From: Thiothrix unzii
GTDB taxonomy: Bacteria; Pseudomonadota; Gammaproteobacteria; Thiotrichales; Thiotrichaceae
Length of the DNA stretch: 64,000 nucleotides
Reading direction: 5' to 3'
NCBI RefSeq assembly: GCF_017901175.1
Contig: NZ_CP072793.1
Location: forward strand, 1,674,001-1,738,000
Shown: positions 1 to 64,000 of the stretch, piece after piece
Position numbering within the stretch: the first letter of the stretch is position 1
Layout of the letters: every line of letters begins with the position of its first letter
The notes under the pieces: generated by a model
The model's input: only the letters and a program-made list of their open reading frames with translations
Databases searched by the model: none
Told to the model about the DNA's origin: nothing
Translations under genes and position numbers: made by a program

Positions 1-339
1 CCAACGGATAATTTCCGTCAAAACCGGATTTTTCAGCGTAGTCGGCAACCACGCCCGAAAATGCCGGTTAAAACCACCGTGGACGTGATTGTAATGGCTA
101 CTTTGGTAATGTGGCTCATGAGGAAGTACTTCTAACTGGTTGTTCTTCCAATGAAACACCGAATAACGCCGGTAACGGTAATCACCACCGTCACGCAAAT
201 ACGGGTCGCGCAACAAACCGTTCCAGCTTGCGCGGAATCGTTTGTACGCCTGCCCCATGCGCTGGGAAAGATGCGACTGCAACCGACTGGCTTCACCAAC
301 CGCCAACAGATAACCGGGTTTGTGCAATAAGGTATTCAC
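1..339 (-). CDS. 2OG-Fe(II) dioxygenase-like protein, 3' end missing
   Basis: The N-terminal 113 codons of a gene that runs off the left edge of the window. A GTG at 339 is the only in-frame start visible, because the codon just upstream is a TAA. The readable protein begins VNTLLHKPGYLLAVGEA and contains DGGDYRYRRYSVF followed by HEPHYQSSHYN and a GGFNRHFRAW stretch. This arrangement recalls the 2OG-Fe dioxygenase family that includes the Bacillus isoleucine dioxygenase, which hydroxylates free amino acids with 2-oxoglutarate and iron. The family call rests on remembered motif order and not on a search, and the C-terminal iron ligands cannot be seen. It lies 64 bases beyond the cmoB stop on the same strand, so it may be a distal member of that operon. 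Confidence 0.55.
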   Translation of the reverse strand, partial: MNTLLHKPGYLLAVGEASRLQSHLSQRMGQAYKRFRASWNGLLRDPYLRDGGDYRYRRYSVFHWKNNQLEVLPHEPHYQSSHYNHVHGGFNRHFRAWLPTTLKNPVLTEIIRW

Positions 340-403
340 TTAGCTCACTTCATTTCATGCATTCATCATCATAGTGTAATTTACTGATAAACCGCTGAAT
401 AGA

Positions 404-1384
404 TCACTTAGGCGTATTAGCGATAAGCGTCGCCCGCAACGGTGCGGGATAACCTTCCACAGTACGGCTGTGATCTGTCGGGTCGAGAAAATCTACCAGC
501 GATTCCCCCTTACTCCACGCGGTACAACGCTGCTCTTCCACGCTGGTCTGGGTAATATCCACCACCCGGATATTCAAAAAACCTAAACGTTTCAACCACA
601 ACTGCAACATTGCTACTGAGGGAATAAACCAAACGTTGCGCATTTTTGCATAGCGGTCGTGCGGCATCAGGGCGGTTTGTTCATCACCCGCTACCACCAG
701 CGTTTCTAACACCAACTCCCCACCCGCACACAAAGCACGCCGTAATTCCTGCAAATGCCCCAACGGGTCACGACGGTGATATAACACCCCCATCGAAAAT
801 GCGGTATCAAAACCTTTTTGGCGCAAATCCGGTAAATCTTCGCTTTTTAACGGCAACATCCACACCGGATGCGTCGCACCAGCATAATGCTTAATCAGTT
901 CAAATTGCTTAAGAAACAATACAGTGGGGTCGATACCTACCACGGCTTGCGCACCGGCTGCGTACATCCGCCACAAGTGGTAGCCACTGCCACAACCCAC
1001 ATCCAACACCACCCGATCTTGCAACGGCGTAAGGTGCGGCGCGACGCGCTCCCATTTCCAATCGGAACGCCATTCGGTATCCACAGTAATCCCGAACAAC
1101 TCAAACGGGCCTTTACGCCAAGGAATCAATGCCTGTAACGCAGCCATTAACGCGGCGTGTGCGGCACTATCCGCATCGTGTGACACGCCAATACGCACCG
1201 CACTCCCACCAAAATCCATCACACTAGGTTGCAATGCGGGCAAACTATCAATCGCTGCCTGCCATTCGGGTTGCTTACCATGACTATTTTCCTGCGCAAA
1301 CTGCTCAAGTTGCGCCGGTAATGTCGTCAACCACCCCGCCAGCCGCGATGATTGCAAAAAAGCATACAAATCCGCGTAATCCAT
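404..1384 (-). CDS. cmoB: tRNA U34 carboxymethyltransferase CmoB
   Basis: Transfers the carboxymethyl group of carboxy-S-adenosylmethionine to 5-hydroxyuridine at tRNA position 34, giving cmo5U and wider wobble decoding. The 326-residue protein has the family's N-terminal helical region, then a Rossmann methyltransferase domain with the SAM-binding loop DVGCGSGYHLWR and a downstream GIDPT acidic strand. WRKGPFELFGITVDTEWRS just ahead of the fold is also characteristic of CmoB. The first usable ATG at 1384 shares a base with the cmoA stop (TGATG), so I prefer it over the GTG one codon earlier. The gene directly follows cmoA, which makes its carboxy-SAM substrate. Confidence 0.95.
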   Translation of the reverse strand: MDYADLYAFLQSSRLAGWLTTLPAQLEQFAQENSHGKQPEWQAAIDSLPALQPSVMDFGGSAVRIGVSHDADSAAHAALMAALQALIPWRKGPFELFGITVDTEWRSDWKWERVAPHLTPLQDRVVLDVGCGSGYHLWRMYAAGAQAVVGIDPTVLFLKQFELIKHYAGATHPVWMLPLKSEDLPDLRQKGFDTAFSMGVLYHRRDPLGHLQELRRALCAGGELVLETLVVAGDEQTALMPHDRYAKMRNVWFIPSVAMLQLWLKRLGFLNIRVVDITQTSVEEQRCTAWSKGESLVDFLDPTDHSRTVEGYPAPLRATLIANTPK

Positions 1385-2112
1385 CACGCTTTTACCGCCA
1401 ACAATGCTGCAAAATTAAATCCTTGGAACCACTGCACCACTTGCGCAAAACCCGCTGCGTGCAAACGTTCAATATGCTGCTCCAAAGTATCGGGAATCAA
1501 CACATGCTCCAACGCCGAGCGTTTTTGGCTGATCTCCAACTCGCTGTAACCGTTGGCACGTTTAAATTCCAAATGCAAATCAGTGAGTAACTCCTGTTCC
1601 TCAGTATCGGCAAAAGCTAATTTTTCCGACAATACCAACACCCCACCGGGGCGCAAACCCGCGTACACCTTCTGCAACATAGTCAAACGTTCCGCCGGTT
1701 TGAGGAATTGCAGGGTAAAATTCAGCACTACCACCGAGGCTTGTTCCAAGGCAACGGCTTGAATATCGTCACACACCACTTCAAACTGTGCAGTGCGCAA
1801 ATGCCGCTGGAGGATTTGCCCGCAACGGCTGGTCATCGCTGCGGAGTTATCGACGCATACAAAATGCACGTCAGTATCACGTACCTGTGAAGCCATCGAC
1901 AACGTAGCCGCACCCAACGAACACCCTAAATCGTAAATGCGCGACTGCGGCTGCGCATAGCGACGCGCAATAACCCCCAGCAAACCAATCACGGTTTCAT
2001 AGCCCGGAACTGAGCGTCGAATCATATCGGGGAACACGTCCGCGACTGATTCATTAAACGCAAAATCCACCAACTGCGCTTGCGGCAAAGCGTAAACGGT
2101 ATCACGCTGCAT
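1384..2112 (-). CDS. cmoA: carboxy-S-adenosyl-L-methionine synthase CmoA
   Basis: Makes carboxy-SAM from SAM and prephenate for use by CmoB. The 242-residue protein starts MQRDTVYALPQ and then carries FNESVADVFPDMIRRSVPGYE, which is nearly diagnostic of CmoA. The methyltransferase loop IYDLGCSLGAAT is also present. A longer reading frame extends nine codons upstream, but family alignment and the TAATG overlap with the preceding dehydrogenase stop support the start at 2112. It sits between a short-chain dehydrogenase and cmoB, and all three appear translationally coupled on one transcript. Confidence 0.95.
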   Translation of the reverse strand: MQRDTVYALPQAQLVDFAFNESVADVFPDMIRRSVPGYETVIGLLGVIARRYAQPQSRIYDLGCSLGAATLSMASQVRDTDVHFVCVDNSAAMTSRCGQILQRHLRTAQFEVVCDDIQAVALEQASVVVLNFTLQFLKPAERLTMLQKVYAGLRPGGVLVLSEKLAFADTEEQELLTDLHLEFKRANGYSELEISQKRSALEHVLIPDTLEQHIERLHAAGFAQVVQWFQGFNFAALLAVKA

Positions 2113-2903
2113 TACGCGCTCACCGCCTCGCCAGCCCATTGCAAATCAGCAGGCTGACGCGGCAACACGAGTTTCTCACCGGAACGTTGCCCCGCATCCG
2201 CCCCCAGAAAATACAAGAACGGAGCCACCAACGCTTCAGGACGCGCTACGCTATTAGGGTTTTCACCGGGGAAATTCAAAGTGCGCATACTGGTGCGTAC
2301 CGGGCCGGTATCCACACTATTCACCCGGATAAAATGCCCGGAATCAGAATGTTCTGCCGCCAAAATATCGCAAAATGCCCGCATCCCCGCTTTTGCCACC
2401 CCAAACGCACCGTAAAACGCTTTATTGGATTCGTGATCCGCAAACACAATCGCCGGATCAGGTGACGCACTCAGCAACGGTAAACACGCATGGGTTAACA
2501 GAAAGTTAGCGTGCAAATTGACCATAATCATTTTTGCCCACAATTCCGCATCGTAATGCGCAATCGGCGTAAACGAACCCAACCACGCCGCATTCAGCAC
2601 TAAACCATCCAAACGCCCCATTTGCTCACGCAAATTTTCCGCTAAATCAGCGTAATCTTTGGCATTCGCGCCCTGCATATCCAGCGGGTAAATGGCGGGT
2701 TCCGGGTAGCCTGCGTTCACGATTGCGTCGTAAGTGTCTTCTGCGCGGCGCATTTCCTTATCCAGCATCACCACGGTAGCACCGTATTGCGCACACGCCA
2801 TTGCAATCGCTTTGCCTAAACCAGCGGCTGCACCTGTCACCAAAATCACACGCCCTTGCAGGGCTTCCAGGGTGGGTACATACGCAAGTAAATCTTCCTG
2901 CAT
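2112..2903 (-). CDS. short-chain dehydrogenase (YciK-like) with altered active site
   Basis: A 263-residue Rossmann-fold SDR. The glycine-rich cofactor loop is TGAAAGLG at 23-30, LVLNAAWLG matches the NAG element, and the substrate lysine is K171. The overall order resembles E. coli YciK, including the VNSVDTGPVRTSMR stretch near the end. The active-site tyrosine of the YxxxK motif is replaced by phenylalanine (F167), and the expected serine segment reads FADHES, so the usual Ser/Tyr catalysts look absent. The start at 2903 is preceded by GGAG and matches the family; an in-frame extension to 3011 would overlap the htpG terminator. It is first in a coupled set with cmoA and cmoB. Whether it still has oxidoreductase activity is unclear. 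Confidence 0.8.
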   Translation of the reverse strand: MQEDLLAYVPTLEALQGRVILVTGAAAGLGKAIAMACAQYGATVVMLDKEMRRAEDTYDAIVNAGYPEPAIYPLDMQGANAKDYADLAENLREQMGRLDGLVLNAAWLGSFTPIAHYDAELWAKMIMVNLHANFLLTHACLPLLSASPDPAIVFADHESNKAFYGAFGVAKAGMRAFCDILAAEHSDSGHFIRVNSVDTGPVRTSMRTLNFPGENPNSVARPEALVAPFLYFLGADAGQRSGEKLVLPRQPADLQWAGEAVSA

Positions 2904-2988
2904 TGAGGTTCTCCGATAGGGGAAATCTTGAAAAAGAGGCAAAGTGTAACGCTTATCGCAGTAACGGGGTAGGATGCAAATCAAGAAA

Positions 2989-3018
2989 CAGCCCCTTGCA
3001 TTGAGCAGCAAGGGGCTG
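2989..3018 (-). terminator. intrinsic terminator of htpG
   Basis: A perfect 11-bp stem (2989-2999 with 3008-3018) encloses an 8-base loop. On the minus strand it is followed by TTTCTTGATTT. It begins 8 bases past the htpG stop codon and lies upstream of the SDR-cmoA-cmoB operon, so it should separate the two units. Confidence 0.85.
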
Positions 3019-3025
3019 GGCGGGA

Positions 3026-4909
3026 TTAACCCATTGCCAACATCAGCTTATTCAAACGGTTAACGAAGCCCGCCGGGTCTTCCAATTGCCCGCCTTCTGC
3101 CAGAATCGCCTGATCCAGCAAAATGCTTGACCATTCGCCAAAACGTTCATCATCGGTTTCGGCTTCCATGCGCTTGAGCAACGGATGCGTCGGGTTGATT
3201 TCCAGCGCAGGCTTGGTGTCAGGCATTTCGTGACCGGCTTGTTTCATCAATTGCTGCATGTACAACGCCATGTCATGGTCGTTCAGCACGATGCAAGATG
3301 GTGAAGTGGTCAAACGGTGCGATACACGCACGTCGCCGACTTTTTCGCCCAATGCCGTTTTGATGTGTTCGACCATGTTTTTGGCTTCAGCTTCGACTTT
3401 TTCCTGCTCTTTCTTGTCTTCCTCGGTTTCGAGTTTGGACAGGTCAAGCTGGCCTTTGGCGACAGATTGCAGCGATTTGCCTTCAAACTCCATCAAATGC
3501 TGTACCAGCCATTCGTCTACGCGGTCGGACAACAGCAATACTTCGATGCCTTTCTTGCGGAACACTTCCAGATGCGGGCTGTTTTTTGCAGCAGTGTGGC
3601 TGTCGGCAGTGATGTAGTAGATTTTGTCCTGACCTTCCTTCATGCGAGCCATGTAGTCCGGCAAGGAGACGGTTTGTTCCGCACTGTCATCCAATGTGGA
3701 AGAGAAGCGCAGCAATTTGGCGATTTGTTCGCGGTTGCTGAAGTCTTCGCCGGGACCTTCTTTGAGGACTTTGCCGAATTCTTTCCAGAATTTTTGGTAT
3801 TTTTCTGGCTCGTTGGCGATCATGTTTTCCAGCAAGCCAATGACTTTTTTCACCGAAGCATTTTTCATGTTCTCGATGATTTTATTGCCTTGCAGGATTT
3901 CACGCGACACGTTCAACGGCAGGTCATTGGAATCCAGCACACCGCGCACGAAACGCAAATAGCGTGGCATCAGCTTGAATTCTTTGTCTTCCATGATGAA
4001 GACGCGTTGCACGTACAGCTTCAATCCGTGGGTGTTGTCACGGTCAAACATGTCGAACGGGGCTTTGGATGGCAGGTACAGCAGGGACGTGTATTCGTAT
4101 TTGCCTTCAACGCGGTTGTGTGACCATGCCAGCGCATCTTCCCAGTCGTGTGAAACGTGCTTGTAGAATTCTTGGTATTCCTCGTCTTTTACCTCGGATT
4201 TGGCGCGTGTCCACAGTGCGTTGGCTTTGTTGACGGTTTCCCATTCATCCTTGATTTCACCCGCTTCGGTTTTGCGCATATTCACCGGCAGCGGGATATG
4301 GTCGGAATATTGGCGGATGATATTGCGTAAACGCCAGCCGTCAGCCAACAGCTTTTCGTCTTCTTTGAGGTGCAGGACAATTTCTGTACCGCGAGTGGCT
4401 TTTTCGACCTGTTCCAGTGAGTAGCCGGATTGCGCATCGGATTCCCAGCGCACACCTTCAGAAGCGGCATCCCCAGCGCGGCGCGTGGTCAGTGTTACTT
4501 TGTCGGCAACGATGAAGGAGGCGTAGAAACCTACCCCGAACTGCCCGATCATGTGCGAGTCTTTTTTCTCATCGCCGGTCAGTTTGCTCAGGAATTCTTT
4601 GGTGCCGGATTTGGCAATCGTGCCGATATTGGTCACAACTTCATCGCGGCTCATGCCGATACCGTTGTCGCGCACGGTGATCGTGCCCGCTGCCGCGTCG
4701 AATTCGACTTCTACGCGCAATTCGCTGTCAGTTTCGTAGAGGCTGTCGTTGCCAATCGCTTCAAAACGCAGCTTGTCGCACGCATCTGAACCGTTAGATA
4801 CCAACTCGCGCAGGAAAATTTCCTTGTTGGAATACAGCGAGTGAATCATCAGGTGTAACAGTTGATTCACTTCGGTTTGAAATTGCAGGTTTTCTTTTTG
4901 TGCTGTCAT
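3026..4909 (-). CDS. htpG: Hsp90-family chaperone HtpG
   Basis: ATP-dependent cytosolic chaperone, bacterial Hsp90. The 627-residue product is close to the 624 of E. coli. The N-terminal GHKL ATPase carries [13 protein letters not shown], then DNGIGMS and GQFGVGFYA, the classical nucleotide-binding motifs. The middle domain has [11 protein letters not shown], and the C-terminal dimerisation part ends [11 protein letters not shown]. Upstream in-frame codons up to 4981 exist, but [14 protein letters not shown] at 4909 matches the family N-terminus and has GAGGA about ten bases ahead. It is divergent from metH, with 166 bases shared for promoters, and is followed by a strong terminator. Confidence 0.97.
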
Positions 4910-5075
4910 GGGGGTTTCGTCCTCATTCTGGTTCATTTGATGAGCGGAAGATGGGGAAGCCAGCGTGGATTTCAAGGGCAACCTGCAATTTCAAGGCGAC
5001 GTGTGGACGAATGCCCTTGGCGTGAGATTCTGGTACGATACGCGCCTTGTTTGAATTGCCGATGACATAAACACC

Positions 5076-8000
5076 ATGAACCGCACAAACCAACTTCAAC
5101 AAGCCCTTGCCGACCGCATCCTGATTCTTGACGGCGCGATGGGCACGATGATCCAACGCCACAAACTGGAAGAAGCCGATTATCGCGGCACACGGTTTGC
5201 TGCATGGCATACCGATGTCAAGGGCAACAACGACTTGCTGGTATTGAGCCAACCGCAGATTATCCGTGGCATCCACGCGCAATACCTAGAAGTCGGCGCG
5301 GACATCCTCGAAACTTGCACCTTCAACGCCACCACGATTTCGATGCACGACTACGACATGCAAGACCTGTCGTATGAAATCAATGTAGAAGCGGCGAAAC
5401 TGGCACGTTCGGTTGCCGATGAATACAGCACCCCCGACAAACCACGCTTTGTGGCAGGCGTGTTGGGGCCGACTAGCCGTACATGCAGCATTTCCCCCGA
5501 TGTCAACGACCCCGGTTTCCGCAACGTCACCTTCGATGCGCTAGTCACGGCGTACATGGAATCCACCCGTGGTCTGATCGAAGGTGGTGCTGACATTATC
5601 CTGATCGAAACCATTTTCGACACGCTCAATGCCAAGGCTGCGGTATTTGCGGTCAAGCAGGTGTTCGATGAAGATAATATCGAACTGCCGATCATGATTT
5701 CCGGCACAATTACCGATGCGTCAGGGCGCACGCTGTCAGGGCAAACTACCGAAGCGTTCTACAATGCGCTGGCACACGCCGACGCGATTTCGTTTGGTTT
5801 GAACTGCGCACTGGGGCCGGATTTGTTGCGTCAGTATGTCGAAGAAATGTCCCGCGTGTGTGCCACCGGCGTTTCTGCCCACCCCAATGCCGGTTTACCG
5901 AATGAAATGGGCGAATACGACATGGACGGCGCGGAAATGGCGGTACACATCCGTGAATGGGCGCAAAGTGGCTTCCTCAATATTGTCGGTGGCTGCTGCG
6001 GCACATCGCCTGCGCACATCAAATCCATTGCCGATGCGGTAGCTGGAATTGCACCACGCAAAGCACCACAACTGGCCAAAGAATGCCGCCTTTCCGGGCT
6101 GGAACCGTTCAATATCGGCGCGAACAGCTTGTTTGTGAACGTGGGCGAACGCACCAACGTCACCGGCTCACTCAAATTCAAGCGCCTGATCAAAGAAGGC
6201 AATTACACCGAAGCCTTACAAGTCGCGTTGGAACAAGTCGAAAGCGGCGCACCCGTCATCGACATTAACATGGACGAAGGCTTGCTGGATGCGGAAAAAG
6301 AAATGACCCGCTTCCTCAACCTGATCGCATCCGAACCGGATATTGCCCGCGTACCAATCATGGTCGACTCCTCGAAGTGGGACGTCATCGAAGCCGGTCT
6401 GAAGTGCATCCAAGGCAAAGGCATCGTCAACTCGATTTCGATGAAGGAAGGCGAGGAAAAATTTATCCAGCAAGCCAAACTGGTGCGCCGTTACGGAGCA
6501 GCGGTGATCGTGATGGCGTTTGACGAACAAGGCCAGGCGGATACGCAAGCGCGTAAAATCGAGATTTGTTCACGCGCCTACAAGATTCTGACCGAACAAG
6601 TCGGCTTCCCGCCCGAAGACATTATTTTCGACCCGAACATTTTCGCAGTCGCGACGGGCATCGACGAACACAATAATTACGCAGTGGACTTTATCGAAGC
6701 CACGCGCTGGATACGCCAGAACCTGCCACACGCGCACATTTCCGGCGGGGTTTCCAACGTGTCGTTCTCGTTCCGGGGCAACAATCCGGTGCGCGAAGCC
6801 ATCCACAGCGTGTTCCTCTACCATGCGATCAAAGCGGGCATGGATATGGGGATTGTGAATGCCGCGCAAATGGCGGTTTACGACGATATTCCGGCAGAAT
6901 TGCGCGATGCGGTCGAAGATGTGATCCAGAACAAGGATGCGGGTGCGACCGAACGTTTGCTGGATATTGCCGCGAAATACAAAGGCGATGGCTCGACCGA
7001 AGTTAAGAAAGAAGACCTCGAATGGCGTTCATGGCCGGTCGAAAAACGCCTTGAACATGCACTGGTGAAAGGCATTGATGCCTTCGTCAACGAAGACACC
7101 GAAGAAGCGCGGGTGAAACTCGGTCGTCCGCTGCTGGTCATCGAAGGCCCGTTGATGGACGGCATGAATGTGGTCGGCGACTTGTTCGGTGCGGGCAAAA
7201 TGTTCCTGCCGCAAGTGGTCAAATCTGCCCGCGTGATGAAAAAATCAGTGGCGTACCTCGACCCGTTCATGGAAGCCGAAAAAGCCGGTTGCGAGGTGCA
7301 AGCCAACGGCAAAATCCTCATGGCAACAGTGAAAGGTGACGTGCATGACATCGGCAAGAACATCGTCGGCGTGGTGTTGCAGTGCAATAGCTACGAAGTG
7401 ATCGACTTGGGCGTGATGGTTTCCGCCGAAAAAATCCTGCAAGTGGCGCGGGAGCAGAAGGTGGACATTATCGGCTTGTCCGGCCTGATCACGCCGTCGC
7501 TGGATGAAATGGTGCATGTTGCCAAGGAGATGCAGCGGCAGGATTTCCATGTACCGTTGCTGATTGGCGGGGCTACCACGTCCAAAATTCATACGGCGGT
7601 GAAGATTGAGCCGCAGTTTAAGAACGACATCGTGGTGTATGTGCCGGATGCGTCGCGGGCGGTGGGTGTGGCAAGTGCGTTGCTGTCCAAAGAGCAGAAG
7701 CCGGATTATGTGGCGAGCATTCGGGCCGAATATGAGCAAGTGCGCGTGAAGCGGGCGGCGAACCAGACCGAGCGCAAATTGGTGAGCATCGCTGCGGCTC
7801 GGGCGAATAAGTTTCAGGTGGATTGGGCGAATTACACACCGCCTAAACCTAACACCCCTACCCCGCTTGTGTTCAACGATTATCCGTTGGCGGAACTGGT
7901 GGAGCGAATTGACTGGACACCGTTTTTCCGTAGTTGGGAATTGGCGGGCAAGTTCCCTGCCATTCTGACGGATGAGGTGGTGGGCGAGGAATGCACCAAA

Positions 8001-8759
8001 CTGTATGCGGATGCGCAGGCGATGTTGCAGAAAATGGTGGCGGAAAAGTGGGTGCAAGCCAAAGCGGTGGTTGGGTTCTTCCCTGCGAATGCGCAAGGCG
8101 ATGACGTGGTGCTGTATACCGACGAGAGCCGCACGCAAACCTTGAGCGTGTTGCACAATTTGCGGATGCAGATGGAGCGTAACGGGCAGCAGCCTAATTT
8201 CTGTCTGGGTGATTTTGTTGCACCTGTGGAATCGGGTAAGGCGGACTGGATGGGCGTGTTTGCGGTGAGTACAGGCTTTGGGATTGAGCCGCATTTGAAA
8301 GCCTTCCGTGAAAAGCATGACGATTACAGCGCGATTATGTTGGAAGCTTTGTGTGACCGTTTGGCAGAAGCCTTGGCAGAGCGGATGCACGAGCGCGTGC
8401 GCAAGGAATTCTGGGGTTATGCGGCGGATGAAACGCTGGATAATGACGCGATGATTGCCGAAAAATATCAGGGGATTCGCCCTGCCCCCGGCTATCCTGC
8501 TTGCCCTGACCACACCGAAAAAGGCACGCTGTGGACGTTGCTGGATGTCGATGCAAATACGGGGATGATCATTACCGAATCGTTTGCGATGTATCCGGCG
8601 GCTTCAGTGTCGGGTTGGTATTTCAGCCACCCGGATTCGCGGTATTTCGGGATTGGGCGGATTGCGCGGGATCAGGTCGAGGATTATGCCAAGCGTAAGG
8701 GGATGACGCTGGCGGAAGCGGAACGGTGGTTGGCTCCGGTTTTGGGGTATGAGGCGTAA
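5076..8759 (+). CDS. metH: cobalamin-dependent methionine synthase MetH
   Basis: Transfers a methyl group from methyltetrahydrofolate to homocysteine via methylcobalamin. All modules are present in 1227 residues, the same size as E. coli MetH. The homocysteine-binding domain has zinc ligands C244, C307 and C308. A pterin-binding domain covers about 340-620, followed by the helical cap. The B12 domain carries the cobalt-ligand motif DVHDIGKN with H757, and the C-terminal reactivation domain contains [15 protein letters not shown]. The intergenic space to htpG holds no room for a full cobalamin riboswitch. Codon usage changes part way through: early codons favour GAA and CAA, while from about 7440 GAG, CAG and AAG dominate. 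Confidence 0.98.
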
Positions 8760-8773
8760 ACATCCAAGTACAT

Positions 8774-8809
8774 CTGGCAGATACCATAATTTGAGAAGGT
8801 ATCTGCCAG
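8774..8809. terminator. shared hairpin between metH and the avs3b-like gene
   Basis: A perfect 12-bp stem (8774-8785 with 8798-8809) around a 12-base loop lies between two convergent genes. Neither side has a long T tract, so it may be a weak bidirectional terminator or simply a 3'-end stabiliser. Confidence 0.6.
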
Positions 8810-8810
8810 G

Positions 8811-9482
8811 TTAAGTTAGATTCTTAGACTTCATATTTTCTATTTTTTCATCAATGAACATCGACGTACTTTCCGCTGTTGAAATGAAATCTTGTAAATA
8901 GCCTTTATAAATAGTTAGTTGCTCAATTTCCAATTCTGCATCCGTTTTTTTATTATCTTCTTGCATTATTCCTTCGGGAAGAAATAAACGGACAATCGCA
9001 CTTGCATCCGTATGAGCATCCAGGCCATAAGCTGCTTGCACCCACTCCAACGATTTTTTATCAACTGCTACAACAACTGCCTTTCGCAGCGAATATTCAA
9101 TCAATGTTCTTGCCGCTCGATCCAAATATGAAGCCATTGTCAACCACATTTGCATCTCATTTCCCTCTTCAGGAGATTCGTAAGTCGTTGTATTTACAAA
9201 GTATGGTTTATCACTGTTAGGATTTAAGCCCTCTAGGGTTTCCCAGATAGGTTCAAACTTTTCAAAAGGTCTACGTCCATCGGGCAAAGAATTTCTTTCC
9301 CACCACAAATCCAAGATGGCTTCTACACAACTATTTTCTGCTTCCTGTTTTTCACTATCAACTGCTGTTTCTGCATCAATAATTTTTTCTGCAATATAAT
9401 GCGCCATCCAACGTGATAAAATGTTTTCTCTTCCAACTATATCAAGCTCAAACTCCTCAATTAGACGTTTTCCCAAGCTCAT
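8811..9482 (-). CDS. small accessory protein of Avs3-like defence system
   Basis: A 223-residue, acidic, mostly helical protein with no motif I recognise as catalytic. The start at 9482 (MSLGKRLIEEFELD) is chosen because the extension to 9638 lies deep inside the upstream gene and would be low-complexity hydrophobic sequence. It overlaps the 3' end of the giant STAND gene by 26 bases, which implies joint expression. Type III AVAST systems are described as a large ATPase (Avs3a) with a small partner (Avs3b) of unknown biochemical role. Gene order, partner size and tight overlap fit that plan. The Avs3b name is inferred from context and not from a sequence match. Confidence 0.6.
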   Translation of the reverse strand: MSLGKRLIEEFELDIVGRENILSRWMAHYIAEKIIDAETAVDSEKQEAENSCVEAILDLWWERNSLPDGRRPFEKFEPIWETLEGLNPNSDKPYFVNTTTYESPEEGNEMQMWLTMASYLDRAARTLIEYSLRKAVVVAVDKKSLEWVQAAYGLDAHTDASAIVRLFLPEGIMQEDNKKTDAELEIEQLTIYKGYLQDFISTAESTSMFIDEKIENMKSKNLT

Positions 9483-12400
9483 AATACGAGTAGAGCGTAC
9501 TGAGTTTTCCCGATGAGTCGAGGAGCAAGAGTTGGGTATAGGGTCTTGGATATTTAAGGTCATCATCTTCTTCTCGATTAGAATAACTATTACAATAACT
9601 GCGCTCAATCCGAACTTCAATAATGAGTTGTTTATCAAGTCGTTGCAGCATATCTGCTAAAAACTCAAGTGTGGCTTTTAGTCTTTTTCCCCTTGCTTTG
9701 CAATCCCCATGATCTTGTTGCTCACCATTACTCCAAACCTCAGAGATTAAACAAACCTGCTCATTTTCATTTAACCATTGCCTCTTGGTTTTATCTAAAT
9801 ATAGTGAAAATTCCTGTTGAATAAATTCTGCGGGAAAACATACGGGATAAGGAATAGCCTCTGCATGAGGATCATATTCATCAAAATGCTTATCAGAGCT
9901 AAAATCTTGAATCCATCCTTGCAAAATAAACTGTTTATGATTAATTTCAACGTGCTCACCAGCATCAGGGATTTTATAGTCATGATGATTTTCATAAGTT
10001 TGCAAAACACGCAACAAAGCCATGGATGTTCTTGGAGAAACCAGTGCTGATGATAAGGTTACAGATTCTTTTTTTCTACCTCTAGCATAAGACCAATATC
10101 CATTTACATTAATAAAAAAATCATCATTATGACTAGAAACCAGTACATCATAAAAGTCATTTGGCATGACTTGCCAACGCCAATCCTTATTGCTTTCATC
10201 GTCATTAAACCAAGGACGATAATGTAATGGTTCAGGATCGCGAGTATCAGCAAGCCAACGACTATCATGGAGAGTTAATGTATGATGATTAAACCAATAT
10301 CCCCACTCATCTTCTTCCCAACTATAACTATTTTCAACTATAGGCATACTTGTCAATAACTTACCAGCGACCCAAAACATAGCATGATAAGAAAAATAAA
10401 AACTCAAAGTGTCAGTTTTCGGATAAGAACCATGTCTATGATAAGTAGGACGCTCCCCATAATATCCTTTCCACTGTCCAGACCTAGGGTCGTCTATATA
10501 TTTTCCTGTAACAGATAATTTCCACTCATTTCTAATGACTTTTCTTGCTACCATTTGAATTTTTTGAGTAGATAAACCAAAAATACGCCCTAACGGTTCG
10601 TACCAATAACGATCAAAATCCCAACCAAAATGTAGATCCTCATCATCCTGAACTTCTTTTTCTCCTAACCATGGTACTACTTGGGAATTCTTCCCATATT
10701 CCTCTAATTTTAGTTTTGTGAATGGAGAAACATTAACAGTTTGCAGTTTTTTTACCACTGAATCATCGTATGTACCCGGCATGGATTTTTCGATCAATAA
10801 CACGGTTTTGACAGCAAAATGCTGGATCAGAACATGAGGTATACCATCTAAAGCAATTTTCTCGAAAAACTTCCCATGCGACAGTAATGAAATTGGATCA
10901 TCTAATGCAATACGAGCCAAAGCAATCAACAAATATTGCCTTGCATGTAATTCATAAAAAGGTAGCTTTTTATCAACAAATGCCTTCGGGACATCTTTCT
11001 TTGACCATGCAATCAGTTGTGCAAGCTCTTGTGTACAACCCAATTCTCCTAATTGTCTAACACAATGAGCAGCATTCCAGCGAACTTTGGCATGTGGTGA
11101 AGCCAAAGCTGCCCAGATCAATCCTGTTGCTGCTTCAGATATATCATTAGGTGGCGATAACTCGTTGTTCCATATCCCACCGGCTTGTTCCTCATCAATG
11201 AACAACTCTAAACGTTCAAGTGCATATTCAAGTACTCGCTCTGCTTCTTCGGGACTTAACATACGCGCCAACAGTTTTACCAAAGAAAATAATAACTGTG
11301 GATGCAATATATCTTGTCCACCCACCAATCCTTCAAGAATAGATTCTGCAATCAGTTGTTCAGAAACATCATACTGACTCAAAAAATAATCAAAATGATG
11401 CTTATAGGAATATGAATTTGATAGTAACCTAAGACTTTGTTGCTTGCAAATAGAACGGAAAATCTTTTCTTTATTCTTCTTAAGCGTTATCTTATTCCAC
11501 CATTCCGGTGGTACATTCTGAAATATGTTTTTAAGATCGTATAAATCAATAGTACTAGAATGAGCTGCGGAGTTAACAAATACATATTCAGAGCCAATAG
11601 GGATTTTATGAATAACTGTTTGCCAAAAAATTTCAGGGCTTCTAGTCCCGTCTATTGCATCAAAACGTTTACATGCAATATTTACTGAATCAGTATGTGA
11701 AAAATCAATATCAGCAACTAGATCGTCATAGTTATACTTTTCATCATTTAGCTGTAGTGAAGAATAAGAATAAGTTGAATTTACTTCCTCATCTACTCCA
11801 CCATACCCTTCATAAAAAGCAACTATCGAATTAAGCTCTTCAAACTGAAACATGTGTCTCTGTGTAATTTCTTTTATTTTTAGCCATGTGGCTTTACCAG
11901 CTTTAGCCAATTGAGCTTCTTTTATAAATTTTCTAAAAATAGTTTCAATTTTATTATATTCAAGACATTGGCAAGCAATTTTTTCTGAGTCGGAAAAACC
12001 TAAAAAACTGGTAAACGCCCAAGCTACCTCTGGTGATAAATGCTTTTGTGCTAGAAGATGATTTATAGCTATTGCCAATAACTCTTCAAAACAACCTACA
12101 TTACGATCACGCAGTCGGCTTAGTATAGAAAAAACAGAACATGGGGATTGATAAGTTAATGTTTTTATTGCTTCGCGCCAATCGAAATATTTTGATTCAA
12201 AGCCGGATACGACTTCACCACAACGTATGAAGCGATAAGCCAATGAGTCTGTTAACCTCCTATTACAAGATGCCTGCTTGCCAAGTGCATTAATAGCCTG
12301 CCAACGATCTAATCCTTCATCACCAAATTTAGAAACAACTTCCACTGCTGTATCAAAATAAGCTTTGGCATTTTCTTTTTGCACAGGTAAAACAGCCCTG

Positions 12401-15400
12401 GCAAGGTCAATGTAGTAATCAGCAATAGATTCTGGTGGCTCATCATTAATACTATCAACCACTTGATAACAAGAATCTTCTAAAAGTGAACGTAGTTCTT
12501 CAAGACTTTCATTCCGATAAGCAATATGACAAAACTTCATTCGCTCCAAAAATCGAATTGTATTATCGTTGGGCTTTAACCAGCTTTTAAATTTTTCTAT
12601 TTCATTAACGGATATGGTTTTCGAGATAACTAAACATTCAAAACGTACACATTGGATTTCATAACGTAGAGGGTCGTATTCTTTATATCTTGAAGCGGTG
12701 GCTTTATTTGATGCAGAACTCGCAGCTTCAATACATGAATCAATATTATCAATTGAACCCTGACCTCGAATAATTTTAAGGCGCAAAAACAACCACGGTG
12801 AAAGAGCTTCTACAATCTGGCAAAATTCTTCTTTTTCTCTTTTATTATCATAAGACTCTTTCTTATCAAGCCATAATTTCGGCATTAGCATTTGTGATTC
12901 TAATTCATATTTTCCATCAAGATAATTAAGGAGAACATGGGGCTTTAAGAAGCTTACCCTATCTTCAAGACCATGATCTGATGAGAAAGATGGTGAAGCT
13001 TGTTGAGGCACATGAATTTTTAATAAGCGTTTAATCTTTTTAAGATCAAGTTTATAATATATAGCAGCCTCAGCAATTGCAACATAAGCTGAAAGGTAAT
13101 CTGGCTCTCCATATTGACGTTTCTTGACCGTTTCTGGACGTATTTTATGATGCGTCAAAATAATTAATGCCGTGTCGATGCATTCTTTAGGTATAAATCT
13201 ACAGAGTTTAGCAAGCTCGTGTGCAATGCCTAAAATTAGATAAGCGTTACGACTACCTTTTATGGCAAGGTTCTCAATAGCTTCAAACTTAGAATGATCC
13301 GCCAAACGCTTGATTATCGGTCTCCCGACACGGTAGCCCAACTCCTTTGGAGACCAGCGCGAAAAAAAATCGATTAAGGCATCATCACCCCTAATGTTCA
13401 TATGAGTTATTGCTAGTTCAACAATCTCATCATCATGAAGTTTTTCTTTAAAACCTCTATCATTTTTAGATCGCTTACTTCTTTCATTAAAATAAATATT
13501 AAGCCAATTTCTAGCGTTACGTAAATAACTCTGAGCCTCACCATGAAACTCATTGATATGCGATAGCAGCGATGCACTATAAGCATGTTCAGAACCATCC
13601 CAAGCTCCTGATAATTGACGCTGGAATGCAATTTCTTGAACTTTCTGGATAGGTTCAAATAGAGGTAAGAGATCAATATTTTTCTTAAATAAACTCAATT
13701 GACGTTGACTTCCAGCAGTCTCCTCACCTGCACGTAAAGCCAACTTGGCAACACTAAATAAATCTTGCTTTTTCAATGCTGCTTTTAGAGCAAATTGCAA
13801 GCGACTTAATTTTACTGTGCGTTGATCAATAGGGCTATCAACAGGTAGAAAATTTTCTGACAACGCAAGATCAATCAGTTCATCATACTGTCCTGCTTTT
13901 AGCAAAAGAGCAGGCAAACTTTCTGATGCATAAGCATATTGACTAGTTAATGGTTTTATCGAACGAATAAAATTGTTAAGTTGTTCTTGAGTAGCCTCAT
14001 AATTATTTTTAAACCATGTTTCCGTTGGTTCATCACGAAACTGGAGTGATTCTTCAAGTAACCATAGAGGTCTCCCCATATCCACAGCAAAGCTTTTTAT
14101 CATGCTAGAGTCAACATTCGCAATCTCAGCCAATACAATAATAGGAATAAATGGCGGTAAGATGGCTAGGCCAGAACAAAGTAAATCAACATTTATATCG
14201 GGGTGTTTCTTCTTAATATCGTTTATTACACTTTGCAAATGAAAAGCTATTTGTTCATCGACGCTGGTTCTATATGGCCCTAAGTATTCCACCGCCTTTT
14301 CTAGACTTTCTGCTTGATCTAAAGCATTCGCTTGTACACGTGGATTGCCTCCGCTTAAGCGATGAAATTCGTCAATATCAATTTCAGTTAGTATTGCAGA
14401 AGGGAACTTTGCTTCAAGAATCTGTTGGGTTTCTGCTTTATCGAACTCCTGCAAAGGTAAGTCCAAATAATCACCCGGATGTAACTTCAGCAAGTGTTTT
14501 CTTTCTGTCCGACACAGAGATACAATCCGCACTCCCGATGGAGGAGGCTCTTGCATAACTTCATGAGCGAAACAGTATTCCTCTCGTTCTGTTGCTGCTA
14601 TTTCAGCATTATCAGCAGCATCAATCAGAATAACGACACATGCGTCTTCGTCTAATATTTTGAGTTTATTAGCTGCTTGTTCGATACGACTCCTGAAATA
14701 GCGAAGATACTGATCACGTGTTGTACTGGCATTTGGCAACAAAGGCTCACATAATCCCCTAACGGCTAGTTCATTGACAATTTGAACTAGTGCCTGTCTA
14801 TGCTCATGCCTAGGACGACTCGGATTTCTATACGTACCTGCTGCGAAGCAATCAAACACAATACCTACAGAGCTTTCTGGCAAACTCATGCATAACGATT
14901 GCGCCAAAACAGATTTTCCCACCCCACCCGGAGCATGAATCACTATCGGCAATTCGCTTTTTAATATTGCCTCATAGAATTCGGCTTGTTGCTTGCGGGG
15001 AATAGTTTCTACTAAACCATCGAGCTTTGGTGGAGCCGGAAAAAGCTCATCCGTTGATGTGATTCCAAAACGCAGCAAAACATCTTCTTTTCGTATGGTA
15101 GGATAACGAGCAGAGTGAGGCAGTGCTTTATCTTTCACCATAGCAATAAGCGAATCTAATAAACCCTGACTCAGATTACCAGCAAGCAATGGAGAAAGTT
15201 CCAATTGCAGTTGCCCACGCTGGATAAGATAATCACCTTCACTATCATTGAATACCACACAACTAGCAAAAGTTTGTAATTCTTGAAATGTTAACTGAGT
15301 AAACTTAAGAAGCTTGCTTTCAATTTCACCTGATTCAACAGCTATTTTATTTTTTAGAGCACAAAAAGTGTTTTTTATTTTTTCATCAACCAGACGATTT

Positions 15401-15801
15401 GAAATAAAACCAAACACCAACTTCTCAGAAGCAAAATCATTCCCGTATTTTCCAGAGAATTTTTTAAAACGCTGGCTAAAACCAGAAAAAGTATTTTCTA
15501 ACTCGCTTGGAACGAAGTGTTTATCTAACCGACTTGTGGAGTGTTTTAGTTGATGATAGACAATACGCTCAATATTACCATCTTTATTATGATAGTACTC
15601 ACCAACATCAATAATGTACTCGCCTGCTTCGATATTTTCATCATCTGAAGAATGAGATGCACCTTCAATAGAAAGTTCTGTCAACGTAGTATTGAAATCG
15701 AGTAGCCTCAAACATTGACGGGCTGCCCATATGTAATGAAACTCATCACCAGCTCTAGAGCTGCGGACTAAGTTATTAGTATTTGATAAAAATTCAGACA
15801 T
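9457..15801 (-). CDS. Avs3-like STAND ATPase with N-terminal nuclease-like domain
   Basis: A 2114-residue single frame in three parts. Residues 1-220 look like a Cap4/DUF4297-type PD-(D/E)XK nuclease: RAGDEFHYIWAARQ near 16, acidic residues at 46-65, then VYHQLKHS with Q84 and K86. A STAND NTPase follows, with Walker A GGVGKS at 292-297, Walker B VVILIDAADNAE at 389-400 and an RIVSLCRTER segment near 425. The remaining ~1600 residues are helical repeat-like sequence. Characterised Avs3 proteins bind phage terminase through such a C-terminal region and then cut DNA, giving abortive defence. Size and architecture match, but the exact Avs type is inferred. The gene is much AT-richer than metH and the cbb genes, which suggests horizontal transfer. 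Confidence 0.75.
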   Translation of the reverse strand: MSEFLSNTNNLVRSSRAGDEFHYIWAARQCLRLLDFNTTLTELSIEGASHSSDDENIEAGEYIIDVGEYYHNKDGNIERIVYHQLKHSTSRLDKHFVPSELENTFSGFSQRFKKFSGKYGNDFASEKLVFGFISNRLVDEKIKNTFCALKNKIAVESGEIESKLLKFTQLTFQELQTFASCVVFNDSEGDYLIQRGQLQLELSPLLAGNLSQGLLDSLIAMVKDKALPHSARYPTIRKEDVLLRFGITSTDELFPAPPKLDGLVETIPRKQQAEFYEAILKSELPIVIHAPGGVGKSVLAQSLCMSLPESSVGIVFDCFAAGTYRNPSRPRHEHRQALVQIVNELAVRGLCEPLLPNASTTRDQYLRYFRSRIEQAANKLKILDEDACVVILIDAADNAEIAATEREEYCFAHEVMQEPPPSGVRIVSLCRTERKHLLKLHPGDYLDLPLQEFDKAETQQILEAKFPSAILTEIDIDEFHRLSGGNPRVQANALDQAESLEKAVEYLGPYRTSVDEQIAFHLQSVINDIKKKHPDINVDLLCSGLAILPPFIPIIVLAEIANVDSSMIKSFAVDMGRPLWLLEESLQFRDEPTETWFKNNYEATQEQLNNFIRSIKPLTSQYAYASESLPALLLKAGQYDELIDLALSENFLPVDSPIDQRTVKLSRLQFALKAALKKQDLFSVAKLALRAGEETAGSQRQLSLFKKNIDLLPLFEPIQKVQEIAFQRQLSGAWDGSEHAYSASLLSHINEFHGEAQSYLRNARNWLNIYFNERSKRSKNDRGFKEKLHDDEIVELAITHMNIRGDDALIDFFSRWSPKELGYRVGRPIIKRLADHSKFEAIENLAIKGSRNAYLILGIAHELAKLCRFIPKECIDTALIILTHHKIRPETVKKRQYGEPDYLSAYVAIAEAAIYYKLDLKKIKRLLKIHVPQQASPSFSSDHGLEDRVSFLKPHVLLNYLDGKYELESQMLMPKLWLDKKESYDNKREKEEFCQIVEALSPWLFLRLKIIRGQGSIDNIDSCIEAASSASNKATASRYKEYDPLRYEIQCVRFECLVISKTISVNEIEKFKSWLKPNDNTIRFLERMKFCHIAYRNESLEELRSLLEDSCYQVVDSINDEPPESIADYYIDLARAVLPVQKENAKAYFDTAVEVVSKFGDEGLDRWQAINALGKQASCNRRLTDSLAYRFIRCGEVVSGFESKYFDWREAIKTLTYQSPCSVFSILSRLRDRNVGCFEELLAIAINHLLAQKHLSPEVAWAFTSFLGFSDSEKIACQCLEYNKIETIFRKFIKEAQLAKAGKATWLKIKEITQRHMFQFEELNSIVAFYEGYGGVDEEVNSTYSYSSLQLNDEKYNYDDLVADIDFSHTDSVNIACKRFDAIDGTRSPEIFWQTVIHKIPIGSEYVFVNSAAHSSTIDLYDLKNIFQNVPPEWWNKITLKKNKEKIFRSICKQQSLRLLSNSYSYKHHFDYFLSQYDVSEQLIAESILEGLVGGQDILHPQLLFSLVKLLARMLSPEEAERVLEYALERLELFIDEEQAGGIWNNELSPPNDISEAATGLIWAALASPHAKVRWNAAHCVRQLGELGCTQELAQLIAWSKKDVPKAFVDKKLPFYELHARQYLLIALARIALDDPISLLSHGKFFEKIALDGIPHVLIQHFAVKTVLLIEKSMPGTYDDSVVKKLQTVNVSPFTKLKLEEYGKNSQVVPWLGEKEVQDDEDLHFGWDFDRYWYEPLGRIFGLSTQKIQMVARKVIRNEWKLSVTGKYIDDPRSGQWKGYYGERPTYHRHGSYPKTDTLSFYFSYHAMFWVAGKLLTSMPIVENSYSWEEDEWGYWFNHHTLTLHDSRWLADTRDPEPLHYRPWFNDDESNKDWRWQVMPNDFYDVLVSSHNDDFFINVNGYWSYARGRKKESVTLSSALVSPRTSMALLRVLQTYENHHDYKIPDAGEHVEINHKQFILQGWIQDFSSDKHFDEYDPHAEAIPYPVCFPAEFIQQEFSLYLDKTKRQWLNENEQVCLISEVWSNGEQQDHGDCKARGKRLKATLEFLADMLQRLDKQLIIEVRIERSYCNSYSNREEDDDLKYPRPYTQLLLLDSSGKLSTLYSYYELGKTSN

Positions 15802-15871
15802 TGGAATTTTTTTGCTCCATTTCTCGCGGAGTCAAGTAAACAGCATCCTCAAAATATAGCTGCATTTTGAG

Positions 15872-15907
15872 CATCAAAACCCACTCACCCGCAAATCCGC
15901 AATCCGA
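15872..15907 (+). repeat. 36-bp direct repeat, copy 1 (3' end of GNAT toxin gene)
   Basis: Matches 17422-17457 at 34 of 36 positions. This copy covers the last codons of the GNAT toxin gene (RIADLRVSGF and stop) read on the minus strand. The other copy, 1.5 kb away, would encode RIADLRASGF and a stop but has no gene attached. Confidence 0.85.
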
Positions 15908-16377
15908 ACCATCATGGCACGTTCCGGGTCATACGGAATATCCTGAAAACCGTGGCGTTGATAGAAAGCGCGTACCGATTCATCCAGCGGATGGGTAATC
16001 AAACCATAACAGCCCGCCACATCCGCAATACGCAATACCGTTTTAAAAGCGAAAAACAATAATGACGTTGACAAGCCCTGCCCTTGGTATTGGACATCCA
16101 CCGCCAACTGCCCCAACAAAATGACTGGAATTGCCTCTGGCTTATTACGTTGCTGCGCTTTGACCAAAAACTCACGGCGTATTTCTGCGGCAAGCAGCGT
16201 GACGTAACCCGCTATCTTTCCCGTTTCGGTGTCACACACAATATTGGTACGCGATATGTCCGCCTTGTGATTTTTCCATGCGTGGCGTTGAAACCACTCA
16301 TTCAATGAAGCCCTGCCACAATCAAATTCAGCACGGTTGTCCTCTTCGCTCAACGGACGCGGCTTACTTATTCCCAT
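15874..16377 (-). CDS. GNAT-family acetyltransferase toxin (TacT/AtaT type)
   Basis: 167-residue N-acetyltransferase. Family members paired with DUF1778 antitoxins acetylate aminoacyl-tRNA and stop translation. The acetyl-CoA binding region is LGQLAVDVQYQGQGLSTSLL, with the QGQG pyrophosphate loop, and the C-terminal HPLDESVRAFYQRHGFQDIP holds the usual catalytic tyrosine neighbourhood. The start MGISKPRPLSEED at 16377 overlaps the end of the antitoxin gene by 10 bases; longer starts run inside that gene. It is an ordinary antitoxin-first operon and appears intact. The last codons are duplicated near 17422. Confidence 0.88.
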   Translation of the reverse strand: MGISKPRPLSEEDNRAEFDCGRASLNEWFQRHAWKNHKADISRTNIVCDTETGKIAGYVTLLAAEIRREFLVKAQQRNKPEAIPVILLGQLAVDVQYQGQGLSTSLLFFAFKTVLRIADVAGCYGLITHPLDESVRAFYQRHGFQDIPYDPERAMMVRIADLRVSGF

Positions 16378-16628
16378 GCAGGCTTCATCCCGGCAATACG
16401 TTGTAATGCAGGTATCGCTTGCGGTGGCGTGTTGAGCCATGCCTCGAAATCCTGCCAGTGTTTAGCAGATATTTCGACCACTACCCGCCCCATCATCTCA
16501 ATCTCGGCAGATTCTAAGGCTTTGCGCCGGACAAAATCGCTAAGGTTGGTATGGGCGTATTTAGCCGCCGTTTCCAGCAAATTGCGTTCTGTTTCGTTGA
16601 CACGCACGCTCAGTATGGAAGTTGTCAT
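16368..16628 (-). CDS. DUF1778 antitoxin, ribbon-helix-helix
   Basis: An 86-residue DNA-binding antitoxin of the TacA type. It begins MTTSILSVRVNETERNLLE, giving the RHH beta strand and first helix, followed by the helix containing NLSDFVRRKALESAE. The C-terminal part, with HWQDFEAWLNTPPQ, is the toxin-neutralising tail typical of DUF1778 proteins. The ATG at 16628 has GAGG eight or nine bases upstream, so I prefer it to earlier in-frame starts at 16637 or 16643. It is likely to autoregulate the operon, although no operator was identified in the upstream 100 bases. Confidence 0.88.
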   Translation of the reverse strand: MTTSILSVRVNETERNLLETAAKYAHTNLSDFVRRKALESAEIEMMGRVVVEISAKHWQDFEAWLNTPPQAIPALQRIAGMKPAWE

Positions 16629-16755
16629 CGAGTTCATCCTCAAATCATGTATGACAAAAACATACGCCGATTATCATTACGATGCAAGCACGCCACCTTG
16701 AATGTTCACACTAAAAGCCCCAACATAAATATACATCCTAAAAGTAGTATAATTA

Positions 16756-16934
16756 ATGCAAGTCATCGGCATCAAAGAACTCCGAACCAACCCCGGCAAG
16801 CTAACCAAAGCTTTTCAGGACTCGGTAAAAACCAACATGAAACCATCAAGTTACTGGGGTTACTGGGCGTTCCGGTAGCAGATTATGATTTTACCGAAGA
16901 TTTGGCAGCGATTGAGAAGATGCTGGCAGCATGA
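16756..16934 (+). pseudogene. decayed antitoxin gene upstream of DUF3368 toxin
   Basis: The beginning and end of one antitoxin are both readable but in different frames. From ATG 16756 the frame gives MQVIGIKELRTNPGKLTKAF, a typical prevent-host-death-like N-terminus, and then reaches TAG at 16876. From about 16826 another frame gives HETIKLLGLLGVPVADYDF and EDLAAIEKMLAA, ending in TGA at 16932-16934. That tail matches the C-terminus of UPF0175-type antitoxins paired with DUF3368 toxins. The middle expected for such proteins (roughly 40-50 residues, from memory) is missing, which points to an internal deletion with a frame change. The final TGA overlaps the toxin ATG, so the original operon layout survives. 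Confidence 0.7.
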
Positions 16935-17416
16935 AAGTTATTGTCAGTGACATCACCAGCTTGATTGCGCTGGAAGGTTTGCAATCCATCGAGTTGTTAT
17001 GTGCAGTGTTTGAAAGCATTCTGATTCCGCAGGCGGTTTTGAACGAATTGTCCGCTGGATCACCCGACATTATCAAAATAATCAACGCTGTAGGTTGCAT
17101 AGAAATCATTCGATTGGAACCTTCGGAACAACTCAGCAGCCTGCAACTAATACTTGATCCCGGTGAAGCAGAAGCCATCACTTTGGCTTTGGAACGCCAG
17201 TTTCCGATCCTGATTGATGAACGTAAAGGCAGTACAATCGCCTTGCAAAAAAACTTGACCGTAACAGGCTTTGCCGGTTTATTACTGCTGTCGGTCAAAA
17301 GAAACGTGTTACCGCCTGCTACCGCCCAATCACTGTTGGATCAGGCTATCCGTAACGGCTTCAGAATGTCTGACAAGCTCTATCGGCAAGTATCCGCTGC
17401 CTACCAAGCCGGATAA
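16931..17416 (+). CDS. DUF3368 PIN-like putative toxin
   Basis: 161 residues starting MKVIVSDITSLIALEGLQ, the acidic first strand of PIN-like DUF3368 proteins. These are usually partnered with UPF0175 antitoxins. Further conserved features are LIPQAVLNELSAGSP, DPGEAEAITLAL and LIDERKGSTIA, which together provide the acidic cluster expected of a PIN nuclease fold. The frame is complete. The upstream antitoxin is broken, so the protein may be inactive, silenced, or neutralised by a homologue elsewhere. It overlaps the antitoxin stop (ATGA), meaning its translation once depended on the antitoxin frame. Confidence 0.8.
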   Translation: MKVIVSDITSLIALEGLQSIELLCAVFESILIPQAVLNELSAGSPDIIKIINAVGCIEIIRLEPSEQLSSLQLILDPGEAEAITLALERQFPILIDERKGSTIALQKNLTVTGFAGLLLLSVKRNVLPPATAQSLLDQAIRNGFRMSDKLYRQVSAAYQAG

Positions 17417-17421
17417 ACTGA

Positions 17422-17457
17422 ATCAAAATCCACTCGCCCGCAAATCCGCAATCCGAA
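17422..17457 (+). repeat. 36-bp direct repeat, copy 2 (orphan toxin-gene tail)
   Basis: Same sequence as 15872-15907 with two substitutions, starting six bases after the DUF3368 stop. On the minus strand it spells RIADLRASGF and a stop. Homology ends abruptly on both sides. It is probably a scar of duplication or gene replacement. Confidence 0.85.
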
Positions 17458-17480
17458 TTTATCGTTATTCCGAACTCAGG

Positions 17481-19826
17481 TTACTTCGTCAAACTAGCAA
17501 ACAACACCGGCAACTGCTCCGGCAACCGATCCACATGGTCAATCACCGTGTAATTATTCTGCCCAAAAATCCGTTTCACATAATCATCCGCGTGTGGGTC
17601 AAGCGTCAAACAATACGTCTGCACCCCTTGGCTATACAGCTCCTCCACCGCCTTTTTCGCATCGAAACGCAAATGTTGCGGGTCGCGCTCGTCAATATCC
17701 GCCGGTTCGCCATCCGTCACTAATAAAATCAGCTTGCGGCGTTCCGGTTGCTTGTGCAAATGGTATGCAGAATGACGCAACGCTGCCCCCATGCGCGTGG
17801 AAAGCCCACCCTTCATCCCCGCCAAGCGTGATTTCGCCTCATCATCGAAATGCTGATTAAAATCCTTCAAGCGGAAATACTGCACATCATGCCGCCCATC
17901 CGATGCAAAGCCGTGAATCGCATACGGGTCGCCAATCCCCTCAATCGCCGTCGCCACCAGCGTGGAAGCTTCACGGGTCAATTGCAGCACCGTCTTATCC
18001 GAACCTTTCATCGCTTCATTGGTGGATTGCGACAAATCCAGCAATACCACCACCGCCAAGTCACGGTTTTTAATCACATTACGCATGGTAATGCGCGGGT
18101 TCGGCTGTTCGCCCATGCGGATCGAAATCATCGCATCCACCGCCGCATTAATGTCGATTTCGTCGCCGTCTTCCAGCCCGCGTTGGCGTTGCACTCCATC
18201 GGGAGTCAGCAAGTCGATAATCTGCTTAATGCGATGCGCCACCGGACGGTAAGCGTCAATAATCGCCCGAATATCATCAGGATCACCGCGTTGCTGGCGG
18301 CGTTCGTACACCGTCACCCAATCCGGGCGATGCAACTGAATGTGGTAATCCCACTCATGATAATGAAACGGCTCAGAAACCGGCTCTTTGCCCCACATTT
18401 CATTGAAAGTCTTGGTGTTATCGGTCAAATCGTCTTCATACGGGCGCATTTCGGTGGAACACGTCCAAATTTCCTGCGCGTCATCGCCCGCGAGTTCGCA
18501 ATCAACCTCGTTCGCCATCATCATCACATTGACCTGACGACGCACCTGCCGCTGGCTGGCGGGGACGTATTCAAACCCAACATCCCACGTCATTTCCTCC
18601 ATCGTCCAGACATAACGGTTGTCATCGCGGTAAGGGATGCGAATGCGCTCCAGAATCCGCAAGCTCGGCACTTCACGCCGCCCCGCAAACAGGTTGTAAA
18701 GCTCGACCCCCATCAACCACGAAAACTGCCCATCGTCCTGTTTTTCAGCAATATTCGCGTGGAATTTCGCCACGAATGCACTAATTGCCTCATCACCTGC
18801 ACCCGTCACCTGTTCATCCAGCAACATCAGCGCAATGTTTTCCAACAAACGCATGGTCGGGTGTTCCACCGCGCCGTCATAATTCGCCGTCAGCAGCCGA
18901 CTCCACAAAGTTTTTAGCCCCGGAAACGCTTGCGTGGCTTTGTATTCAACCCGCGCATCTTCCATAAAGCCGATGAAAAACAATTGCGCAGGGCTAAGCT
19001 GTTCCGCCGACAATGCCTTGCGGGTATACATCAAATGCGCCGCCATGTGCGCCGCAGTAGCGCGGTACAATTCCAGCCCCGGAATATCGCCAAGATCATC
19101 CACCGCATCCGGCATGTGAAAAATACGGTGTTCGATGTAAGGGCGAAAATCGGTGTAATCCGCACCCGTCGGACGCAAGAAAAAGTCACGCGCCCACAAC
19201 GCCCGCAAGTAAAAATTCAGCTTACGCTGGGTTTTAACGAACAACACCCCACGGCGTTCTTTCTGCAACGTGGCACGACTATCCGCTGATTCCAGATCAA
19301 AATATTTGGTTAAATTATTGAAATCACGCCGATAGGCTTGCGCCCCAAAATTTGCCCAGCGCCGCAAGCCACTCAACGTGAGTTTGGAAAGCAATTCATC
19401 CATATGATTCAGCATCGGGCGTAAGCCGCGTGCCGCTGTCGAAGAAAACTGGTGAATAAACGTCAGGTAGCCGCGCACCAATTCCGCATCCCCCAAATGC
19501 CGCGAAGCCGTAGGCAGGCTGGAAATCATCAGCGTAATCACTTCACCAGACACCATCGACGACAGTTTCATCGCGGATGTGACCACATCGGGAATAATGT
19601 CTTCGCCGCATTCTTTGGCAACCAGCGGCATTTCCTGCAAATAAGTGATGATCAGGTCTTCACCGCGACCAAGTTTCTGAATGGCTTTGGCACCATCCAG
19701 ATAATCCAGCAATCCGGCTGGTGACATCACCCGCGTGGCTTCTTGGTACGAACCATCGAGGACATCACGCACCCGTGGCGTTATTTTTTCGAGAAATTCC
19801 CGATACTCTTCAAGATGGATTGCCAT
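17481..19826 (-). CDS. cbbO1: RuBisCO activase adaptor CbbO (form I-linked)
   Basis: 781-residue partner of CbbQ. CbbO carries a von Willebrand A domain that docks the CbbQ AAA+ ring onto RuBisCO to remove inhibitory sugar phosphates. The N-terminal part has LLDYLDGAKAIQKLGRGEDL and the central helical part recurs in the second copy. The C-terminal vWA domain shows the metal site DLSQSTN after RDLAVVVLL and the later LLVTDGEPADIDE. It is last in cbbL-cbbS-small protein-cbbQ-cbbO, 18 bases after cbbQ. The paralogue at 51354 serves the form II enzyme. It converges with the DUF3368 toxin gene. Confidence 0.95.
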   Translation of the reverse strand: MAIHLEEYREFLEKITPRVRDVLDGSYQEATRVMSPAGLLDYLDGAKAIQKLGRGEDLIITYLQEMPLVAKECGEDIIPDVVTSAMKLSSMVSGEVITLMISSLPTASRHLGDAELVRGYLTFIHQFSSTAARGLRPMLNHMDELLSKLTLSGLRRWANFGAQAYRRDFNNLTKYFDLESADSRATLQKERRGVLFVKTQRKLNFYLRALWARDFFLRPTGADYTDFRPYIEHRIFHMPDAVDDLGDIPGLELYRATAAHMAAHLMYTRKALSAEQLSPAQLFFIGFMEDARVEYKATQAFPGLKTLWSRLLTANYDGAVEHPTMRLLENIALMLLDEQVTGAGDEAISAFVAKFHANIAEKQDDGQFSWLMGVELYNLFAGRREVPSLRILERIRIPYRDDNRYVWTMEEMTWDVGFEYVPASQRQVRRQVNVMMMANEVDCELAGDDAQEIWTCSTEMRPYEDDLTDNTKTFNEMWGKEPVSEPFHYHEWDYHIQLHRPDWVTVYERRQQRGDPDDIRAIIDAYRPVAHRIKQIIDLLTPDGVQRQRGLEDGDEIDINAAVDAMISIRMGEQPNPRITMRNVIKNRDLAVVVLLDLSQSTNEAMKGSDKTVLQLTREASTLVATAIEGIGDPYAIHGFASDGRHDVQYFRLKDFNQHFDDEAKSRLAGMKGGLSTRMGAALRHSAYHLHKQPERRKLILLVTDGEPADIDERDPQHLRFDAKKAVEELYSQGVQTYCLTLDPHADDYVKRIFGQNNYTVIDHVDRLPEQLPVLFASLTK

Positions 19827-19844
19827 AATTGCCTACCGTTTGGT

Positions 19845-20660
19845 TTACCCAAAGAACGTCTGCACCGCCGCATTCAGCGTATCCCGCATATCGGGGTCGT
19901 CGGTCAACGGTGTCACCATCGTCATCGAGCAGGCAGCCAGCGGCGTAACGCCTTTGCTAATCAATTGCCCTGCGTACACCAGCAAACGGGTGGAAATGCC
20001 TTCATCCAGCCCGTGCCCCTTGAGGTTACGCGCCCGGTGTGCAATCTGTACCAATTTGGCGGCGGTCTTTTCATCCACGCCGGATTCTTTGGAAACGATG
20101 GCGACTTCGACCTGTTCACGCGGGTAGTCAAAATCCAACGCACCGAAACGTTGCTTGGTGGATTGCTTCAAATCCTTCATCAAACTCTGGTAGCCGGGGT
20201 TGTAGGAAATCACCAATTGGAAATCAGGGTGTGCTTCGATCAACTCGCCTTTTTTGTCCAGCGGTAAGCTGCGGCGATGGTCGGTCAGCGGGTGAATCAC
20301 GACGGTGGTGTCTTGGCGTGCTTCGACGACTTCATCCAAATAGCAGATTGCGCCGATGCGGGCAGCGGTTGCTAACGGACCGTCTTGCCATTTCGTGCCG
20401 TCTTTATCGAGCAAGAAACGCCCTACTAAGTCAGAGGCCGTCATGTCTTCGTTACACGCCACGGTAATCAGTGGGCGTTTCAGCCGCCATGCCATGTGTT
20501 CGACGAAACGCGATTTACCACAACCTGTTGGCCCTTTGAGCATCATTGGCATACGTGCGCTATAGGCGGCTTCGTACAAAGCGATTTCGTCACCAACCGC
20601 TTCGTAATAAGGTTCGTTTTTAACGAGGTATTGGTTGGGATCAACAGTAGTAGCAGACAT
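19845..20660 (-). CDS. cbbQ1: RuBisCO activase AAA+ subunit CbbQ (form I-linked)
   Basis: 271-residue MoxR-class AAA+ ATPase. Walker A is GPTGCGKS, preceded by RMPMMLKG, and Walker B is [15 protein letters not shown]. The sensor region is [23 protein letters not shown]. CbbQ hexamers use ATP to remodel inhibited RuBisCO in concert with CbbO. The start has GAGG seven bases upstream. It sits between the small cbb protein and cbbO and is closely similar to the copy at 50545, so the two pairs probably arose by duplication or were acquired with their enzymes. Confidence 0.96.
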
Positions 20661-20685
20661 AAGGCGACCTCATTTTCTCGCAGGG

Positions 20686-20997
20686 TTAATCTTCGTCGTC
20701 GGTTTCATGCTCGCCGCACCAGCCATTGGCACGGGCTTTTTCGATGGCAGCACCGTGAATGCGCTGATGGCGTTCGGCTAAATCAGGTGGTAGGCGGCTG
20801 ACTAAACAACCGTATTTGTCCCACTCGGCATTGACCTTCTGTAACACGGAGTCAATCCCGGCTAGGTTCCAGCCTTCACAAGTTTGTGTTTCAGGCAAAA
20901 TGCCAAATACCCAAGCGTCGCGGATAATCTTGCCAATCGTGGTCATGCCACCTTGAAGATCTTTGTCGATACCGATGTAAGTGCTGGGTTTGTTCAT
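20686..20997 (-). CDS. small conserved protein of the form I RuBisCO operon, function unknown
   Basis: 103 residues starting MNKPSTYIGIDKDLQGGMTT, with CAGGAAA eight bases upstream. The in-frame extension to 21111 is rejected because it would translate the large inverted repeat at 21031-21088. The sequence is soluble and rich in charged residues, with four cysteines: one in ETQTCEGWN, one in YGCLVSRLP, and one in GWCGEH near the acidic end. I do not recognise a catalytic motif. Its position between cbbS and cbbQ suggests a role in RuBisCO assembly or activation, but that is context only. The form II operon has no counterpart. Confidence 0.75.
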   Translation of the reverse strand: MNKPSTYIGIDKDLQGGMTTIGKIIRDAWVFGILPETQTCEGWNLAGIDSVLQKVNAEWDKYGCLVSRLPPDLAERHQRIHGAAIEKARANGWCGEHETDDED

Positions 20998-21030
20998 GGC
21001 GTGTTTCCTGTTGGTTTGGGTGGTGGGTAA

Positions 21031-21088
21031 GGGCGTATGCAATACGCCCCTACGGGATGTCTGCGGTAGGGGCGTATTGCATACGCCC
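21031..21088. repeat. large inverted repeat between cbbS and the small cbb gene
   Basis: Two perfectly complementary 23-bp arms (21031-21053 and 21066-21088) separated by 12 bases. Each arm is itself partly palindromic around GGGCGTAT and ATACGCCC. The GTAGGGGC start is shared with the repeat at 63721. In the cbb transcript it would form a very stable hairpin between RuBisCO and activase cistrons. Confidence 0.9.
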
Positions 21089-21111
21089 TCCACACGCCAT
21101 CTAACCATCAA

Positions 21112-21468
21112 TTAGACGGTTTTACCACGGAAAATAACCATGGATGCACCCGCGCATTGCGCGTAGTTATCCAAACCGAGCAAACGAACGTGGTTGTTCG
21201 GGTGCGCAGCGTGGCAGTTTTCGAGTTCTGCCAGAATGGTATCGACGTTGGTTTCACCGAACATCGGCAATTTCCACATGTACCAGTAGCTGCCGAAGGC
21301 ATTTTCTGGCTCAGTGTGTTCGATGGATGGGTTCCAGCCTTTGTTGACGATGTATTGGATTTGCTTGCGCGTTTGATCCGCATTCATCGCTGGCAGGTAG
21401 GAAAAAGTTTCAAACTTGCGGCTGTCTGCATTGCTCAAGCTTGATTTGTAGTCTTGCATATCACTCAT
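21112..21468 (-). CDS. cbbS: RuBisCO small subunit, form I
   Basis: 118-residue small subunit that caps the L8 core of form I RuBisCO. It includes [47 protein letters not shown] in overlapping family-typical order, and the C-terminal [19 protein letters not shown] lies nine bases ahead of the start. It follows cbbL by 33 bases and is separated from the accessory genes by the inverted repeat. Confidence 0.97.
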
Positions 21469-21501
21469 GTGATGTACTCCAAAATTAGGTTAAATAATCA
21501 A

Positions 21502-22923
21502 TTACTTGTGCGAAACGTCAAGTTTATCAACGGTGTCGAACTCGAACTTGATTTCTTTCCATGTTTCCATAGCGATTTTCAGTTCAGGGCTAGACTTCGC
21601 TGCATTAGTGAGGATGTCCTTACCTTCTTTTTCCAGTTCACGACCCATGTTACGTGCTTCAACGCACGCTTCAACCGCGACGCGGTTAGCCGCCGCACCT
21701 GCTGCATTGCCCCACGGGTGACCCAGTGTGCCGCCGCCGAATTGCAATACGGAGTCATCACCGAAGATGTTAACCAGCGCAGGCATGTGCCAAACGTGGA
21801 TACCACCGGAAGCGACAGGGATTACCCCTGGCATTGAACCCCAGTCTTGGTCGAAGAAAATACCGCGTGAACGGTCTTCTTTGATGAAGGAATCGCGCAT
21901 GATGTCGATCCAACCCAAGGTAGCTTCGCGGTCGCCTTCCAGCTTGCCTACAACCGTGCCGGAGTGCAGGTGGTCACCGCCGGACAAACGCAATACTTTA
22001 GTCAGTACGCGGAAGTGGATACCGTGGTGCGGGTTGCGGTCGAGTACCGCGTGCATCGCACGGTGGATGTGCAACAACATGCCGTTGTTTTGGCACCATT
22101 GCGCCAATTGGGTGTTCGCTGACAGACCGCCGGTCAGGTAGTCGTGCATGATGATCGGCGCACCGATTTCTTTGGCGTATTCCGCACGGCGCATCATTTC
22201 ATCAGACGTAGGCGCAGTAACGTTCAGGTAGTGACCCTTGCGCTCGCCAGTTTCGGCTTCCGCTTTGTGGATGGCTTCCATGACGAAATCGAAACGGTGT
22301 CTCCAGCGCATGAACGGCTGGCTGTTAACGTTTTCGTCGTCTTTGGTGAAGTCCAAACCGCCGCGCAGACCTTCGTAGCACGCACGACCGTAGTTTTTCG
22401 CAGACAGACCCAGCTTAGGCTTGATGGTGCAACCCAACAGCGGACGACCGTATTTGTTCATAATATCGCGTTCAACTTGGATACCCTGTGGTGGGCCGTT
22501 ACAAGTCATAACATAAGCGATAGGGAAGCGGATGTCTTCCAAACGCAGTGCACGCAAGGCTTTGAAACCAAACACGTTACCAACCAATGAAGTCAGTACG
22601 TTTACGACTGAACCTTCTTCAAACAGGTCGATTGGGTATGCGACAAATGCGTAGAAGCAGGTGTCATCGCCGGGTACGTCTTCAATGGCGTAAGCACGAC
22701 CTTTGTAGTAGTCCAGATCGGTCAACAGGTCAGTCCAAACGGTAGTCCAAGTACCCGTGGAAGATTCTGCGGCTACTGCTGCTGCCACTTCTTCACGCGG
22801 TACGCCCGCCTGAGGAGTGATTTTGAAGCAAGCGAGGATGTCGGTATCTTTCGGGGTGTAGTCCGGCATCCAGTAGGTTTCGCGGTATTCTTTCACGCCC
22901 GCGCTGTAATTCTTAACTGCCAT
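21502..22923 (-). CDS. cbbL: RuBisCO large subunit, form I
   Basis: 473-residue catalytic subunit carboxylating ribulose-1,5-bisphosphate. Active-site elements are [13 protein letters not shown], the carbamylated-lysine motif [19 protein letters not shown] and [10 protein letters not shown]. The N-terminus [18 protein letters not shown] and the proteobacterial-green style sequence point to form IA. With no carboxysome genes alongside and with cbbQ/cbbO downstream, it fits the non-carboxysomal IA class. TTGGAGG is positioned seven bases upstream of ATG. It is transcribed divergently from cbbR across 158 bases. Confidence 0.98.
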
Positions 22924-23019
22924 GAAGTGCCTCCAACGAGGTTATAAGAAAAAGTGTTTTTGCCTAAACAACAAGCACTGCCTGCTGATGGGGGAGAAGT
23001 ATGCCAAACAGTAGGTATA

Positions 23020-23032
23020 ATTGAAACTCAAT
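23020..23032. promoter_or_regulatory. candidate CbbR operator between cbbL and cbbR
   Basis: ATTGA-AAC-TCAAT, a perfect 5-bp inverted repeat that also contains a T-N11-A spacing when read from 23021. LysR-type regulators bind such elements in the divergent promoter of their targets. It lies 50 bases from the cbbR start and about 100 from the cbbL start. No footprint evidence is available here. Confidence 0.4.
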
Positions 23033-23081
23033 AATGAAACGTGTAAATATAAGGAAAGCTGATGTTTTTAGGAGGAACACG

Positions 23082-23996
23082 ATGCCGTATTCATTAAGCC
23101 AAATCCGCATTTTTGAAGCGGTGGCACAATACGAAAGTTATACCCGTGCGGCGGAAAAGCTATTCATGACGCAGCCTGCGGTATCCATGCAAATCAAGCA
23201 GTTGGAGGAGGATAGCGGGCTGGCATTGTTTGAGCGTCAAGGTAAAAAAATGTGCCTGACCCCGATAGGCAAGGAAATGTTGCACTACGCCAGCCGCGTA
23301 TTACAGGCGCACGGCGACATGCTAGGTGCGATGAAGGAATTCAAAGGAACCAAGGGTGGGCACTTGATTGTGTCGGTGGCGACGACTGCCAATTATTTCG
23401 TTACACAATTGCTGGCAGAGTTTTCCCGCCAACACGAAGGCATTAATATCACGCTGGATGTGACCAACCGTCACACCTTGCTGGATCAGTTGGAAAACCA
23501 CGAGCCGGACATGGTGATCATGGGTGAACCGCCCAAAGGTCACGGGTTGCAATCCGAGCGTTTGATGGAAAATCCGCTGGTAGTGATTGCCGCGCCGACG
23601 CATCCGCTGGTAGGCATTGGTCGCCCGCTGTTGCTGAGTGATGTGCTGGCGGAACGCTTTATCGTGCGCGAGAAAGGGTCTGGGACGCGCAGCGCGATTG
23701 AGCGGCACTTGAATAAACACAATGCCAGTTGCAAAAATTCATTGGAAATGCGCAGCAATGAAACGATTAAACACGCGGTCGAGGCGGGGTTGGGGCTGGG
23801 GATTGTGTCGATGCACACCATCCAGCCGGAACTGGATAGCGGGCGGTTGGTGATTTTACAGGTGGAAAATTTCCCGATTCACCGCCATTGGCACGTGGTG
23901 ATGCGCAAGGGCAAGCGGTTGTCGCCGATTGCACGGGAGTTTAAGCGGTTTGTGATGGCGGAAGCTCCGCGCTTTGTGAGTAAGGTGTCGCTGTAA
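23082..23996 (+). CDS. cbbR: LysR-type regulator CbbR (form I locus)
   Basis: 304-residue LysR regulator. The winged helix reads RIFEAVAQYESYTRAAEKLFMTQPAVSMQIKQLEED, split by the usual turn, and the effector domain has DMVIMGEPPKGHGLQSE and ETIKHAVEAGLGLGIVSMHTI. CbbR proteins activate RuBisCO operons in response to metabolites such as NADPH or ribulose bisphosphate. AGGAGG stands six bases ahead of ATG 23082, which decides the start over an in-frame one at 23034. Divergent placement to cbbL supports the assignment. A second regulator guards cbbM. Confidence 0.93.
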   Translation: MPYSLSQIRIFEAVAQYESYTRAAEKLFMTQPAVSMQIKQLEEDSGLALFERQGKKMCLTPIGKEMLHYASRVLQAHGDMLGAMKEFKGTKGGHLIVSVATTANYFVTQLLAEFSRQHEGINITLDVTNRHTLLDQLENHEPDMVIMGEPPKGHGLQSERLMENPLVVIAAPTHPLVGIGRPLLLSDVLAERFIVREKGSGTRSAIERHLNKHNASCKNSLEMRSNETIKHAVEAGLGLGIVSMHTIQPELDSGRLVILQVENFPIHRHWHVVMRKGKRLSPIAREFKRFVMAEAPRFVSKVSL

Positions 23997-24058
23997 TGCG
24001 CACCAAGGGTACTGATGGAAGTTCTAGGTTTGCACACGGGCGAATGCATGTGGATGGA

Positions 24059-25417
24059 TTACCCACGAACCTGTTCAAGAATTTGCTGGGCTGCCCGCAA
24101 ACCGGACAGGTACGCCCCATGCACACTGCTAAAATGCTTGCGCTCGGTGGCTTCCCCGGCAAAAAACACCGTCTTGCTCAAACGTTCTGCCAAATGGTCA
24201 CGCATGGCAGGCGTTGAACCCACGCTATTGAAGGAATACGCGCCCCGCGCATACGGGTCAGCATTCCAGCGGGTAAGCTGGTAATCCACGGGATCAGGGA
24301 TGTTATCCCCGAATAGCTTGCGCAAGGTTTGCATGGCATCAGCCACGATTTGCTGATCTGTCCATTGCTCGATGTGCTTGCCGCGTTCCGCTGCATTGAA
24401 ACCCAGCAACACCGGCCAGCCAGCTACCCGCTCTAGGCTCACCCATTCTGTCCACGCACCTGCTTCGCTGGGAATGTATTCCAGCCAGTCCTGATCCTCC
24501 GGCCAGAAAACGCTGGGGAATTGCAGGTAACACTTGTTTAACGTGCCCATTCCCAGTGCCGCAATGGCTTGTTGCTTGCGGACAGGCAATGGCGGAGAAA
24601 AGGCGACTTGCCCACTTTTCAACACGCCTAGCGGCAAGGTGATAACGGCGTGATCAGCTTGAAACACGCCCCGGTCGGTCTGCACAGTCACTTGCTTATC
24701 TGACCATGTGACCTGTTGTACGACGTGTTGCAAGCGCACATCCAGCCCGTTTGCCAGATGATCGACGATGACTTGGTAGCCATCTGGGAACAGTGCGTCG
24801 TCGCCTTTGAATGCCGCTGCGGCATCATGCCAGTGGGCGGAAAGCTCGTGGATGCCGCCTGCGTATTCTTGTTCCAACGTACTATTGAGGATGAATTGCA
24901 CGAGTTGGCGTTCGTTTGCCTTCAGGTCGCTCCAGTCGAGGGCTTTTTCAACAGCGGCTTGCACGGATTGATCGGTGTCAGCGGCTTGTGCGGCTTCCAA
25001 TGCGTTGTCGATACGCGCTTGCCACTGTTCCAATTGGCGGCTTTCGGCGTTGTTCAAGGGTTTGCCAGCGGTGTTGTAGGTGGTGGTGTCGGCGTAACGG
25101 GTGATCAAACGTTTTGCGCCGATGCGGTCAGCCAAGGCGGATAAGGGGTTGTCTTTTGCGCCGTGAATCCACGTTGCGCCGAGGTCTACGGGCATGTGTT
25201 GCCAGCGTTTGCTTGTCCACAAACGTCCGCCCAGTCGGTCACGCGCTTCCACAACGGTCACGGAATGCCCTTGCTGGCGCAGGGCTTGCGCGGCAGTCAG
25301 ACCGGCGATGCCTGCGCCGACTACTACAATACGTTTGGCGGAAGCGGCAGACAGCGGCGCAACGCTAGTGCTTGCCAACAGAGCGGCGATTATGTGTAAA
25401 AATTTTCGGCGACGCAT
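24059..25417 (-). CDS. FAD-dependent amine oxidase, exported
   Basis: 452-residue flavin amine oxidase resembling monoamine or polyamine oxidases. An N-terminal MRRRKFLHIIAALLASTSV with an APLSAASA cleavage region looks like a twin-arginine signal, consistent with folding around FAD before export. The FAD motif follows as VVVGAGIAGLTAAQAL, then EARDRLGGRLWT. The C-terminal flavin contact is VFFAGEATERKHFSSVHGAYLSGLRAA. Substrate specificity cannot be read from sequence. It converges with cbbR and lies downstream of a small membrane-anchored gene on the same strand. Confidence 0.9.
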   Translation of the reverse strand: MRRRKFLHIIAALLASTSVAPLSAASAKRIVVVGAGIAGLTAAQALRQQGHSVTVVEARDRLGGRLWTSKRWQHMPVDLGATWIHGAKDNPLSALADRIGAKRLITRYADTTTYNTAGKPLNNAESRQLEQWQARIDNALEAAQAADTDQSVQAAVEKALDWSDLKANERQLVQFILNSTLEQEYAGGIHELSAHWHDAAAAFKGDDALFPDGYQVIVDHLANGLDVRLQHVVQQVTWSDKQVTVQTDRGVFQADHAVITLPLGVLKSGQVAFSPPLPVRKQQAIAALGMGTLNKCYLQFPSVFWPEDQDWLEYIPSEAGAWTEWVSLERVAGWPVLLGFNAAERGKHIEQWTDQQIVADAMQTLRKLFGDNIPDPVDYQLTRWNADPYARGAYSFNSVGSTPAMRDHLAERLSKTVFFAGEATERKHFSSVHGAYLSGLRAAQQILEQVRG

Positions 25418-25440
25418 GGGATGTATTACCTCGTTTTTTA

Positions 25441-25878
25441 TTACTGGGAGCAGGTTTTCAATGCAGCATCCACAAACTCGGCAAAGTCGGGGTCATGCTG
25501 GAGCTTGACCGATTTTTGGTATTCCGCGCCTGACAAATAAACTTCGTGGTAACAGACTTCTGCTGCCAACCCTTTGTGCCACTGCGGGTCATCGGGGTAA
25601 GCCGTGTAAATCTGTTCCGCGCTGTAGAGGAAGTAGGTCACGAACCATTCATAACCAGACTTCGCGCCCTTGTTATCGCCGGGTTGGGCATTGGCAAAAT
25701 CGGGCTTGTCGATGGCGAGTTTGAGGTATTCCTTGAAGGCTTCGCGGGCAGAGGCTTCGCGTTGGATATTTTCCGCCGCTTTGATTTGCCAGATAGCAAT
25801 CACCAGTGCCAGCACGGCAACAAGCGCGGTGGCAATCGTGCTGATGTGGGAAAAATGTTGGAGGTCAAAACGGCGCAT
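25441..25878 (-). CDS. membrane-anchored protein of unknown function
   Basis: 145 residues with one hydrophobic segment near the N-terminus (IATALVAVLALVIAIWQI, about 14-31) and a soluble remainder. The soluble part has WFVTYFLYSAEQIYTAYP and a C-terminal acidic stretch, with cysteines in EVCYHEV and KTCSQ. No family was recognised. It precedes the amine oxidase on the same strand with a 23-base gap, so the two are probably cotranscribed, but I see nothing that links their functions. Confidence 0.65.
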   Translation of the reverse strand: MRRFDLQHFSHISTIATALVAVLALVIAIWQIKAAENIQREASAREAFKEYLKLAIDKPDFANAQPGDNKGAKSGYEWFVTYFLYSAEQIYTAYPDDPQWHKGLAAEVCYHEVYLSGAEYQKSVKLQHDPDFAEFVDAALKTCSQ

Positions 25879-26066
25879 CAGGCATTCCAGTCAGTTGATA
25901 AAAGCAAGTGGGCGTAGTGCAGTGTGCATTAGAACGATTTTCTGCTTACGGCGAAACAAAGTGGCCACTAATTATGCGAAAATGATACGGTAGCTATTTA
26001 CAAAGTGCATGGATTTTCTTAATGTGCTGATCTGTCTTATTAATAGGCAATCAGTGAGGGAACCCA

Positions 26067-26114
26067 ATGACACCGAACGCCCCGTATTCTTCAGGGAGGT
26101 TAGCCAGTGAATGA
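26067..26114 (+). CDS. possible 15-residue leader peptide
   Basis: ATG after GAGGGAACCCA gives MTPNAPYSSGRLASE and stops at 26114, overlapping the GTG start of the next gene by 8 bases. Its own ribosome site is strong. It may serve translational coupling or be fortuitous. Confidence 0.3.
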   Translation: MTPNAPYSSGRLASE

Positions 26115-26346
26115 CGAAACACTGGCTAAAATGACAGCCGAAATCGCCGAAGTACTGCGCACACACATACCCGGCGCGGAACTGGTCACATTACGTTCTG
26201 AAATTGCCGCATCAAAGAGCAAAACATTCGCACAGATTTTTGGATTCACCCCCGGCGCACGCGGTGTTTTCACCATTAGCTCAGAATTGACGCATCCCCC
26301 ACCAACGCCTAGCAAGTTGAACTTGCGCTGCACCACCACCAAATAG
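26107..26346 (+). CDS. small hypothetical protein
   Basis: 79 residues from a GTG start, with CAGGGAGG about seven bases ahead supporting it. The sequence MNDETLAKMTAEIAEVL, then HIPGAELVTLRSEIAASKS, is helical and charged; the tail is proline- and threonine-rich. No family was recognised and no partner gene lies downstream, because the next gene converges from 29252. The isolated position upstream of a possible defence helicase is noted without a functional claim. Confidence 0.5.
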   Translation: MNDETLAKMTAEIAEVLRTHIPGAELVTLRSEIAASKSKTFAQIFGFTPGARGVFTISSELTHPPPTPSKLNLRCTTTK

Positions 26347-26360
26347 CAAAAACCTGAAAC

Positions 26361-29252
26361 TCACCCCGGTATTTGCTGAATCCGCTGCAACTCTTGTTCA
26401 CACAGCACTTTCAACATTGAAAGTGCGTCGTTCAGCACATCCCCACGCACTTTTTGTAACGCCTGATTGAGGTTATCGCACCCCCATTCCATTTGCTGAT
26501 CCCAATAACGTTGGTCGTTTTTATCCCAACCGTTCGTACCTGCCTCAGCACGATAAGTGAGTTTATCCAGCGGCAATAGCTGGTAAATATTCACCCACTC
26601 CCCTTCCACCCGCAGCATCAAGCTGGGGTTAAACACGTAATGCCCCTGACGCAGCCGGTAAAACAATTTGTAGTTATACGCCCCGTCGCGATACATCTCG
26701 TTTTTCGCCAATACTGACGACAGGTAGGCCCGTTGCTTGCGGTGCTTGGGTAAAACGTGATCAGGGAAATGCGCAATCGCATCCAACACCTCTTGTGTGC
26801 CAAACCCACCGCTTTTTATCAATTTCGACGGCAGTACCCGGTAAAACAGCACAATTAATAGATTCAGCAGGAAAAATTCCATGCCGCGCTTATCCAGCTT
26901 GATTAAACGCGCGTCCACCTGAATGCTAATGCTATCCGGCTCTAATGCCGCGTATATGCGCCCTAACGTCTGTTTAGCGTATTTCTCGTCCTTACTCGCT
27001 TGCTGTAACGCAATTTGAAACGCAGTAAACCCCTGATTATTCACCAGATCAGTATCCGCCCCGCGTTCCAGCAATTCCTCCACCAAGGCCGCATTTCCTA
27101 ACCAGGTTGCCGTCATTAACGGGGTTTGGTTAAACGGATTGCGGAAATCCACCCCAAATTGCTGGAGTTGCTGACGTAATGCCTGCGGATTTTTTGCCTG
27201 ATACGCCAGATAATGTTTCTGCTGAAGTAATTTAATCCCGTTTTCCGGGTGACGTGCTGGCTTAAAATCGACTAATAACAAATCCCGCAACCATTGGGTA
27301 TCGTCGTGAACTAACGCAATTTCAAACGCCGTCAACCGTGCTTTTTTATCATTGCCCTGAATCGCTTGTTGATGTAATTGCTGCAAAGTATCGTCGCGAT
27401 AAACCGTCCAAGTCGGGGTTTGCTGCTGTAAAATTTCGCGCCGAATCCGCTCGGCTTGTTCTTGTTTACCTTGCAGGCTCAGCTTGTGGGCTTCGCGCTG
27501 CCAATCCTCCAAACTTGACCCCTGATTTTCCAGCGTGAGGCTGTCTTGCGCTTGTTCCAGCCCTAGTAAACTCAATAAACGTTGCTGCGGGTCAGCTTCA
27601 ATCCAATACAAATCACACACCGCACGGGTTAACGCCACATACAACGCATTCACGTAAAACTTATAGGTTTCCAGTGACTTATCGGTTTTACTTTTAGCGC
27701 GTGCATAAGTTAAATCACCCTGTAAATCCGCCGGATTGACACCCTCGCACACTTCCCGAAACCGTTTGGCTTCAGCACTGAGGAAGTTGTACAAAATAAT
27801 ATTTTCGTACTCCAGCCCCTTGGCTTCTTGGATCGAAAACACCAGCGGCGTATTGAAATGCTGTTGCGCTTCCAACTTTTTCGACTCGTGCATTACCACC
27901 ACCCCAAAGCGCGTTGAGGTGCGGGTTTTAGCGTTTAACTCGCGGCGGATAGTGTCGCGATCTTGCAAAAACACCACCTTGCCCTGCACATGCCCGTTAC
28001 TATTCACCAAATAATTGCTTTCGCGGTCAATAGAGCCAAACCGCGCCTGCTTTAACAGCAATAAACGGTTCGCCAATGCCGTTACCTGCGGGGAATTGCG
28101 GTAATTGGTGTGCAAAATACGGATCAATTCCGCCTCGCCCTGCCCCGGCATTTCTTGGTAAAACAGGCTTTTAACCTTGCTCCACGAAAAGAAATTCGGG
28201 TGAACAATCTGATTGGCATCGCCGCACAATAAAAACCCACGCGGCTCACGTAAGGCTTTGAGAATTAAATAAAGCTGGCTATTGGTTAAATCCTGAACTT
28301 CATCCACCACCACAAAATCGTAACGTGGGCTGCTATACGTCACGTATTGATGGCTAACGATATTGCTATCGTAATACCCACTTTCCTGCAAAAAGCTCAA
28401 ATAGCTACTGAAAATAGCATAAACCGCCGCACGTTCTTCTTCCAAAAAGATCGACTGTTTAACCCCCAAATTCAGGTATTGCTCCCGGCTCAAATACGCC
28501 GTATCCACCGATGGCCCGGTAATCACCCCTTTAAACTCTTCAAATAATTTGTGCGCGTCTTTTATCGCCGAACGCGGTTGCCGCGCAAACCACGCTGCAA
28601 ACGTGTGAAAATCAATCGGTTTTCCCACCGGAATCTGAATGCTTTCCAAAAACTCCTGAAACGATAAAAAGTCCACCTGCTGCTGCGGATTATCGTAAGC
28701 GTGCGCGTAATACAAATCCCGCGCATTGCGCACCAAATATGTCGAAAGCGTCACATACAACACGTCCCCCGCCACCGCTTTCATCTTTTCTAAGGTCAGT
28801 GCCGTTTTGCCACTACCCGCCGAGCCAATAATCACCAACGGCGGAGTCAGTTGGTAAATCGCCTGTTGCACATCATCAAACGCAATGATTTTATCGAGTA
28901 AATTAAATCGTGGGTGCTGCGGATTCACATACGCCAACGCTGGCATATCTTCCGGCACGCTCTCCAGTAACGGAATAGCCTCTTCATCAAGTTGTGCCAC
29001 ACCGCGTAAAAACCGGGAACCGGCATAATCGTGATTTTTCAGGTATTCCAGCACCAGCGCGTAACGCTGACCCTGATAATGATGAAATGCCAGTAATAAA
29101 CGATCGGTGCGATTTAATCGCGCCCGATACAAATTATCACCGATCTTTTTGACATCGGCGGACTTTAAATCATCCGCTTCCATGAATTTTTGCCATTTAG
29201 CAAAACCCTGAATCGCTTGCGGATTTAATTCGTTATAAAGCAGGACTTGCAT
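26361..29252 (-). CDS. SF1 (UvrD/Rep-like) helicase with ankyrin repeats and a RelE-like N-terminus
   Basis: 963-residue multidomain protein. Residues 35-80 (NLYRARLNRTDRLLLAF, then LVLEYLKNHDY) resemble the beta-sheet core of RelE/ParE toxins. An SF1 helicase follows: Walker A GSAGSGKT at 143-150, DEVQD at 317-321, GDANQIVHP at 344-352, TNYRNS at 382-387 and motif VI YVALTRA near 565. About 735-795 are ankyrin-like repeats (FNQTPLMTATWLGNAALVEELL). The C-terminal 200 residues match nothing I know. It stands alone, convergent with a small gene. Such fusions often belong to mobile or defence loci, but the role here is inferred. Confidence 0.75.
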   Translation of the reverse strand: MQVLLYNELNPQAIQGFAKWQKFMEADDLKSADVKKIGDNLYRARLNRTDRLLLAFHHYQGQRYALVLEYLKNHDYAGSRFLRGVAQLDEEAIPLLESVPEDMPALAYVNPQHPRFNLLDKIIAFDDVQQAIYQLTPPLVIIGSAGSGKTALTLEKMKAVAGDVLYVTLSTYLVRNARDLYYAHAYDNPQQQVDFLSFQEFLESIQIPVGKPIDFHTFAAWFARQPRSAIKDAHKLFEEFKGVITGPSVDTAYLSREQYLNLGVKQSIFLEEERAAVYAIFSSYLSFLQESGYYDSNIVSHQYVTYSSPRYDFVVVDEVQDLTNSQLYLILKALREPRGFLLCGDANQIVHPNFFSWSKVKSLFYQEMPGQGEAELIRILHTNYRNSPQVTALANRLLLLKQARFGSIDRESNYLVNSNGHVQGKVVFLQDRDTIRRELNAKTRTSTRFGVVVMHESKKLEAQQHFNTPLVFSIQEAKGLEYENIILYNFLSAEAKRFREVCEGVNPADLQGDLTYARAKSKTDKSLETYKFYVNALYVALTRAVCDLYWIEADPQQRLLSLLGLEQAQDSLTLENQGSSLEDWQREAHKLSLQGKQEQAERIRREILQQQTPTWTVYRDDTLQQLHQQAIQGNDKKARLTAFEIALVHDDTQWLRDLLLVDFKPARHPENGIKLLQQKHYLAYQAKNPQALRQQLQQFGVDFRNPFNQTPLMTATWLGNAALVEELLERGADTDLVNNQGFTAFQIALQQASKDEKYAKQTLGRIYAALEPDSISIQVDARLIKLDKRGMEFFLLNLLIVLFYRVLPSKLIKSGGFGTQEVLDAIAHFPDHVLPKHRKQRAYLSSVLAKNEMYRDGAYNYKLFYRLRQGHYVFNPSLMLRVEGEWVNIYQLLPLDKLTYRAEAGTNGWDKNDQRYWDQQMEWGCDNLNQALQKVRGDVLNDALSMLKVLCEQELQRIQQIPG

Positions 29253-29415
29253 TCAACCATACTCAGCAATAGTTCACCCAAAAGCGCACTGAGGTTAACG
29301 GGCTTACCCTATGAAGGCAAGACCGTTCGGCGGCTTATCGAGTCAATAGGTAAGCTTTCTCGACATCGTGCGCCTTATCTGGTTTGCTTAACCCAGATTA
29401 GCCACAGGAATCCTT

Positions 29416-30975
29416 ATGCGCCCCCTGACTTTTGATAACCGCTTTGTGCGTGAACTCCCCGGTGACACCGACAATGTTAAGCTGTCGCGCCAAGTGTATG
29501 ACGCATTGTGGTCAAGCGTTACCCCCACGCCCGTCGCCGACCCGCGTTTACTAGCCTATTCGCCCGAAGTCGCCGCATTGCTGGGCTGGCAAGCTGAGGA
29601 CATGAATGATCCGCGTATTGCCCAAATATTTGGCGGCAATGCCTTGCTGGAAGGAATGCAACCTTACGCCGCGTGTTACGGTGGACATCAATTCGGCGGC
29701 TGGGCGGGGCAATTGGGCGATGGACGCGCAATATCTTTGGGGGAAAGCGTAAACGCGGCGGGGCAACGTTGGGAATTGCAACTCAAAGGCGCGGGACAAA
29801 CGCCGTATTCGCGCCGTGCAGATGGGCGGGCAGTATTGCGTTCTTCGGTGCGTGAGTTTTTGTGCAGCGAAGCCATGTTTCACCTTGGCATTCCGACTAC
29901 CCGCGCCTTAAGTCTGGTCATGACGGGCGATAAGGTCATGCGCGATATGCTTTATGATGGCAACCCCGCGCTTGAACCGGGAGCCATTGTGTGCCGGGTC
30001 GCGCCGTCGTTTATCCGTTTCGGCAATTTTGAATTACCCGCACAGCGCGGCGATTTGGGACTATTGGCGCAATTGGTGGATTTCACGATTGCGCGGGATT
30101 ACCCCGAACTGCAAGGTGATACTGCCAGCAAACGCGCTCAATGGTTTGTGGAAGTGTGCCGCCGCACCGCGATTATGATTGCGCACTGGATGCGGGTCGG
30201 CTTTGTGCATGGGGTAATGAATACCGACAATATGTCGATTCTGGGGTTGACCATTGACTACGGGCCTTACGGTTGGCTGGAAGATTACGACCCGATGTGG
30301 ACACCCAACACCACCGATGAACATGGTAAACGCTACACCTACGGGCAACAGCCGTACATTGGGCATTGGAATCTCGCACGCTTAAGCGACGCACTTATGC
30401 CACTGATTAAAGATTCGAGCATCTTGCAGGCAGGTTTACAAGCTTACGCGGATACTTACACCGAAACTTTTGGCGAAATGCTCGCGGCAAAATTTGGTAT
30501 TGTGACGTTATCGGACGCGGATGCGCCCTGGATCAATCAAGCCTTTGAATTACTGCATAAGTCCGAAGTCGACATGACCTTGTTTTTCCGTGAACTGGCT
30601 GAAATTGAGCTAGAACGACCCGATTTGGCCGTGTTAAACAGCGCGTTTTACCGCCCTGAATTATTCGCACAACAACGTGGTACGTGGGAGGCGTGGTTGC
30701 AACTTTATGTAGCACGTTTACAGCAAGATGGCTTAAGCGATCAGACTCGCCGCACCCGCATGAATGCGGTCAATCCGCGCTTTGTATTGCGTAATTACCT
30801 CGCGCAACAAGCGATTGATGCTGCTACCGAGGGGGATAATTCGCAGATTCTGGCGTTGTTGGATGCATTGCGTCACCCTTATGACGAGCAGACTGCTTAC
30901 GCACACTTTGCGGAAAAACGCCCGGAATGGGCGCGGCATAAGGCGGGCTGCTCCATGCTCTCGTGCAGCTCGTGA
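29416..30975 (+). CDS. selO: protein adenylyltransferase SelO (YdiU family)
   Basis: 519-residue pseudokinase-fold enzyme that transfers AMP from ATP to serine, threonine or tyrosine of target proteins and protects cells from oxidative stress. Family signatures include [23 protein letters not shown] (here broken at ACYGGHQFG and QLGDGRA), [24 protein letters not shown], and [22 protein letters not shown]. The C-terminal GCSMLSCSS carries the cysteine that is selenocysteine in animal SelO. CAGGAA precedes the ATG. It meets a spermidine synthase-like gene tail to tail with a 2-base gap. Confidence 0.95.
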
Positions 30976-30977
30976 GG

Positions 30978-31724
30978 CTATTCACCCAAGCCGCGCATTC
31001 GCCCCAAATGGCGTAACAGCGGAAACCCCAGCGACGCACTTAACTTAAACGCGGTGTCTTTTAGCGCACCGTTGGTTTGCCAGTCCTGCGCTTTACCCGC
31101 GAGAATCACCCAATTGCGACTGCTGGTCATCACGGTGCGGATGTCGGTAAAATGAGCGCGTAATGCATCGCGTAGCCGTGCGTCTTCGCGGTGTTCATTC
31201 CAGCAATTGAGCACTAACCAGCCGTCGTCCTTGAGTAACGCCGCACACCGCGCAATAAAATCATCGCGTAACTGCACGTCGTCCACCCCCGTGCCGTGGT
31301 ACAAGTCGGCGAAAATCACATCGGGTTTACGTAAATTTGGCGAATCTAAAAACTGATCCGCATCTTGCTGAATCACTTGCACCCGTTTGCTGCGCGGCAT
31401 CTGAAAAAAACGGTACGCCACTTCAATAACTTGCGCCCGTAATTCCACCGCCGTAATTTGAATACCCGGTATATGGTGGTGCAACGCCGTAACCAAACTA
31501 CCGCCGCCCATACCCAATACCAACACGCGCCGGGGCTGACAAAACAGCAATACCAGTAACATCGCTTGAGTGTATTCGTATTGCAACACGTGTGGCGCGG
31601 CTTTCAGGCAACGACTTTGTTCATCATTGGGGCAAAAACCAAGCACGCGGCATTCGCCATCGTCGGTGACGATAACTTCCCCTAATTCATCCGTTGCGGT
31701 GTAAAGTGTTTTTATCGGTGACAT
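30978..31724 (-). CDS. spermidine synthase-like methyltransferase-fold protein
   Basis: 248 residues with the aminopropyltransferase/methyltransferase fold. Key elements are VLVLGMGGGSLVTALH for nucleotide binding, the acidic strand end TAVELRAQVIEVA, VIQQDADQFLDS and VIFADLYHGTGV. The short N-terminal domain and the altered catalytic surroundings suggest a spermidine synthase-like orphan and not a bona fide SpeE; no speD is nearby. It is divergent from the roadblock gene across 160 bases containing an inverted repeat. Confidence 0.75.
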   Translation of the reverse strand: MSPIKTLYTATDELGEVIVTDDGECRVLGFCPNDEQSRCLKAAPHVLQYEYTQAMLLVLLFCQPRRVLVLGMGGGSLVTALHHHIPGIQITAVELRAQVIEVAYRFFQMPRSKRVQVIQQDADQFLDSPNLRKPDVIFADLYHGTGVDDVQLRDDFIARCAALLKDDGWLVLNCWNEHREDARLRDALRAHFTDIRTVMTSSRNWVILAGKAQDWQTNGALKDTAFKLSASLGFPLLRHLGRMRGLGE

Positions 31725-31774
31725 AGGTGCATTGCATACCGTTTATCGTTAAAAAACAGGGGAATATCGGCTGT

Positions 31775-31809
31775 TTTTAAATAGAAAATGCTAAATAATC
31801 TATTTAAAA
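31775..31809. promoter_or_regulatory. AT-rich inverted repeat in divergent promoter region
   Basis: Perfect 10-bp arms TTTTAAATAG and CTATTTAAAA separated by 15 bases, lying between the spermidine synthase-like gene and the roadblock gene. A TATACT at 31841 could be the minus-10 of the rightward gene. An operator is a reasonable reading but is unproven. Confidence 0.4.
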
Positions 31810-31884
31810 GATTATTAACAACAGGTGCTAAATAGCCGTCTATACTCATAGCGTCCAGCAGAAAATCACACACGGATAAACTGA

Positions 31885-32253
31885 ATGCACCCAATGAACC
31901 TAGCAAAAATTTTTAGCGATCTGAACCGGCAGCATCAAGGGATTGAGGCTTCCGCCATTATTTCCAATACAGGTTTAGCGTTATTTCACGACCCCATGCC
32001 AGGTGTTGACCCCGACCATGCCAGTGCATTGAGCGCGGCAATGTTGACATGGGGCGAATACGCCACCAAAAACCTGTTCACTGACACCCTAGATCATGTG
32101 GAATTACGTTGCTCGCAAGGTAATATTTTATTGAGCCGCGTCAGCCCCGATGCATTGATTGCGATTTTGACCCGTAATGATGTGGTACTGGAACAAATTT
32201 CCAACCATTTACACCATGTACTCGACGAAGTTTCAACCACCGCGCTTGGCTAA
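31885..32253 (+). CDS. Roadblock/LC7-domain protein
   Basis: 122 residues forming one roadblock domain: an N-terminal helix (LAKIFSDLNRQHQGIEASAII), central strands including VELRCSQGNILLSRVSPDALIAIL, and a C-terminal helix. Bacterial members such as MglB regulate Ras-like GTPases in polarity or motility. No small GTPase gene is adjacent, so any partner must be elsewhere. GGA seven bases before ATG 31885 favours this start, but the ATG at 31894 is also possible. It converges with mnmH. Confidence 0.75.
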   Translation: MHPMNLAKIFSDLNRQHQGIEASAIISNTGLALFHDPMPGVDPDHASALSAAMLTWGEYATKNLFTDTLDHVELRCSQGNILLSRVSPDALIAILTRNDVVLEQISNHLHHVLDEVSTTALG

Positions 32254-32258
32254 GCTGA

Positions 32259-33380
32259 TTACACAACCCCCACACTGCTGAGGTAATCACGCACTTCAGC
32301 AGGTGAACCACTGAATACCAGACGCTCCTGCTTTTTGCTGATTTGGTAGTCATACATCGGGTCGTAATAGTCCAGCAAAATCAGCCGCACCCAGTCGTAA
32401 TGCGCCTGCGTCGTGCCGTCACGCGCCTGTATCGCCAACGCCTGCTGCATCATCTTCAACACCGCCTGATGGCGTGCGCCCCCCAAACGCCGTTGGATTT
32501 TATCCAAACTGCCTAACAAATACCCGCTAAATGCCGCAAAACCACGTTCTACATCACCGTGATGTAACGCCGTAAAAGCCGCGCTGGTATCCACCACGTA
32601 TTCTTGATAACTGATTTCCACGCGTTCGGCATCCGCCACCTGCATCAATACCAACGGTGCCTCCCGCAAGCGCGTAAAAAACGTTTCCGGTAAATGCAAT
32701 GAGCCAATCATGCGACTTTCATCTTCAAATAACAGCGCGGACTGGGTTTGCAGCGCACGCAATAATTGAATCGCCAGCGCGTTTTCAAAACTGATTTGAC
32801 TCGGTTGCGGGGTCGGTTGCCCCCCAAAAGCAGAGCCACGGTGATTGGCTAAACCTTCCAAATCCATAGTACGTTGCAAGGTTTGCAAAAAGCGGGTTTT
32901 ACCAGAGCCGGTACGCCCGCTCAACACCACAGGTTGTAAGGTTGCCGGTAGGGTTTCAAGCTGATTCAGCAAAAACCGCCGCATCGCCTTATAGCCACCT
33001 TTGACACGCGGGTAATGCAGGCCAGTTTGTTCAAATAACCATTGCTGTGAAATCCGCGAACGCAAGCCACCGCGAAAACAGTACAACACCCCGTCAGGAT
33101 GTTCCCGCGCGAATTGTTCCCACGCCGCCACCCGCTGCGCTTTTACCTCGCCACTGACACGCTGCAAACCCAATGCAATCGCCGCGTCCTGCCCTTGTTG
33201 CTTATAGCGCGTGCCAATCGCCACCCGGTCTGCGTCATCCATTAACGGGTGATTTTGCGCAGTGGGAAATGCCCCCTCATGGAATTCGACGGGCGCACGC
33301 ACATCCAGCAGCGGCACATCACGCAAAAACAACGCTTGCAAGTCGTCGATTAAGGGCAAATCTTGGCGGGTTTTCAACAT
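32259..33380 (-). CDS. mnmH: tRNA 2-selenouridine synthase MnmH (SelU)
   Basis: Replaces the sulfur of 2-thiouridine at the wobble position of certain tRNAs with selenium, using selenophosphate. 373 residues: an N-terminal rhodanese domain with the active cysteine in YCFRGGLRS, then a P-loop domain with LSGRTGSGKTRFLQTL. LLDVRAPVEFHEGAFP is the typical opening. It follows selD by 2 bases, which supplies the selenophosphate. No selA or selB is in the window, so tRNA modification may be the main selenium use here. Confidence 0.95.
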   Translation of the reverse strand: MLKTRQDLPLIDDLQALFLRDVPLLDVRAPVEFHEGAFPTAQNHPLMDDADRVAIGTRYKQQGQDAAIALGLQRVSGEVKAQRVAAWEQFAREHPDGVLYCFRGGLRSRISQQWLFEQTGLHYPRVKGGYKAMRRFLLNQLETLPATLQPVVLSGRTGSGKTRFLQTLQRTMDLEGLANHRGSAFGGQPTPQPSQISFENALAIQLLRALQTQSALLFEDESRMIGSLHLPETFFTRLREAPLVLMQVADAERVEISYQEYVVDTSAAFTALHHGDVERGFAAFSGYLLGSLDKIQRRLGGARHQAVLKMMQQALAIQARDGTTQAHYDWVRLILLDYYDPMYDYQISKKQERLVFSGSPAEVRDYLSSVGVV

Positions 33381-33382
33381 GC

Positions 33383-34426
33383 TTAAACTACCGTGATCAA
33401 GGCTTCACCCGCGATTGGCGCACGCAAATAACCGATCGGTTGCAGCGTCATCCCCGCAGCAGCGCACACTTGCAAAAATGCCGCCTCCCCCGCCGGTTCC
33501 ACTGCCACCAATAAACCACCACTGGTTTGCGGGTCACAGACAATCTGACGTTGCCGCTCAGTCATCGCACCCAAGGCATAACCGTAACTGTCAAAATTGC
33601 GCTTTGCCCCACCCGGTGAACAATCCAGCTCCAAGTATTGCGGAATATGCGGCAACACCGGCACTTGATCGAACTGAATCACCGCCTGCAACTGGCTGCC
33701 TTCGCACATTTCGCGCAAATGCCCGCCCAAACCAAAGCCCGTCACATCCGTTAATGCGGTTACCCCGGACAACTGCCCCAGTTCCGCGCCCAGTGAGTTC
33801 ATCTGGCACATCACCTCAATCGCAAGGTTGCTGTGTTCGGGTAATAATACTTTGCGTTTTTGCGCCGTGGTCAAAATACCAATGCCCAACGGTTTGGTTA
33901 GGTACAATTGGCAACCGGCGGTGGCGGTACTGTTTTGCTTAAGGTGCGCGGTTGGCACAATGCCAGTAACGGCTAAACCAAAAATCGGTTCGGGTGCGTC
34001 AATGCTATGCCCACCGGCTAATGGAATGCCCGCATCCTGACACGCTTTACGCCCGCCTTCGACCACTTCACGCCCAACTTCCGGTGGCAATTTATCCAAA
34101 GGCCAACCAAAAATCGCAATCGCCATCAACGGTTTGCCACCCATTGCGTAAATATCGCTAATCGCATTGGTTGCCGCAATCCGCCCAAACGTAAACGGAT
34201 CATCCACAATCGGCATGAAAAAATCGGTAGTGCTAATCACCGCCGTGCCATTGCCCAAATCGTAAACCGCCGCATCGTCACGCGAACTGTTCCCGACCAG
34301 CAATGCATCGCACACATCCGGGGGTAACGTGCTGTGTAAAATGACATCCAGTACTGCCGGAGCGATTTTGCAACCACAACCGGAGCCGTGGCTGTATTCA
34401 GTCATGCGAATAGGTGCGTTGTTCAT
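33383..34426 (-). CDS. selD: selenide, water dikinase SelD
   Basis: Makes selenophosphate from selenide and ATP. 347 residues with the catalytic segment [10 protein letters not shown] near the start (Cys and Lys both present, no selenocysteine), then [32 protein letters not shown], split by the family's ATP-binding strands, and [14 protein letters not shown]. The ATG at 34426 overlaps the ribE stop (ATGA), so selD is coupled to the riboflavin operon and continues into mnmH. GGGKR-type loops are replaced by the [13 protein letters not shown] stretch near the C-terminus. Confidence 0.96.
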
Positions 34427-35085
34427 TTAATAAACCCGTGTTCAGCCAGAAAACTTTCCGTAAGACCGCTGGTTGCCGTGGAGTGCGCAGCTTTTTCACC
34501 CAGCAATAACCGCTCAAGGTAACGTGCAATCACATCCACTTCCAGATTCACTTTTGAGCCACTGCGGTAATCGGCGATGATGGTTTCATCAAGGGTGTGC
34601 GGCACAATATTGAGTTCAAAGTTACTGCCATCGACCTTATTGACGGTAAGGCTCGTGCCATCCACGGTAATCGAACCCTTCGCAGCAATGTATTTGGCTA
34701 ATGCATCCGGGGCGCGAATCGTAAAACGCACCGAACGCCCGTCATCATGACGACTCACCACTTCACCCAAACCGTCGACATGACCGCTGACTAAATGCCC
34801 ACCGAGGCGAGTTTGCAGGGTCAAGGCTTTTTCCAGATTCACCTTAGAACCCCGGCTGAGATTACCAAGGCTGGTTAACGACAAGGTTTCGCGCGAAACG
34901 TCAGCACTAAAGCTGCTGCTGTCGAAGGCAATAGCCGTCAGACATACGCCATTGACCGCGATACTGTCGCCAAGGGCTACGTCGCTCATGTCTAACTTGC
35001 CAACAGCAAGAGTTAAACGCAGGTCGCCACCTTTGGGTTGCATATCGCGGATAGTGCCGATGGCTTCGATGATTCCGGTAAACAT
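34423..35085 (-). CDS. ribE: riboflavin synthase alpha subunit
   Basis: Dismutates two 6,7-dimethyl-8-ribityllumazine molecules to riboflavin. 220 residues with two lumazine-binding repeats. The first opens [12 protein letters not shown] and holds VNGVCLTAI; the second holds [16 protein letters not shown] and VDGTSLTVN. The start is 7 bases after the stop of the restriction gene, and the end overlaps selD by 4 bases. In many gammaproteobacteria ribE follows ribD directly; here two restriction-modification genes lie between them. Confidence 0.95.
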
Positions 35086-35092
35086 GGGGTAA

Positions 35093-36010
35093 TTAATCTC
35101 CGCTGGGTTTATTCAGCAATTCCCATAAATCATCCAGAAAAAGATGGTCTATGGTGCGGATGTGAGTGGAAAGTAATGCATCCTCCCGCATATTGGGGCG
35201 AATGTCACAATAATAAACCCCGTCTAATGGGTTTAATTTGACTGTGTACGCACGAAAGTGTCCGGGTAAAAATGTCGTGCTGATACCATAACTATTTTCT
35301 TGCTTGGTTTTTTTGCGCTGCACATCGTTGAGAAAAATCGCAATGTGCGGCAATGCGGTTCCGGTCAAGCGACTGTAAAGAAACTTATCGACGAACACCT
35401 TATCCAGTCTATCTTTACTGGATGTTTTGACTGAACCAATAACCTTTAAATCTCCGGCGTGGCGAATAAGTAAATCATGCTGATAACTAGTGTGGAACAG
35501 CAAAGCTCCAGCATCATCTTTCACCGGAACTTGTACAACACCTGCCGTGCAATCAGCCCCCATTTCCTGTAATAACAACCGAATGAGCCGTTCAAACAAA
35601 TCACCATTCACCTTGCGGGCTTGGTTCGATTTTCCCGCTGGCAGTGCATCGAGTGCCGCCCCAATTGTCTGTTGCAAGGTATAAATGATACGGATAATAC
35701 GGTCACGTTGTTCATCGTCAACCCGCTGACCCTGTTTCAAGTCTGTAAAGGTCTGGGTAAAATGTGAAATCATCGTCTCAAAACTTTCAGCCGTGTAAAA
35801 CAGACGAGTATTGATTGGACGACTGATATTGTATTGCCCTTCCACACCATACTGAAAAAACTGATAGTAGCTTTCGTTCTGCGAAACGATACGAGCCTGC
35901 AAGCCAGTTTCAACAAATGCCAAATACTGACGGCAAAAATCAATATAATCGCTAAGCTGCTGAAATTGCTGTTTATTAGCAGCATGATTGACCAAATCTG
36001 CTAATTTCAA
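35093..36010 (-). CDS. putative type II restriction endonuclease
   Basis: 305 residues directly after a DNA adenine methyltransferase, overlapping its stop by 4 bases (ATGA). The likely PD-(D/E)XK centre is QHDLLIRHAGDLKVIGSVKTSSKDR: an aspartate in HDLL and the lysine of SVKTS on adjacent strands. Such SVKTSSKDR segments are seen in several type II enzymes. The N-terminal half is helical and probably binds DNA. The recognition site cannot be told from sequence. The nuclease assignment rests on the motif plus its position next to the methylase. Confidence 0.75.
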   Translation of the reverse strand: MKLADLVNHAANKQQFQQLSDYIDFCRQYLAFVETGLQARIVSQNESYYQFFQYGVEGQYNISRPINTRLFYTAESFETMISHFTQTFTDLKQGQRVDDEQRDRIIRIIYTLQQTIGAALDALPAGKSNQARKVNGDLFERLIRLLLQEMGADCTAGVVQVPVKDDAGALLFHTSYQHDLLIRHAGDLKVIGSVKTSSKDRLDKVFVDKFLYSRLTGTALPHIAIFLNDVQRKKTKQENSYGISTTFLPGHFRAYTVKLNPLDGVYYCDIRPNMREDALLSTHIRTIDHLFLDDLWELLNKPSGD

Positions 36011-36969
36011 CGGATGGACTCCCTACGTTCAGCGTTTTTGCGATCAAAAGCGATCCATTCGTCTTTGCTCATACTGCGCACATTTTCCAGTCGCTTAATA
36101 GCCCACTGATTGTATTCGGGATTTAAATCACATCCCATCCAACGTCTCCCTAATTGTTCAGCCACCACAACGGTCGTTCCTGAACCAGAAAATGGATCAA
36201 TCACTAAATCCCCTGCATTAGATGAAGCCAGTACAAACTTACGCACCAGCTCCTCTGGCTTTTGAGTGGGATGCGGCGTACTTTCACCCATACCATTACA
36301 CGTGGTCGGAATATCAATCACATCTTTTGGTTTCGCACCCTTGGGATGAGGCATCCAATTATCACGGGATTTATTACCCCCCTTACCATAAGCACTGGTA
36401 TCTGCTTGAGGATGTGATGGGTATTTCAGAGTATGCGCCCCATAAGGAATGCGCACATCATCAACATTGAGTTTTACCGCTTCCGACTTGCGAAAATGAA
36501 GGATGCTTTCATGCGCCCTACCCCAATCATTTCCTAAGTTGGCTTTGTTTTTATAGTGCCAAATCAACCAACGGCACTGTTTAAAATAGCGCGACGCGGG
36601 ATGTTTCAAATCAGCTAATATCTCGGAAAACCCGCAAATGTACAATGAACCTGTCGGTTTCAAAGCCCGTGCTGCTTGTTGTATCCATTGCATTGACCAA
36701 TCAATGTAATACTCTTGACTCTCAAAATTATCCCAATCCGCTTTTTTGATGTTGTAGGGTGGGTCAGCAAAAACCAAATCGACAGAGCTATCCGCAAGCG
36801 AAGCGAGCCAGTCAATGGAGTTCCCCTGATACAACACCCCGCTGGAATGCGCATACTGACACTGAAACCCTTGAATAACAGGCACAATGTCGACCTGCTC
36901 AACTGCTTCGCAGGCAAGGCTCGGAGACATCATATCTAAGTGAAGCTGGGTCATAGTTACGACTGACAT
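36007..36969 (-). CDS. type II DNA adenine-N6 methyltransferase (beta class)
   Basis: 320 residues. The catalytic DPPYNIKKADWDNF motif comes before the SAM-binding DPFSGSGTTVVVAEQLGRRWMGCDL, which is the beta-class order and usually means N6-adenine methylation. THPTQKPEELVRKF sits between, as expected. ATG 36969 overlaps the ribD end by 13 bases; ATG 36954 just after the ribD stop is an alternative, and neither has a clear Shine-Dalgarno sequence. It protects host DNA from the adjoining endonuclease. Its insertion inside a riboflavin operon is unusual. Confidence 0.92.
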   Translation of the reverse strand: MSVVTMTQLHLDMMSPSLACEAVEQVDIVPVIQGFQCQYAHSSGVLYQGNSIDWLASLADSSVDLVFADPPYNIKKADWDNFESQEYYIDWSMQWIQQAARALKPTGSLYICGFSEILADLKHPASRYFKQCRWLIWHYKNKANLGNDWGRAHESILHFRKSEAVKLNVDDVRIPYGAHTLKYPSHPQADTSAYGKGGNKSRDNWMPHPKGAKPKDVIDIPTTCNGMGESTPHPTQKPEELVRKFVLASSNAGDLVIDPFSGSGTTVVVAEQLGRRWMGCDLNPEYNQWAIKRLENVRSMSKDEWIAFDRKNAERRESIR

Positions 36970-38075
36970 GGTGATGTTCTTGCAATAATACGCCAATCCT
37001 GCCCAACGGCGCGAATATCACGAATTTCCAACTTAATGCGTTCATGCATGTGAGCCAGATGCGGCAAATCAAACAAAGCACGGGCACGCGAACCCATTAA
37101 ATGCGCTGCAAGGTAAATCACCATCTCATCGGCAAACCCTTGCGCAACTAACGCCCCTGTCAACGTCGCACCCGCTTCCACATGCACTTCGGTAATGCCA
37201 TCCTCAACCAACGCTGCCATCACCTGCGTTAACGCTAATTTATCGCCGTTAAAACAGCGCACTTTCACACCAAACTGAGCCAACTGCGCGATTTTTGCCG
37301 CATCATTATTACAGGTGTAAATCAGGATTTGACCAGGTAAACGCAACATTTGTGCCGTCAATGGAAAGCGCAAAGCAGAGTCCAGCACCACACGCACCGG
37401 TTGGCGTACTTCGCCATCAATGCCCAACTCTTGCGCGGTTAAACGCACATTTAACGATGGATCATCGGCTAATACCGTACCAATGCCGGTTAAAATTGCC
37501 CCTGCTTGCGCCCGCCAGAATTGCACATCATGGCGTGCAGCTTCGCCGGTAATCCACACGCTTTCGCCGGATTCCATCGCGGTGCGCCCATCCAAACTCA
37601 TCGCCATTTTCAAGCGCAAATACGGGCGATTCAAGGCCATACGGGTAATAAAACCGGGGTTTAACGCCCGCGCATCGTTTTCCAACAATCCCGATGCGGT
37701 AGCGATGCCTGCTTGTTGTAACAAGGCTAAACCGTTGCCAGCCACCAGCGGATTGGGGTCAACCATTGCTGCCACGACCCGCGCAACACCGACTTGAATC
37801 AAGGCATTAGCACACGGCGGAGTGCGTCCAAAATGGGAACACGGTTCTAAAGTGACATAGACATCCGCGCCGCGTGCCGCCTCGCCAGCCGTGCGTAGCG
37901 CGTGAATTTCAGCGTGTGCTTCCCCCGCTTTGGCGTGCCAACCTTCGCCGACAATTTGCCCGTGCCGCACAATAACGCAGCCAACGCGAGGATTAGGGTG
38001 GGTGGTATATAAACCGTGCCGCGCTAATTGCAAAGCGCGAGCCATGTAACGGTGGTCGTCAGCGGTAAAAGTCAT
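36957..38075 (-). CDS. ribD: riboflavin biosynthesis deaminase/reductase RibD
   Basis: Bifunctional enzyme of 372 residues performing the second and third steps of riboflavin synthesis. The deaminase domain holds the zinc site HAEIHAL with [11 protein letters not shown]. The reductase domain has [22 protein letters not shown] and [15 protein letters not shown]. It overlaps nrdR by 4 bases upstream and the methyltransferase downstream. The C-terminal codons are complete and end CQS, so the insertion of the restriction genes did not truncate it. Confidence 0.96.
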
Positions 38076-38581
38076 ACCTTGGGTGGGCGCGGTAATAAGT
38101 CAATCTGGCGGTGACGCTGTTCGCTAGAAGGGGTACTTTCCAGATGATCAATCATGCTGCGGAATTCTTCAATCGCATCAAAGCGGCGGTACACAGAAGC
38201 AAAACGGATATACGCCACTTCGTCCAATTGGCGCAATTCATCCATCACCAATTCGCCGACCGTGGAGGACGCAACTTCACGTTCCCCACTGATCAAAATA
38301 CGTTTGCGGATACGGTTGAGCGCGGCTTCAATGCCCTCAATTGAAACGGGGCGTTTTTCGAGTGCTCGCATAATGCCCGCACGTAACTTTTCATCGTTGA
38401 ATGGCTCACGCGCCGCATTGGATTTAATCACACGCGGCATGGTGAGTTCCGCCACCTCATAAGTGGTAAAGCGTTCATCACAAGCCACGCAGCGACGACG
38501 ACGGCGCACTTGATCGCCGTCATTCGCCAAGCGCGAGTCAACTACCCGCGTATCATCCGTTCCGCAAAAAGGGCAACGCAT
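38072..38581 (-). CDS. nrdR: transcriptional repressor NrdR
   Basis: 169-residue repressor of ribonucleotide reductase genes. An N-terminal zinc ribbon ([17 protein letters not shown] with a second CVAC pair) precedes an ATP-cone domain ([26 protein letters not shown], read across family-conserved positions). Nucleotide occupancy of the cone controls DNA binding. It is slightly longer than the 149-residue E. coli protein through its C-terminal tail. Placement glyA-nrdR-ribD is common in proteobacteria, and the four-base overlap with ribD implies coupling. Confidence 0.96.
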
Positions 38582-38587
38582 CGCGCG

Positions 38588-39865
38588 TTACGCCGGGTGA
38601 TCGCCGAAATTACTGGACGGGTATACCGGGAATCGTGCGCAAATCGCCAGCACTTCCGCTTTTACCCGTTCAATCGTCGCGGTGTCTTCCACATTGTCCA
38701 GCACGTCAGCCATCCAGTTAGCCAACTGCGCGGTTTCCGCTTCTTTGAAACCACGGGTGGTAATAGCTGGCGTACCCACACGAATCCCGCTGGTGACAAA
38801 CGGTGATTGCGGGTCATTCGGCACTGAGTTTTTGTTCACGGTAATGTTTGCCGCGCCCAACGCCGCATCCGCCGCTTTACCGGTAATACCTTTCGCAATC
38901 AGGTCAACCAACATCAGGTGGTTATCCGTACCGCCGGAAACGATTTTGTAACCGCGTGAAATCAGGGTTTCCGCCATGACTTTGGCATTTTTAGCGACTT
39001 GCTGCTGGTAAACCGTAAATTCGGGTTCAAGAGCTTCTTTAAACGCTACCGCTTTTGCCGCAATGACGTGCATCAACGGGCCGCCCTGAATACCGGGGAA
39101 TACCAGTGAGTTGAATTTCTTTTCCAGCTCCGGGTTAGACTTCGCCAAAATGATGCCGCCGCGTGGCCCGCGCAAGGTTTTATGCGTGGTGGAAGTGGTT
39201 ACGTCAGCAATTTGTACCGGGCTTGGGTAAACCCCGGCGGCAACCAAACCAGCAACGTGTGCCATGTCGACCATTAAATACGCGCCTACTTTATCAGCGA
39301 TTTCACGGAATTTACTCCAATCAATCACCCGCGAATAAGCGGAAAAGCCAGCCACGATCATTTTTGGCTGGTGTTCTACCGCCAGACGCTCAACTTCAGC
39401 GTAATCAATGTAGCCGTCATCGGTAATGCCGTATTGCACCGCATTATAAATTTTACCGGAGAAGTTAACCTTCGCACCGTGGGTCAAATGCCCGCCGTGA
39501 GCAAGGCTCATACCCAACACGGTATCACCGGGGTTTAACAATGCCATGTACACCGCAGCATTGGCTTGCGAGCCGGAATGCGGTTGCACGTTGGCATAAT
39601 CCGCGCCAAACAATTGTTTTACACGGTCAATCGCCAGTTGTTCCGCCTTATCGACGTATTCACAACCACCGTAGTAACGCTTGGCAGGGTAGCCTTCCGC
39701 ATATTTATTAGTCAAAACAGAACCTTGCGCTTCCATAACTCGCGGGCTGGCGTAGTTTTCGGATGCGATCAGTTCAATGTGCTCTTCTTGACGACGCACC
39801 TCAGACTGCATGGCAGTCCACAGTTCATCATCATACCCTGCGATGGTCATTTGGCTGGAAAACAT
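38588..39865 (-). CDS. glyA: serine hydroxymethyltransferase
   Basis: PLP enzyme interconverting serine and glycine with tetrahydrofolate. 425 residues. The N-terminal [20 protein letters not shown] is nearly invariant, YYGGCEYVD follows, and the PLP lysine lies in [20 protein letters not shown] is well placed upstream of ATG 39865. It heads the nrdR-rib operon and links folate one-carbon flow with the glycine cleavage genes at the right end of the window. Confidence 0.97.
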
Positions 39866-39957
39866 GCGGTTTTTCTCCTGCGCGTTGGAAGCTAAAAAAA
39901 GCGTTGTATCATACCACCGTTTTTCAGCTCAACCTACGGTGTTTTACAGCCAAACAC

Positions 39958-40536
39958 TCAACTCTCGGTCGGTTGCTCAGCCTCAAATGGTGTTGGCTCT
40001 TCCGTTACGCCAGTCGTTTCAGGGGCAGCATCACTTTTCACAAAGATCACCGAAGGCTCACCGCTACGATTGTAAAAGTGCAATCCATCCTCTTTCTGTT
40101 CAACACTGCCAGCGCGTTGCAAGGTACGAATGAAATTACCTTCCCAATCACCGACATTGACAGTGGGACCGCCATCTTCAGTACGTATTACCGTACAGCC
40201 GTTGCTGCCGCGTTGAACCCTTTCCATCATAAAACCGGAATGACCAACACGTTTGAAGTACGCGATATACTCATTGCAACCAGCGGAACCCATTAAAGTA
40301 ATATCTCCCACCGTCATCGTAATGGCGACTTCAGGAGGAACAGCGTTACCGTAAATTGTAGTCAAACGCCAGCTAGTCCCCAGTAACGAAGGGCCACCGC
40401 TGTTCAACGGACACATACCCGCAGGCAATGCCGCCGGTTCCGCAACCACGCGCGAAGCCAGCAAAACCAAAGGCAACAATAATAATTGGCGACGGGTCTG
40501 CATGAATGACCCGGACACTACAGGTTTAATACTCAT
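39958..40536 (-). CDS. exported META-domain protein
   Basis: 192 residues with a signal peptide (RRQLLLLPLVLLASRVVAEP) and one META/HslJ-like domain: LLGTSWRLTTIYG, GSAGCNEYIAYF and a second strand set with GSNGCTVIRTEDG. A proline- and glutamate-rich tail ends the protein. Periplasmic location is likely; no lipobox cysteine follows the signal. ATG 40536 has GAGAGGGA upstream and is preferred, although ATG 40503 would give a tidier signal peptide. META proteins are linked to heat or antibiotic stress in other bacteria, but the role here is unknown. Confidence 0.7.
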   Translation of the reverse strand: MSIKPVVSGSFMQTRRQLLLLPLVLLASRVVAEPAALPAGMCPLNSGGPSLLGTSWRLTTIYGNAVPPEVAITMTVGDITLMGSAGCNEYIAYFKRVGHSGFMMERVQRGSNGCTVIRTEDGGPTVNVGDWEGNFIRTLQRAGSVEQKEDGLHFYNRSGEPSVIFVKSDAAPETTGVTEEPTPFEAEQPTES

Positions 40537-40720
40537 TGAGATCCCTCTCTCGACGAAGATGTGGATAAATCAAGCTTAGGGGCTAAAGCCAACATCGAAC
40601 GCCTGATCCCTCATCAAACGCTGTGTTGTTTTAGCAACACTGTAGAGTATAGGCCACGTCAGGAATTTTGCAGGAATGAATATTTTTTAGCCTTAATCGT
40701 TGTTTTTTCACCACAAAAAC

Positions 40721-41287
40721 TTACACATTGGGCAAATAAAACCCTAACGCATCACCCAATCGCTGCCAATCAAAAAACGGCCCCGGATCGGTTTTGCGAC
40801 CCGGTGCAATGTGTTCATGCCCGGTAATGTGTTGCAAACTCAACGTCGGATACGCCGCTACCAACACAGGCAACAAAGCTTCAAGCTGCTGGTATTGAAT
40901 GTCAGTAAACGCGGTAAAATCCGTACCCTCAAGCTCAATCCCAATGGAAAAATCATTGCAGCGTTCCCTGCCCTGATAACACGACACCCCCGCATGAAAC
41001 GCCCGCCGATGGAACGGCACGTATTGCACAATCTCGCCCTCACGGGTAATCAACAAATGACTCGCCACCCGCAAATGACAGATTTCCGCAAAAAACGGAT
41101 GCGCACTGGGGTCAAGCTGATTGGTGAAAAGCTGATCAATCCAGCCTCCCCCGAATTCATAAGGCGGCAAACTGATATTGTGCAATACGATTAAATCCGC
41201 CACACAATCTTGTGGACGTTCATCATGATTCGGCGAAGGGCATTGACGCGCAATATCCAATAACCCGGTTTGCGGATCAATGTTCAT
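40721..41287 (-). CDS. ampD: 1,6-anhydro-N-acetylmuramyl-L-alanine amidase AmpD
   Basis: Cytosolic zinc amidase cleaving the lactyl-amide bond in recycled muropeptides. 188 residues, normal for the family. Ligands are visible in LIVLHNISLPP, HITGHEHIAPGRKTDPGPFFDW, and the middle motif GIELEGTDFTAFTDIQYQQL, each typical. By recycling cell-wall fragments it also sets beta-lactamase induction in species with ampR-ampC, none of which is in this window. It overlaps the start-proximal thioredoxin-like gene by 4 bases. Confidence 0.95.
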   Translation of the reverse strand: MNIDPQTGLLDIARQCPSPNHDERPQDCVADLIVLHNISLPPYEFGGGWIDQLFTNQLDPSAHPFFAEICHLRVASHLLITREGEIVQYVPFHRRAFHAGVSCYQGRERCNDFSIGIELEGTDFTAFTDIQYQQLEALLPVLVAAYPTLSLQHITGHEHIAPGRKTDPGPFFDWQRLGDALGFYLPNV

Positions 41288-41631
41288 GGCTCCTCCTGTG
41301 CTGGCAAACTTAAAGCCGTTTGAATCGCCCGATGCAAGTGCGCGGGCAATGGCTCGCTGTGCAATTCGCAGTGATAATGCCCCGCCACGTATAAAAACAA
41401 CGCTGGCAAATGAAACACTTCCAACGCATTCACCAACGCGCTGTTATGCACTGCATCCACCTCAAACACCGACAATGTAGCGGGGTAACTGTGCAGGTAT
41501 TTCCCCAAAGCCAGCTTGAGACTGCGACATGCGCCACAGTTCGGCGCGGTAAAAAACACCAACGCAGTGCCCGGCGTTGCCGTCAGCACGTGATGGAAAT
41601 TGAGATCGGTAAGGCTTGCGAGTTTCGTCAT
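41284..41631 (-). CDS. thioredoxin-like protein
   Basis: 115 residues starting MTKLASLTDLNFH. The redox motif is FFTAPNCGACRSLK, with CGAC in place of thioredoxin's CGPC, and FHLPALFLYVAGHY holds the cis-proline region. Starting at 41631 removes 26 unlikely N-terminal residues that would run into the divergent promoter of the ATPase gene. Its ATGA overlap with ampD suggests shared expression. Role and partner are unknown; the altered CxxC may shift its redox potential. Confidence 0.8.
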   Translation of the reverse strand: MTKLASLTDLNFHHVLTATPGTALVFFTAPNCGACRSLKLALGKYLHSYPATLSVFEVDAVHNSALVNALEVFHLPALFLYVAGHYHCELHSEPLPAHLHRAIQTALSLPAQEEP

Positions 41632-41714
41632 GGCGAGGATTATACATCCACTTATTAGTCCCCTTGCACGAAACTTGCTATAGTTTGGGGACATTGGAAT
41701 GAAGGACACACACC

Positions 41715-42851
41715 ATGCTCGACAGCCTGCACATCAAAAATTTCCGCTGCTTTGAAGACCTCACCATCCCCTCGCTGGGGCGGGTAAATCTGATCGTGGG
41801 GAAGAATAATAGCGGGAAGAGTACGTTGCTGGAGGCTGTGTACACGTATGCAAAAAAAGGCAATATACAAACACTGTTAGATATTCTCTCAGATAGAGAT
41901 GAAACTGCTTATTTTTCAAACAACTCCGAAAGAAGAGACACATTTCAAGATCTTCAAAATATTTTCACTGGTCGCAAATTTTCACAAATTGATGAGGAAA
42001 ATAAAAATGTCATATATATAGGTAATAAAGATCAATCACTAAAAGTCGAAGTTGCTTATCTTCGCTACATCGAAGAAACTAAACATAACACTAAAGGATT
42101 ACTCAACTTCTCACCCGCAGAGAAAAAATTCATTAACCACAGCGAAGAAATATTGATTCACTCCCCAATATTTGAAGCTTTAGCTATTTTTCCAGATGAA
42201 TTAGAGGATATACTATTATATGAAGCAACTAATTTTGAATCGCAAGCATCGCTAAAAAGAAACTCAAAAGAATATTCATGCAGTTTTGTTGCAACACAAC
42301 TTTTCCAAGTAAATGACTTAGCTGAACTTTGGGATGATATACTGTTAAACTCCATGGATATAGAAGCTAGAAATTTCTTATCTATAATTGATAGTCGCTT
42401 CAGTAATTTGTTTTTTATTAAAAAACCAGGCTTTGGTCATCAAAGAATCGCAGTGGTCAAATACTCAAATGAAAAAAAAGCTATCCCACTCAAGAGCTTT
42501 GGGGAAGGCATGAGCCGTCTCCTACAAATATTTCTGCACTCTTTCAAAGCTCGTGGTGGATACTTGATGATCGACGAGTTCGAGAATGGCTTGCACTACT
42601 CAATTCAGGAAGAAGTTTGGGAGAAGTTGTTCAAATTGGCGAAAGAGCTTGATATTCAGGTGTTTGTAACGACTCACAGCCAAGATACGATTAAGGCATT
42701 CAGCAAAATTGCTCTTCAGTCTGAAGAGGAAGGACGTTTAATCTCGTTGGGACGTAACGAGCGCGAGATTGATAAAGGTAAAATCACTGCCATAACGTAC
42801 AACGAAGATGACATAAAACTGATTGCTGAGACAGGGATGGAAGTACGCTGA
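41715..42851 (+). CDS. AAA15/OLD-like ATPase, putative defence sensor
   Basis: 378-residue SMC/ABC-like ATPase. Walker A is GKNNSGKST at 29-37, a signature-like SFGEGMSRL runs from 261, Walker B is LMIDEFENGLHY at 284-295, and the switch histidine lies in TTHSQD at 319-324. The next gene encodes a TOPRIM protein and overlaps by one base. ATPase plus TOPRIM pairs act as antiphage systems such as PARIS (AriA/AriB) and, fused, as GajA of Gabija. The first 130 bases are GC-rich like the host genes, then composition falls sharply to AT-rich. A defence role is inferred. Confidence 0.8.
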   Translation: MLDSLHIKNFRCFEDLTIPSLGRVNLIVGKNNSGKSTLLEAVYTYAKKGNIQTLLDILSDRDETAYFSNNSERRDTFQDLQNIFTGRKFSQIDEENKNVIYIGNKDQSLKVEVAYLRYIEETKHNTKGLLNFSPAEKKFINHSEEILIHSPIFEALAIFPDELEDILLYEATNFESQASLKRNSKEYSCSFVATQLFQVNDLAELWDDILLNSMDIEARNFLSIIDSRFSNLFFIKKPGFGHQRIAVVKYSNEKKAIPLKSFGEGMSRLLQIFLHSFKARGGYLMIDEFENGLHYSIQEEVWEKLFKLAKELDIQVFVTTHSQDTIKAFSKIALQSEEEGRLISLGRNEREIDKGKITAITYNEDDIKLIAETGMEVR

Positions 42852-43531
42852 TGCAAGCAAAAAACATCCTGTTAGTCGAAGGGGCTAGCGATCAGAAGTT
42901 TTTCAAGCAATTACTGGCAGGTCTTTCTAGTCAGGTTGACATCGAACCTAAAATACCCCGTGATGTTGATGCCCGAATTTTCAGGAATGGACTCCAACCG
43001 CTATACCTACAACTCAAGCTGCAAGTTGACTTACTGATTCGCGGACAAATTTCAAGATTAGGTGTCATTGTTGATGCCGATCACTCGACTCAAGAACTGA
43101 ATGGATTTAACAATCGCCGAAATCAGCTTACGTCAATTTTACATGGCAAGGGATTTACTATCACCGACACACCCAACCAAGAAAATAATGGCGAGATATT
43201 CTCACATCCCTCAGGTGCAGAAATTGGTATTTGGATCATGCCGAATCACTTTTCTGATGGGATGATAGAAGACTTATTCATCAGTGTCACCAAAAAAAAT
43301 CAGAGCGACTTACTAAATCACGCCAAAACTACAATTGGCAATCTTGGTAAACTCAAAGCATTTGCTGACCACCACGATTCAAAAGCTCACTTATCCACAT
43401 GGCTCGCATGGCAAAAAGAACCCGGCATATCCCCCTCATATGCTTATCACCAAGGATTATTTGAGAAGGATCACCCCAATTTCATTGCCCTTATTACTTG
43501 GCTAAACAAAGTATTTAATTCAGCCTCATGA
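42851..43531 (+). CDS. TOPRIM-fold protein (DUF3226-like), putative nuclease
   Basis: 226 residues starting MQAKNILLVEGASDQKFFKQLL. The TOPRIM catalytic set is visible: E10 in VEG and D75/D77 in GVIVDADHST. The remainder has IGIWIMPNHFSDGMIEDLF, typical of DUF3226 and related DUF4435 proteins. In PARIS the TOPRIM subunit is released by its ATPase to cut tRNA; the target here is unknown. It overlaps the ATPase gene upstream and the rep gene downstream (ATGA), so three cistrons are linked. Codon use is AT-richer than rep. Confidence 0.75.
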   Translation: MQAKNILLVEGASDQKFFKQLLAGLSSQVDIEPKIPRDVDARIFRNGLQPLYLQLKLQVDLLIRGQISRLGVIVDADHSTQELNGFNNRRNQLTSILHGKGFTITDTPNQENNGEIFSHPSGAEIGIWIMPNHFSDGMIEDLFISVTKKNQSDLLNHAKTTIGNLGKLKAFADHHDSKAHLSTWLAWQKEPGISPSYAYHQGLFEKDHPNFIALITWLNKVFNSAS

Positions 43532-45525
43532 ACGGACTAAACCCCCAACAACAAGCCGCTGTCACCCACCTAGGCTCCCCCCTCCTCGTGCTTGCTGGTG
43601 CAGGCAGCGGTAAAACTCGCGTAATTACCCAAAAAATCGCGTGGATGATCCGCAAAGGTGTGCATTCTGCCAATCAAATCGCGGCAATTACCTTTACCAA
43701 TAAGGCTGCCCGCGAAATGCGCGAACGCGCCATCCAGCTTTTAACCAAAGAAGAAGCGAAAGGTTTAACCGTTTCTACTTTTCACACGCTGGGTTTAAAT
43801 ATTATTAAGCGCGAAGCCAAGCGTTTGGGTTATAAACCGAATTTCAGTATTTTGGACGCACAAGACAGTGCCGCGATTCTCAAAGAGTTGGCGCATAAAG
43901 AAGATGTGGAAGAAGCTGATAACCTACGCTGGATTATTTCACGTTGGAAAAACGATTTTATTTCGGTAGCACAATCCGCATTAATCGCCAGCACCACCGA
44001 TGAAAAACTAGCAGCTATGCTTTATGAAAAATACCAGCAGCAAATCAAAGCGTATAACGCAGTGGATTTCGATGATTTAATTGTATTGCCGGTACAGTTA
44101 TTTGAGCAACATCCTGATGCCTTGCAATATTGGCAGCAGAAATTGCGTTATTTGCTGGTCGATGAATACCAAGACACTAACGCTTGCCAATACCGGTTAA
44201 TTCGTTTATTGGCGGGGGTTCGCGGCGCACTGACTGCCGTGGGTGATGATGACCAGTCGATTTATGCATGGCGCGGCGCACGCCCGGAAAACATTGCGCA
44301 ATTGCAAACCGATTACCCAATGTTAAAAGTGGTAAAGCTCGAACAAAACTACCGCTCCACCAGCCGTATTTTGCAAAGTGCCAATAAACTCATTGGTAAT
44401 AACCCGCATTTGTTTGAGAAAAACTTGTGGAGTACCCTCGGTGAAGGTGATCCCATTCGCGTCATGCCGTGCCGCACGCCAGAACACGAAGCTGAAAAAG
44501 TCGTGGGTGAAATTCTCAAGGCACGCTTTCGGGATCGTGCCGATTTTAAAGATTTTGCGATTCTTTACCGGGGTAATCATCAAAGCCGTTTGTTTGAAAA
44601 ACTCCTGCGCGAAAATAATATTCCTTACAAAATCAGCGGCGGAACCTCATTTTTCGAGCGTAGTGAAGTGAAAGATATTCTCGCCTACCTGCGCTTGATT
44701 GCGAATCCCACCGATGACGCAGCATTTTTACGGATTATTAATACCCCCAAACGCGAAATTGGCACATCCACCCTCGAAAAACTCGGCGAATACGCTCACG
44801 AGCGCAATTCCAGTTTATTGACCGCTGCACAAGAACTCGGTTTTGCCCAGCGTATTTCTGCGAAAGCGCAACAGCGGGTGGAAACCTTTTGCTTTTGGTT
44901 GCAAGAAATGATGCGTGCCGCCGAGGGTGCTGATCCCAGCGCAATGGTGCGCCAAGTGATCAACGACACCGCTTATGAAGACTGGCTAAAAAACACTTGC
45001 AACACCCCTAAACAAGCCGAATCTCGGATGAAAAATGTCTGGGAAATTGTCGAATGGGTACGCAAACTGCACAACGACGGCGCGGGCAAAGAAACCTTAA
45101 GCGATATTATTGCGCACATGAGTTTAGTCGATATGCTGGAGCGCAATAGTGAGGAAAAAGAACAAGATGCGGTGGTGTTAATGACCTTGCACGCTGCCAA
45201 AGGTCTGGAGTTTCCCAGTGTGTTTTTAATCGGCATGGAGGAAGAATTGCTTCCCCACACCAACAGTCTTGACGAACACGGCATTCAAGAAGAACGCCGC
45301 CTCGCCTATGTCGGCATTACCCGCGCCCAGAAAAATCTCACCATTAGTTACGCGAAAGTGCGCTCACGTTACGGCGAAACCTCCAGCATTGAACCCAGCC
45401 GCTTCCTTGATGAACTCCCCCCCGAACATCTGGAGTGGGAGAACAAAAAGGTGGTTTCCGACGAAGAACGCCACGAAACCGCCCGTGCCTACATTGCGAA
45501 TTTGCAGGCATTACTCGACGATTAA
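43528..45525 (+). CDS. rep: ATP-dependent DNA helicase Rep
   Basis: 665-residue 3'-5' SF1 helicase that helps replication forks through obstacles. Motif I is AGAGSGKTR, Ia is [17 protein letters not shown] is [13 protein letters not shown] is [16 protein letters not shown] is LEQNYRS, V is [12 protein letters not shown] and VI is AYVGITRAQ. Length and sequence follow E. coli Rep (673) from end to end. There is no Shine-Dalgarno sequence; the ATG overlaps the TOPRIM stop, so translation is probably coupled. The stop overlaps the convergent pyrE stop. Confidence 0.95.
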
Positions 45526-46166
45526 ATCCCGTATTGCTCGCGGTATGCCTGCACCTTTGCCAGCAATGCCGCGTCATGCAAGCTTGTGCCAACGTGATTA
45601 ATCACCTCGTTCAAGCCCACGATGCTAATGACCCGAATGCCGTAGCGTGCCTCCACTTCCTGCACCGCCGATTGCGCACCCGTACCGCGCTCTTGGCGGT
45701 CAAGCGAAATCGTTACACCCGCCAAAGTCGCGCCAGCGGCTGCCACAATAATATCCGCTGATTCCCGAATCGCCGTGCCTGCGGTCATTACATCGTCAAT
45801 GACCAACACCCGACCCTGCAATGGCGCACCCACAATCGTGCCACCTTCGCCGTGCGCTTTCGCCTCTTTACGGTTAAACGCATACGGGTAATCTTTGCCG
45901 TGTTGCTCGTACAAAGCCATCGCCGTTGCCGCCACTAACGGAATGCCCTTGTAAGCGGGGCCAAACAACATATCGAATTCCACCCCAGCGTCAACAATCG
46001 CTTGCGCATAAAACTTACCCAAGCGCGACAACGCCGAGCCAGTTTGAAACAAACCCGCGTTAAAAAAGTACGGGCTGACGCGCCCCGATTTGAGGGTAAA
46101 TTCACCAAAACGCAACACACCCTGCCCAATCGCAAAGTTTAGAAATTCCTCTTGATACGCTTTCAT
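45522..46166 (-). CDS. pyrE: orotate phosphoribosyltransferase
   Basis: Joins orotate to PRPP in UMP synthesis. 214 residues, matching the family. The PRPP loop is [34 protein letters not shown] supplies the flexible catalytic loop, and [16 protein letters not shown] near the start is conserved. Its stop codon shares bases with the rep stop on the opposite strand. It follows psd on the same strand by only 9 bases. Confidence 0.97.
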
Positions 46167-46175
46167 TATCTCACC

Positions 46176-47030
46176 TTATGCTTGTAAATCTGCCAATGCC
46201 TGCCCCAACTGCACCGGTGCATCGGCACTTACGCCTTGCGCCCATGCGACATGCGGGTTTTCCAGCAATAAAATAACGGTGGAACCCATATTAAAACGCC
46301 CCATTTCATCGCCTTTTGCCAGTTGCACATCAGCGAACACCTGACGTTTTACTGCCCAGCCTTGTGGCGGCGTTACCAAACCGTCCCACACCGTTTCAAT
46401 CGCTGCCACATTAATAGCACCGACTAACACCATTGCCATTTTGCCAAACGCGGTATCAAACATCGCCACCACGCGCTCATTACGCGCAAACAAACGCGGC
46501 ACTGTGCGCACCGTATGTCCGGCAACGCTGAATAATCGCCCTGGCACGTACACTTGCTCAGTCAATGTACCCGCCAGCGGCATATGAATACGGTGATAAT
46601 CACGCGGTGATAAATAAATCGTGGCAAATTGCCCACCCGCAAACGCTGCCGCACGCGCTTCATCGCCACCCAACAATTCCAGCACGGTATAGTCGTGACC
46701 TTTTGCCTGAAAAATACGCCCTTGCTCAATCTTACCTAATTGGCTCACCCGCCCATCCACCGGACTCGCCAACGCGGTTTCAGCCATTGCCCAAGGCCGT
46801 AATTCCGGTTTAAGCGGGCGCGTGAAAAACTGATTAAACGTGGTGTAACTCGCGGGGTCGGGATTCACCGCTTCTTCCAAATTAACCTTAAACACTTTGC
46901 TAAATAAACGAATCGCATCCGGCACAAGACGCGGACATTGCACCCGCGTTAAACGGAAAACCAAACGGGAAATAAAATGGTGTGGCAATACATACAAAGG
47001 CCACGCTTTTAAGATGTCGATGATGTTCAT
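46176..47030 (-). CDS. psd: phosphatidylserine decarboxylase proenzyme
   Basis: Membrane enzyme forming phosphatidylethanolamine. 284 residues from ATG 47030 (MNIIDILKAWPLYVLP). The pyruvoyl cleavage site is GRFNMGSTVILL, where the usual LGST reads MGST; the processed Gly-Ser bond is kept. SPVDGRV and YLSPRDYHRIHMPLAG are other family marks. The upstream extension to 47240 crosses the divergent prmB start and is rejected. It is divergent from prmB by 63 bases. Confidence 0.95.
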   Translation of the reverse strand: MNIIDILKAWPLYVLPHHFISRLVFRLTRVQCPRLVPDAIRLFSKVFKVNLEEAVNPDPASYTTFNQFFTRPLKPELRPWAMAETALASPVDGRVSQLGKIEQGRIFQAKGHDYTVLELLGGDEARAAAFAGGQFATIYLSPRDYHRIHMPLAGTLTEQVYVPGRLFSVAGHTVRTVPRLFARNERVVAMFDTAFGKMAMVLVGAINVAAIETVWDGLVTPPQGWAVKRQVFADVQLAKGDEMGRFNMGSTVILLLENPHVAWAQGVSADAPVQLGQALADLQA

Positions 47031-47093
47031 GGGTGTTGCTGTTTTGGTTGCAAATGCGGGATGATACGGCACTTTTAGCCAGTTGTGTAACTT

Positions 47094-47999
47094 ATGGATT
47101 TCAATCACACCGAACTGCGTACCATCAAAGACTATATCCGCTGGGGTGCGAGTCATTTTGCGGCTGCCAACCTGAGTTTTTCGCACGGCATGGCTTCTGC
47201 GATTGATGAAGCGGCTTATTTGGTGCTGCATACGCTGCATTTGCCGGTAGATACTCCCGATTTGTACTTTGACAGCCGTTTAACCACCGCAGAACGCGCT
47301 GCACTGGCTGAAATCATCCAACAACGCATTGAAACCCGTAAACCCGCAGCGTATTTGACCCGCGAAGGCTGGTTTTTGGGTTTACCGTTTTACGTGGATG
47401 AGCGTGTATTAGTGCCACGCTCACCGATTGCGGAAACCATTGAAAAGCAATTCGCACCGTGGATTGAGCCATTTGAAGTCAATCGAGTACTGGACTTATG
47501 CACGGGTAGCGGCTGTATTGGTATTGCCTGCGCGTATGCGTTTCCGCACGCACAAATTGACCTGAGCGATATTTCCAGCGACGCACTGGCGGTGGCGGCA
47601 ATCAATATCGAACGCCATCATTTGCAGGGGCAAGCGCAAGCGATTCAATCCGATTTATTTGAAAATCTGCACGGGCAATACGACATTATTGTGAGCAACC
47701 CGCCGTATGTGGATGCGGATGATATGGCGGCATTAACCCCTGAGTTTTTGCACGAACCGACTGAATTAGCACTGGCTTCCGGGCATGACGGCTTGGAACA
47801 CGCGCACCGCATTTTACGCGATGCCGCTGAACATTTGAGCGATCACGGGATTTTAATCGTGGAAGTCGGCAATAGCCAATACGCCCTGCAAGCGGCTTAC
47901 CCGGATGTGGAATTCCACTGGTTAACGTTTGAACGCGGCGGTGACGGGGTATTTTTACTGACTGCCGCACAAGTCCGTGAACTGGCGGCAACGCTGTAA
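47094..47999 (+). CDS. prmB: ribosomal protein L3 N5-glutamine methyltransferase PrmB
   Basis: 301-residue SAM-dependent methyltransferase acting on a glutamine of L3 during ribosome assembly. The catalytic NPPY sits in [14 protein letters not shown], the SAM loop is [16 protein letters not shown], and the N-terminal helical domain starts [24 protein letters not shown], as opposed to the PRPETE of PrmC, supports PrmB. It ends exactly one base before the cbbR2 stop on the opposite strand. Confidence 0.95.
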
Positions 48000-48920
48000 C
48001 TACAGCAAAAGCTGCTGATAATCCTGCGAATAATTAGCGGCTTCGGCAATCACGTATTCCTTGAATGCCTGCGCTGCGGGTGAAAGCCACTTACCTTCAC
48101 GGGTAATAATGTGCCAATAACGCTGGATGGGGAAACCCTCCACATCCAGCAATACCAAGGATTTGGTTTCCAACTCCAGCTTGATACTGTGCAACGACAC
48201 AATCCCCAACCCCAGCCCCGCAATTACCGAATACTTGATCGACTCGTTGCTGCCCATTTCCAGCGTACTAGTAAAGGTATGCCCGTGTTCCGCAAAAAAC
48301 CGCTCAATTGCCGCCCGCGTCCCTGACCCCGGTTCACGCACCACAAACTTTTCGCCAATAATTGCGGACACCGGAATATCCTTCTGCCCTGCCAGCGGAT
48401 GATTCGCAGGCGCAATCAATACCAGCGGATTGCACATCAAGCGTTGCGAATGCAAATCCAGATTCGACGGCGGCTCACCCATCACCACCAAATCCGCCTC
48501 ATAATTCTGCAACTGTTCCACCAAAGTCTTGCGGTTGGTGATATTCAGCGAAACCGTAATCCCCTCATTCTGCTGCGAAAATCCCGCCAACATCCGCGTA
48601 ATAAAGTAAATCGAGGTATTCGCCGCCGACACATTGATAACGCCCTGATGCACATCCTTCAATTCTTCCAGCGTTTCCACCATGCCCTGATATTTTGCTG
48701 CAATCTCACAGGTGTAGGTGTGCATTGCCCGCCCTGCCGCCGTCAGCACAATGCGTTTGCCTTGGCGTTCAAATAGCGACAAACCCACGTTTTCTTCCAA
48801 TTGCTTGACCTGCATGGATATTGCAGGCTGCGTCATGTGCAACAATTCGGCGGCGCGAGTAAAGTTTTCCGTTTGGGCAACGGTCTGGAAGATCTGGATC
48901 TGGCGGAATGAGATGTGCAT
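48000..48920 (-). CDS. cbbR2: LysR-type regulator CbbR (form II locus)
   Basis: 306 residues, alike in layout to the regulator at 23082. The DNA-binding domain has QIFQTVAQTENFTRAAELLHMTQPAIS (broken across the helix-turn-helix) and the effector domain has ADLVVMGEPPSNLDLHSQ and GLGLGIVSLHSIKLE. It faces away from cbbM across 164 bases that contain a perfect T-N11-A palindrome. ATG 48920 matches the family; three upstream methionines to 48965 are possible but less likely. It presumably tunes form II expression to CO2, oxygen or sulfur supply. Confidence 0.92.
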   Translation of the reverse strand: MHISFRQIQIFQTVAQTENFTRAAELLHMTQPAISMQVKQLEENVGLSLFERQGKRIVLTAAGRAMHTYTCEIAAKYQGMVETLEELKDVHQGVINVSAANTSIYFITRMLAGFSQQNEGITVSLNITNRKTLVEQLQNYEADLVVMGEPPSNLDLHSQRLMCNPLVLIAPANHPLAGQKDIPVSAIIGEKFVVREPGSGTRAAIERFFAEHGHTFTSTLEMGSNESIKYSVIAGLGLGIVSLHSIKLELETKSLVLLDVEGFPIQRYWHIITREGKWLSPAAQAFKEYVIAEAANYSQDYQQLLL

Positions 48921-49016
48921 GTTGACTAATCCACTCGGAAATTCAGGGTTTCTTGTCATCATCATAACATAATCAAACCTGATGTTTAAGTAAGAACAAA
49001 TGACTTTCCCTTATCT

Positions 49017-49029
49017 TAAGCATTGCTTA
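49017..49029. promoter_or_regulatory. candidate CbbR box upstream of cbbM
   Basis: TAAGCATTGCTTA is a perfect palindrome (6-bp arms, one-base centre) with exact T-N11-A spacing, 55 bases before the cbbM start. TATACT at 49028-49033 overlaps its right end and could be the minus-10 box. The position fits LysR-type control, but binding is not shown. Confidence 0.55.
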
Positions 49030-49084
49030 TACTTGCGCTCATTGAAAGTTATTGAAACCTTTTTATTCAATCGAGGAGATAGTC

Positions 49085-50464
49085 ATGGACCAATCTGGAC
49101 GTTACGCGGATCTTAGTCTGAAAGAAGAAGACCTGATCGCAGGTGGTGGGCACATTCTGGTTGCCTACAAAATGAAGCCAAAAGCTGGCTATGGCTATCT
49201 GGAAGCGGCTGCGCATTTGGCAGCAGAATCTTCCACCGGTACTAACGTTGAAGTTTGCACCACCGATGATTTCACCAAGGGCGTTGACGCGCTGGTGTAC
49301 CACATCGACGAAGCAACCGAAGACATGCGTATCGCTTACCCGATTGACCTGTTCGACCGCAACATCACGGATGGCCGTATGATGCTGGTGTCGTTCCTGA
49401 CACTGGTTATCGGTAACAACCAAGGCATGGGCGACATTGAACACGCACAGATGATCGACTTCTTCATGCCGCCACGCGCTATCCAGTTGTTCGATGGTCC
49501 TGCGAAAGACATTTCTGACATGTGGCGTATTCTGGGTCGTGATGTTAACAACGGTGGTTACATCGCTGGTACTATCATCAAGCCTAAACTGGGTCTGCGC
49601 CCTGAGCCATTCGCTCACGCGGCTTACCAATTCTGGCTCGGCGGCGACTTCATCAAGAACGATGAACCGCAAGGCAACCAAGTTTTCTGCCCAGCGAAAA
49701 AAGTTTACCCACTCGTATACGACGCAATGAAGCGTGCGCAAGACGAAACCGGTCAAGCGAAACTGTTCTCTGCGAACATCACCGCTGACGACCATTACGA
49801 AATGTGCGCTCGTGCTGACTTCATCCTCGAAGCGTTTGGCCCGGATGCGGACAAAGTAGCATTCTTGGTTGACGGTTACGTTGGCGGCCCTGGCATGATC
49901 ACTACCGCTCGTCGCCAGTACCCTAACCAGTACCTGCACTACCACCGCGCGGGTCACGGTGCGATCACTTCCCCATCTTCCAAGCGTGGTTACACTGCGT
50001 TTGTATTGGCGAAAATGTCACGTCTGCAAGGTGCTTCCGGTATCCACGTCGGCACAATGGGCTTCGGCAAAATGGAAGGCGGTTCCGATGACAAAATCAT
50101 CGCGTACATGATTGAACGTGACGAGTGCCAAGGGCCTGTCTACTATCAAAAATGGCACGGTATGAAGCCAACTACCCCAATCATCTCTGGCGGTATGAAC
50201 GCACTGCGTCTGCCTGGCTTCTTCGAGAACTTGGGTCACGGTAACGTCATCAACACTTCCGGTGGCGGTTCTTACGGTCACATTGACAGCCCAGCGGCTG
50301 GCGCGATTTCCCTGCGTCAATCTTATGAGTGCTGGAAATCCGGTGCTGACCCGATCGAATTTGCGAAAGAGCACAAAGAATTTGCTCGCGCATTCGAGTC
50401 ATTCCCTGGCGATGCTGACAAGCTGTTCCCAGGCTGGCGCGAAAAGCTGGGCGTACACAAGTAA
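49085..50464 (+). CDS. cbbM: RuBisCO, form II
   Basis: 459-residue form II RuBisCO, which works as L2 or higher multimers without a small subunit and suits low oxygen and high CO2. Visible marks are [18 protein letters not shown], the carbamylated-lysine motif [14 protein letters not shown], and [24 protein letters not shown] lies seven bases before ATG 49085, which settles the start over an in-frame TTG at 49052. It leads cbbM-cbbQ2-cbbO2, with a hairpin in the gap to cbbQ2. Together with cbbL/cbbS it lets the cell fix carbon across a range of CO2 levels. Confidence 0.98.
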
Positions 50465-50486
50465 GCCGCAAGCGACCACAGTAAAG

Positions 50487-50512
50487 GTGGGTGGTGCATT
50501 CGCACTGCCCAC
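50487..50512 (+). promoter_or_regulatory. intercistronic hairpin after cbbM
   Basis: 11-bp arms 50487-50497 and 50502-50512 around ATTC, fully paired in RNA if two G-U pairs are allowed, followed by a pyrimidine-rich run (TTCTCCC, then TCTCTCT). It starts 23 bases past the cbbM stop and ahead of the cbbQ2 ribosome site. Partial termination or protection of the cbbM message from exonucleases would both raise RuBisCO over activase. Confidence 0.6.
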
Positions 50513-50544
50513 TTCTCCCAATCTCTCTGTCAGGAATCCCACCC

Positions 50545-51348
50545 ATGACCGACGCTACCCAATACACCATCCAACACGAACCCTTCTACCAAGCCACCGG
50601 ACGCGAAGTCGAACTGTACCAAGCTGCGTACCGTTCCCGCCTGCCGGTGATGGTGAAAGGCCCGACGGGTTGCGGTAAATCGCGTTTCGTCGAACACATG
50701 GCATGGAAACTCGGCAAGCCACTGATCACAGTCGCTTGTAACGAAGACATGACCGCCTCCGATCTGGTCGGACGCTATTTACTCGAAGCCAATGGCACAC
50801 GCTGGCTGGATGGCCCATTGACCACTGCCGCCCGCATTGGCGCAATTTGCTACCTCGATGAAATCGTTGAGGCACGCCAGGATACTACCGTCGTCATTCA
50901 CCCGCTGACGGATCACCGCCGCACTTTGCCCTTAGATAAAAAAGGCGAACTGGTGAACGCGCACCCCGATTTTCAGTTGGTGATTTCCTACAATCCGGGC
51001 TATCAGAGCCTGATGAAAGATTTAAAACAGTCCACCAAGCAACGTTTTGTGGCATTCGATTTTGACTACCCTGCCGCTAACGTGGAATCCACCATTTTGC
51101 AGCAAGAAGCCAACGTGGACGCAGCAATGGCAGACAAGCTGGTGAAAATTGCCCACACCGCCCGTAACCTGAAAGGACATGGGCTGGATGAAGGCATTTC
51201 CACCCGTTTGCTGGTGTACGCCGCCAACCTGATGCGTGACGGGATTGCAGCAGGTGACGCTTGCCGCATGGCACTGGTTAGCCCGATTACCGATGATGCG
51301 GATATTCGCAGCACGCTGAACCACGCGATTGACGCGATTTTTGGGTGA
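50545..51348 (+). CDS. cbbQ2: RuBisCO activase AAA+ subunit CbbQ (form II-linked)
   Basis: 267-residue MoxR-type ATPase with Walker [24 protein letters not shown] for Walker B and [23 protein letters not shown], the same order as the form I copy. It differs mostly in the N- and C-terminal parts and near FVAFDFDYPAANVES. AGGA lies 10 bases before ATG 50545. In Acidithiobacillus, form II RuBisCO has its own Q2O2 activase, and this locus reproduces that arrangement. Confidence 0.95.
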   Translation: MTDATQYTIQHEPFYQATGREVELYQAAYRSRLPVMVKGPTGCGKSRFVEHMAWKLGKPLITVACNEDMTASDLVGRYLLEANGTRWLDGPLTTAARIGAICYLDEIVEARQDTTVVIHPLTDHRRTLPLDKKGELVNAHPDFQLVISYNPGYQSLMKDLKQSTKQRFVAFDFDYPAANVESTILQQEANVDAAMADKLVKIAHTARNLKGHGLDEGISTRLLVYAANLMRDGIAAGDACRMALVSPITDDADIRSTLNHAIDAIFG

Positions 51349-51353
51349 ATCAC

Positions 51354-53684
51354 ATGAGCGAGAAGAAACCCCTCCCAGCCTCCCCTTATCAGGGGAGGAG
51401 CGAAGAGGCAGCAGCTTCCGGCTTTCCCCCTGATAAGGGGGAATTGAAGGGGGTTTCTTTCTACCGCACCCAACTAAGCTGCAATTTCAAGCAGCTTGAT
51501 GAAGCCTTCGCCGCCTGTATGCAGGACGCGCTCGCGCTATTGAGCGAGCAAGGCATCAAGGATTACCTCGACGGTGCGTCGTTGGTGTGCAAAATCGGGC
51601 GCGGTTTCGACCCCGTGCTGACCTATCTGGAAGAAATGCCGGTCATCGCCCACAAGCTCGGTGAAGGGATGTTGACCCGCGTCAGCCAAGCGGTGTGGAA
51701 AATCTCGCGTACCCCCAACGGGCGCATTATTCCCATTTTTTTGCAGACCTTGCCGGACGTATGCCGCCGCCTCGAAAGCGAGGAATTGGTTGGGCATTAC
51801 ATCACCCTGTTGTTCGAGATGATGGAGCGTACCACGGGGTCGATTCACGGTTTCCACACCACCATTCCCAGCCCCGGTTTGCCGAAACTGCTGGAGCAAA
51901 TGCCTTATTTAATGAGCCAGCTAGCCTTGGGTGGCTTGAAGAACTGGATCGAATACGGCATCCGCAACTACGGCAAACACCCGCATCGGCAGGAAGAATA
52001 TTTCAGCCTGCAATCCGCCGATGCCAAGGCGATGTTGCAGCACGAACGCCACGGCACGCTGTTTACGCATAACGAGCGCAAGCTGAATTTGTACCTGCAA
52101 GCCTGCTGGGAAAGTCACGAATACCTCGTGCCGTATTCAGTGGACTTCCGCGATATGCGCGAGCAGCAGCCGTATTTTGACGAGTTCGGGATGCGTATTC
52201 CTGACGTGTTCGACGATGCGCATGGTGTGACGGGGATTGACCGTTACCGCGCGGTGTTGGCGCATATGGCGGCGCACCAACGCTGGACGCACAAAGTAGT
52301 GGCGGATAATTTCAGCCCACAACAGCGCATAGCGATTGAACGCCTCGAAGACAGTCGGGTGGAATATCTGGCGATGCAGGAATACCCCGGTTTGCGGCGG
52401 ATATTCACGGCGTTGCACCCTGCCCCCGTGGAAGATGAGTGCGATTCCAAGACCGAATCGTGTTTCCGGCATCGGCTGGCGATGTTGTCTTGGGCGATTT
52501 TGAATCCGGCGCATGGCTATCAGAACGTGAAGATCAATGAGTTTGCGGGCAAATTCCACGCAAAAATGCTGCAAGGCAACGCAACCACGGCGGATATGGT
52601 GTCTGTGGCGATTTCGTTTGTGGCACAGACGCGCTTGCAAACTGACCAGTTGCCGAGCGTGTATTTCAACAATACCGCCATTCCTTACCGCGATGATAAC
52701 CGCCATTTGTGGCAGTACATCGAGGAAAGCGACGACGAAGAATTCTTCGACGAACACAAGCAAACCGCGCAACAGAACGAGCAATCGGGCTTGCCGCCGC
52801 GCCATTATCCTGAGTGGGATTACAGCACCCAGACGTATCGCCCGGATTGGACGAGCGTGTATGAAAGTTTGCATCCGGCGGGTAATCCGGCGGTGATTGA
52901 TGCGCTGTTGCAAAAACACGCGGCGTTGGCAAAGCGGTTGAAGCAGATTGTGGATTTGTTGAAGCCGCAAAATTACACGCGGGTACGCTATCAAGAAGAA
53001 GGCAGTGAGCTTGACCTTGATGTGGCGATCCGTTCCCTGATTGATTTCAAGGGCGGGGCGAACCCTGATCCCCGCATCAATATGAGCCACAAGCATGACG
53101 GGCGCAATATTGCGGTCATGCTGTTGCTGGATTTGTCGGCTTCAATCAGCGAAGTGCCGGAAGGTGCGACCAGCAGCATTCTGGAACTGAGTCAGGAAGC
53201 GGTGTCGTTGTTGGCGTATGCGATTGAGGCGTTGGGTGACCCGTTTGCGATTGCGGGGTTTGCGTCCAATACGCGCCACGAGGTGCGTTACCAGCACATC
53301 AAGGGTTTCAAGGAACATTGGAACGACGAGGTGAAGGGGCGGCTGGCGGCAATGCAGGCGGGCTATTCGACGCGGATGGGCGCGGCGGTGCGTCATGCGG
53401 CACATTATCTGGAGCATCAACAGGCGGATAAAAAACTGCTGCTGATTTTAACCGATGGCGAACCGTCGGATATTGACGTGGATGACCCGCAATTATTGAC
53501 GCAAGATACGCGGCAAGCGGTGAAGGAATTGGATCAGAAAGGCATTTACAGCTATTGCATTAGCCTTGATCCGCGAGCGGATGAATACGTGCGGGATATT
53601 TTCGGCAAGCGCGTTACGGTGGTGGATAATGTTCAACGGTTGCCGGAAAGGATGACGCAGGTGTTTGTTACGTTGACGGGGTAG
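51354..53684 (+). CDS. cbbO2: RuBisCO activase adaptor CbbO (form II-linked) with a REP-derived N-terminal insert
   Basis: 776 residues from ATG 51354; a GTG at 51345 overlapping cbbQ2 is the alternative. After SEKK, about 30 residues (PLPASPYQGRSEEAAASG and on to KGELKGV) are encoded by a double-hairpin repeat of 93 bases, exactly 31 codons. The family sequence then begins at SFYRTQLSCNFKQLDEAF and GIKDYLDGASLVCKIGRG. The vWA metal site is LLLDLSASISE, and LLILTDGEPSDID follows. The insert adds a low-complexity tail where CbbO1 has none. The adaptor probably still works, because everything after it is intact. Confidence 0.93.
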   Translation: MSEKKPLPASPYQGRSEEAAASGFPPDKGELKGVSFYRTQLSCNFKQLDEAFAACMQDALALLSEQGIKDYLDGASLVCKIGRGFDPVLTYLEEMPVIAHKLGEGMLTRVSQAVWKISRTPNGRIIPIFLQTLPDVCRRLESEELVGHYITLLFEMMERTTGSIHGFHTTIPSPGLPKLLEQMPYLMSQLALGGLKNWIEYGIRNYGKHPHRQEEYFSLQSADAKAMLQHERHGTLFTHNERKLNLYLQACWESHEYLVPYSVDFRDMREQQPYFDEFGMRIPDVFDDAHGVTGIDRYRAVLAHMAAHQRWTHKVVADNFSPQQRIAIERLEDSRVEYLAMQEYPGLRRIFTALHPAPVEDECDSKTESCFRHRLAMLSWAILNPAHGYQNVKINEFAGKFHAKMLQGNATTADMVSVAISFVAQTRLQTDQLPSVYFNNTAIPYRDDNRHLWQYIEESDDEEFFDEHKQTAQQNEQSGLPPRHYPEWDYSTQTYRPDWTSVYESLHPAGNPAVIDALLQKHAALAKRLKQIVDLLKPQNYTRVRYQEEGSELDLDVAIRSLIDFKGGANPDPRINMSHKHDGRNIAVMLLLDLSASISEVPEGATSSILELSQEAVSLLAYAIEALGDPFAIAGFASNTRHEVRYQHIKGFKEHWNDEVKGRLAAMQAGYSTRMGAAVRHAAHYLEHQQADKKLLLILTDGEPSDIDVDDPQLLTQDTRQAVKELDQKGIYSYCISLDPRADEYVRDIFGKRVTVVDNVQRLPERMTQVFVTLTG
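51365..51457 (+). repeat. double-hairpin REP-like element inside cbbO2
   Basis: Bounded by GAAACCCC (51365-51372) and its complement GGGGTTTC (51450-51457). Inside are two perfect hairpins: an 8-bp CCTCCCCT stem with TATC loop (51379-51398) and an 8-bp TTCCCCCT stem with GATA loop (51424-51443). Its length is 93 bases, so the reading frame is preserved. Confidence 0.85.
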
Positions 53685-53706
53685 ATACATATTTTATAAA
53701 AATATC

Positions 53707-53734
53707 TTGAGTTAGCCATTGATCGCATTATAAT
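53707..53734 (+). promoter_or_regulatory. sigma70-like promoter of the coiled-coil membrane gene
   Basis: TTGAGT (53707-53712), a 16-base spacer and TATAAT (53729-53734). Initiation would fall near 53741, within the hairpin that precedes the gene. It starts 22 bases after the cbbO2 stop, so the downstream gene is likely to have its own transcript. Confidence 0.6.
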
Positions 53735-53738
53735 CACA

Positions 53739-53756
53739 CCCTATAATTTTATAGGG
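53739..53756 (+). promoter_or_regulatory. hairpin overlapping the ribosome-binding site
   Basis: CCCTATAA-TT-TTATAGGG, a perfect 8-bp stem followed by AATTTTTTT and then the ATG at 53767. The right arm contains the AGGG needed as Shine-Dalgarno sequence. For readthrough from cbbO2 it resembles a terminator; for the local promoter it could mask translation initiation. Confidence 0.55.
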
Positions 53757-53766
53757 AATTTTTTTG

Positions 53767-54741
53767 ATGAGCGATACCGAACAGAAAACCAATGATATTG
53801 GTAAAAGTAACTTTTCTGATACGGTACTCGATATTTTCTTTTTGCTTGGAATTTTGGCTGTTGCTTTTCTATGGATTTCAATAGTTGCTTATATTATTTA
53901 TCATAAAGACATAAGCTTTCTCAAAGAGTTCGAGATTGCAAAACTGGGACAAACTGGCGACTTTTTTAATATTTCCACATCTTTGGCAAGTTTTGTAACA
54001 GTCTTGATTGTTTATAGGGGTTTTCTTTTACAGAAAAAAGAATTGACTGAGACTTTAAAACAACTAAAATATCAAAAAGATTCAATGGAGAAAGAAGAAC
54101 AAGTCAATAGAACAATGAAATTTATTGACGAATGGGAAGAGTTTAAAGCAAAGAAAATAGATAAAATACGTTATGATGATGTTGATCGTTTCTTGAAAAA
54201 AATAAAACTCATTATTAGCCATAAAGGTTATGAAAAGAAAATAGATTGCAAATTAATTATCTCTATTATCACACATGATCTAAATATTGATTTTTTTGAA
54301 GACAGAATTTCTTCTCAGCAGGATTCAATAGATGCATATGAAGATAACCTAAAGAGACTTAAGAAAAATAGAACGACAAATATCAATAAAATTAAAACAT
54401 CAGAAGATATTTTAATGTCAATAAATATTGATTATCCAGAAGATAAGAAAACCAGCAAAGATAGGATTCAATTCTTATTAGATAATTTGCAAAAAATAAT
54501 AGATGACCACCAACATATTCGCTCCAGCATGGATCAAGATAGAGCAATTCGTGAGGAAGCTGAGAAAATCCATGAAAACTATGTAACATATTGTCTAAAT
54601 TTACAAGAAGAAAAAAATAAATTAATCGCAATAAATAATGAAGAAATTAAATACAAAAAACTAAAAGAAGAAGCTCAGTCCAAATTGAAGCAGGAAAGTG
54701 ATCTACTAAAATTCATAAAAGACTGTGAGTCCAGCGAATAA
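53767..54741 (+). CDS. membrane protein with long coiled coil, unknown function
   Basis: 324 residues. Two hydrophobic segments lie near the N-terminus (about 20-45 with IFFLLGILAVAFLWISIVAYII, and about 70-90 with FFNISTSLASFVTVLIVY). A charged, coiled-coil-rich cytosolic region follows to the end, including repeated KKLKEEAQSKLKQES-like heptads. No enzymatic motif was recognised. It is strikingly AT-rich compared with cbbO2, next to an insertion sequence, and has its own promoter, all consistent with recent arrival. Similar two-helix plus coiled-coil proteins occur in defence islands, but I cannot assign this one. Confidence 0.7.
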   Translation: MSDTEQKTNDIGKSNFSDTVLDIFFLLGILAVAFLWISIVAYIIYHKDISFLKEFEIAKLGQTGDFFNISTSLASFVTVLIVYRGFLLQKKELTETLKQLKYQKDSMEKEEQVNRTMKFIDEWEEFKAKKIDKIRYDDVDRFLKKIKLIISHKGYEKKIDCKLIISIITHDLNIDFFEDRISSQQDSIDAYEDNLKRLKKNRTTNINKIKTSEDILMSINIDYPEDKKTSKDRIQFLLDNLQKIIDDHQHIRSSMDQDRAIREEAEKIHENYVTYCLNLQEEKNKLIAINNEEIKYKKLKEEAQSKLKQESDLLKFIKDCESSE

Positions 54742-54818
54742 ACCGTCACTCTGCTTTGTCAATGTTCATTTAGCTTTTTTGAAAAAAAGTATGGCTCATT
54801 GGGATTATTGCTTGTGCG

Positions 54819-54878
54819 TTAAACTACCACTGCCATTTCCGGCTCTTCCAAAAACGCCAGCACGATGTCTTTTTCCTC
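54819..54878 (-). pseudogene. xisI, 3' fragment cut off by IS256-family element
   Basis: Twenty codons, EEKDIVLAFLEEPEMAVVV and a stop, in the exact frame that continues the 5' fragment at 56193. GVxxxDIVLAF is a conserved end of XisI proteins. The last 8 bases (54871-54878) are the target duplication of the element. Confidence 0.85.
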
Positions 54879-56192
54879 GAGTCTGTCAAATAAACTGTGT
54901 AACACGTTTTTCATAGGGCGGAGAGCGGAACCCGCTCTTCACCGAACATAAGTAAAAAAGTCTGCAAAGCGGGTTTCCAGTGGTGAATGACCGACCACTT
55001 TTGCGAGGCTTCGCGTACCGCCAAATACAGGCTTTTGAGGGCTGAACTGTCATTGGGAAAGATGCGCCGGTTGCGGGTAAACTTGCGCAAACTCATGTTC
55101 AGGGATTCAATCGCATTGGTGGTGTAAATCACTTTGCGGATCTCCGGCTGGAACTGGAAAAACGGGATGACATTCGCCCAGTTACCGCGCCATAGACGCA
55201 CGACTGCTTTGTATTTGTTACCCCATTCGGTGTCGAGGGCTTCCAGTTCGTGTTCGGCTTCTTCAGCAGTGCTGGACTGGTAAATGCGCTTGAGGGCAGC
55301 GACCACACCTTTGGTATCCTTGGCGGTGACGTAGCGCAAGCTGGCGCGAACCATGTGTACCATGCACAACTGGGTCAGCGTTTTGGGGAAGACCGCGTTG
55401 ACGGCTTCAGGCAAGCCGTTTAAGCCATCCATGCACGCCACGTAGATGTCTTGTACGCCCCGGTGGCGTAGTTCCGTCAAGACCGATAACCAGAACTTGG
55501 CACCTTCATTTTCTGCCAACCAGATGCCCAACACGTCCTTTTCACCGCGTAAGTTGACCGCCAATACCACATGGGCTGATTTATTGATGACCTGCTTATC
55601 TTGTTGAACTTTAACGACAATCCCATCGAGCCAGACAATCGGGTAGATATTATCCAGTGCTCGCGTCTGCCACGCTTTAGCTTCGCCCTGAACGGCTTCG
55701 GTTACTTCCGCGATCAGCGTATGCGAGATGTCCACCCCGTACAGGCGTTTGATCGTGTCTTCGATGTCGCGGGTGGTCATGCCTTTGGCGTACAGCGTCA
55801 GGATGTGTTCTTCCATCCCTGCTAACCGTATTTGGCGTTTTTGTATCAACTTCGGCTCAAAGCTGCCATCACGGTCACGCGGTGTCTCTACCTGCAACTC
55901 ACCAAATTCGCCTTTGATGGTCTTGTTGCCTTTGCCGTTACGGGTATTGCTGCGCCGTTGCCCGGCTTCGCTACGCTCACCCTTGTCGTAGTTTAGGTGC
56001 ACATCCAATTCGGCTTCCAAGCTGCGGTTGATCATCCGCTGCAAGAGCTGGCTGTAAAGGTTTTTGACATCAGCAGGCGTTTTGCAATCGCTGAGTAAGT
56101 CATCCATGAGTTTCGGGTCGAGGCGTTCCATGTTACTGCTCCTTCTTGGGATTCACGTTATATAGCAGTTACACAGTTCAGTTTACAGTCTC
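54879..56192 (-). mobile_element. complete IS256-family insertion sequence
   Basis: 1314 bp. Terminal inverted repeats of 25 bases (54879-54903 and 56168-56192) match at 20 positions and both include AACTGTGTAAC. The element is flanked by an 8-base direct repeat TTTTCCTC at 54871-54878 and 56193-56200, the target-site duplication length usual for IS256. It carries one intact transposase and splits xisI. Good ends and a perfect duplication suggest a fairly recent insertion. Confidence 0.95.
54911..56131 (-). CDS. IS256-family transposase
   Basis: 406-residue MULE-type DDE transposase. The catalytic triad is D169 in IVWLDGIVVK, D235 in ACMDGLNGLPEA and E342 in TTNAIESLNMSLRK, and the CxxH mark is seen in LCMVHM. 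The N-terminal DNA-binding part contains RSNTRNGKGNK and GELQVETPRDRDG. AAGGAG lies eight bases before the ATG. No frameshift or stop interrupts it, so the element could still move. Confidence 0.96.
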   Translation of the reverse strand: MERLDPKLMDDLLSDCKTPADVKNLYSQLLQRMINRSLEAELDVHLNYDKGERSEAGQRRSNTRNGKGNKTIKGEFGELQVETPRDRDGSFEPKLIQKRQIRLAGMEEHILTLYAKGMTTRDIEDTIKRLYGVDISHTLIAEVTEAVQGEAKAWQTRALDNIYPIVWLDGIVVKVQQDKQVINKSAHVVLAVNLRGEKDVLGIWLAENEGAKFWLSVLTELRHRGVQDIYVACMDGLNGLPEAVNAVFPKTLTQLCMVHMVRASLRYVTAKDTKGVVAALKRIYQSSTAEEAEHELEALDTEWGNKYKAVVRLWRGNWANVIPFFQFQPEIRKVIYTTNAIESLNMSLRKFTRNRRIFPNDSSALKSLYLAVREASQKWSVIHHWKPALQTFLLMFGEERVPLSAL

Positions 56193-56461
56193 TTTTCCTC
56201 CACCCCTTGGCGGATCAAGTCATCGGTGATGCCGTGTTCGATGCCGTCGTATTCGACCACTACTTTGCCATCCTGAAGGGTGATGTAGATCAGGTTGCCA
56301 CGTACTCGTCTGCCTCTGTCCCAGCCCGCTTGCATGAGTGCGTAACGGTCGTGAGTTTCATCAAACACAGTATCCAGCCGAATGTTGCCGTGAGAAGGGC
56401 GAAATCTGGCGTAAGTTTCAATGATGTGCTTTACCGCTGCTCGGTGGTTTTCCGTATCCAT
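56193..56461 (-). pseudogene. xisI, 5' fragment interrupted by IS256-family element
   Basis: About 89 original codons from MDTENHRAAVKHIIETYA through RYALMQAGWDRGRRVRGNLIYI and VVVEYDGIEHGITDDLIRQGVEE. XisI was first described as a control factor for excision of the cyanobacterial fdxN element. In this and most bacteria such genes are usually paired with xisH. As it stands the reading frame runs five codons into the IS and stops at 56183. Joining it to 54819-54878 with one copy of the 8-base duplication restores a protein of about 107 residues. No xisH gene is adjacent in this window. Confidence 0.85.
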
Positions 56462-56474
56462 TTGAGTCCGACCC

Positions 56475-56645
56475 TTAGCTGACTTTTTTCAGTAGCAAAC
56501 GAGGGGCGCGGTTAACAACCTTGCGGCTGGATTGCTGCTCACGGATTTTCAATGCCGCACAAATGGCTTTCAGGTCATTGTTATACTTGGCGGTATGGGC
56601 TTGCCGATGTTTGCGGACTTCTTCAACGATTGGATCATCCATCAT
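56475..56645 (-). CDS. small conserved protein, 56 aa
   Basis: MMDDPIVEEVRKHRQAHTAK followed by YNNDLKAICAALK and a basic tail KVVNRAPRLLLKK. This DPIVEEVRKxR...YNxDLxAI pattern is familiar from short proteins of unknown function found near toxin-antitoxin genes in many bacteria. GGAG is ten bases upstream. It lies 13 bases before the interrupted xisI on the same strand and may have been cotranscribed with it. Confidence 0.6.
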   Translation of the reverse strand: MMDDPIVEEVRKHRQAHTAKYNNDLKAICAALKIREQQSSRKVVNRAPRLLLKKVS

Positions 56646-56743
56646 GATTTAAGCTCCAAGTGACTGAGGGAGATGATAGCAAAAAACAAGATTTCTCAAG
56701 GATTTTCATCTAGCATCAGCGATGAGACAAGGAGAATCTGTAT

Positions 56744-56914
56744 ATGGAACAACAAACTGTAACCTATCCGTTGCCTTCGCCCACGACTCAGGAGGATACG
56801 CTCAAATTCTTCAACGAACGGCAACAAAGAGCGGATAGGGATGCGTTCAAGCGTATTCTGACGCACCAAGGTGGGCAAGAACCGTGTGAGGGAGATGAGT
56901 TGGTGATTGGTTAA
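56744..56914 (+). CDS. small hypothetical protein, 56 aa
   Basis: Starts MEQQTVTYPLPSPTTQEDTL and ends HQGGQEPCEGDELVIG. AAGGAG is well placed eight bases ahead of ATG 56744, which supports translation. The helical middle (LKFFNERQQRADRDAFKRIL) followed by a short acidic tail resembles the ends of some antitoxin-like proteins. It is divergent from the preceding 56-residue gene. Confidence 0.5.
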   Translation: MEQQTVTYPLPSPTTQEDTLKFFNERQQRADRDAFKRILTHQGGQEPCEGDELVIG

Positions 56915-57011
56915 TGAGTGGGGCATTAGACGAGTTATCGCATATTGCAAAAAACTAGCCCAACCAACTTCAAATTGCTATGTTGCGCCCATGAAATCAG
57001 GAGCAACCGTC

Positions 57012-57176
57012 ATGCAACCATCACCCATCACCGAAAAGCCACAACCACCCGCCCCCAACGAATGCTGTGAAAGCGGCTGTGACCCCTGCGTGTGGGATAT
57101 TTACCGCGCAGCATTGCAGCAATGGGAGCAAGCGCAGCAAGACGCAAACACCGACACAACCAAGCCAGCGGCGTAA
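57012..57176 (+). CDS. oxidoreductase-like domain small protein
   Basis: 54 residues from ATG 57012, chosen because CAGGAG lies seven bases ahead. Proline-rich start (MQPSPITEKPQPPAPNE) followed by CCESGCDPCVWDIYRAALQQWEQ (here broken as ECCESGCDPC and VWDIYRAAL). The four-cysteine plus VxDxY pattern is that of the short oxidoreductase-like domain found in bacteria and mitochondria, whose biochemical role is not known. The cysteines could bind metal. Confidence 0.7.
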   Translation: MQPSPITEKPQPPAPNECCESGCDPCVWDIYRAALQQWEQAQQDANTDTTKPAA

Positions 57177-57266
57177 ATTTAAACCCTATCCCGATAAGGC
57201 TGAACGCGCCATTTCCAGCCGTTGTTATATGATCGAGACAAGCAATCACTACAATAGGAGTACGTC

Positions 57267-57596
57267 ATGATCCAATCCACTACCCCGACTATCGAAGGCA
57301 AACGCATCACCCGTTACCACGGTGTCGTCACGGGCGAAGCCATTTTGGGTGCGAACATCTTCAAAGATTTTTTTGCCGGAATTCGCGACATTATCGGCGG
57401 ACGTTCCGCAGCCTATGAGAAGGAATTGCGCAAAGCCCGTGAAATCGCCTTTGCCGAAATGGAAGCACAGGCGCAAAGTCTGGGTGCAAACGCGGTCGTC
57501 GGCATCGACATTGACTACGAAAACATCACGATGGGTAACAGCGGTGGCATGTTAATGGTCACGGTTAGCGGCACGGCTGTAAACGTTGAAGGATAA
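57267..57596 (+). CDS. YbjQ/UPF0145 family protein
   Basis: 109 residues. The typical N-terminus [25 protein letters not shown] and the [15 protein letters not shown] segment identify the family, often described as heavy-metal-binding though poorly characterised. TAGGAG is six bases before the ATG. The gene overlaps a possible upstream TTG start of the esterase; from ATG 57604 the two genes are separated by 7 bases and probably cotranscribed. Confidence 0.9.
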
Positions 57597-57603
57597 GACA
57601 CTG

Positions 57604-58281
57604 ATGCATTATTTACCTGCTGTCGAAATTGAACCGACCTCCCCCGCTACTGCTGCGGTCATCTGGCTGCACGGTTTGGGCGCGGATGGGCACGATTTTG
57701 TGCCGATTATTCCCGAATTGGGTTTGCCGCCCGACCACGGGATTCGGTTTGTTTTTCCGCACGCGCCGGATATGCCCGTAACCGTCAACGGCGGTTATGT
57801 AATGCCCGCATGGTATGACATTTTGGAAATCGACCTCGACCGCAAAGTGGATGTGGCGCAATTGCAAGCATCCGCACGCGAGGTGGGCAAGCTGATTGAG
57901 CGCGAAATCGCACGCGGCATTCCCAGCGAACGCATTGTGATTGCGGGCTTTTCGCAAGGCGGCGCGGTGGCGTATCAGGCCGCATTGAGTTACCCCAAAC
58001 CGCTGGCGGGCTTGCTGGCACTGTCGACGTATTTTGCCACGACCGATACGGTTGCGCTGAATGCGGCGAATGCGCAATTACCGATCCACATTTTCCACGG
58101 CAAGCAGGACACGATTGTGCCGGATTTACTGGCACTCAAGGCGTATCTCTGGCTGCGTGAGCGCGGGTATGCGCCACAGTATTCGGAATATCCGCTGGGG
58201 CATAATGTGTTTGCGGAAGAGATTGCGGAAGTGGGTCGGTGTTTGCGGGCGTGGTTGCAACCAATGGATTACAAACAGTAG
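57604..58281 (+). CDS. carboxylesterase/phospholipase, alpha/beta hydrolase
   Basis: 225 residues of the phospholipase/carboxylesterase family. The nucleophile elbow is IAGFSQGGAVAY, the oxyanion region is VIWLHGLGADGHDF, the acid is in FHGKQDTIVP and the histidine in YPLGHNVFAEE, so the triad is complete. Substrates are probably short acyl esters or acylated proteins. ATG 57604 is preferred to an in-frame TTG at 57586 that would overlap the previous gene. Confidence 0.9.
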   Translation: MHYLPAVEIEPTSPATAAVIWLHGLGADGHDFVPIIPELGLPPDHGIRFVFPHAPDMPVTVNGGYVMPAWYDILEIDLDRKVDVAQLQASAREVGKLIEREIARGIPSERIVIAGFSQGGAVAYQAALSYPKPLAGLLALSTYFATTDTVALNAANAQLPIHIFHGKQDTIVPDLLALKAYLWLRERGYAPQYSEYPLGHNVFAEEIAEVGRCLRAWLQPMDYKQ

Positions 58282-58437
58282 CTAACCTTATTGTTTTCAT
58301 TGATATTGATGAGCTGCGGGTCAAAACCTTTGTCTTTGGATTGGTAACTGCTTTTGCTTTTCGCCCATCACCAGCAACAGGATCGCTTATTTCTTGCAAC
58401 TTGCGGGTATGGTTGCGGAGGAATGCGGGTGGGTCAA

Positions 58438-58710
58438 TTAATTCTGATAAGCAGCTATCGGGTGAAAACTTGTTATCTCAACAGTCTGTAAATCTTCAAG
58501 TACTGAGTCATTCGATACCTGAAAGCCAATACCGAAATCCGTTTGTAGACGGCACAAAAACTCATTGAAATTCAGATCGGCAAGTGCGGCAGCAGCGGCA
58601 AAGCTGACTTTGTGCGCGAAATACAAACCAGCGGCAAGGAAGAAAGCGGCTGCATTCTCACCCAACGGTTCGAGTATTTTCTCAAATTCCGGTTTTAGTT
58701 GCACCTGCAT
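58438..58710 (-). CDS. small helical protein, weakly antitoxin-like
   Basis: 90 residues: MQVQLKPEFEKILEPLGENA, then FFLAAGLYFAHKVSFAAAAALADLNFNEFL (broken by the family turn) and a tail. The stretch VSFAAAAALADLNFNEFLCRL loosely resembles the second helix pair of UPF0175 antitoxins. No toxin gene follows; the 156 bases beyond its stop hold only an uninterrupted but startless frame. It lies 9 bases downstream of the HNH gene stop on the same strand. Confidence 0.5.
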   Translation of the reverse strand: MQVQLKPEFEKILEPLGENAAAFFLAAGLYFAHKVSFAAAAALADLNFNEFLCRLQTDFGIGFQVSNDSVLEDLQTVEITSFHPIAAYQN

Positions 58711-58719
58711 GTGACAAAC

Positions 58720-59247
58720 CTATCTTCTGCGTAACAACAGACGCAGCAAATCCCGCTGTTCTTTCAATAAGGTACGCTGCTCATCCATCAGTAACGACAT
58801 TTCTCTATTCGTGTTTTCAAGCAACAAAACCATCTCATTGGCGCGTTGCAATAACATCAGTTCCTTAGCACGTTCGGCACGTTGCCGACGGTTATTCACC
58901 AACTGCGGTCTGTTTAGGCGTAAACGCTCAACCGTCAATCGACCCGTAGCAGTAAGGGGATACAACAAGCCATCCTCTGCTTCAATGAAATGTAATGTTG
59001 CCTGATCAACACGGGGATTCCACAAAGCAGGTAGATCATCGACAGGCCAATAATCTGACTTGTAGCTGTTACATTTGGGGCAGCTATAGATCAAATTATC
59101 AAGGTCGTCGCTGCCACCTTTTGCCTGTGGCTGATAGTGGTCAATCGTCAACTCGCTGGCGGCACTCTCTTCCGTAACGCCACAAAACTCACAGGCACAG
59201 CCTGCCCGTTGGCGTACTTGCTGGCGAATATCTGCCGTTATGGTCAT
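58720..59247 (-). CDS. HNH endonuclease-like protein with C-terminal coiled coil
   Basis: 175 residues. The HNH motif reads ELTIDHYQPQAKGGSDDLDNLIYSC in pieces, with zinc cysteines in CACEFCG and CPKCNSYK, and H, N and H/K positions present. From about 115 the protein becomes a charged coiled coil (LLLENTNREMSLLMDEQRTLL, split) ending RLLLRRR. Genes of this kind are found in mobile and defence loci. It overlaps the upstream 104-residue gene by 4 bases, so the two are a pair. Confidence 0.8.
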   Translation of the reverse strand: MTITADIRQQVRQRAGCACEFCGVTEESAASELTIDHYQPQAKGGSDDLDNLIYSCPKCNSYKSDYWPVDDLPALWNPRVDQATLHFIEAEDGLLYPLTATGRLTVERLRLNRPQLVNNRRQRAERAKELMLLQRANEMVLLLENTNREMSLLMDEQRTLLKEQRDLLRLLLRRR

Positions 59248-59558
59248 ACGGCTTTTTGTAGCGGAATAGAAGCGATCAGTTGGCGGCGCAAGCCTTCGAT
59301 TTCCTGACGCAATGCCTTGTTTTCGAGCATTACCTCTTGAATACGGCGGGTCATGCTCATCAGTTGCGTCAACGTCGTATCAATCTGCGCCTGAAGTCTG
59401 GCAACACCCGTTACTTCTGGAACGGCGGCATACATCGCCGCCTCCTCTGCATCCTGTTCGTCGTACCAAGTTTGCAACTGTACCTGCTCCTCAGCGGATA
59501 GGGTCATACCGCGAGTGGCTTTGTCGTGTAGTACCTTTCCCAAATCATTAGAAATCAT
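59244..59558 (-). CDS. coiled-coil partner of the HNH protein
   Basis: 104 residues: MISNDLGKVLHDKATRGMTL, a helical middle with SAEEQVQLQTWYDEQDAEEAA, and a C-terminal leucine-rich helix. The TLSAEEQ.QLQ.WYDEQDAEEAAM pattern recurs in small proteins encoded with HNH genes. ATGA overlap with the nuclease suggests fixed stoichiometry. It could be a regulator or a structural subunit; neither can be decided. Confidence 0.65.
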   Translation of the reverse strand: MISNDLGKVLHDKATRGMTLSAEEQVQLQTWYDEQDAEEAAMYAAVPEVTGVARLQAQIDTTLTQLMSMTRRIQEVMLENKALRQEIEGLRRQLIASIPLQKAV

Positions 59559-59603
59559 GCTTAATTCCTCTTTATCATAGGGTCATCACAAGCTATAGCT
59601 TAG

Positions 59604-60755
59604 CTACTTATCTTTCCCTTTGCCAAACACTTGCTTCAATCGACGCATCAGGGTAGGTAAATCCACCTGAACAAAGCCCCAATCTGCTTTTCTGACCGCA
59701 ACAATGTCACCAATCACGTTTTCTTTTTCATCATCGTTATTTTGAGAAGCGACAACCAACTGCGCCATCGACTTGACCAATATTTCCCCACTCAACAGCT
59801 GGTTACTGATCATGCTTTGTTGTTGACCAATTAAGAGTTCCTTTTGCTGAATCGTCGCTGCTGCCAATGCCAATTGACTCTTCAAATGATAAATATTTGA
59901 AACCAACTGCTGAACGCTTATATCTGGTTGAACATCAAAAGGCGTGATCGAGGTATTTCTTGGCAAATTCAAATATATTTCAAGTGCATCTCTTATCTGA
60001 GATAAAGCTTGTTTCTGATCATCAGGAGTAACTGAAAACAACACCTTGCCAGAATTACCATCCTGAATACTTGTAGAGGCATTTATTCCTAAGTCTCTCA
60101 AAAACTGACCAAAGTAAATCAAATATTGCTTACATGCAAAGCTAACTGACTCAGGGAACTCAAAAAATTCAATTACCGATTTATTTTCATCAACAAACAG
60201 AAGCCTCAATTTCTTCTTAAGTAGCGAATGAACTTCTTGCATTAACTTCAAATCTGAAGACATAACATCTTTTAACTTAAGTTCATTGACATCATGTCTA
60301 AAGAACAAATATGGCCATAGCTTGCTTCTATCACTACTAAAGACGTCATCTTCATTAGCAGGGTAATCTTCCCAAAAAACAAGTCCATTAAATCTTTTAT
60401 CAACCTGCTTCTTGAATTCAGTCAGATGATAGGAAGTTGACCACTTTTCTACCCACCAGTCATTTTCCAAATTAAAGGTAAAACCAACGCAAAGCCCAAA
60501 TTCAATGATTTTAACCTTAACAACTCCATTTATTATATTATCACTTACAAGATCAACAATATCCCCGACACCTAAATCAAAAAGAAAAAATTCACTGCTT
60601 AATTCATCAAAATGAAAATCAAACAAATCAAATATTTTATTTTCATCTCCTTCTACGTAAAGAGTTTTTTCATCCCCTGACACTGAAATATCAAAACTAA
60701 GTCCATCTGATCGGACATCAATTCCTTGGTTACTTTTTAGTATTTCTAAAGGCAT
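59604..60755 (-). CDS. hypothetical protein, AT-rich
   Basis: 383 residues, acidic in the first third, with no motif I recognise. A helical, glutamine-rich stretch around 285-325 (SNIYHLKSQLALAAATIQQK) looks like a coiled coil, and the C-terminus is basic (PTLMRRLKQVFGKGKDK). It is soluble. The gene is far AT-richer than gcvP next door and sits at the edge of the patchwork region beginning at 53767, which suggests acquired DNA. It is separated from gcvP by that gene's terminator. Confidence 0.6.
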   Translation of the reverse strand: MPLEILKSNQGIDVRSDGLSFDISVSGDEKTLYVEGDENKIFDLFDFHFDELSSEFFLFDLGVGDIVDLVSDNIINGVVKVKIIEFGLCVGFTFNLENDWWVEKWSTSYHLTEFKKQVDKRFNGLVFWEDYPANEDDVFSSDRSKLWPYLFFRHDVNELKLKDVMSSDLKLMQEVHSLLKKKLRLLFVDENKSVIEFFEFPESVSFACKQYLIYFGQFLRDLGINASTSIQDGNSGKVLFSVTPDDQKQALSQIRDALEIYLNLPRNTSITPFDVQPDISVQQLVSNIYHLKSQLALAAATIQQKELLIGQQQSMISNQLLSGEILVKSMAQLVVASQNNDDEKENVIGDIVAVRKADWGFVQVDLPTLMRRLKQVFGKGKDK

Positions 60756-60780
60756 CTACAATCTCTCCGTATTCAATAAA

Positions 60781-60829
60781 AATGTGCTTTAGCCAGACAA
60801 ATACAAATAATTTCTAACTAAAGCACATT
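60781..60829 (-). terminator. intrinsic terminator of gcvP
   Basis: Perfect 12-bp arms (60781-60792 and 60818-60829) around a 25-base loop, 7 bases past the gcvP stop. On the minus strand the stem is followed by a T-rich stretch (TTTTTATTG, partly within the arm). Confidence 0.8.
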
Positions 60830-60835
60830 AATTTA

Positions 60836-63700
60836 TTAACGATAAGAATCAACCGAAGGACAAGAACACACCAAATTCCGATCCCCGTACACATTATCAA
60901 TCCGGTTCACGGTAGGCCAATACTTCGCCGTTGGGCTAACACCCTGCGGGAACACCGCCTCGGTCTGGCTGTAAGGGCGTTCCCAAGCATTCACCAAATC
61001 ATCCAGCGTATGCGGCGCATTCACCAGCGGATTATTGTCCGCAGGCCACACGCCATCCTGCACCTTGCGAATCTCTTCCCGAATCGCGATCATCGCATCG
61101 CAAAAACGGTCAAGCTCCTCTTTCGGCTCGGATTCGGTCGGCTCAATCATCAGCGTACCCGCCACCGGAAACGACATGGTAGGCGCGTGGAAACCGTAAT
61201 CCATCAAGCGTTTAGCGATATCCGACTCATCAATCCCCGAAGCCGCCTTCAACGGACGAATGTCGATAATGCACTCATGCGCCACCCGCCCGTTCGCCCC
61301 CCTAAACAATACAGGGTAGTAGTCAGCCAAACGCTGCATGATGTAATTGGCGTTCAAAATCGCCATCTCGGTCGCCCGCTGCAAACCCGCCGCGCCCATC
61401 AACTTAATGTACGCCCACGAAATCGGCAAAATCGCCCCACTCCCATACGGGGCAGCCGACACCGCGCTATTCCCCAGCGCAACCCCATCCGGCGGAGTCA
61501 CCGCATGGCTGGACAAAAACGGAGCCAAATGCGCCTTCACCCCAATCGGCCCCATGCCAGGGCCACCACCGCCGTGCGGAATCGCAAACGTCTTGTGCAA
61601 GTTCAAATGCGACACATCCGACCCCATCTTGCCCGGTTTCGACAAGCCCACTTGCGCGTTCATATTCGCGCCATCCATGTACACCTGCCCACCGAACTGA
61701 TGCACAATGTCACAAATTTCCACGATGTCCTGCTCAAACACCCCGTGCGTAGACGGATAAGTCACCATCAAGCACGATAAATTCGCCGCGTGTTTTTCCG
61801 CCTTGGCACGCAAATCCGCCACATCCACGTTACCGTTCGCGTCGCACTCGACCACCACCACTTTCAGGCTCACCATCGCTGCCGATGCCGGATTCGTGCC
61901 ATGCGCCGAACTCGGAATCAAACACACATCCCGATGCGCCTGCCCCATACTCGCCTGATAACGACGGATCGCCACCAGCCCCGCGTATTCGCCCTGCGCC
62001 CCCGAATTCGGCTGCATCGAAATCGCATCATAGCCCGTGATTTCCACCAACCAATCTTCCAACTCCTTGATCATGGCGCGATAACCCACGGTCTGCTCCT
62101 GCGGCGCAAACGGGTGAATATCCGCAAACTCTGACCAAGTAACCGGCATCATTTCCGTGGTCGCATTCAACTTCATGGTGCAAGAACCCAACGGAATCAT
62201 CCCATGCGCCAACGAGAAATCCTTATTCTCCAAGCGTTTCAAATAACGCAACATCTCCGATTCGGAATGGTGCGAATTGAACACGGGATGCGTCAGGAAC
62301 TCGCTGGTGCGTTTGTAACCGGAAGGGATACCGCTGAAACCTTCCGCGACAACCGCAGCATCCAGCGCATCCACATCCAAACCATGCCCAGCACCGAGCA
62401 GCACATCGAACAACTCGGCAATGTCAGCACGGGTTTTACGCTCATCAATACTGATCCCGATGTTGCCATTGGCAAAATGGCGGAAATTAACAAGATTCGC
62501 TCCCTGAGCGAAGTCGAAGGGAGCAGCAATTGTCAGCGTGTCGAACCACGTATCATTCAGCAGTTGGACACCTTTCTGCTGCAAGCCCTTCGCCAGAATA
62601 TTCGTCAGCCGATGAATCCGCCCCGCAATCGTCTGCAAACCCGCCGCGCCGTGATACACCGCATAAAACCCTGCCATATTCGCCAGCAACGCCTGCGCCG
62701 TACAAATATTAGAAGTCGCCTTCTCACGCCGGATATGTTGCTCACGGGTTTGCATCGCCATGCGCAACGCTTGCTTGCCATGACTATCAATCGAAACCCC
62801 GATCACCCGACCCGGCATGGTGCGCTTAAACGCATCCTTCACCGCAAAAAACGCCGCATGAGGCCCGCCGAAACCCATTGGCACGCCGAAACGCTGCGAG
62901 TTACCGACCACCACATCCGCGCCCATGTCCCCTGGTGCTTTCAACATCACCAATGCCATCAGGTCGGAAGCCACACACACCAAGGCTTTTTGCGCGTGCG
63001 CCTGTTTGATCAGGGCTTCAATATCAACGACTTCACCCGTGGTGCTAGGGTATTGCAACATCACCCCAAACACTTCCTGCCCCGCCAACTCGCTATACGG
63101 GTTGCCGATAATGAGTTCAAAACCAAAGTATTCCGCCCGTGTTTTCAACACGTCGATAGTTTGCGGATGCACATCCGCACCCACAAAGAATTTATCCGAT
63201 TTGAGCTTGTTGGAACGTTTGCACAACGTCATCGCTTCCGCTGCTGCGGTCGCTTCATCCAACAAGGAGGCATTAGCAATGTCCATGCCCGTCAAATCCA
63301 TCACCATTTGCTGGTAATTGAGCAAGCCTTCCAGCCGCCCTTGGGAAATTTCCGGCTGATACGGCGTATACGCGGTGTACCAACCGGGGTTTTCCAAGAC
63401 ATTACGCAAAATGACGGGCGGTACGAACGTGTCGTAATAGCCCATGCCGATGTACGACTTGGCAACGGTGTTTTGCCCCGCCAGTTGCTTGAGGTAAGCC
63501 AGCGTTTCGGCTTCGGAACGGCTGCCGTCGATTGCTAACGGCACTGGCAGACGGATGCTTGCAGGCACGGTGCTGTCGATCAGCGCATCCAGCGATTCCG
63601 CACCCACGGTTTGCAGCATTGCCGCTGTGTCTGCCGCGTTGGGGCCGATGTGGCGGGCAATAAAATCGTCGTGTTGTTCAAGTTCGTACAAGGTTGTCAT
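60836..63700 (-). CDS. gcvP: glycine dehydrogenase (aminomethyl-transferring), P protein
   Basis: 954-residue PLP enzyme that decarboxylates glycine and passes the aminomethyl group to the lipoyl arm of Gcv[12 protein letters not shown] at the start is typical. The PLP lysine is K703 in [19 protein letters not shown], and both halves of the fused dimeric fold are present. It follows gcvH on the same strand with a large inverted repeat between. In an autotroph the system salvages glycine formed from photorespiratory-type glycolate and feeds one-carbon units toward GlyA and MetH. Confidence 0.98.
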
Positions 63701-63720
63701 TCAAATATCTGCCTATTGAT

Positions 63721-63796
63721 GTAGGGGCAGACCTACGTGTCTGCCCTCTCTTTCTTTACCCGATTAAAGAGGGCAGACACATAGGTCTGCCCCTAC
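63721..63796. repeat. large inverted repeat between gcvH and gcvP
   Basis: 29-bp arms (63721-63749 and 63768-63796) with one mismatch around an 18-base loop. They begin GTAGGGGCAGAC and end GTCTGCCCCTAC. The GTAGGGGC outer part is shared with the repeat at 21031-21088, suggesting one repeat family with variable inner arms. Confidence 0.9.
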
Positions 63797-63801
63797 GCTA
63801 A

Positions 63802-64000
63802 TTACTCGTCACATTCCGCTTTGTATGCGTCTGCATCCATCAATTCGCCCAGCGCGTCTTCGTCATCCACACGCATCACGAACAGCCAGCCGTCGCCGTA
63901 AGGGTCAGAATTGATCAGTTCCGGCGAGTCTTGCACCGCTTCATTGCTCTCGATAATCACACCCGGAACAGGCGCGTAAATATCAGAAGCCGCTTTGACG
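63802..64000 (-). CDS. gcvH: glycine cleavage system H protein, 5' end missing
   Basis: The C-terminal 65 codons. They start at [13 protein letters not shown], whose lysine is the lipoylation site, and continue [14 protein letters not shown] and [17 protein letters not shown] to a TAA at 63802. The N-terminal half lies beyond the right edge. GcvH carries the aminomethyl group between the P, T and L proteins. The gene precedes gcvP, from which it is separated by the inverted repeat. Confidence 0.96.

Follow-up and report, generated by a model that had tools for sequence, protein, structure and literature searches.

A putatively translated REP-like palindrome at the start of the rubisco activase gene cbbO2 of Thiothrix unzii, and palindromes of several families at shared protein sites in the genus

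Palindromic elements lying in frame within genes are already known, first from Rickettsia and later from scattered REP-bearing species; the Rickettsia palindromic elements (RPE) reportedly go back to Ogata 2000. RPE are found in frame in conserved proteins (PMC2229807, PMC10969869), and both they and their Wolbachia counterpart resemble the Thiothrix elements considered here, termed type A, in being dispersed palindromes of about 100–150 bp, many copies of which keep the frame of a conserved host protein. Intragenic REPs of the GTAG/CGTC superfamily (Di Nocera et al. 2013, PMC3733652) are similar to type A as well: they form REP dimers in ORFs, encode 20–30 residues, are viewed in a way that matches translated, frame-keeping elements, and often reside in genes for replication and repair of DNA, similar to the Thiothrix copies in PolA, RecG, RecC, Mfd and DnaX. 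REPINs, i.e. REP doublets associated with RAYT, share with type A the arrangement of two inverted REP-like units flanking a short spacer. At the level of mRNA, 3′ hairpins shape operon stoichiometry in Escherichia coli, where the malE-malF intergenic structure favours MalE (PMC5927463). In Thiothrix, too, a stable hairpin separates a 5′ gene whose product is needed in excess from its 3′ partner; unlike the mal structure, it is placed in the opening codons of that second gene.

The window analysed here, a stretch of 64,000 nucleotides of the T. unzii genome, carries a cbbM-cbbQ2-cbbO2 cluster with the following features:

49052..50464 (start approximate), plus strand: cbbM (form II rubisco), first gene of the cluster, identified by inspection
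50545..51348, plus strand: cbbQ2, MoxR AAA+ partner of CbbO2, identified from sequence and operon context
51343..51348, plus strand: GGGTGA, SD-like site of cbbO2 read from the sequence, overlapping the cbbQ2 stop codon
51354..53684, plus strand: cbbO2, CbbO-type rubisco activase adaptor, with the first 36 or so codons mostly element-encoded; assigned from frame, start context, orthologs and N-termini
51363..51459, plus strand: type A palindromic element (REP doublet), in frame in cbbO2; assigned from inverted arms, fold z-score and homologous copies in its own genome and the genus
51379..51398, plus strand: inner hairpin 1, stem 8 bp (halves 51379-51386/51391-51398), loop 4 nt
51424..51443, plus strand: inner hairpin 2, stem 8 bp (halves 51424-51431/51436-51443), loop 4 nt

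For cbbQ2, an upstream GTG at 50491 is likewise open. Just 3′ of the cbb cluster, an ORF resembling IS256-type transposases was noted by inspection on the minus strand (54911-56131).

A preliminary description of this DNA had reported a 93-base repeat (31 codons) with two perfect 8-bp hairpins at the start of cbbO2. Both hairpins were recovered, and they are enclosed by a single imperfect inverted repeat with outer arms at 51363-51395 and 51427-51459 (33 nt each, 79% complementary, 31 nt apart); the repeat is real, with a size of about 97 bp rather than 93. RNA folding of positions 51360-51462 yields one long hairpin of -62.3 kcal/mol (z -6.3, with 0 of 200 shuffled sequences as stable), and the motif CCCCTTATCAGGGG occurs a single time within the window and not at all in shuffles. 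The 33-nt arms are terminal inverted repeats of the kind that characterises MITEs, and two inverted REP-like palindromes with a short spacer and many dispersed copies are the make-up of a REP doublet or REPIN. The type A unit starts with AAGAAACCCC and has neither GTAG nor CGTC at its end, which sets it apart from the GTAG/CGTC superfamily. Matches to known Rfam families were at chance level only, and assignment to such a family was rejected. No target-site duplication was seen by eye when the elements in cbbO2, CydD and PolA were compared with empty alleles; host sequence at these three sites seems to have been replaced rather than simply inserted into.

The cbbO2 frame is open from the ATG at 51354 through the element, which is placed in frame after codon 3, to position 53684, as the preliminary description had stated. 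Relative to empty alleles (MEDTIARYR...), the protein is longer by 29 codons, and a few ancestral codons are replaced. The extra residues are missing from the five empty Thiothrix alleles and, in agreement with the earlier claim of about 30 residues absent from CbbO1, from the CbbO1 N-terminus encoded in the window; nor are they conserved in distant CbbO proteins. The frame in which the first half of the cbbO2 copy is read (KKPLPASPYQGR) is unusual compared with most in-frame type A copies. In the AlphaFold model of CbbO2, residues 1-31 have pLDDT below 50 (means about 30), and ordered fold and helices begin near residues 28-32. The tail would comprise some 30 residues rich in proline, glycine and serine, and is probably disordered. 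The element is most readily understood as a palindrome that codes for protein and is tolerated, both translation and tolerance of the tail being inferred.

A second full-length type A copy is present in the T. unzii genome (C2:1019190-1019281), plus about six single units, one of which (C2:1995323-1995371) lies within a short cytochrome-like ORF, in its reading frame, with QETPPNLPLSGEGQEGS before the CAGCH motif. Full or partial copies were detected in 15/15 other members of Thiothrix searched and in one further genus of the same family, and none in the other families sampled. A census with a strict exact pattern, based on genome searches and the stretches around matches, gave 71 copies in 13/16 Thiothrix genomes and none with a control pattern. 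By site, 35 of these fall inside coding sequence and keep its frame, 9 are N-terminal (including cbbO2), 3 C-terminal and 24 without gene assignment; coding on both flanks was called from codon-usage scores, for which the window and 13 related stretches served as training set. The 35 internal copies count orthologs separately and correspond to about 26 distinct host proteins by our own grouping. Hosts with NCBIfam matches include PolA, Mfd, HypF, RecG, CobB, MenD and malate synthase G, as well as MoeA, Fmt, DnaX, RecC, CydD and SucB. One frame, (K/E)ETPPNLPLSGE...PDKGRLGGVS, is shared by 28/35 internal copies, and core length is 1 mod 3 in 29/35. With 35/71 strict copies in the frame of conserved proteins, many of them unrelated to one another, type A works in the manner of RPE. 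The preliminary view of an intergenic repeat that became protein stands as regards a dispersed repeat read as protein, while "intergenic" is partly off, half of the strict copies being intragenic genus-wide.

Complementarity of the outer arms, which were no part of the pattern searched for, is 69% in coding and non-coding copies alike, against about 40% when the arms are slid, and bases flanking the cores vary as matching pairs (CCT/CCT 102, CTC/CTC 10, few mismatches). A search for RAYT (Y1_Tnp, PF01797) found it in 10/16 genomes of the genus; it was absent from T. unzii and from G007 and G013, the two genomes richest in strict copies (21 and 19, respectively). RAYT as the current mobiliser in T. 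unzii was accordingly rejected, and its absence from these three genomes distinguishes type A from REPINs. In the same way, type A differs from GTAG/CGTC REPs both in lacking their tag and in the lack of RAYT in T. unzii, whereas types B and C of related species (see below) begin with GTAG. Searches of plasmid DNA with the element and of phages with the element-encoded peptide gave no match.

A cbbO2 ortholog is found in 14/16 genomes, in 13 of them directly downstream of cbbQ2, and five palindrome families (A–E) occupy the cbbQ2-cbbO2 junction across Thiothrix, of which two (A and B) appear to be translated. The junction is empty in G002, G005, G006, G011 and G013, where the CbbO2 N-terminus reads M(E/D)xTIARYR or a similar sequence. 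In G001 and G010, another palindrome, type B (GTAGGGGCGACC...), keeps the frame of cbbO2 and is placed at almost the same codon as type A. Palindromes 5′ of the cbbO2 start codon belong to type C (GTAGGGGCGTATTGCATACGCCC) in G007 and G015, type D (CCTTCCCCCGCAAGGGG) in G008 and G012, and type E (CCCTCTCCCTCAAGGGGCGAGGGG) in G014. Outside the tail, CbbO2 is 97–99% identical across species with type A, type B or no insert. Phylogeny of cbbO2 is mostly unresolved with respect to junction types; the only supported pairs are G005/G013 and G011/G015, and the latter differs at the junction (empty and type C, respectively). In the CbbO loci examined outside Thiothrix, an insert of this kind is absent, and conserved sequence begins 3–19 residues past the closest ATG. 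Several copies of a GC-rich hairpin (GCGCAGAACCGCATACGCAGTTCTGCGC) lie near cbbO2 of G009 (L097, 12261-15601), a genome that lacks cbbQ2 immediately 5′ of this gene. Other cbb operons bear palindromes at cbbQ-cbbO or 5′ of cbbQ. Within the window, a GTAG-type palindrome (GTAGGGGCGTATTGCATACGCCC doublet) lies 5′ of cbbQ1 (21001-21100) and shows the window's lowest folding energy; a further GTAG-type doublet (TGTAGGGGCAGACC...GGTCTGCCCCTAC) is located at 63701-63800 (-59 kcal/mol).

As at the cbbQ2-cbbO2 junction, the resident palindrome changes from one species to the next in the linkers of PolA and CydD. In 13/16 genomes, the linker that joins the 5′ nuclease and 3′-5′ exonuclease domains of PolA contains an in-frame palindrome, which belongs to type A in five genomes, to type D in four, to type F (the CCCCCCTTTTTCAAAGGGGGG family) in two and to GTAG type B in two; one further genome has a partial copy. 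In T. unzii itself, the in-frame palindrome of PolA (C2:3316136-3316882), CCCCCCTTTTTCAAAGAGGGG, is of type F and thus not of the family present in cbbO2. No palindrome was apparent in PolA linkers of other genera among the matches listed. Across species, the CydD linker holds palindromes of four families, and five species have none there; in T. unzii CydD (C2:1128436-1129125) a CCCCCTTTTTCAAAGGGGG palindrome lies in frame, and relatives have A, D, E or none. RecG carries type A in three species and a partial copy in one. In RecG of T. unzii (C2:1419895-1420311) and of G003, a short NGRLGGIS resembles the end of the element-encoded peptide and is likely, judging from this resemblance, to be the scar of a lost type A copy.

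Misannotation has been pointed out as a hazard for N-terminal REPs by Di Nocera et al. (PMC3733652), and the element could accordingly be extragenic, with CbbO2 starting downstream. A TTG at 51444, in frame near the end of the element and preceded by an SD-like AAGGGGG, could serve as such a start, and in five other species the palindrome does precede the cbbO2 start codon. Yet the spacing between this site and the TTG, 2 nt, is too short; the next in-frame start, the ATG at 51519, lies past conserved residues; species with an upstream palindrome have a GGAG-like site before their ATG, and none follows the element in T. unzii. The ATG at 51354 has GGTGA five bases 5′, an arrangement common to the species with type B, and we consider a downstream start improbable. 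That the tail has instead gained a function, such as binding CbbQ2 or CbbM, might be suggested by the finding that the N-terminal region of CbbO (residues 1-444) binds CbbQ (PMC4660213). A tail that is predicted to be disordered, and that is wholly different among species with type A, type B or no insert while the remaining protein is nearly identical, leaves this idea with hardly any credence.

A further explanation concerns the mRNA. A hairpin at the junction may have been selected because it shields the 3′ end of cbbQ2 mRNA, limits cbbO2, or both, so that CbbQ would exceed CbbO towards the 6:1 complex which the two proteins form (CbbQ6CbbO1, PMC4660213); palindromes would then have been recruited repeatedly, and translation of two of them would be a by-product. 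Strong hairpins, as judged by local folding energy, occur at this junction in 8/14 genomes, contributed by five families, compared to 6/215 other junctions of the same regions (Fisher p 5e-8, uncorrected for kinship). Palindromes in the other cbb operons and the differential decay conferred by 3′ structures in malEFG (PMC5927463) also point in this direction. However, the junction was picked precisely because the window species bears an element there, it is empty in 5/13 species having it, and only 1/73 CbbO loci outside Thiothrix has a strong hairpin, so that the hairpin is dispensable for function. Similar exchange, moreover, is seen in the linkers of PolA and CydD, where stoichiometry offers no reason. 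The computed cost of opening the cbbO2 initiation region bears on the preliminary suggestion that mRNA structure could lower activase translation: it is highest in T. unzii (22.4 kcal/mol), which lends the suggestion some weak support, but other species span 6.7–20.6 kcal/mol, and two with another translated palindrome require 11–13 kcal/mol. A strong block of initiation was rejected, the T. unzii value being near the range of the other species. Selection for the hairpin is therefore kept here as a possible but doubtful account. A regulatory role is reasonable as a second layer, given the 6:1 ratio of CbbQ to CbbO and the ability of 3′ hairpins to set stoichiometry in E. coli; any effect of the element on the CbbQ:CbbO ratio is inferred. 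Rather unlikely, in our estimation, is a broader proposal in which Thiothrix possesses fixed palindrome sites, some in conserved proteins, whose residents are swapped between families with site and frame kept, and in which the cbbQ-cbbO junction repeatedly recruits a hairpin setting activase stoichiometry.

We favour, with good confidence, the explanation that a non-autonomous palindrome entered the first codons of cbbO2 and is translated as a tolerated tail. A transposon-like element of about 97 bp, made of two inverted REP-like units, would have entered in one Thiothrix lineage; because its stop-free frame keeps cbbO2 open, it would be translated as a tail of about 30 residues ahead of the first CbbO2 helix. 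Termini, interdomain linkers and gene junctions would be permissive sites at which in-frame landings survive, and the cbbO2 element would be tolerated for this reason. In the cbbQ2-cbbO2 mRNA, the stop codon of cbbQ2 would at the same time be followed closely by a stable hairpin.

The likeness of type A to RPE is one of arrangement, and no membership is claimed. In contrast to the Rickettsia case, Thiothrix is a free-living gammaproteobacterium, and different palindrome families share orthologous protein sites. Our literature search retrieved no report of such in-frame palindromes for Thiothrix and, as far as it shows, their abundance in this genus and the presence of different families at the same orthologous sites are new. 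Such same-site occupation may reflect either tolerant sites that were hit repeatedly or palindromes exchanged in situ. In-frame palindromes are thus frequent in a free-living sulfur bacterium, and in its core proteins. With this natural set of alleles (empty, A, B, C, D, E and F) in near-identical genes, one could study the conversion of mobile repeats into protein sequence, tell insertion hotspots from exchange sites among linkers, and ask if a hairpin between two cistrons adjusts the subunit ratio of a rubisco activase.
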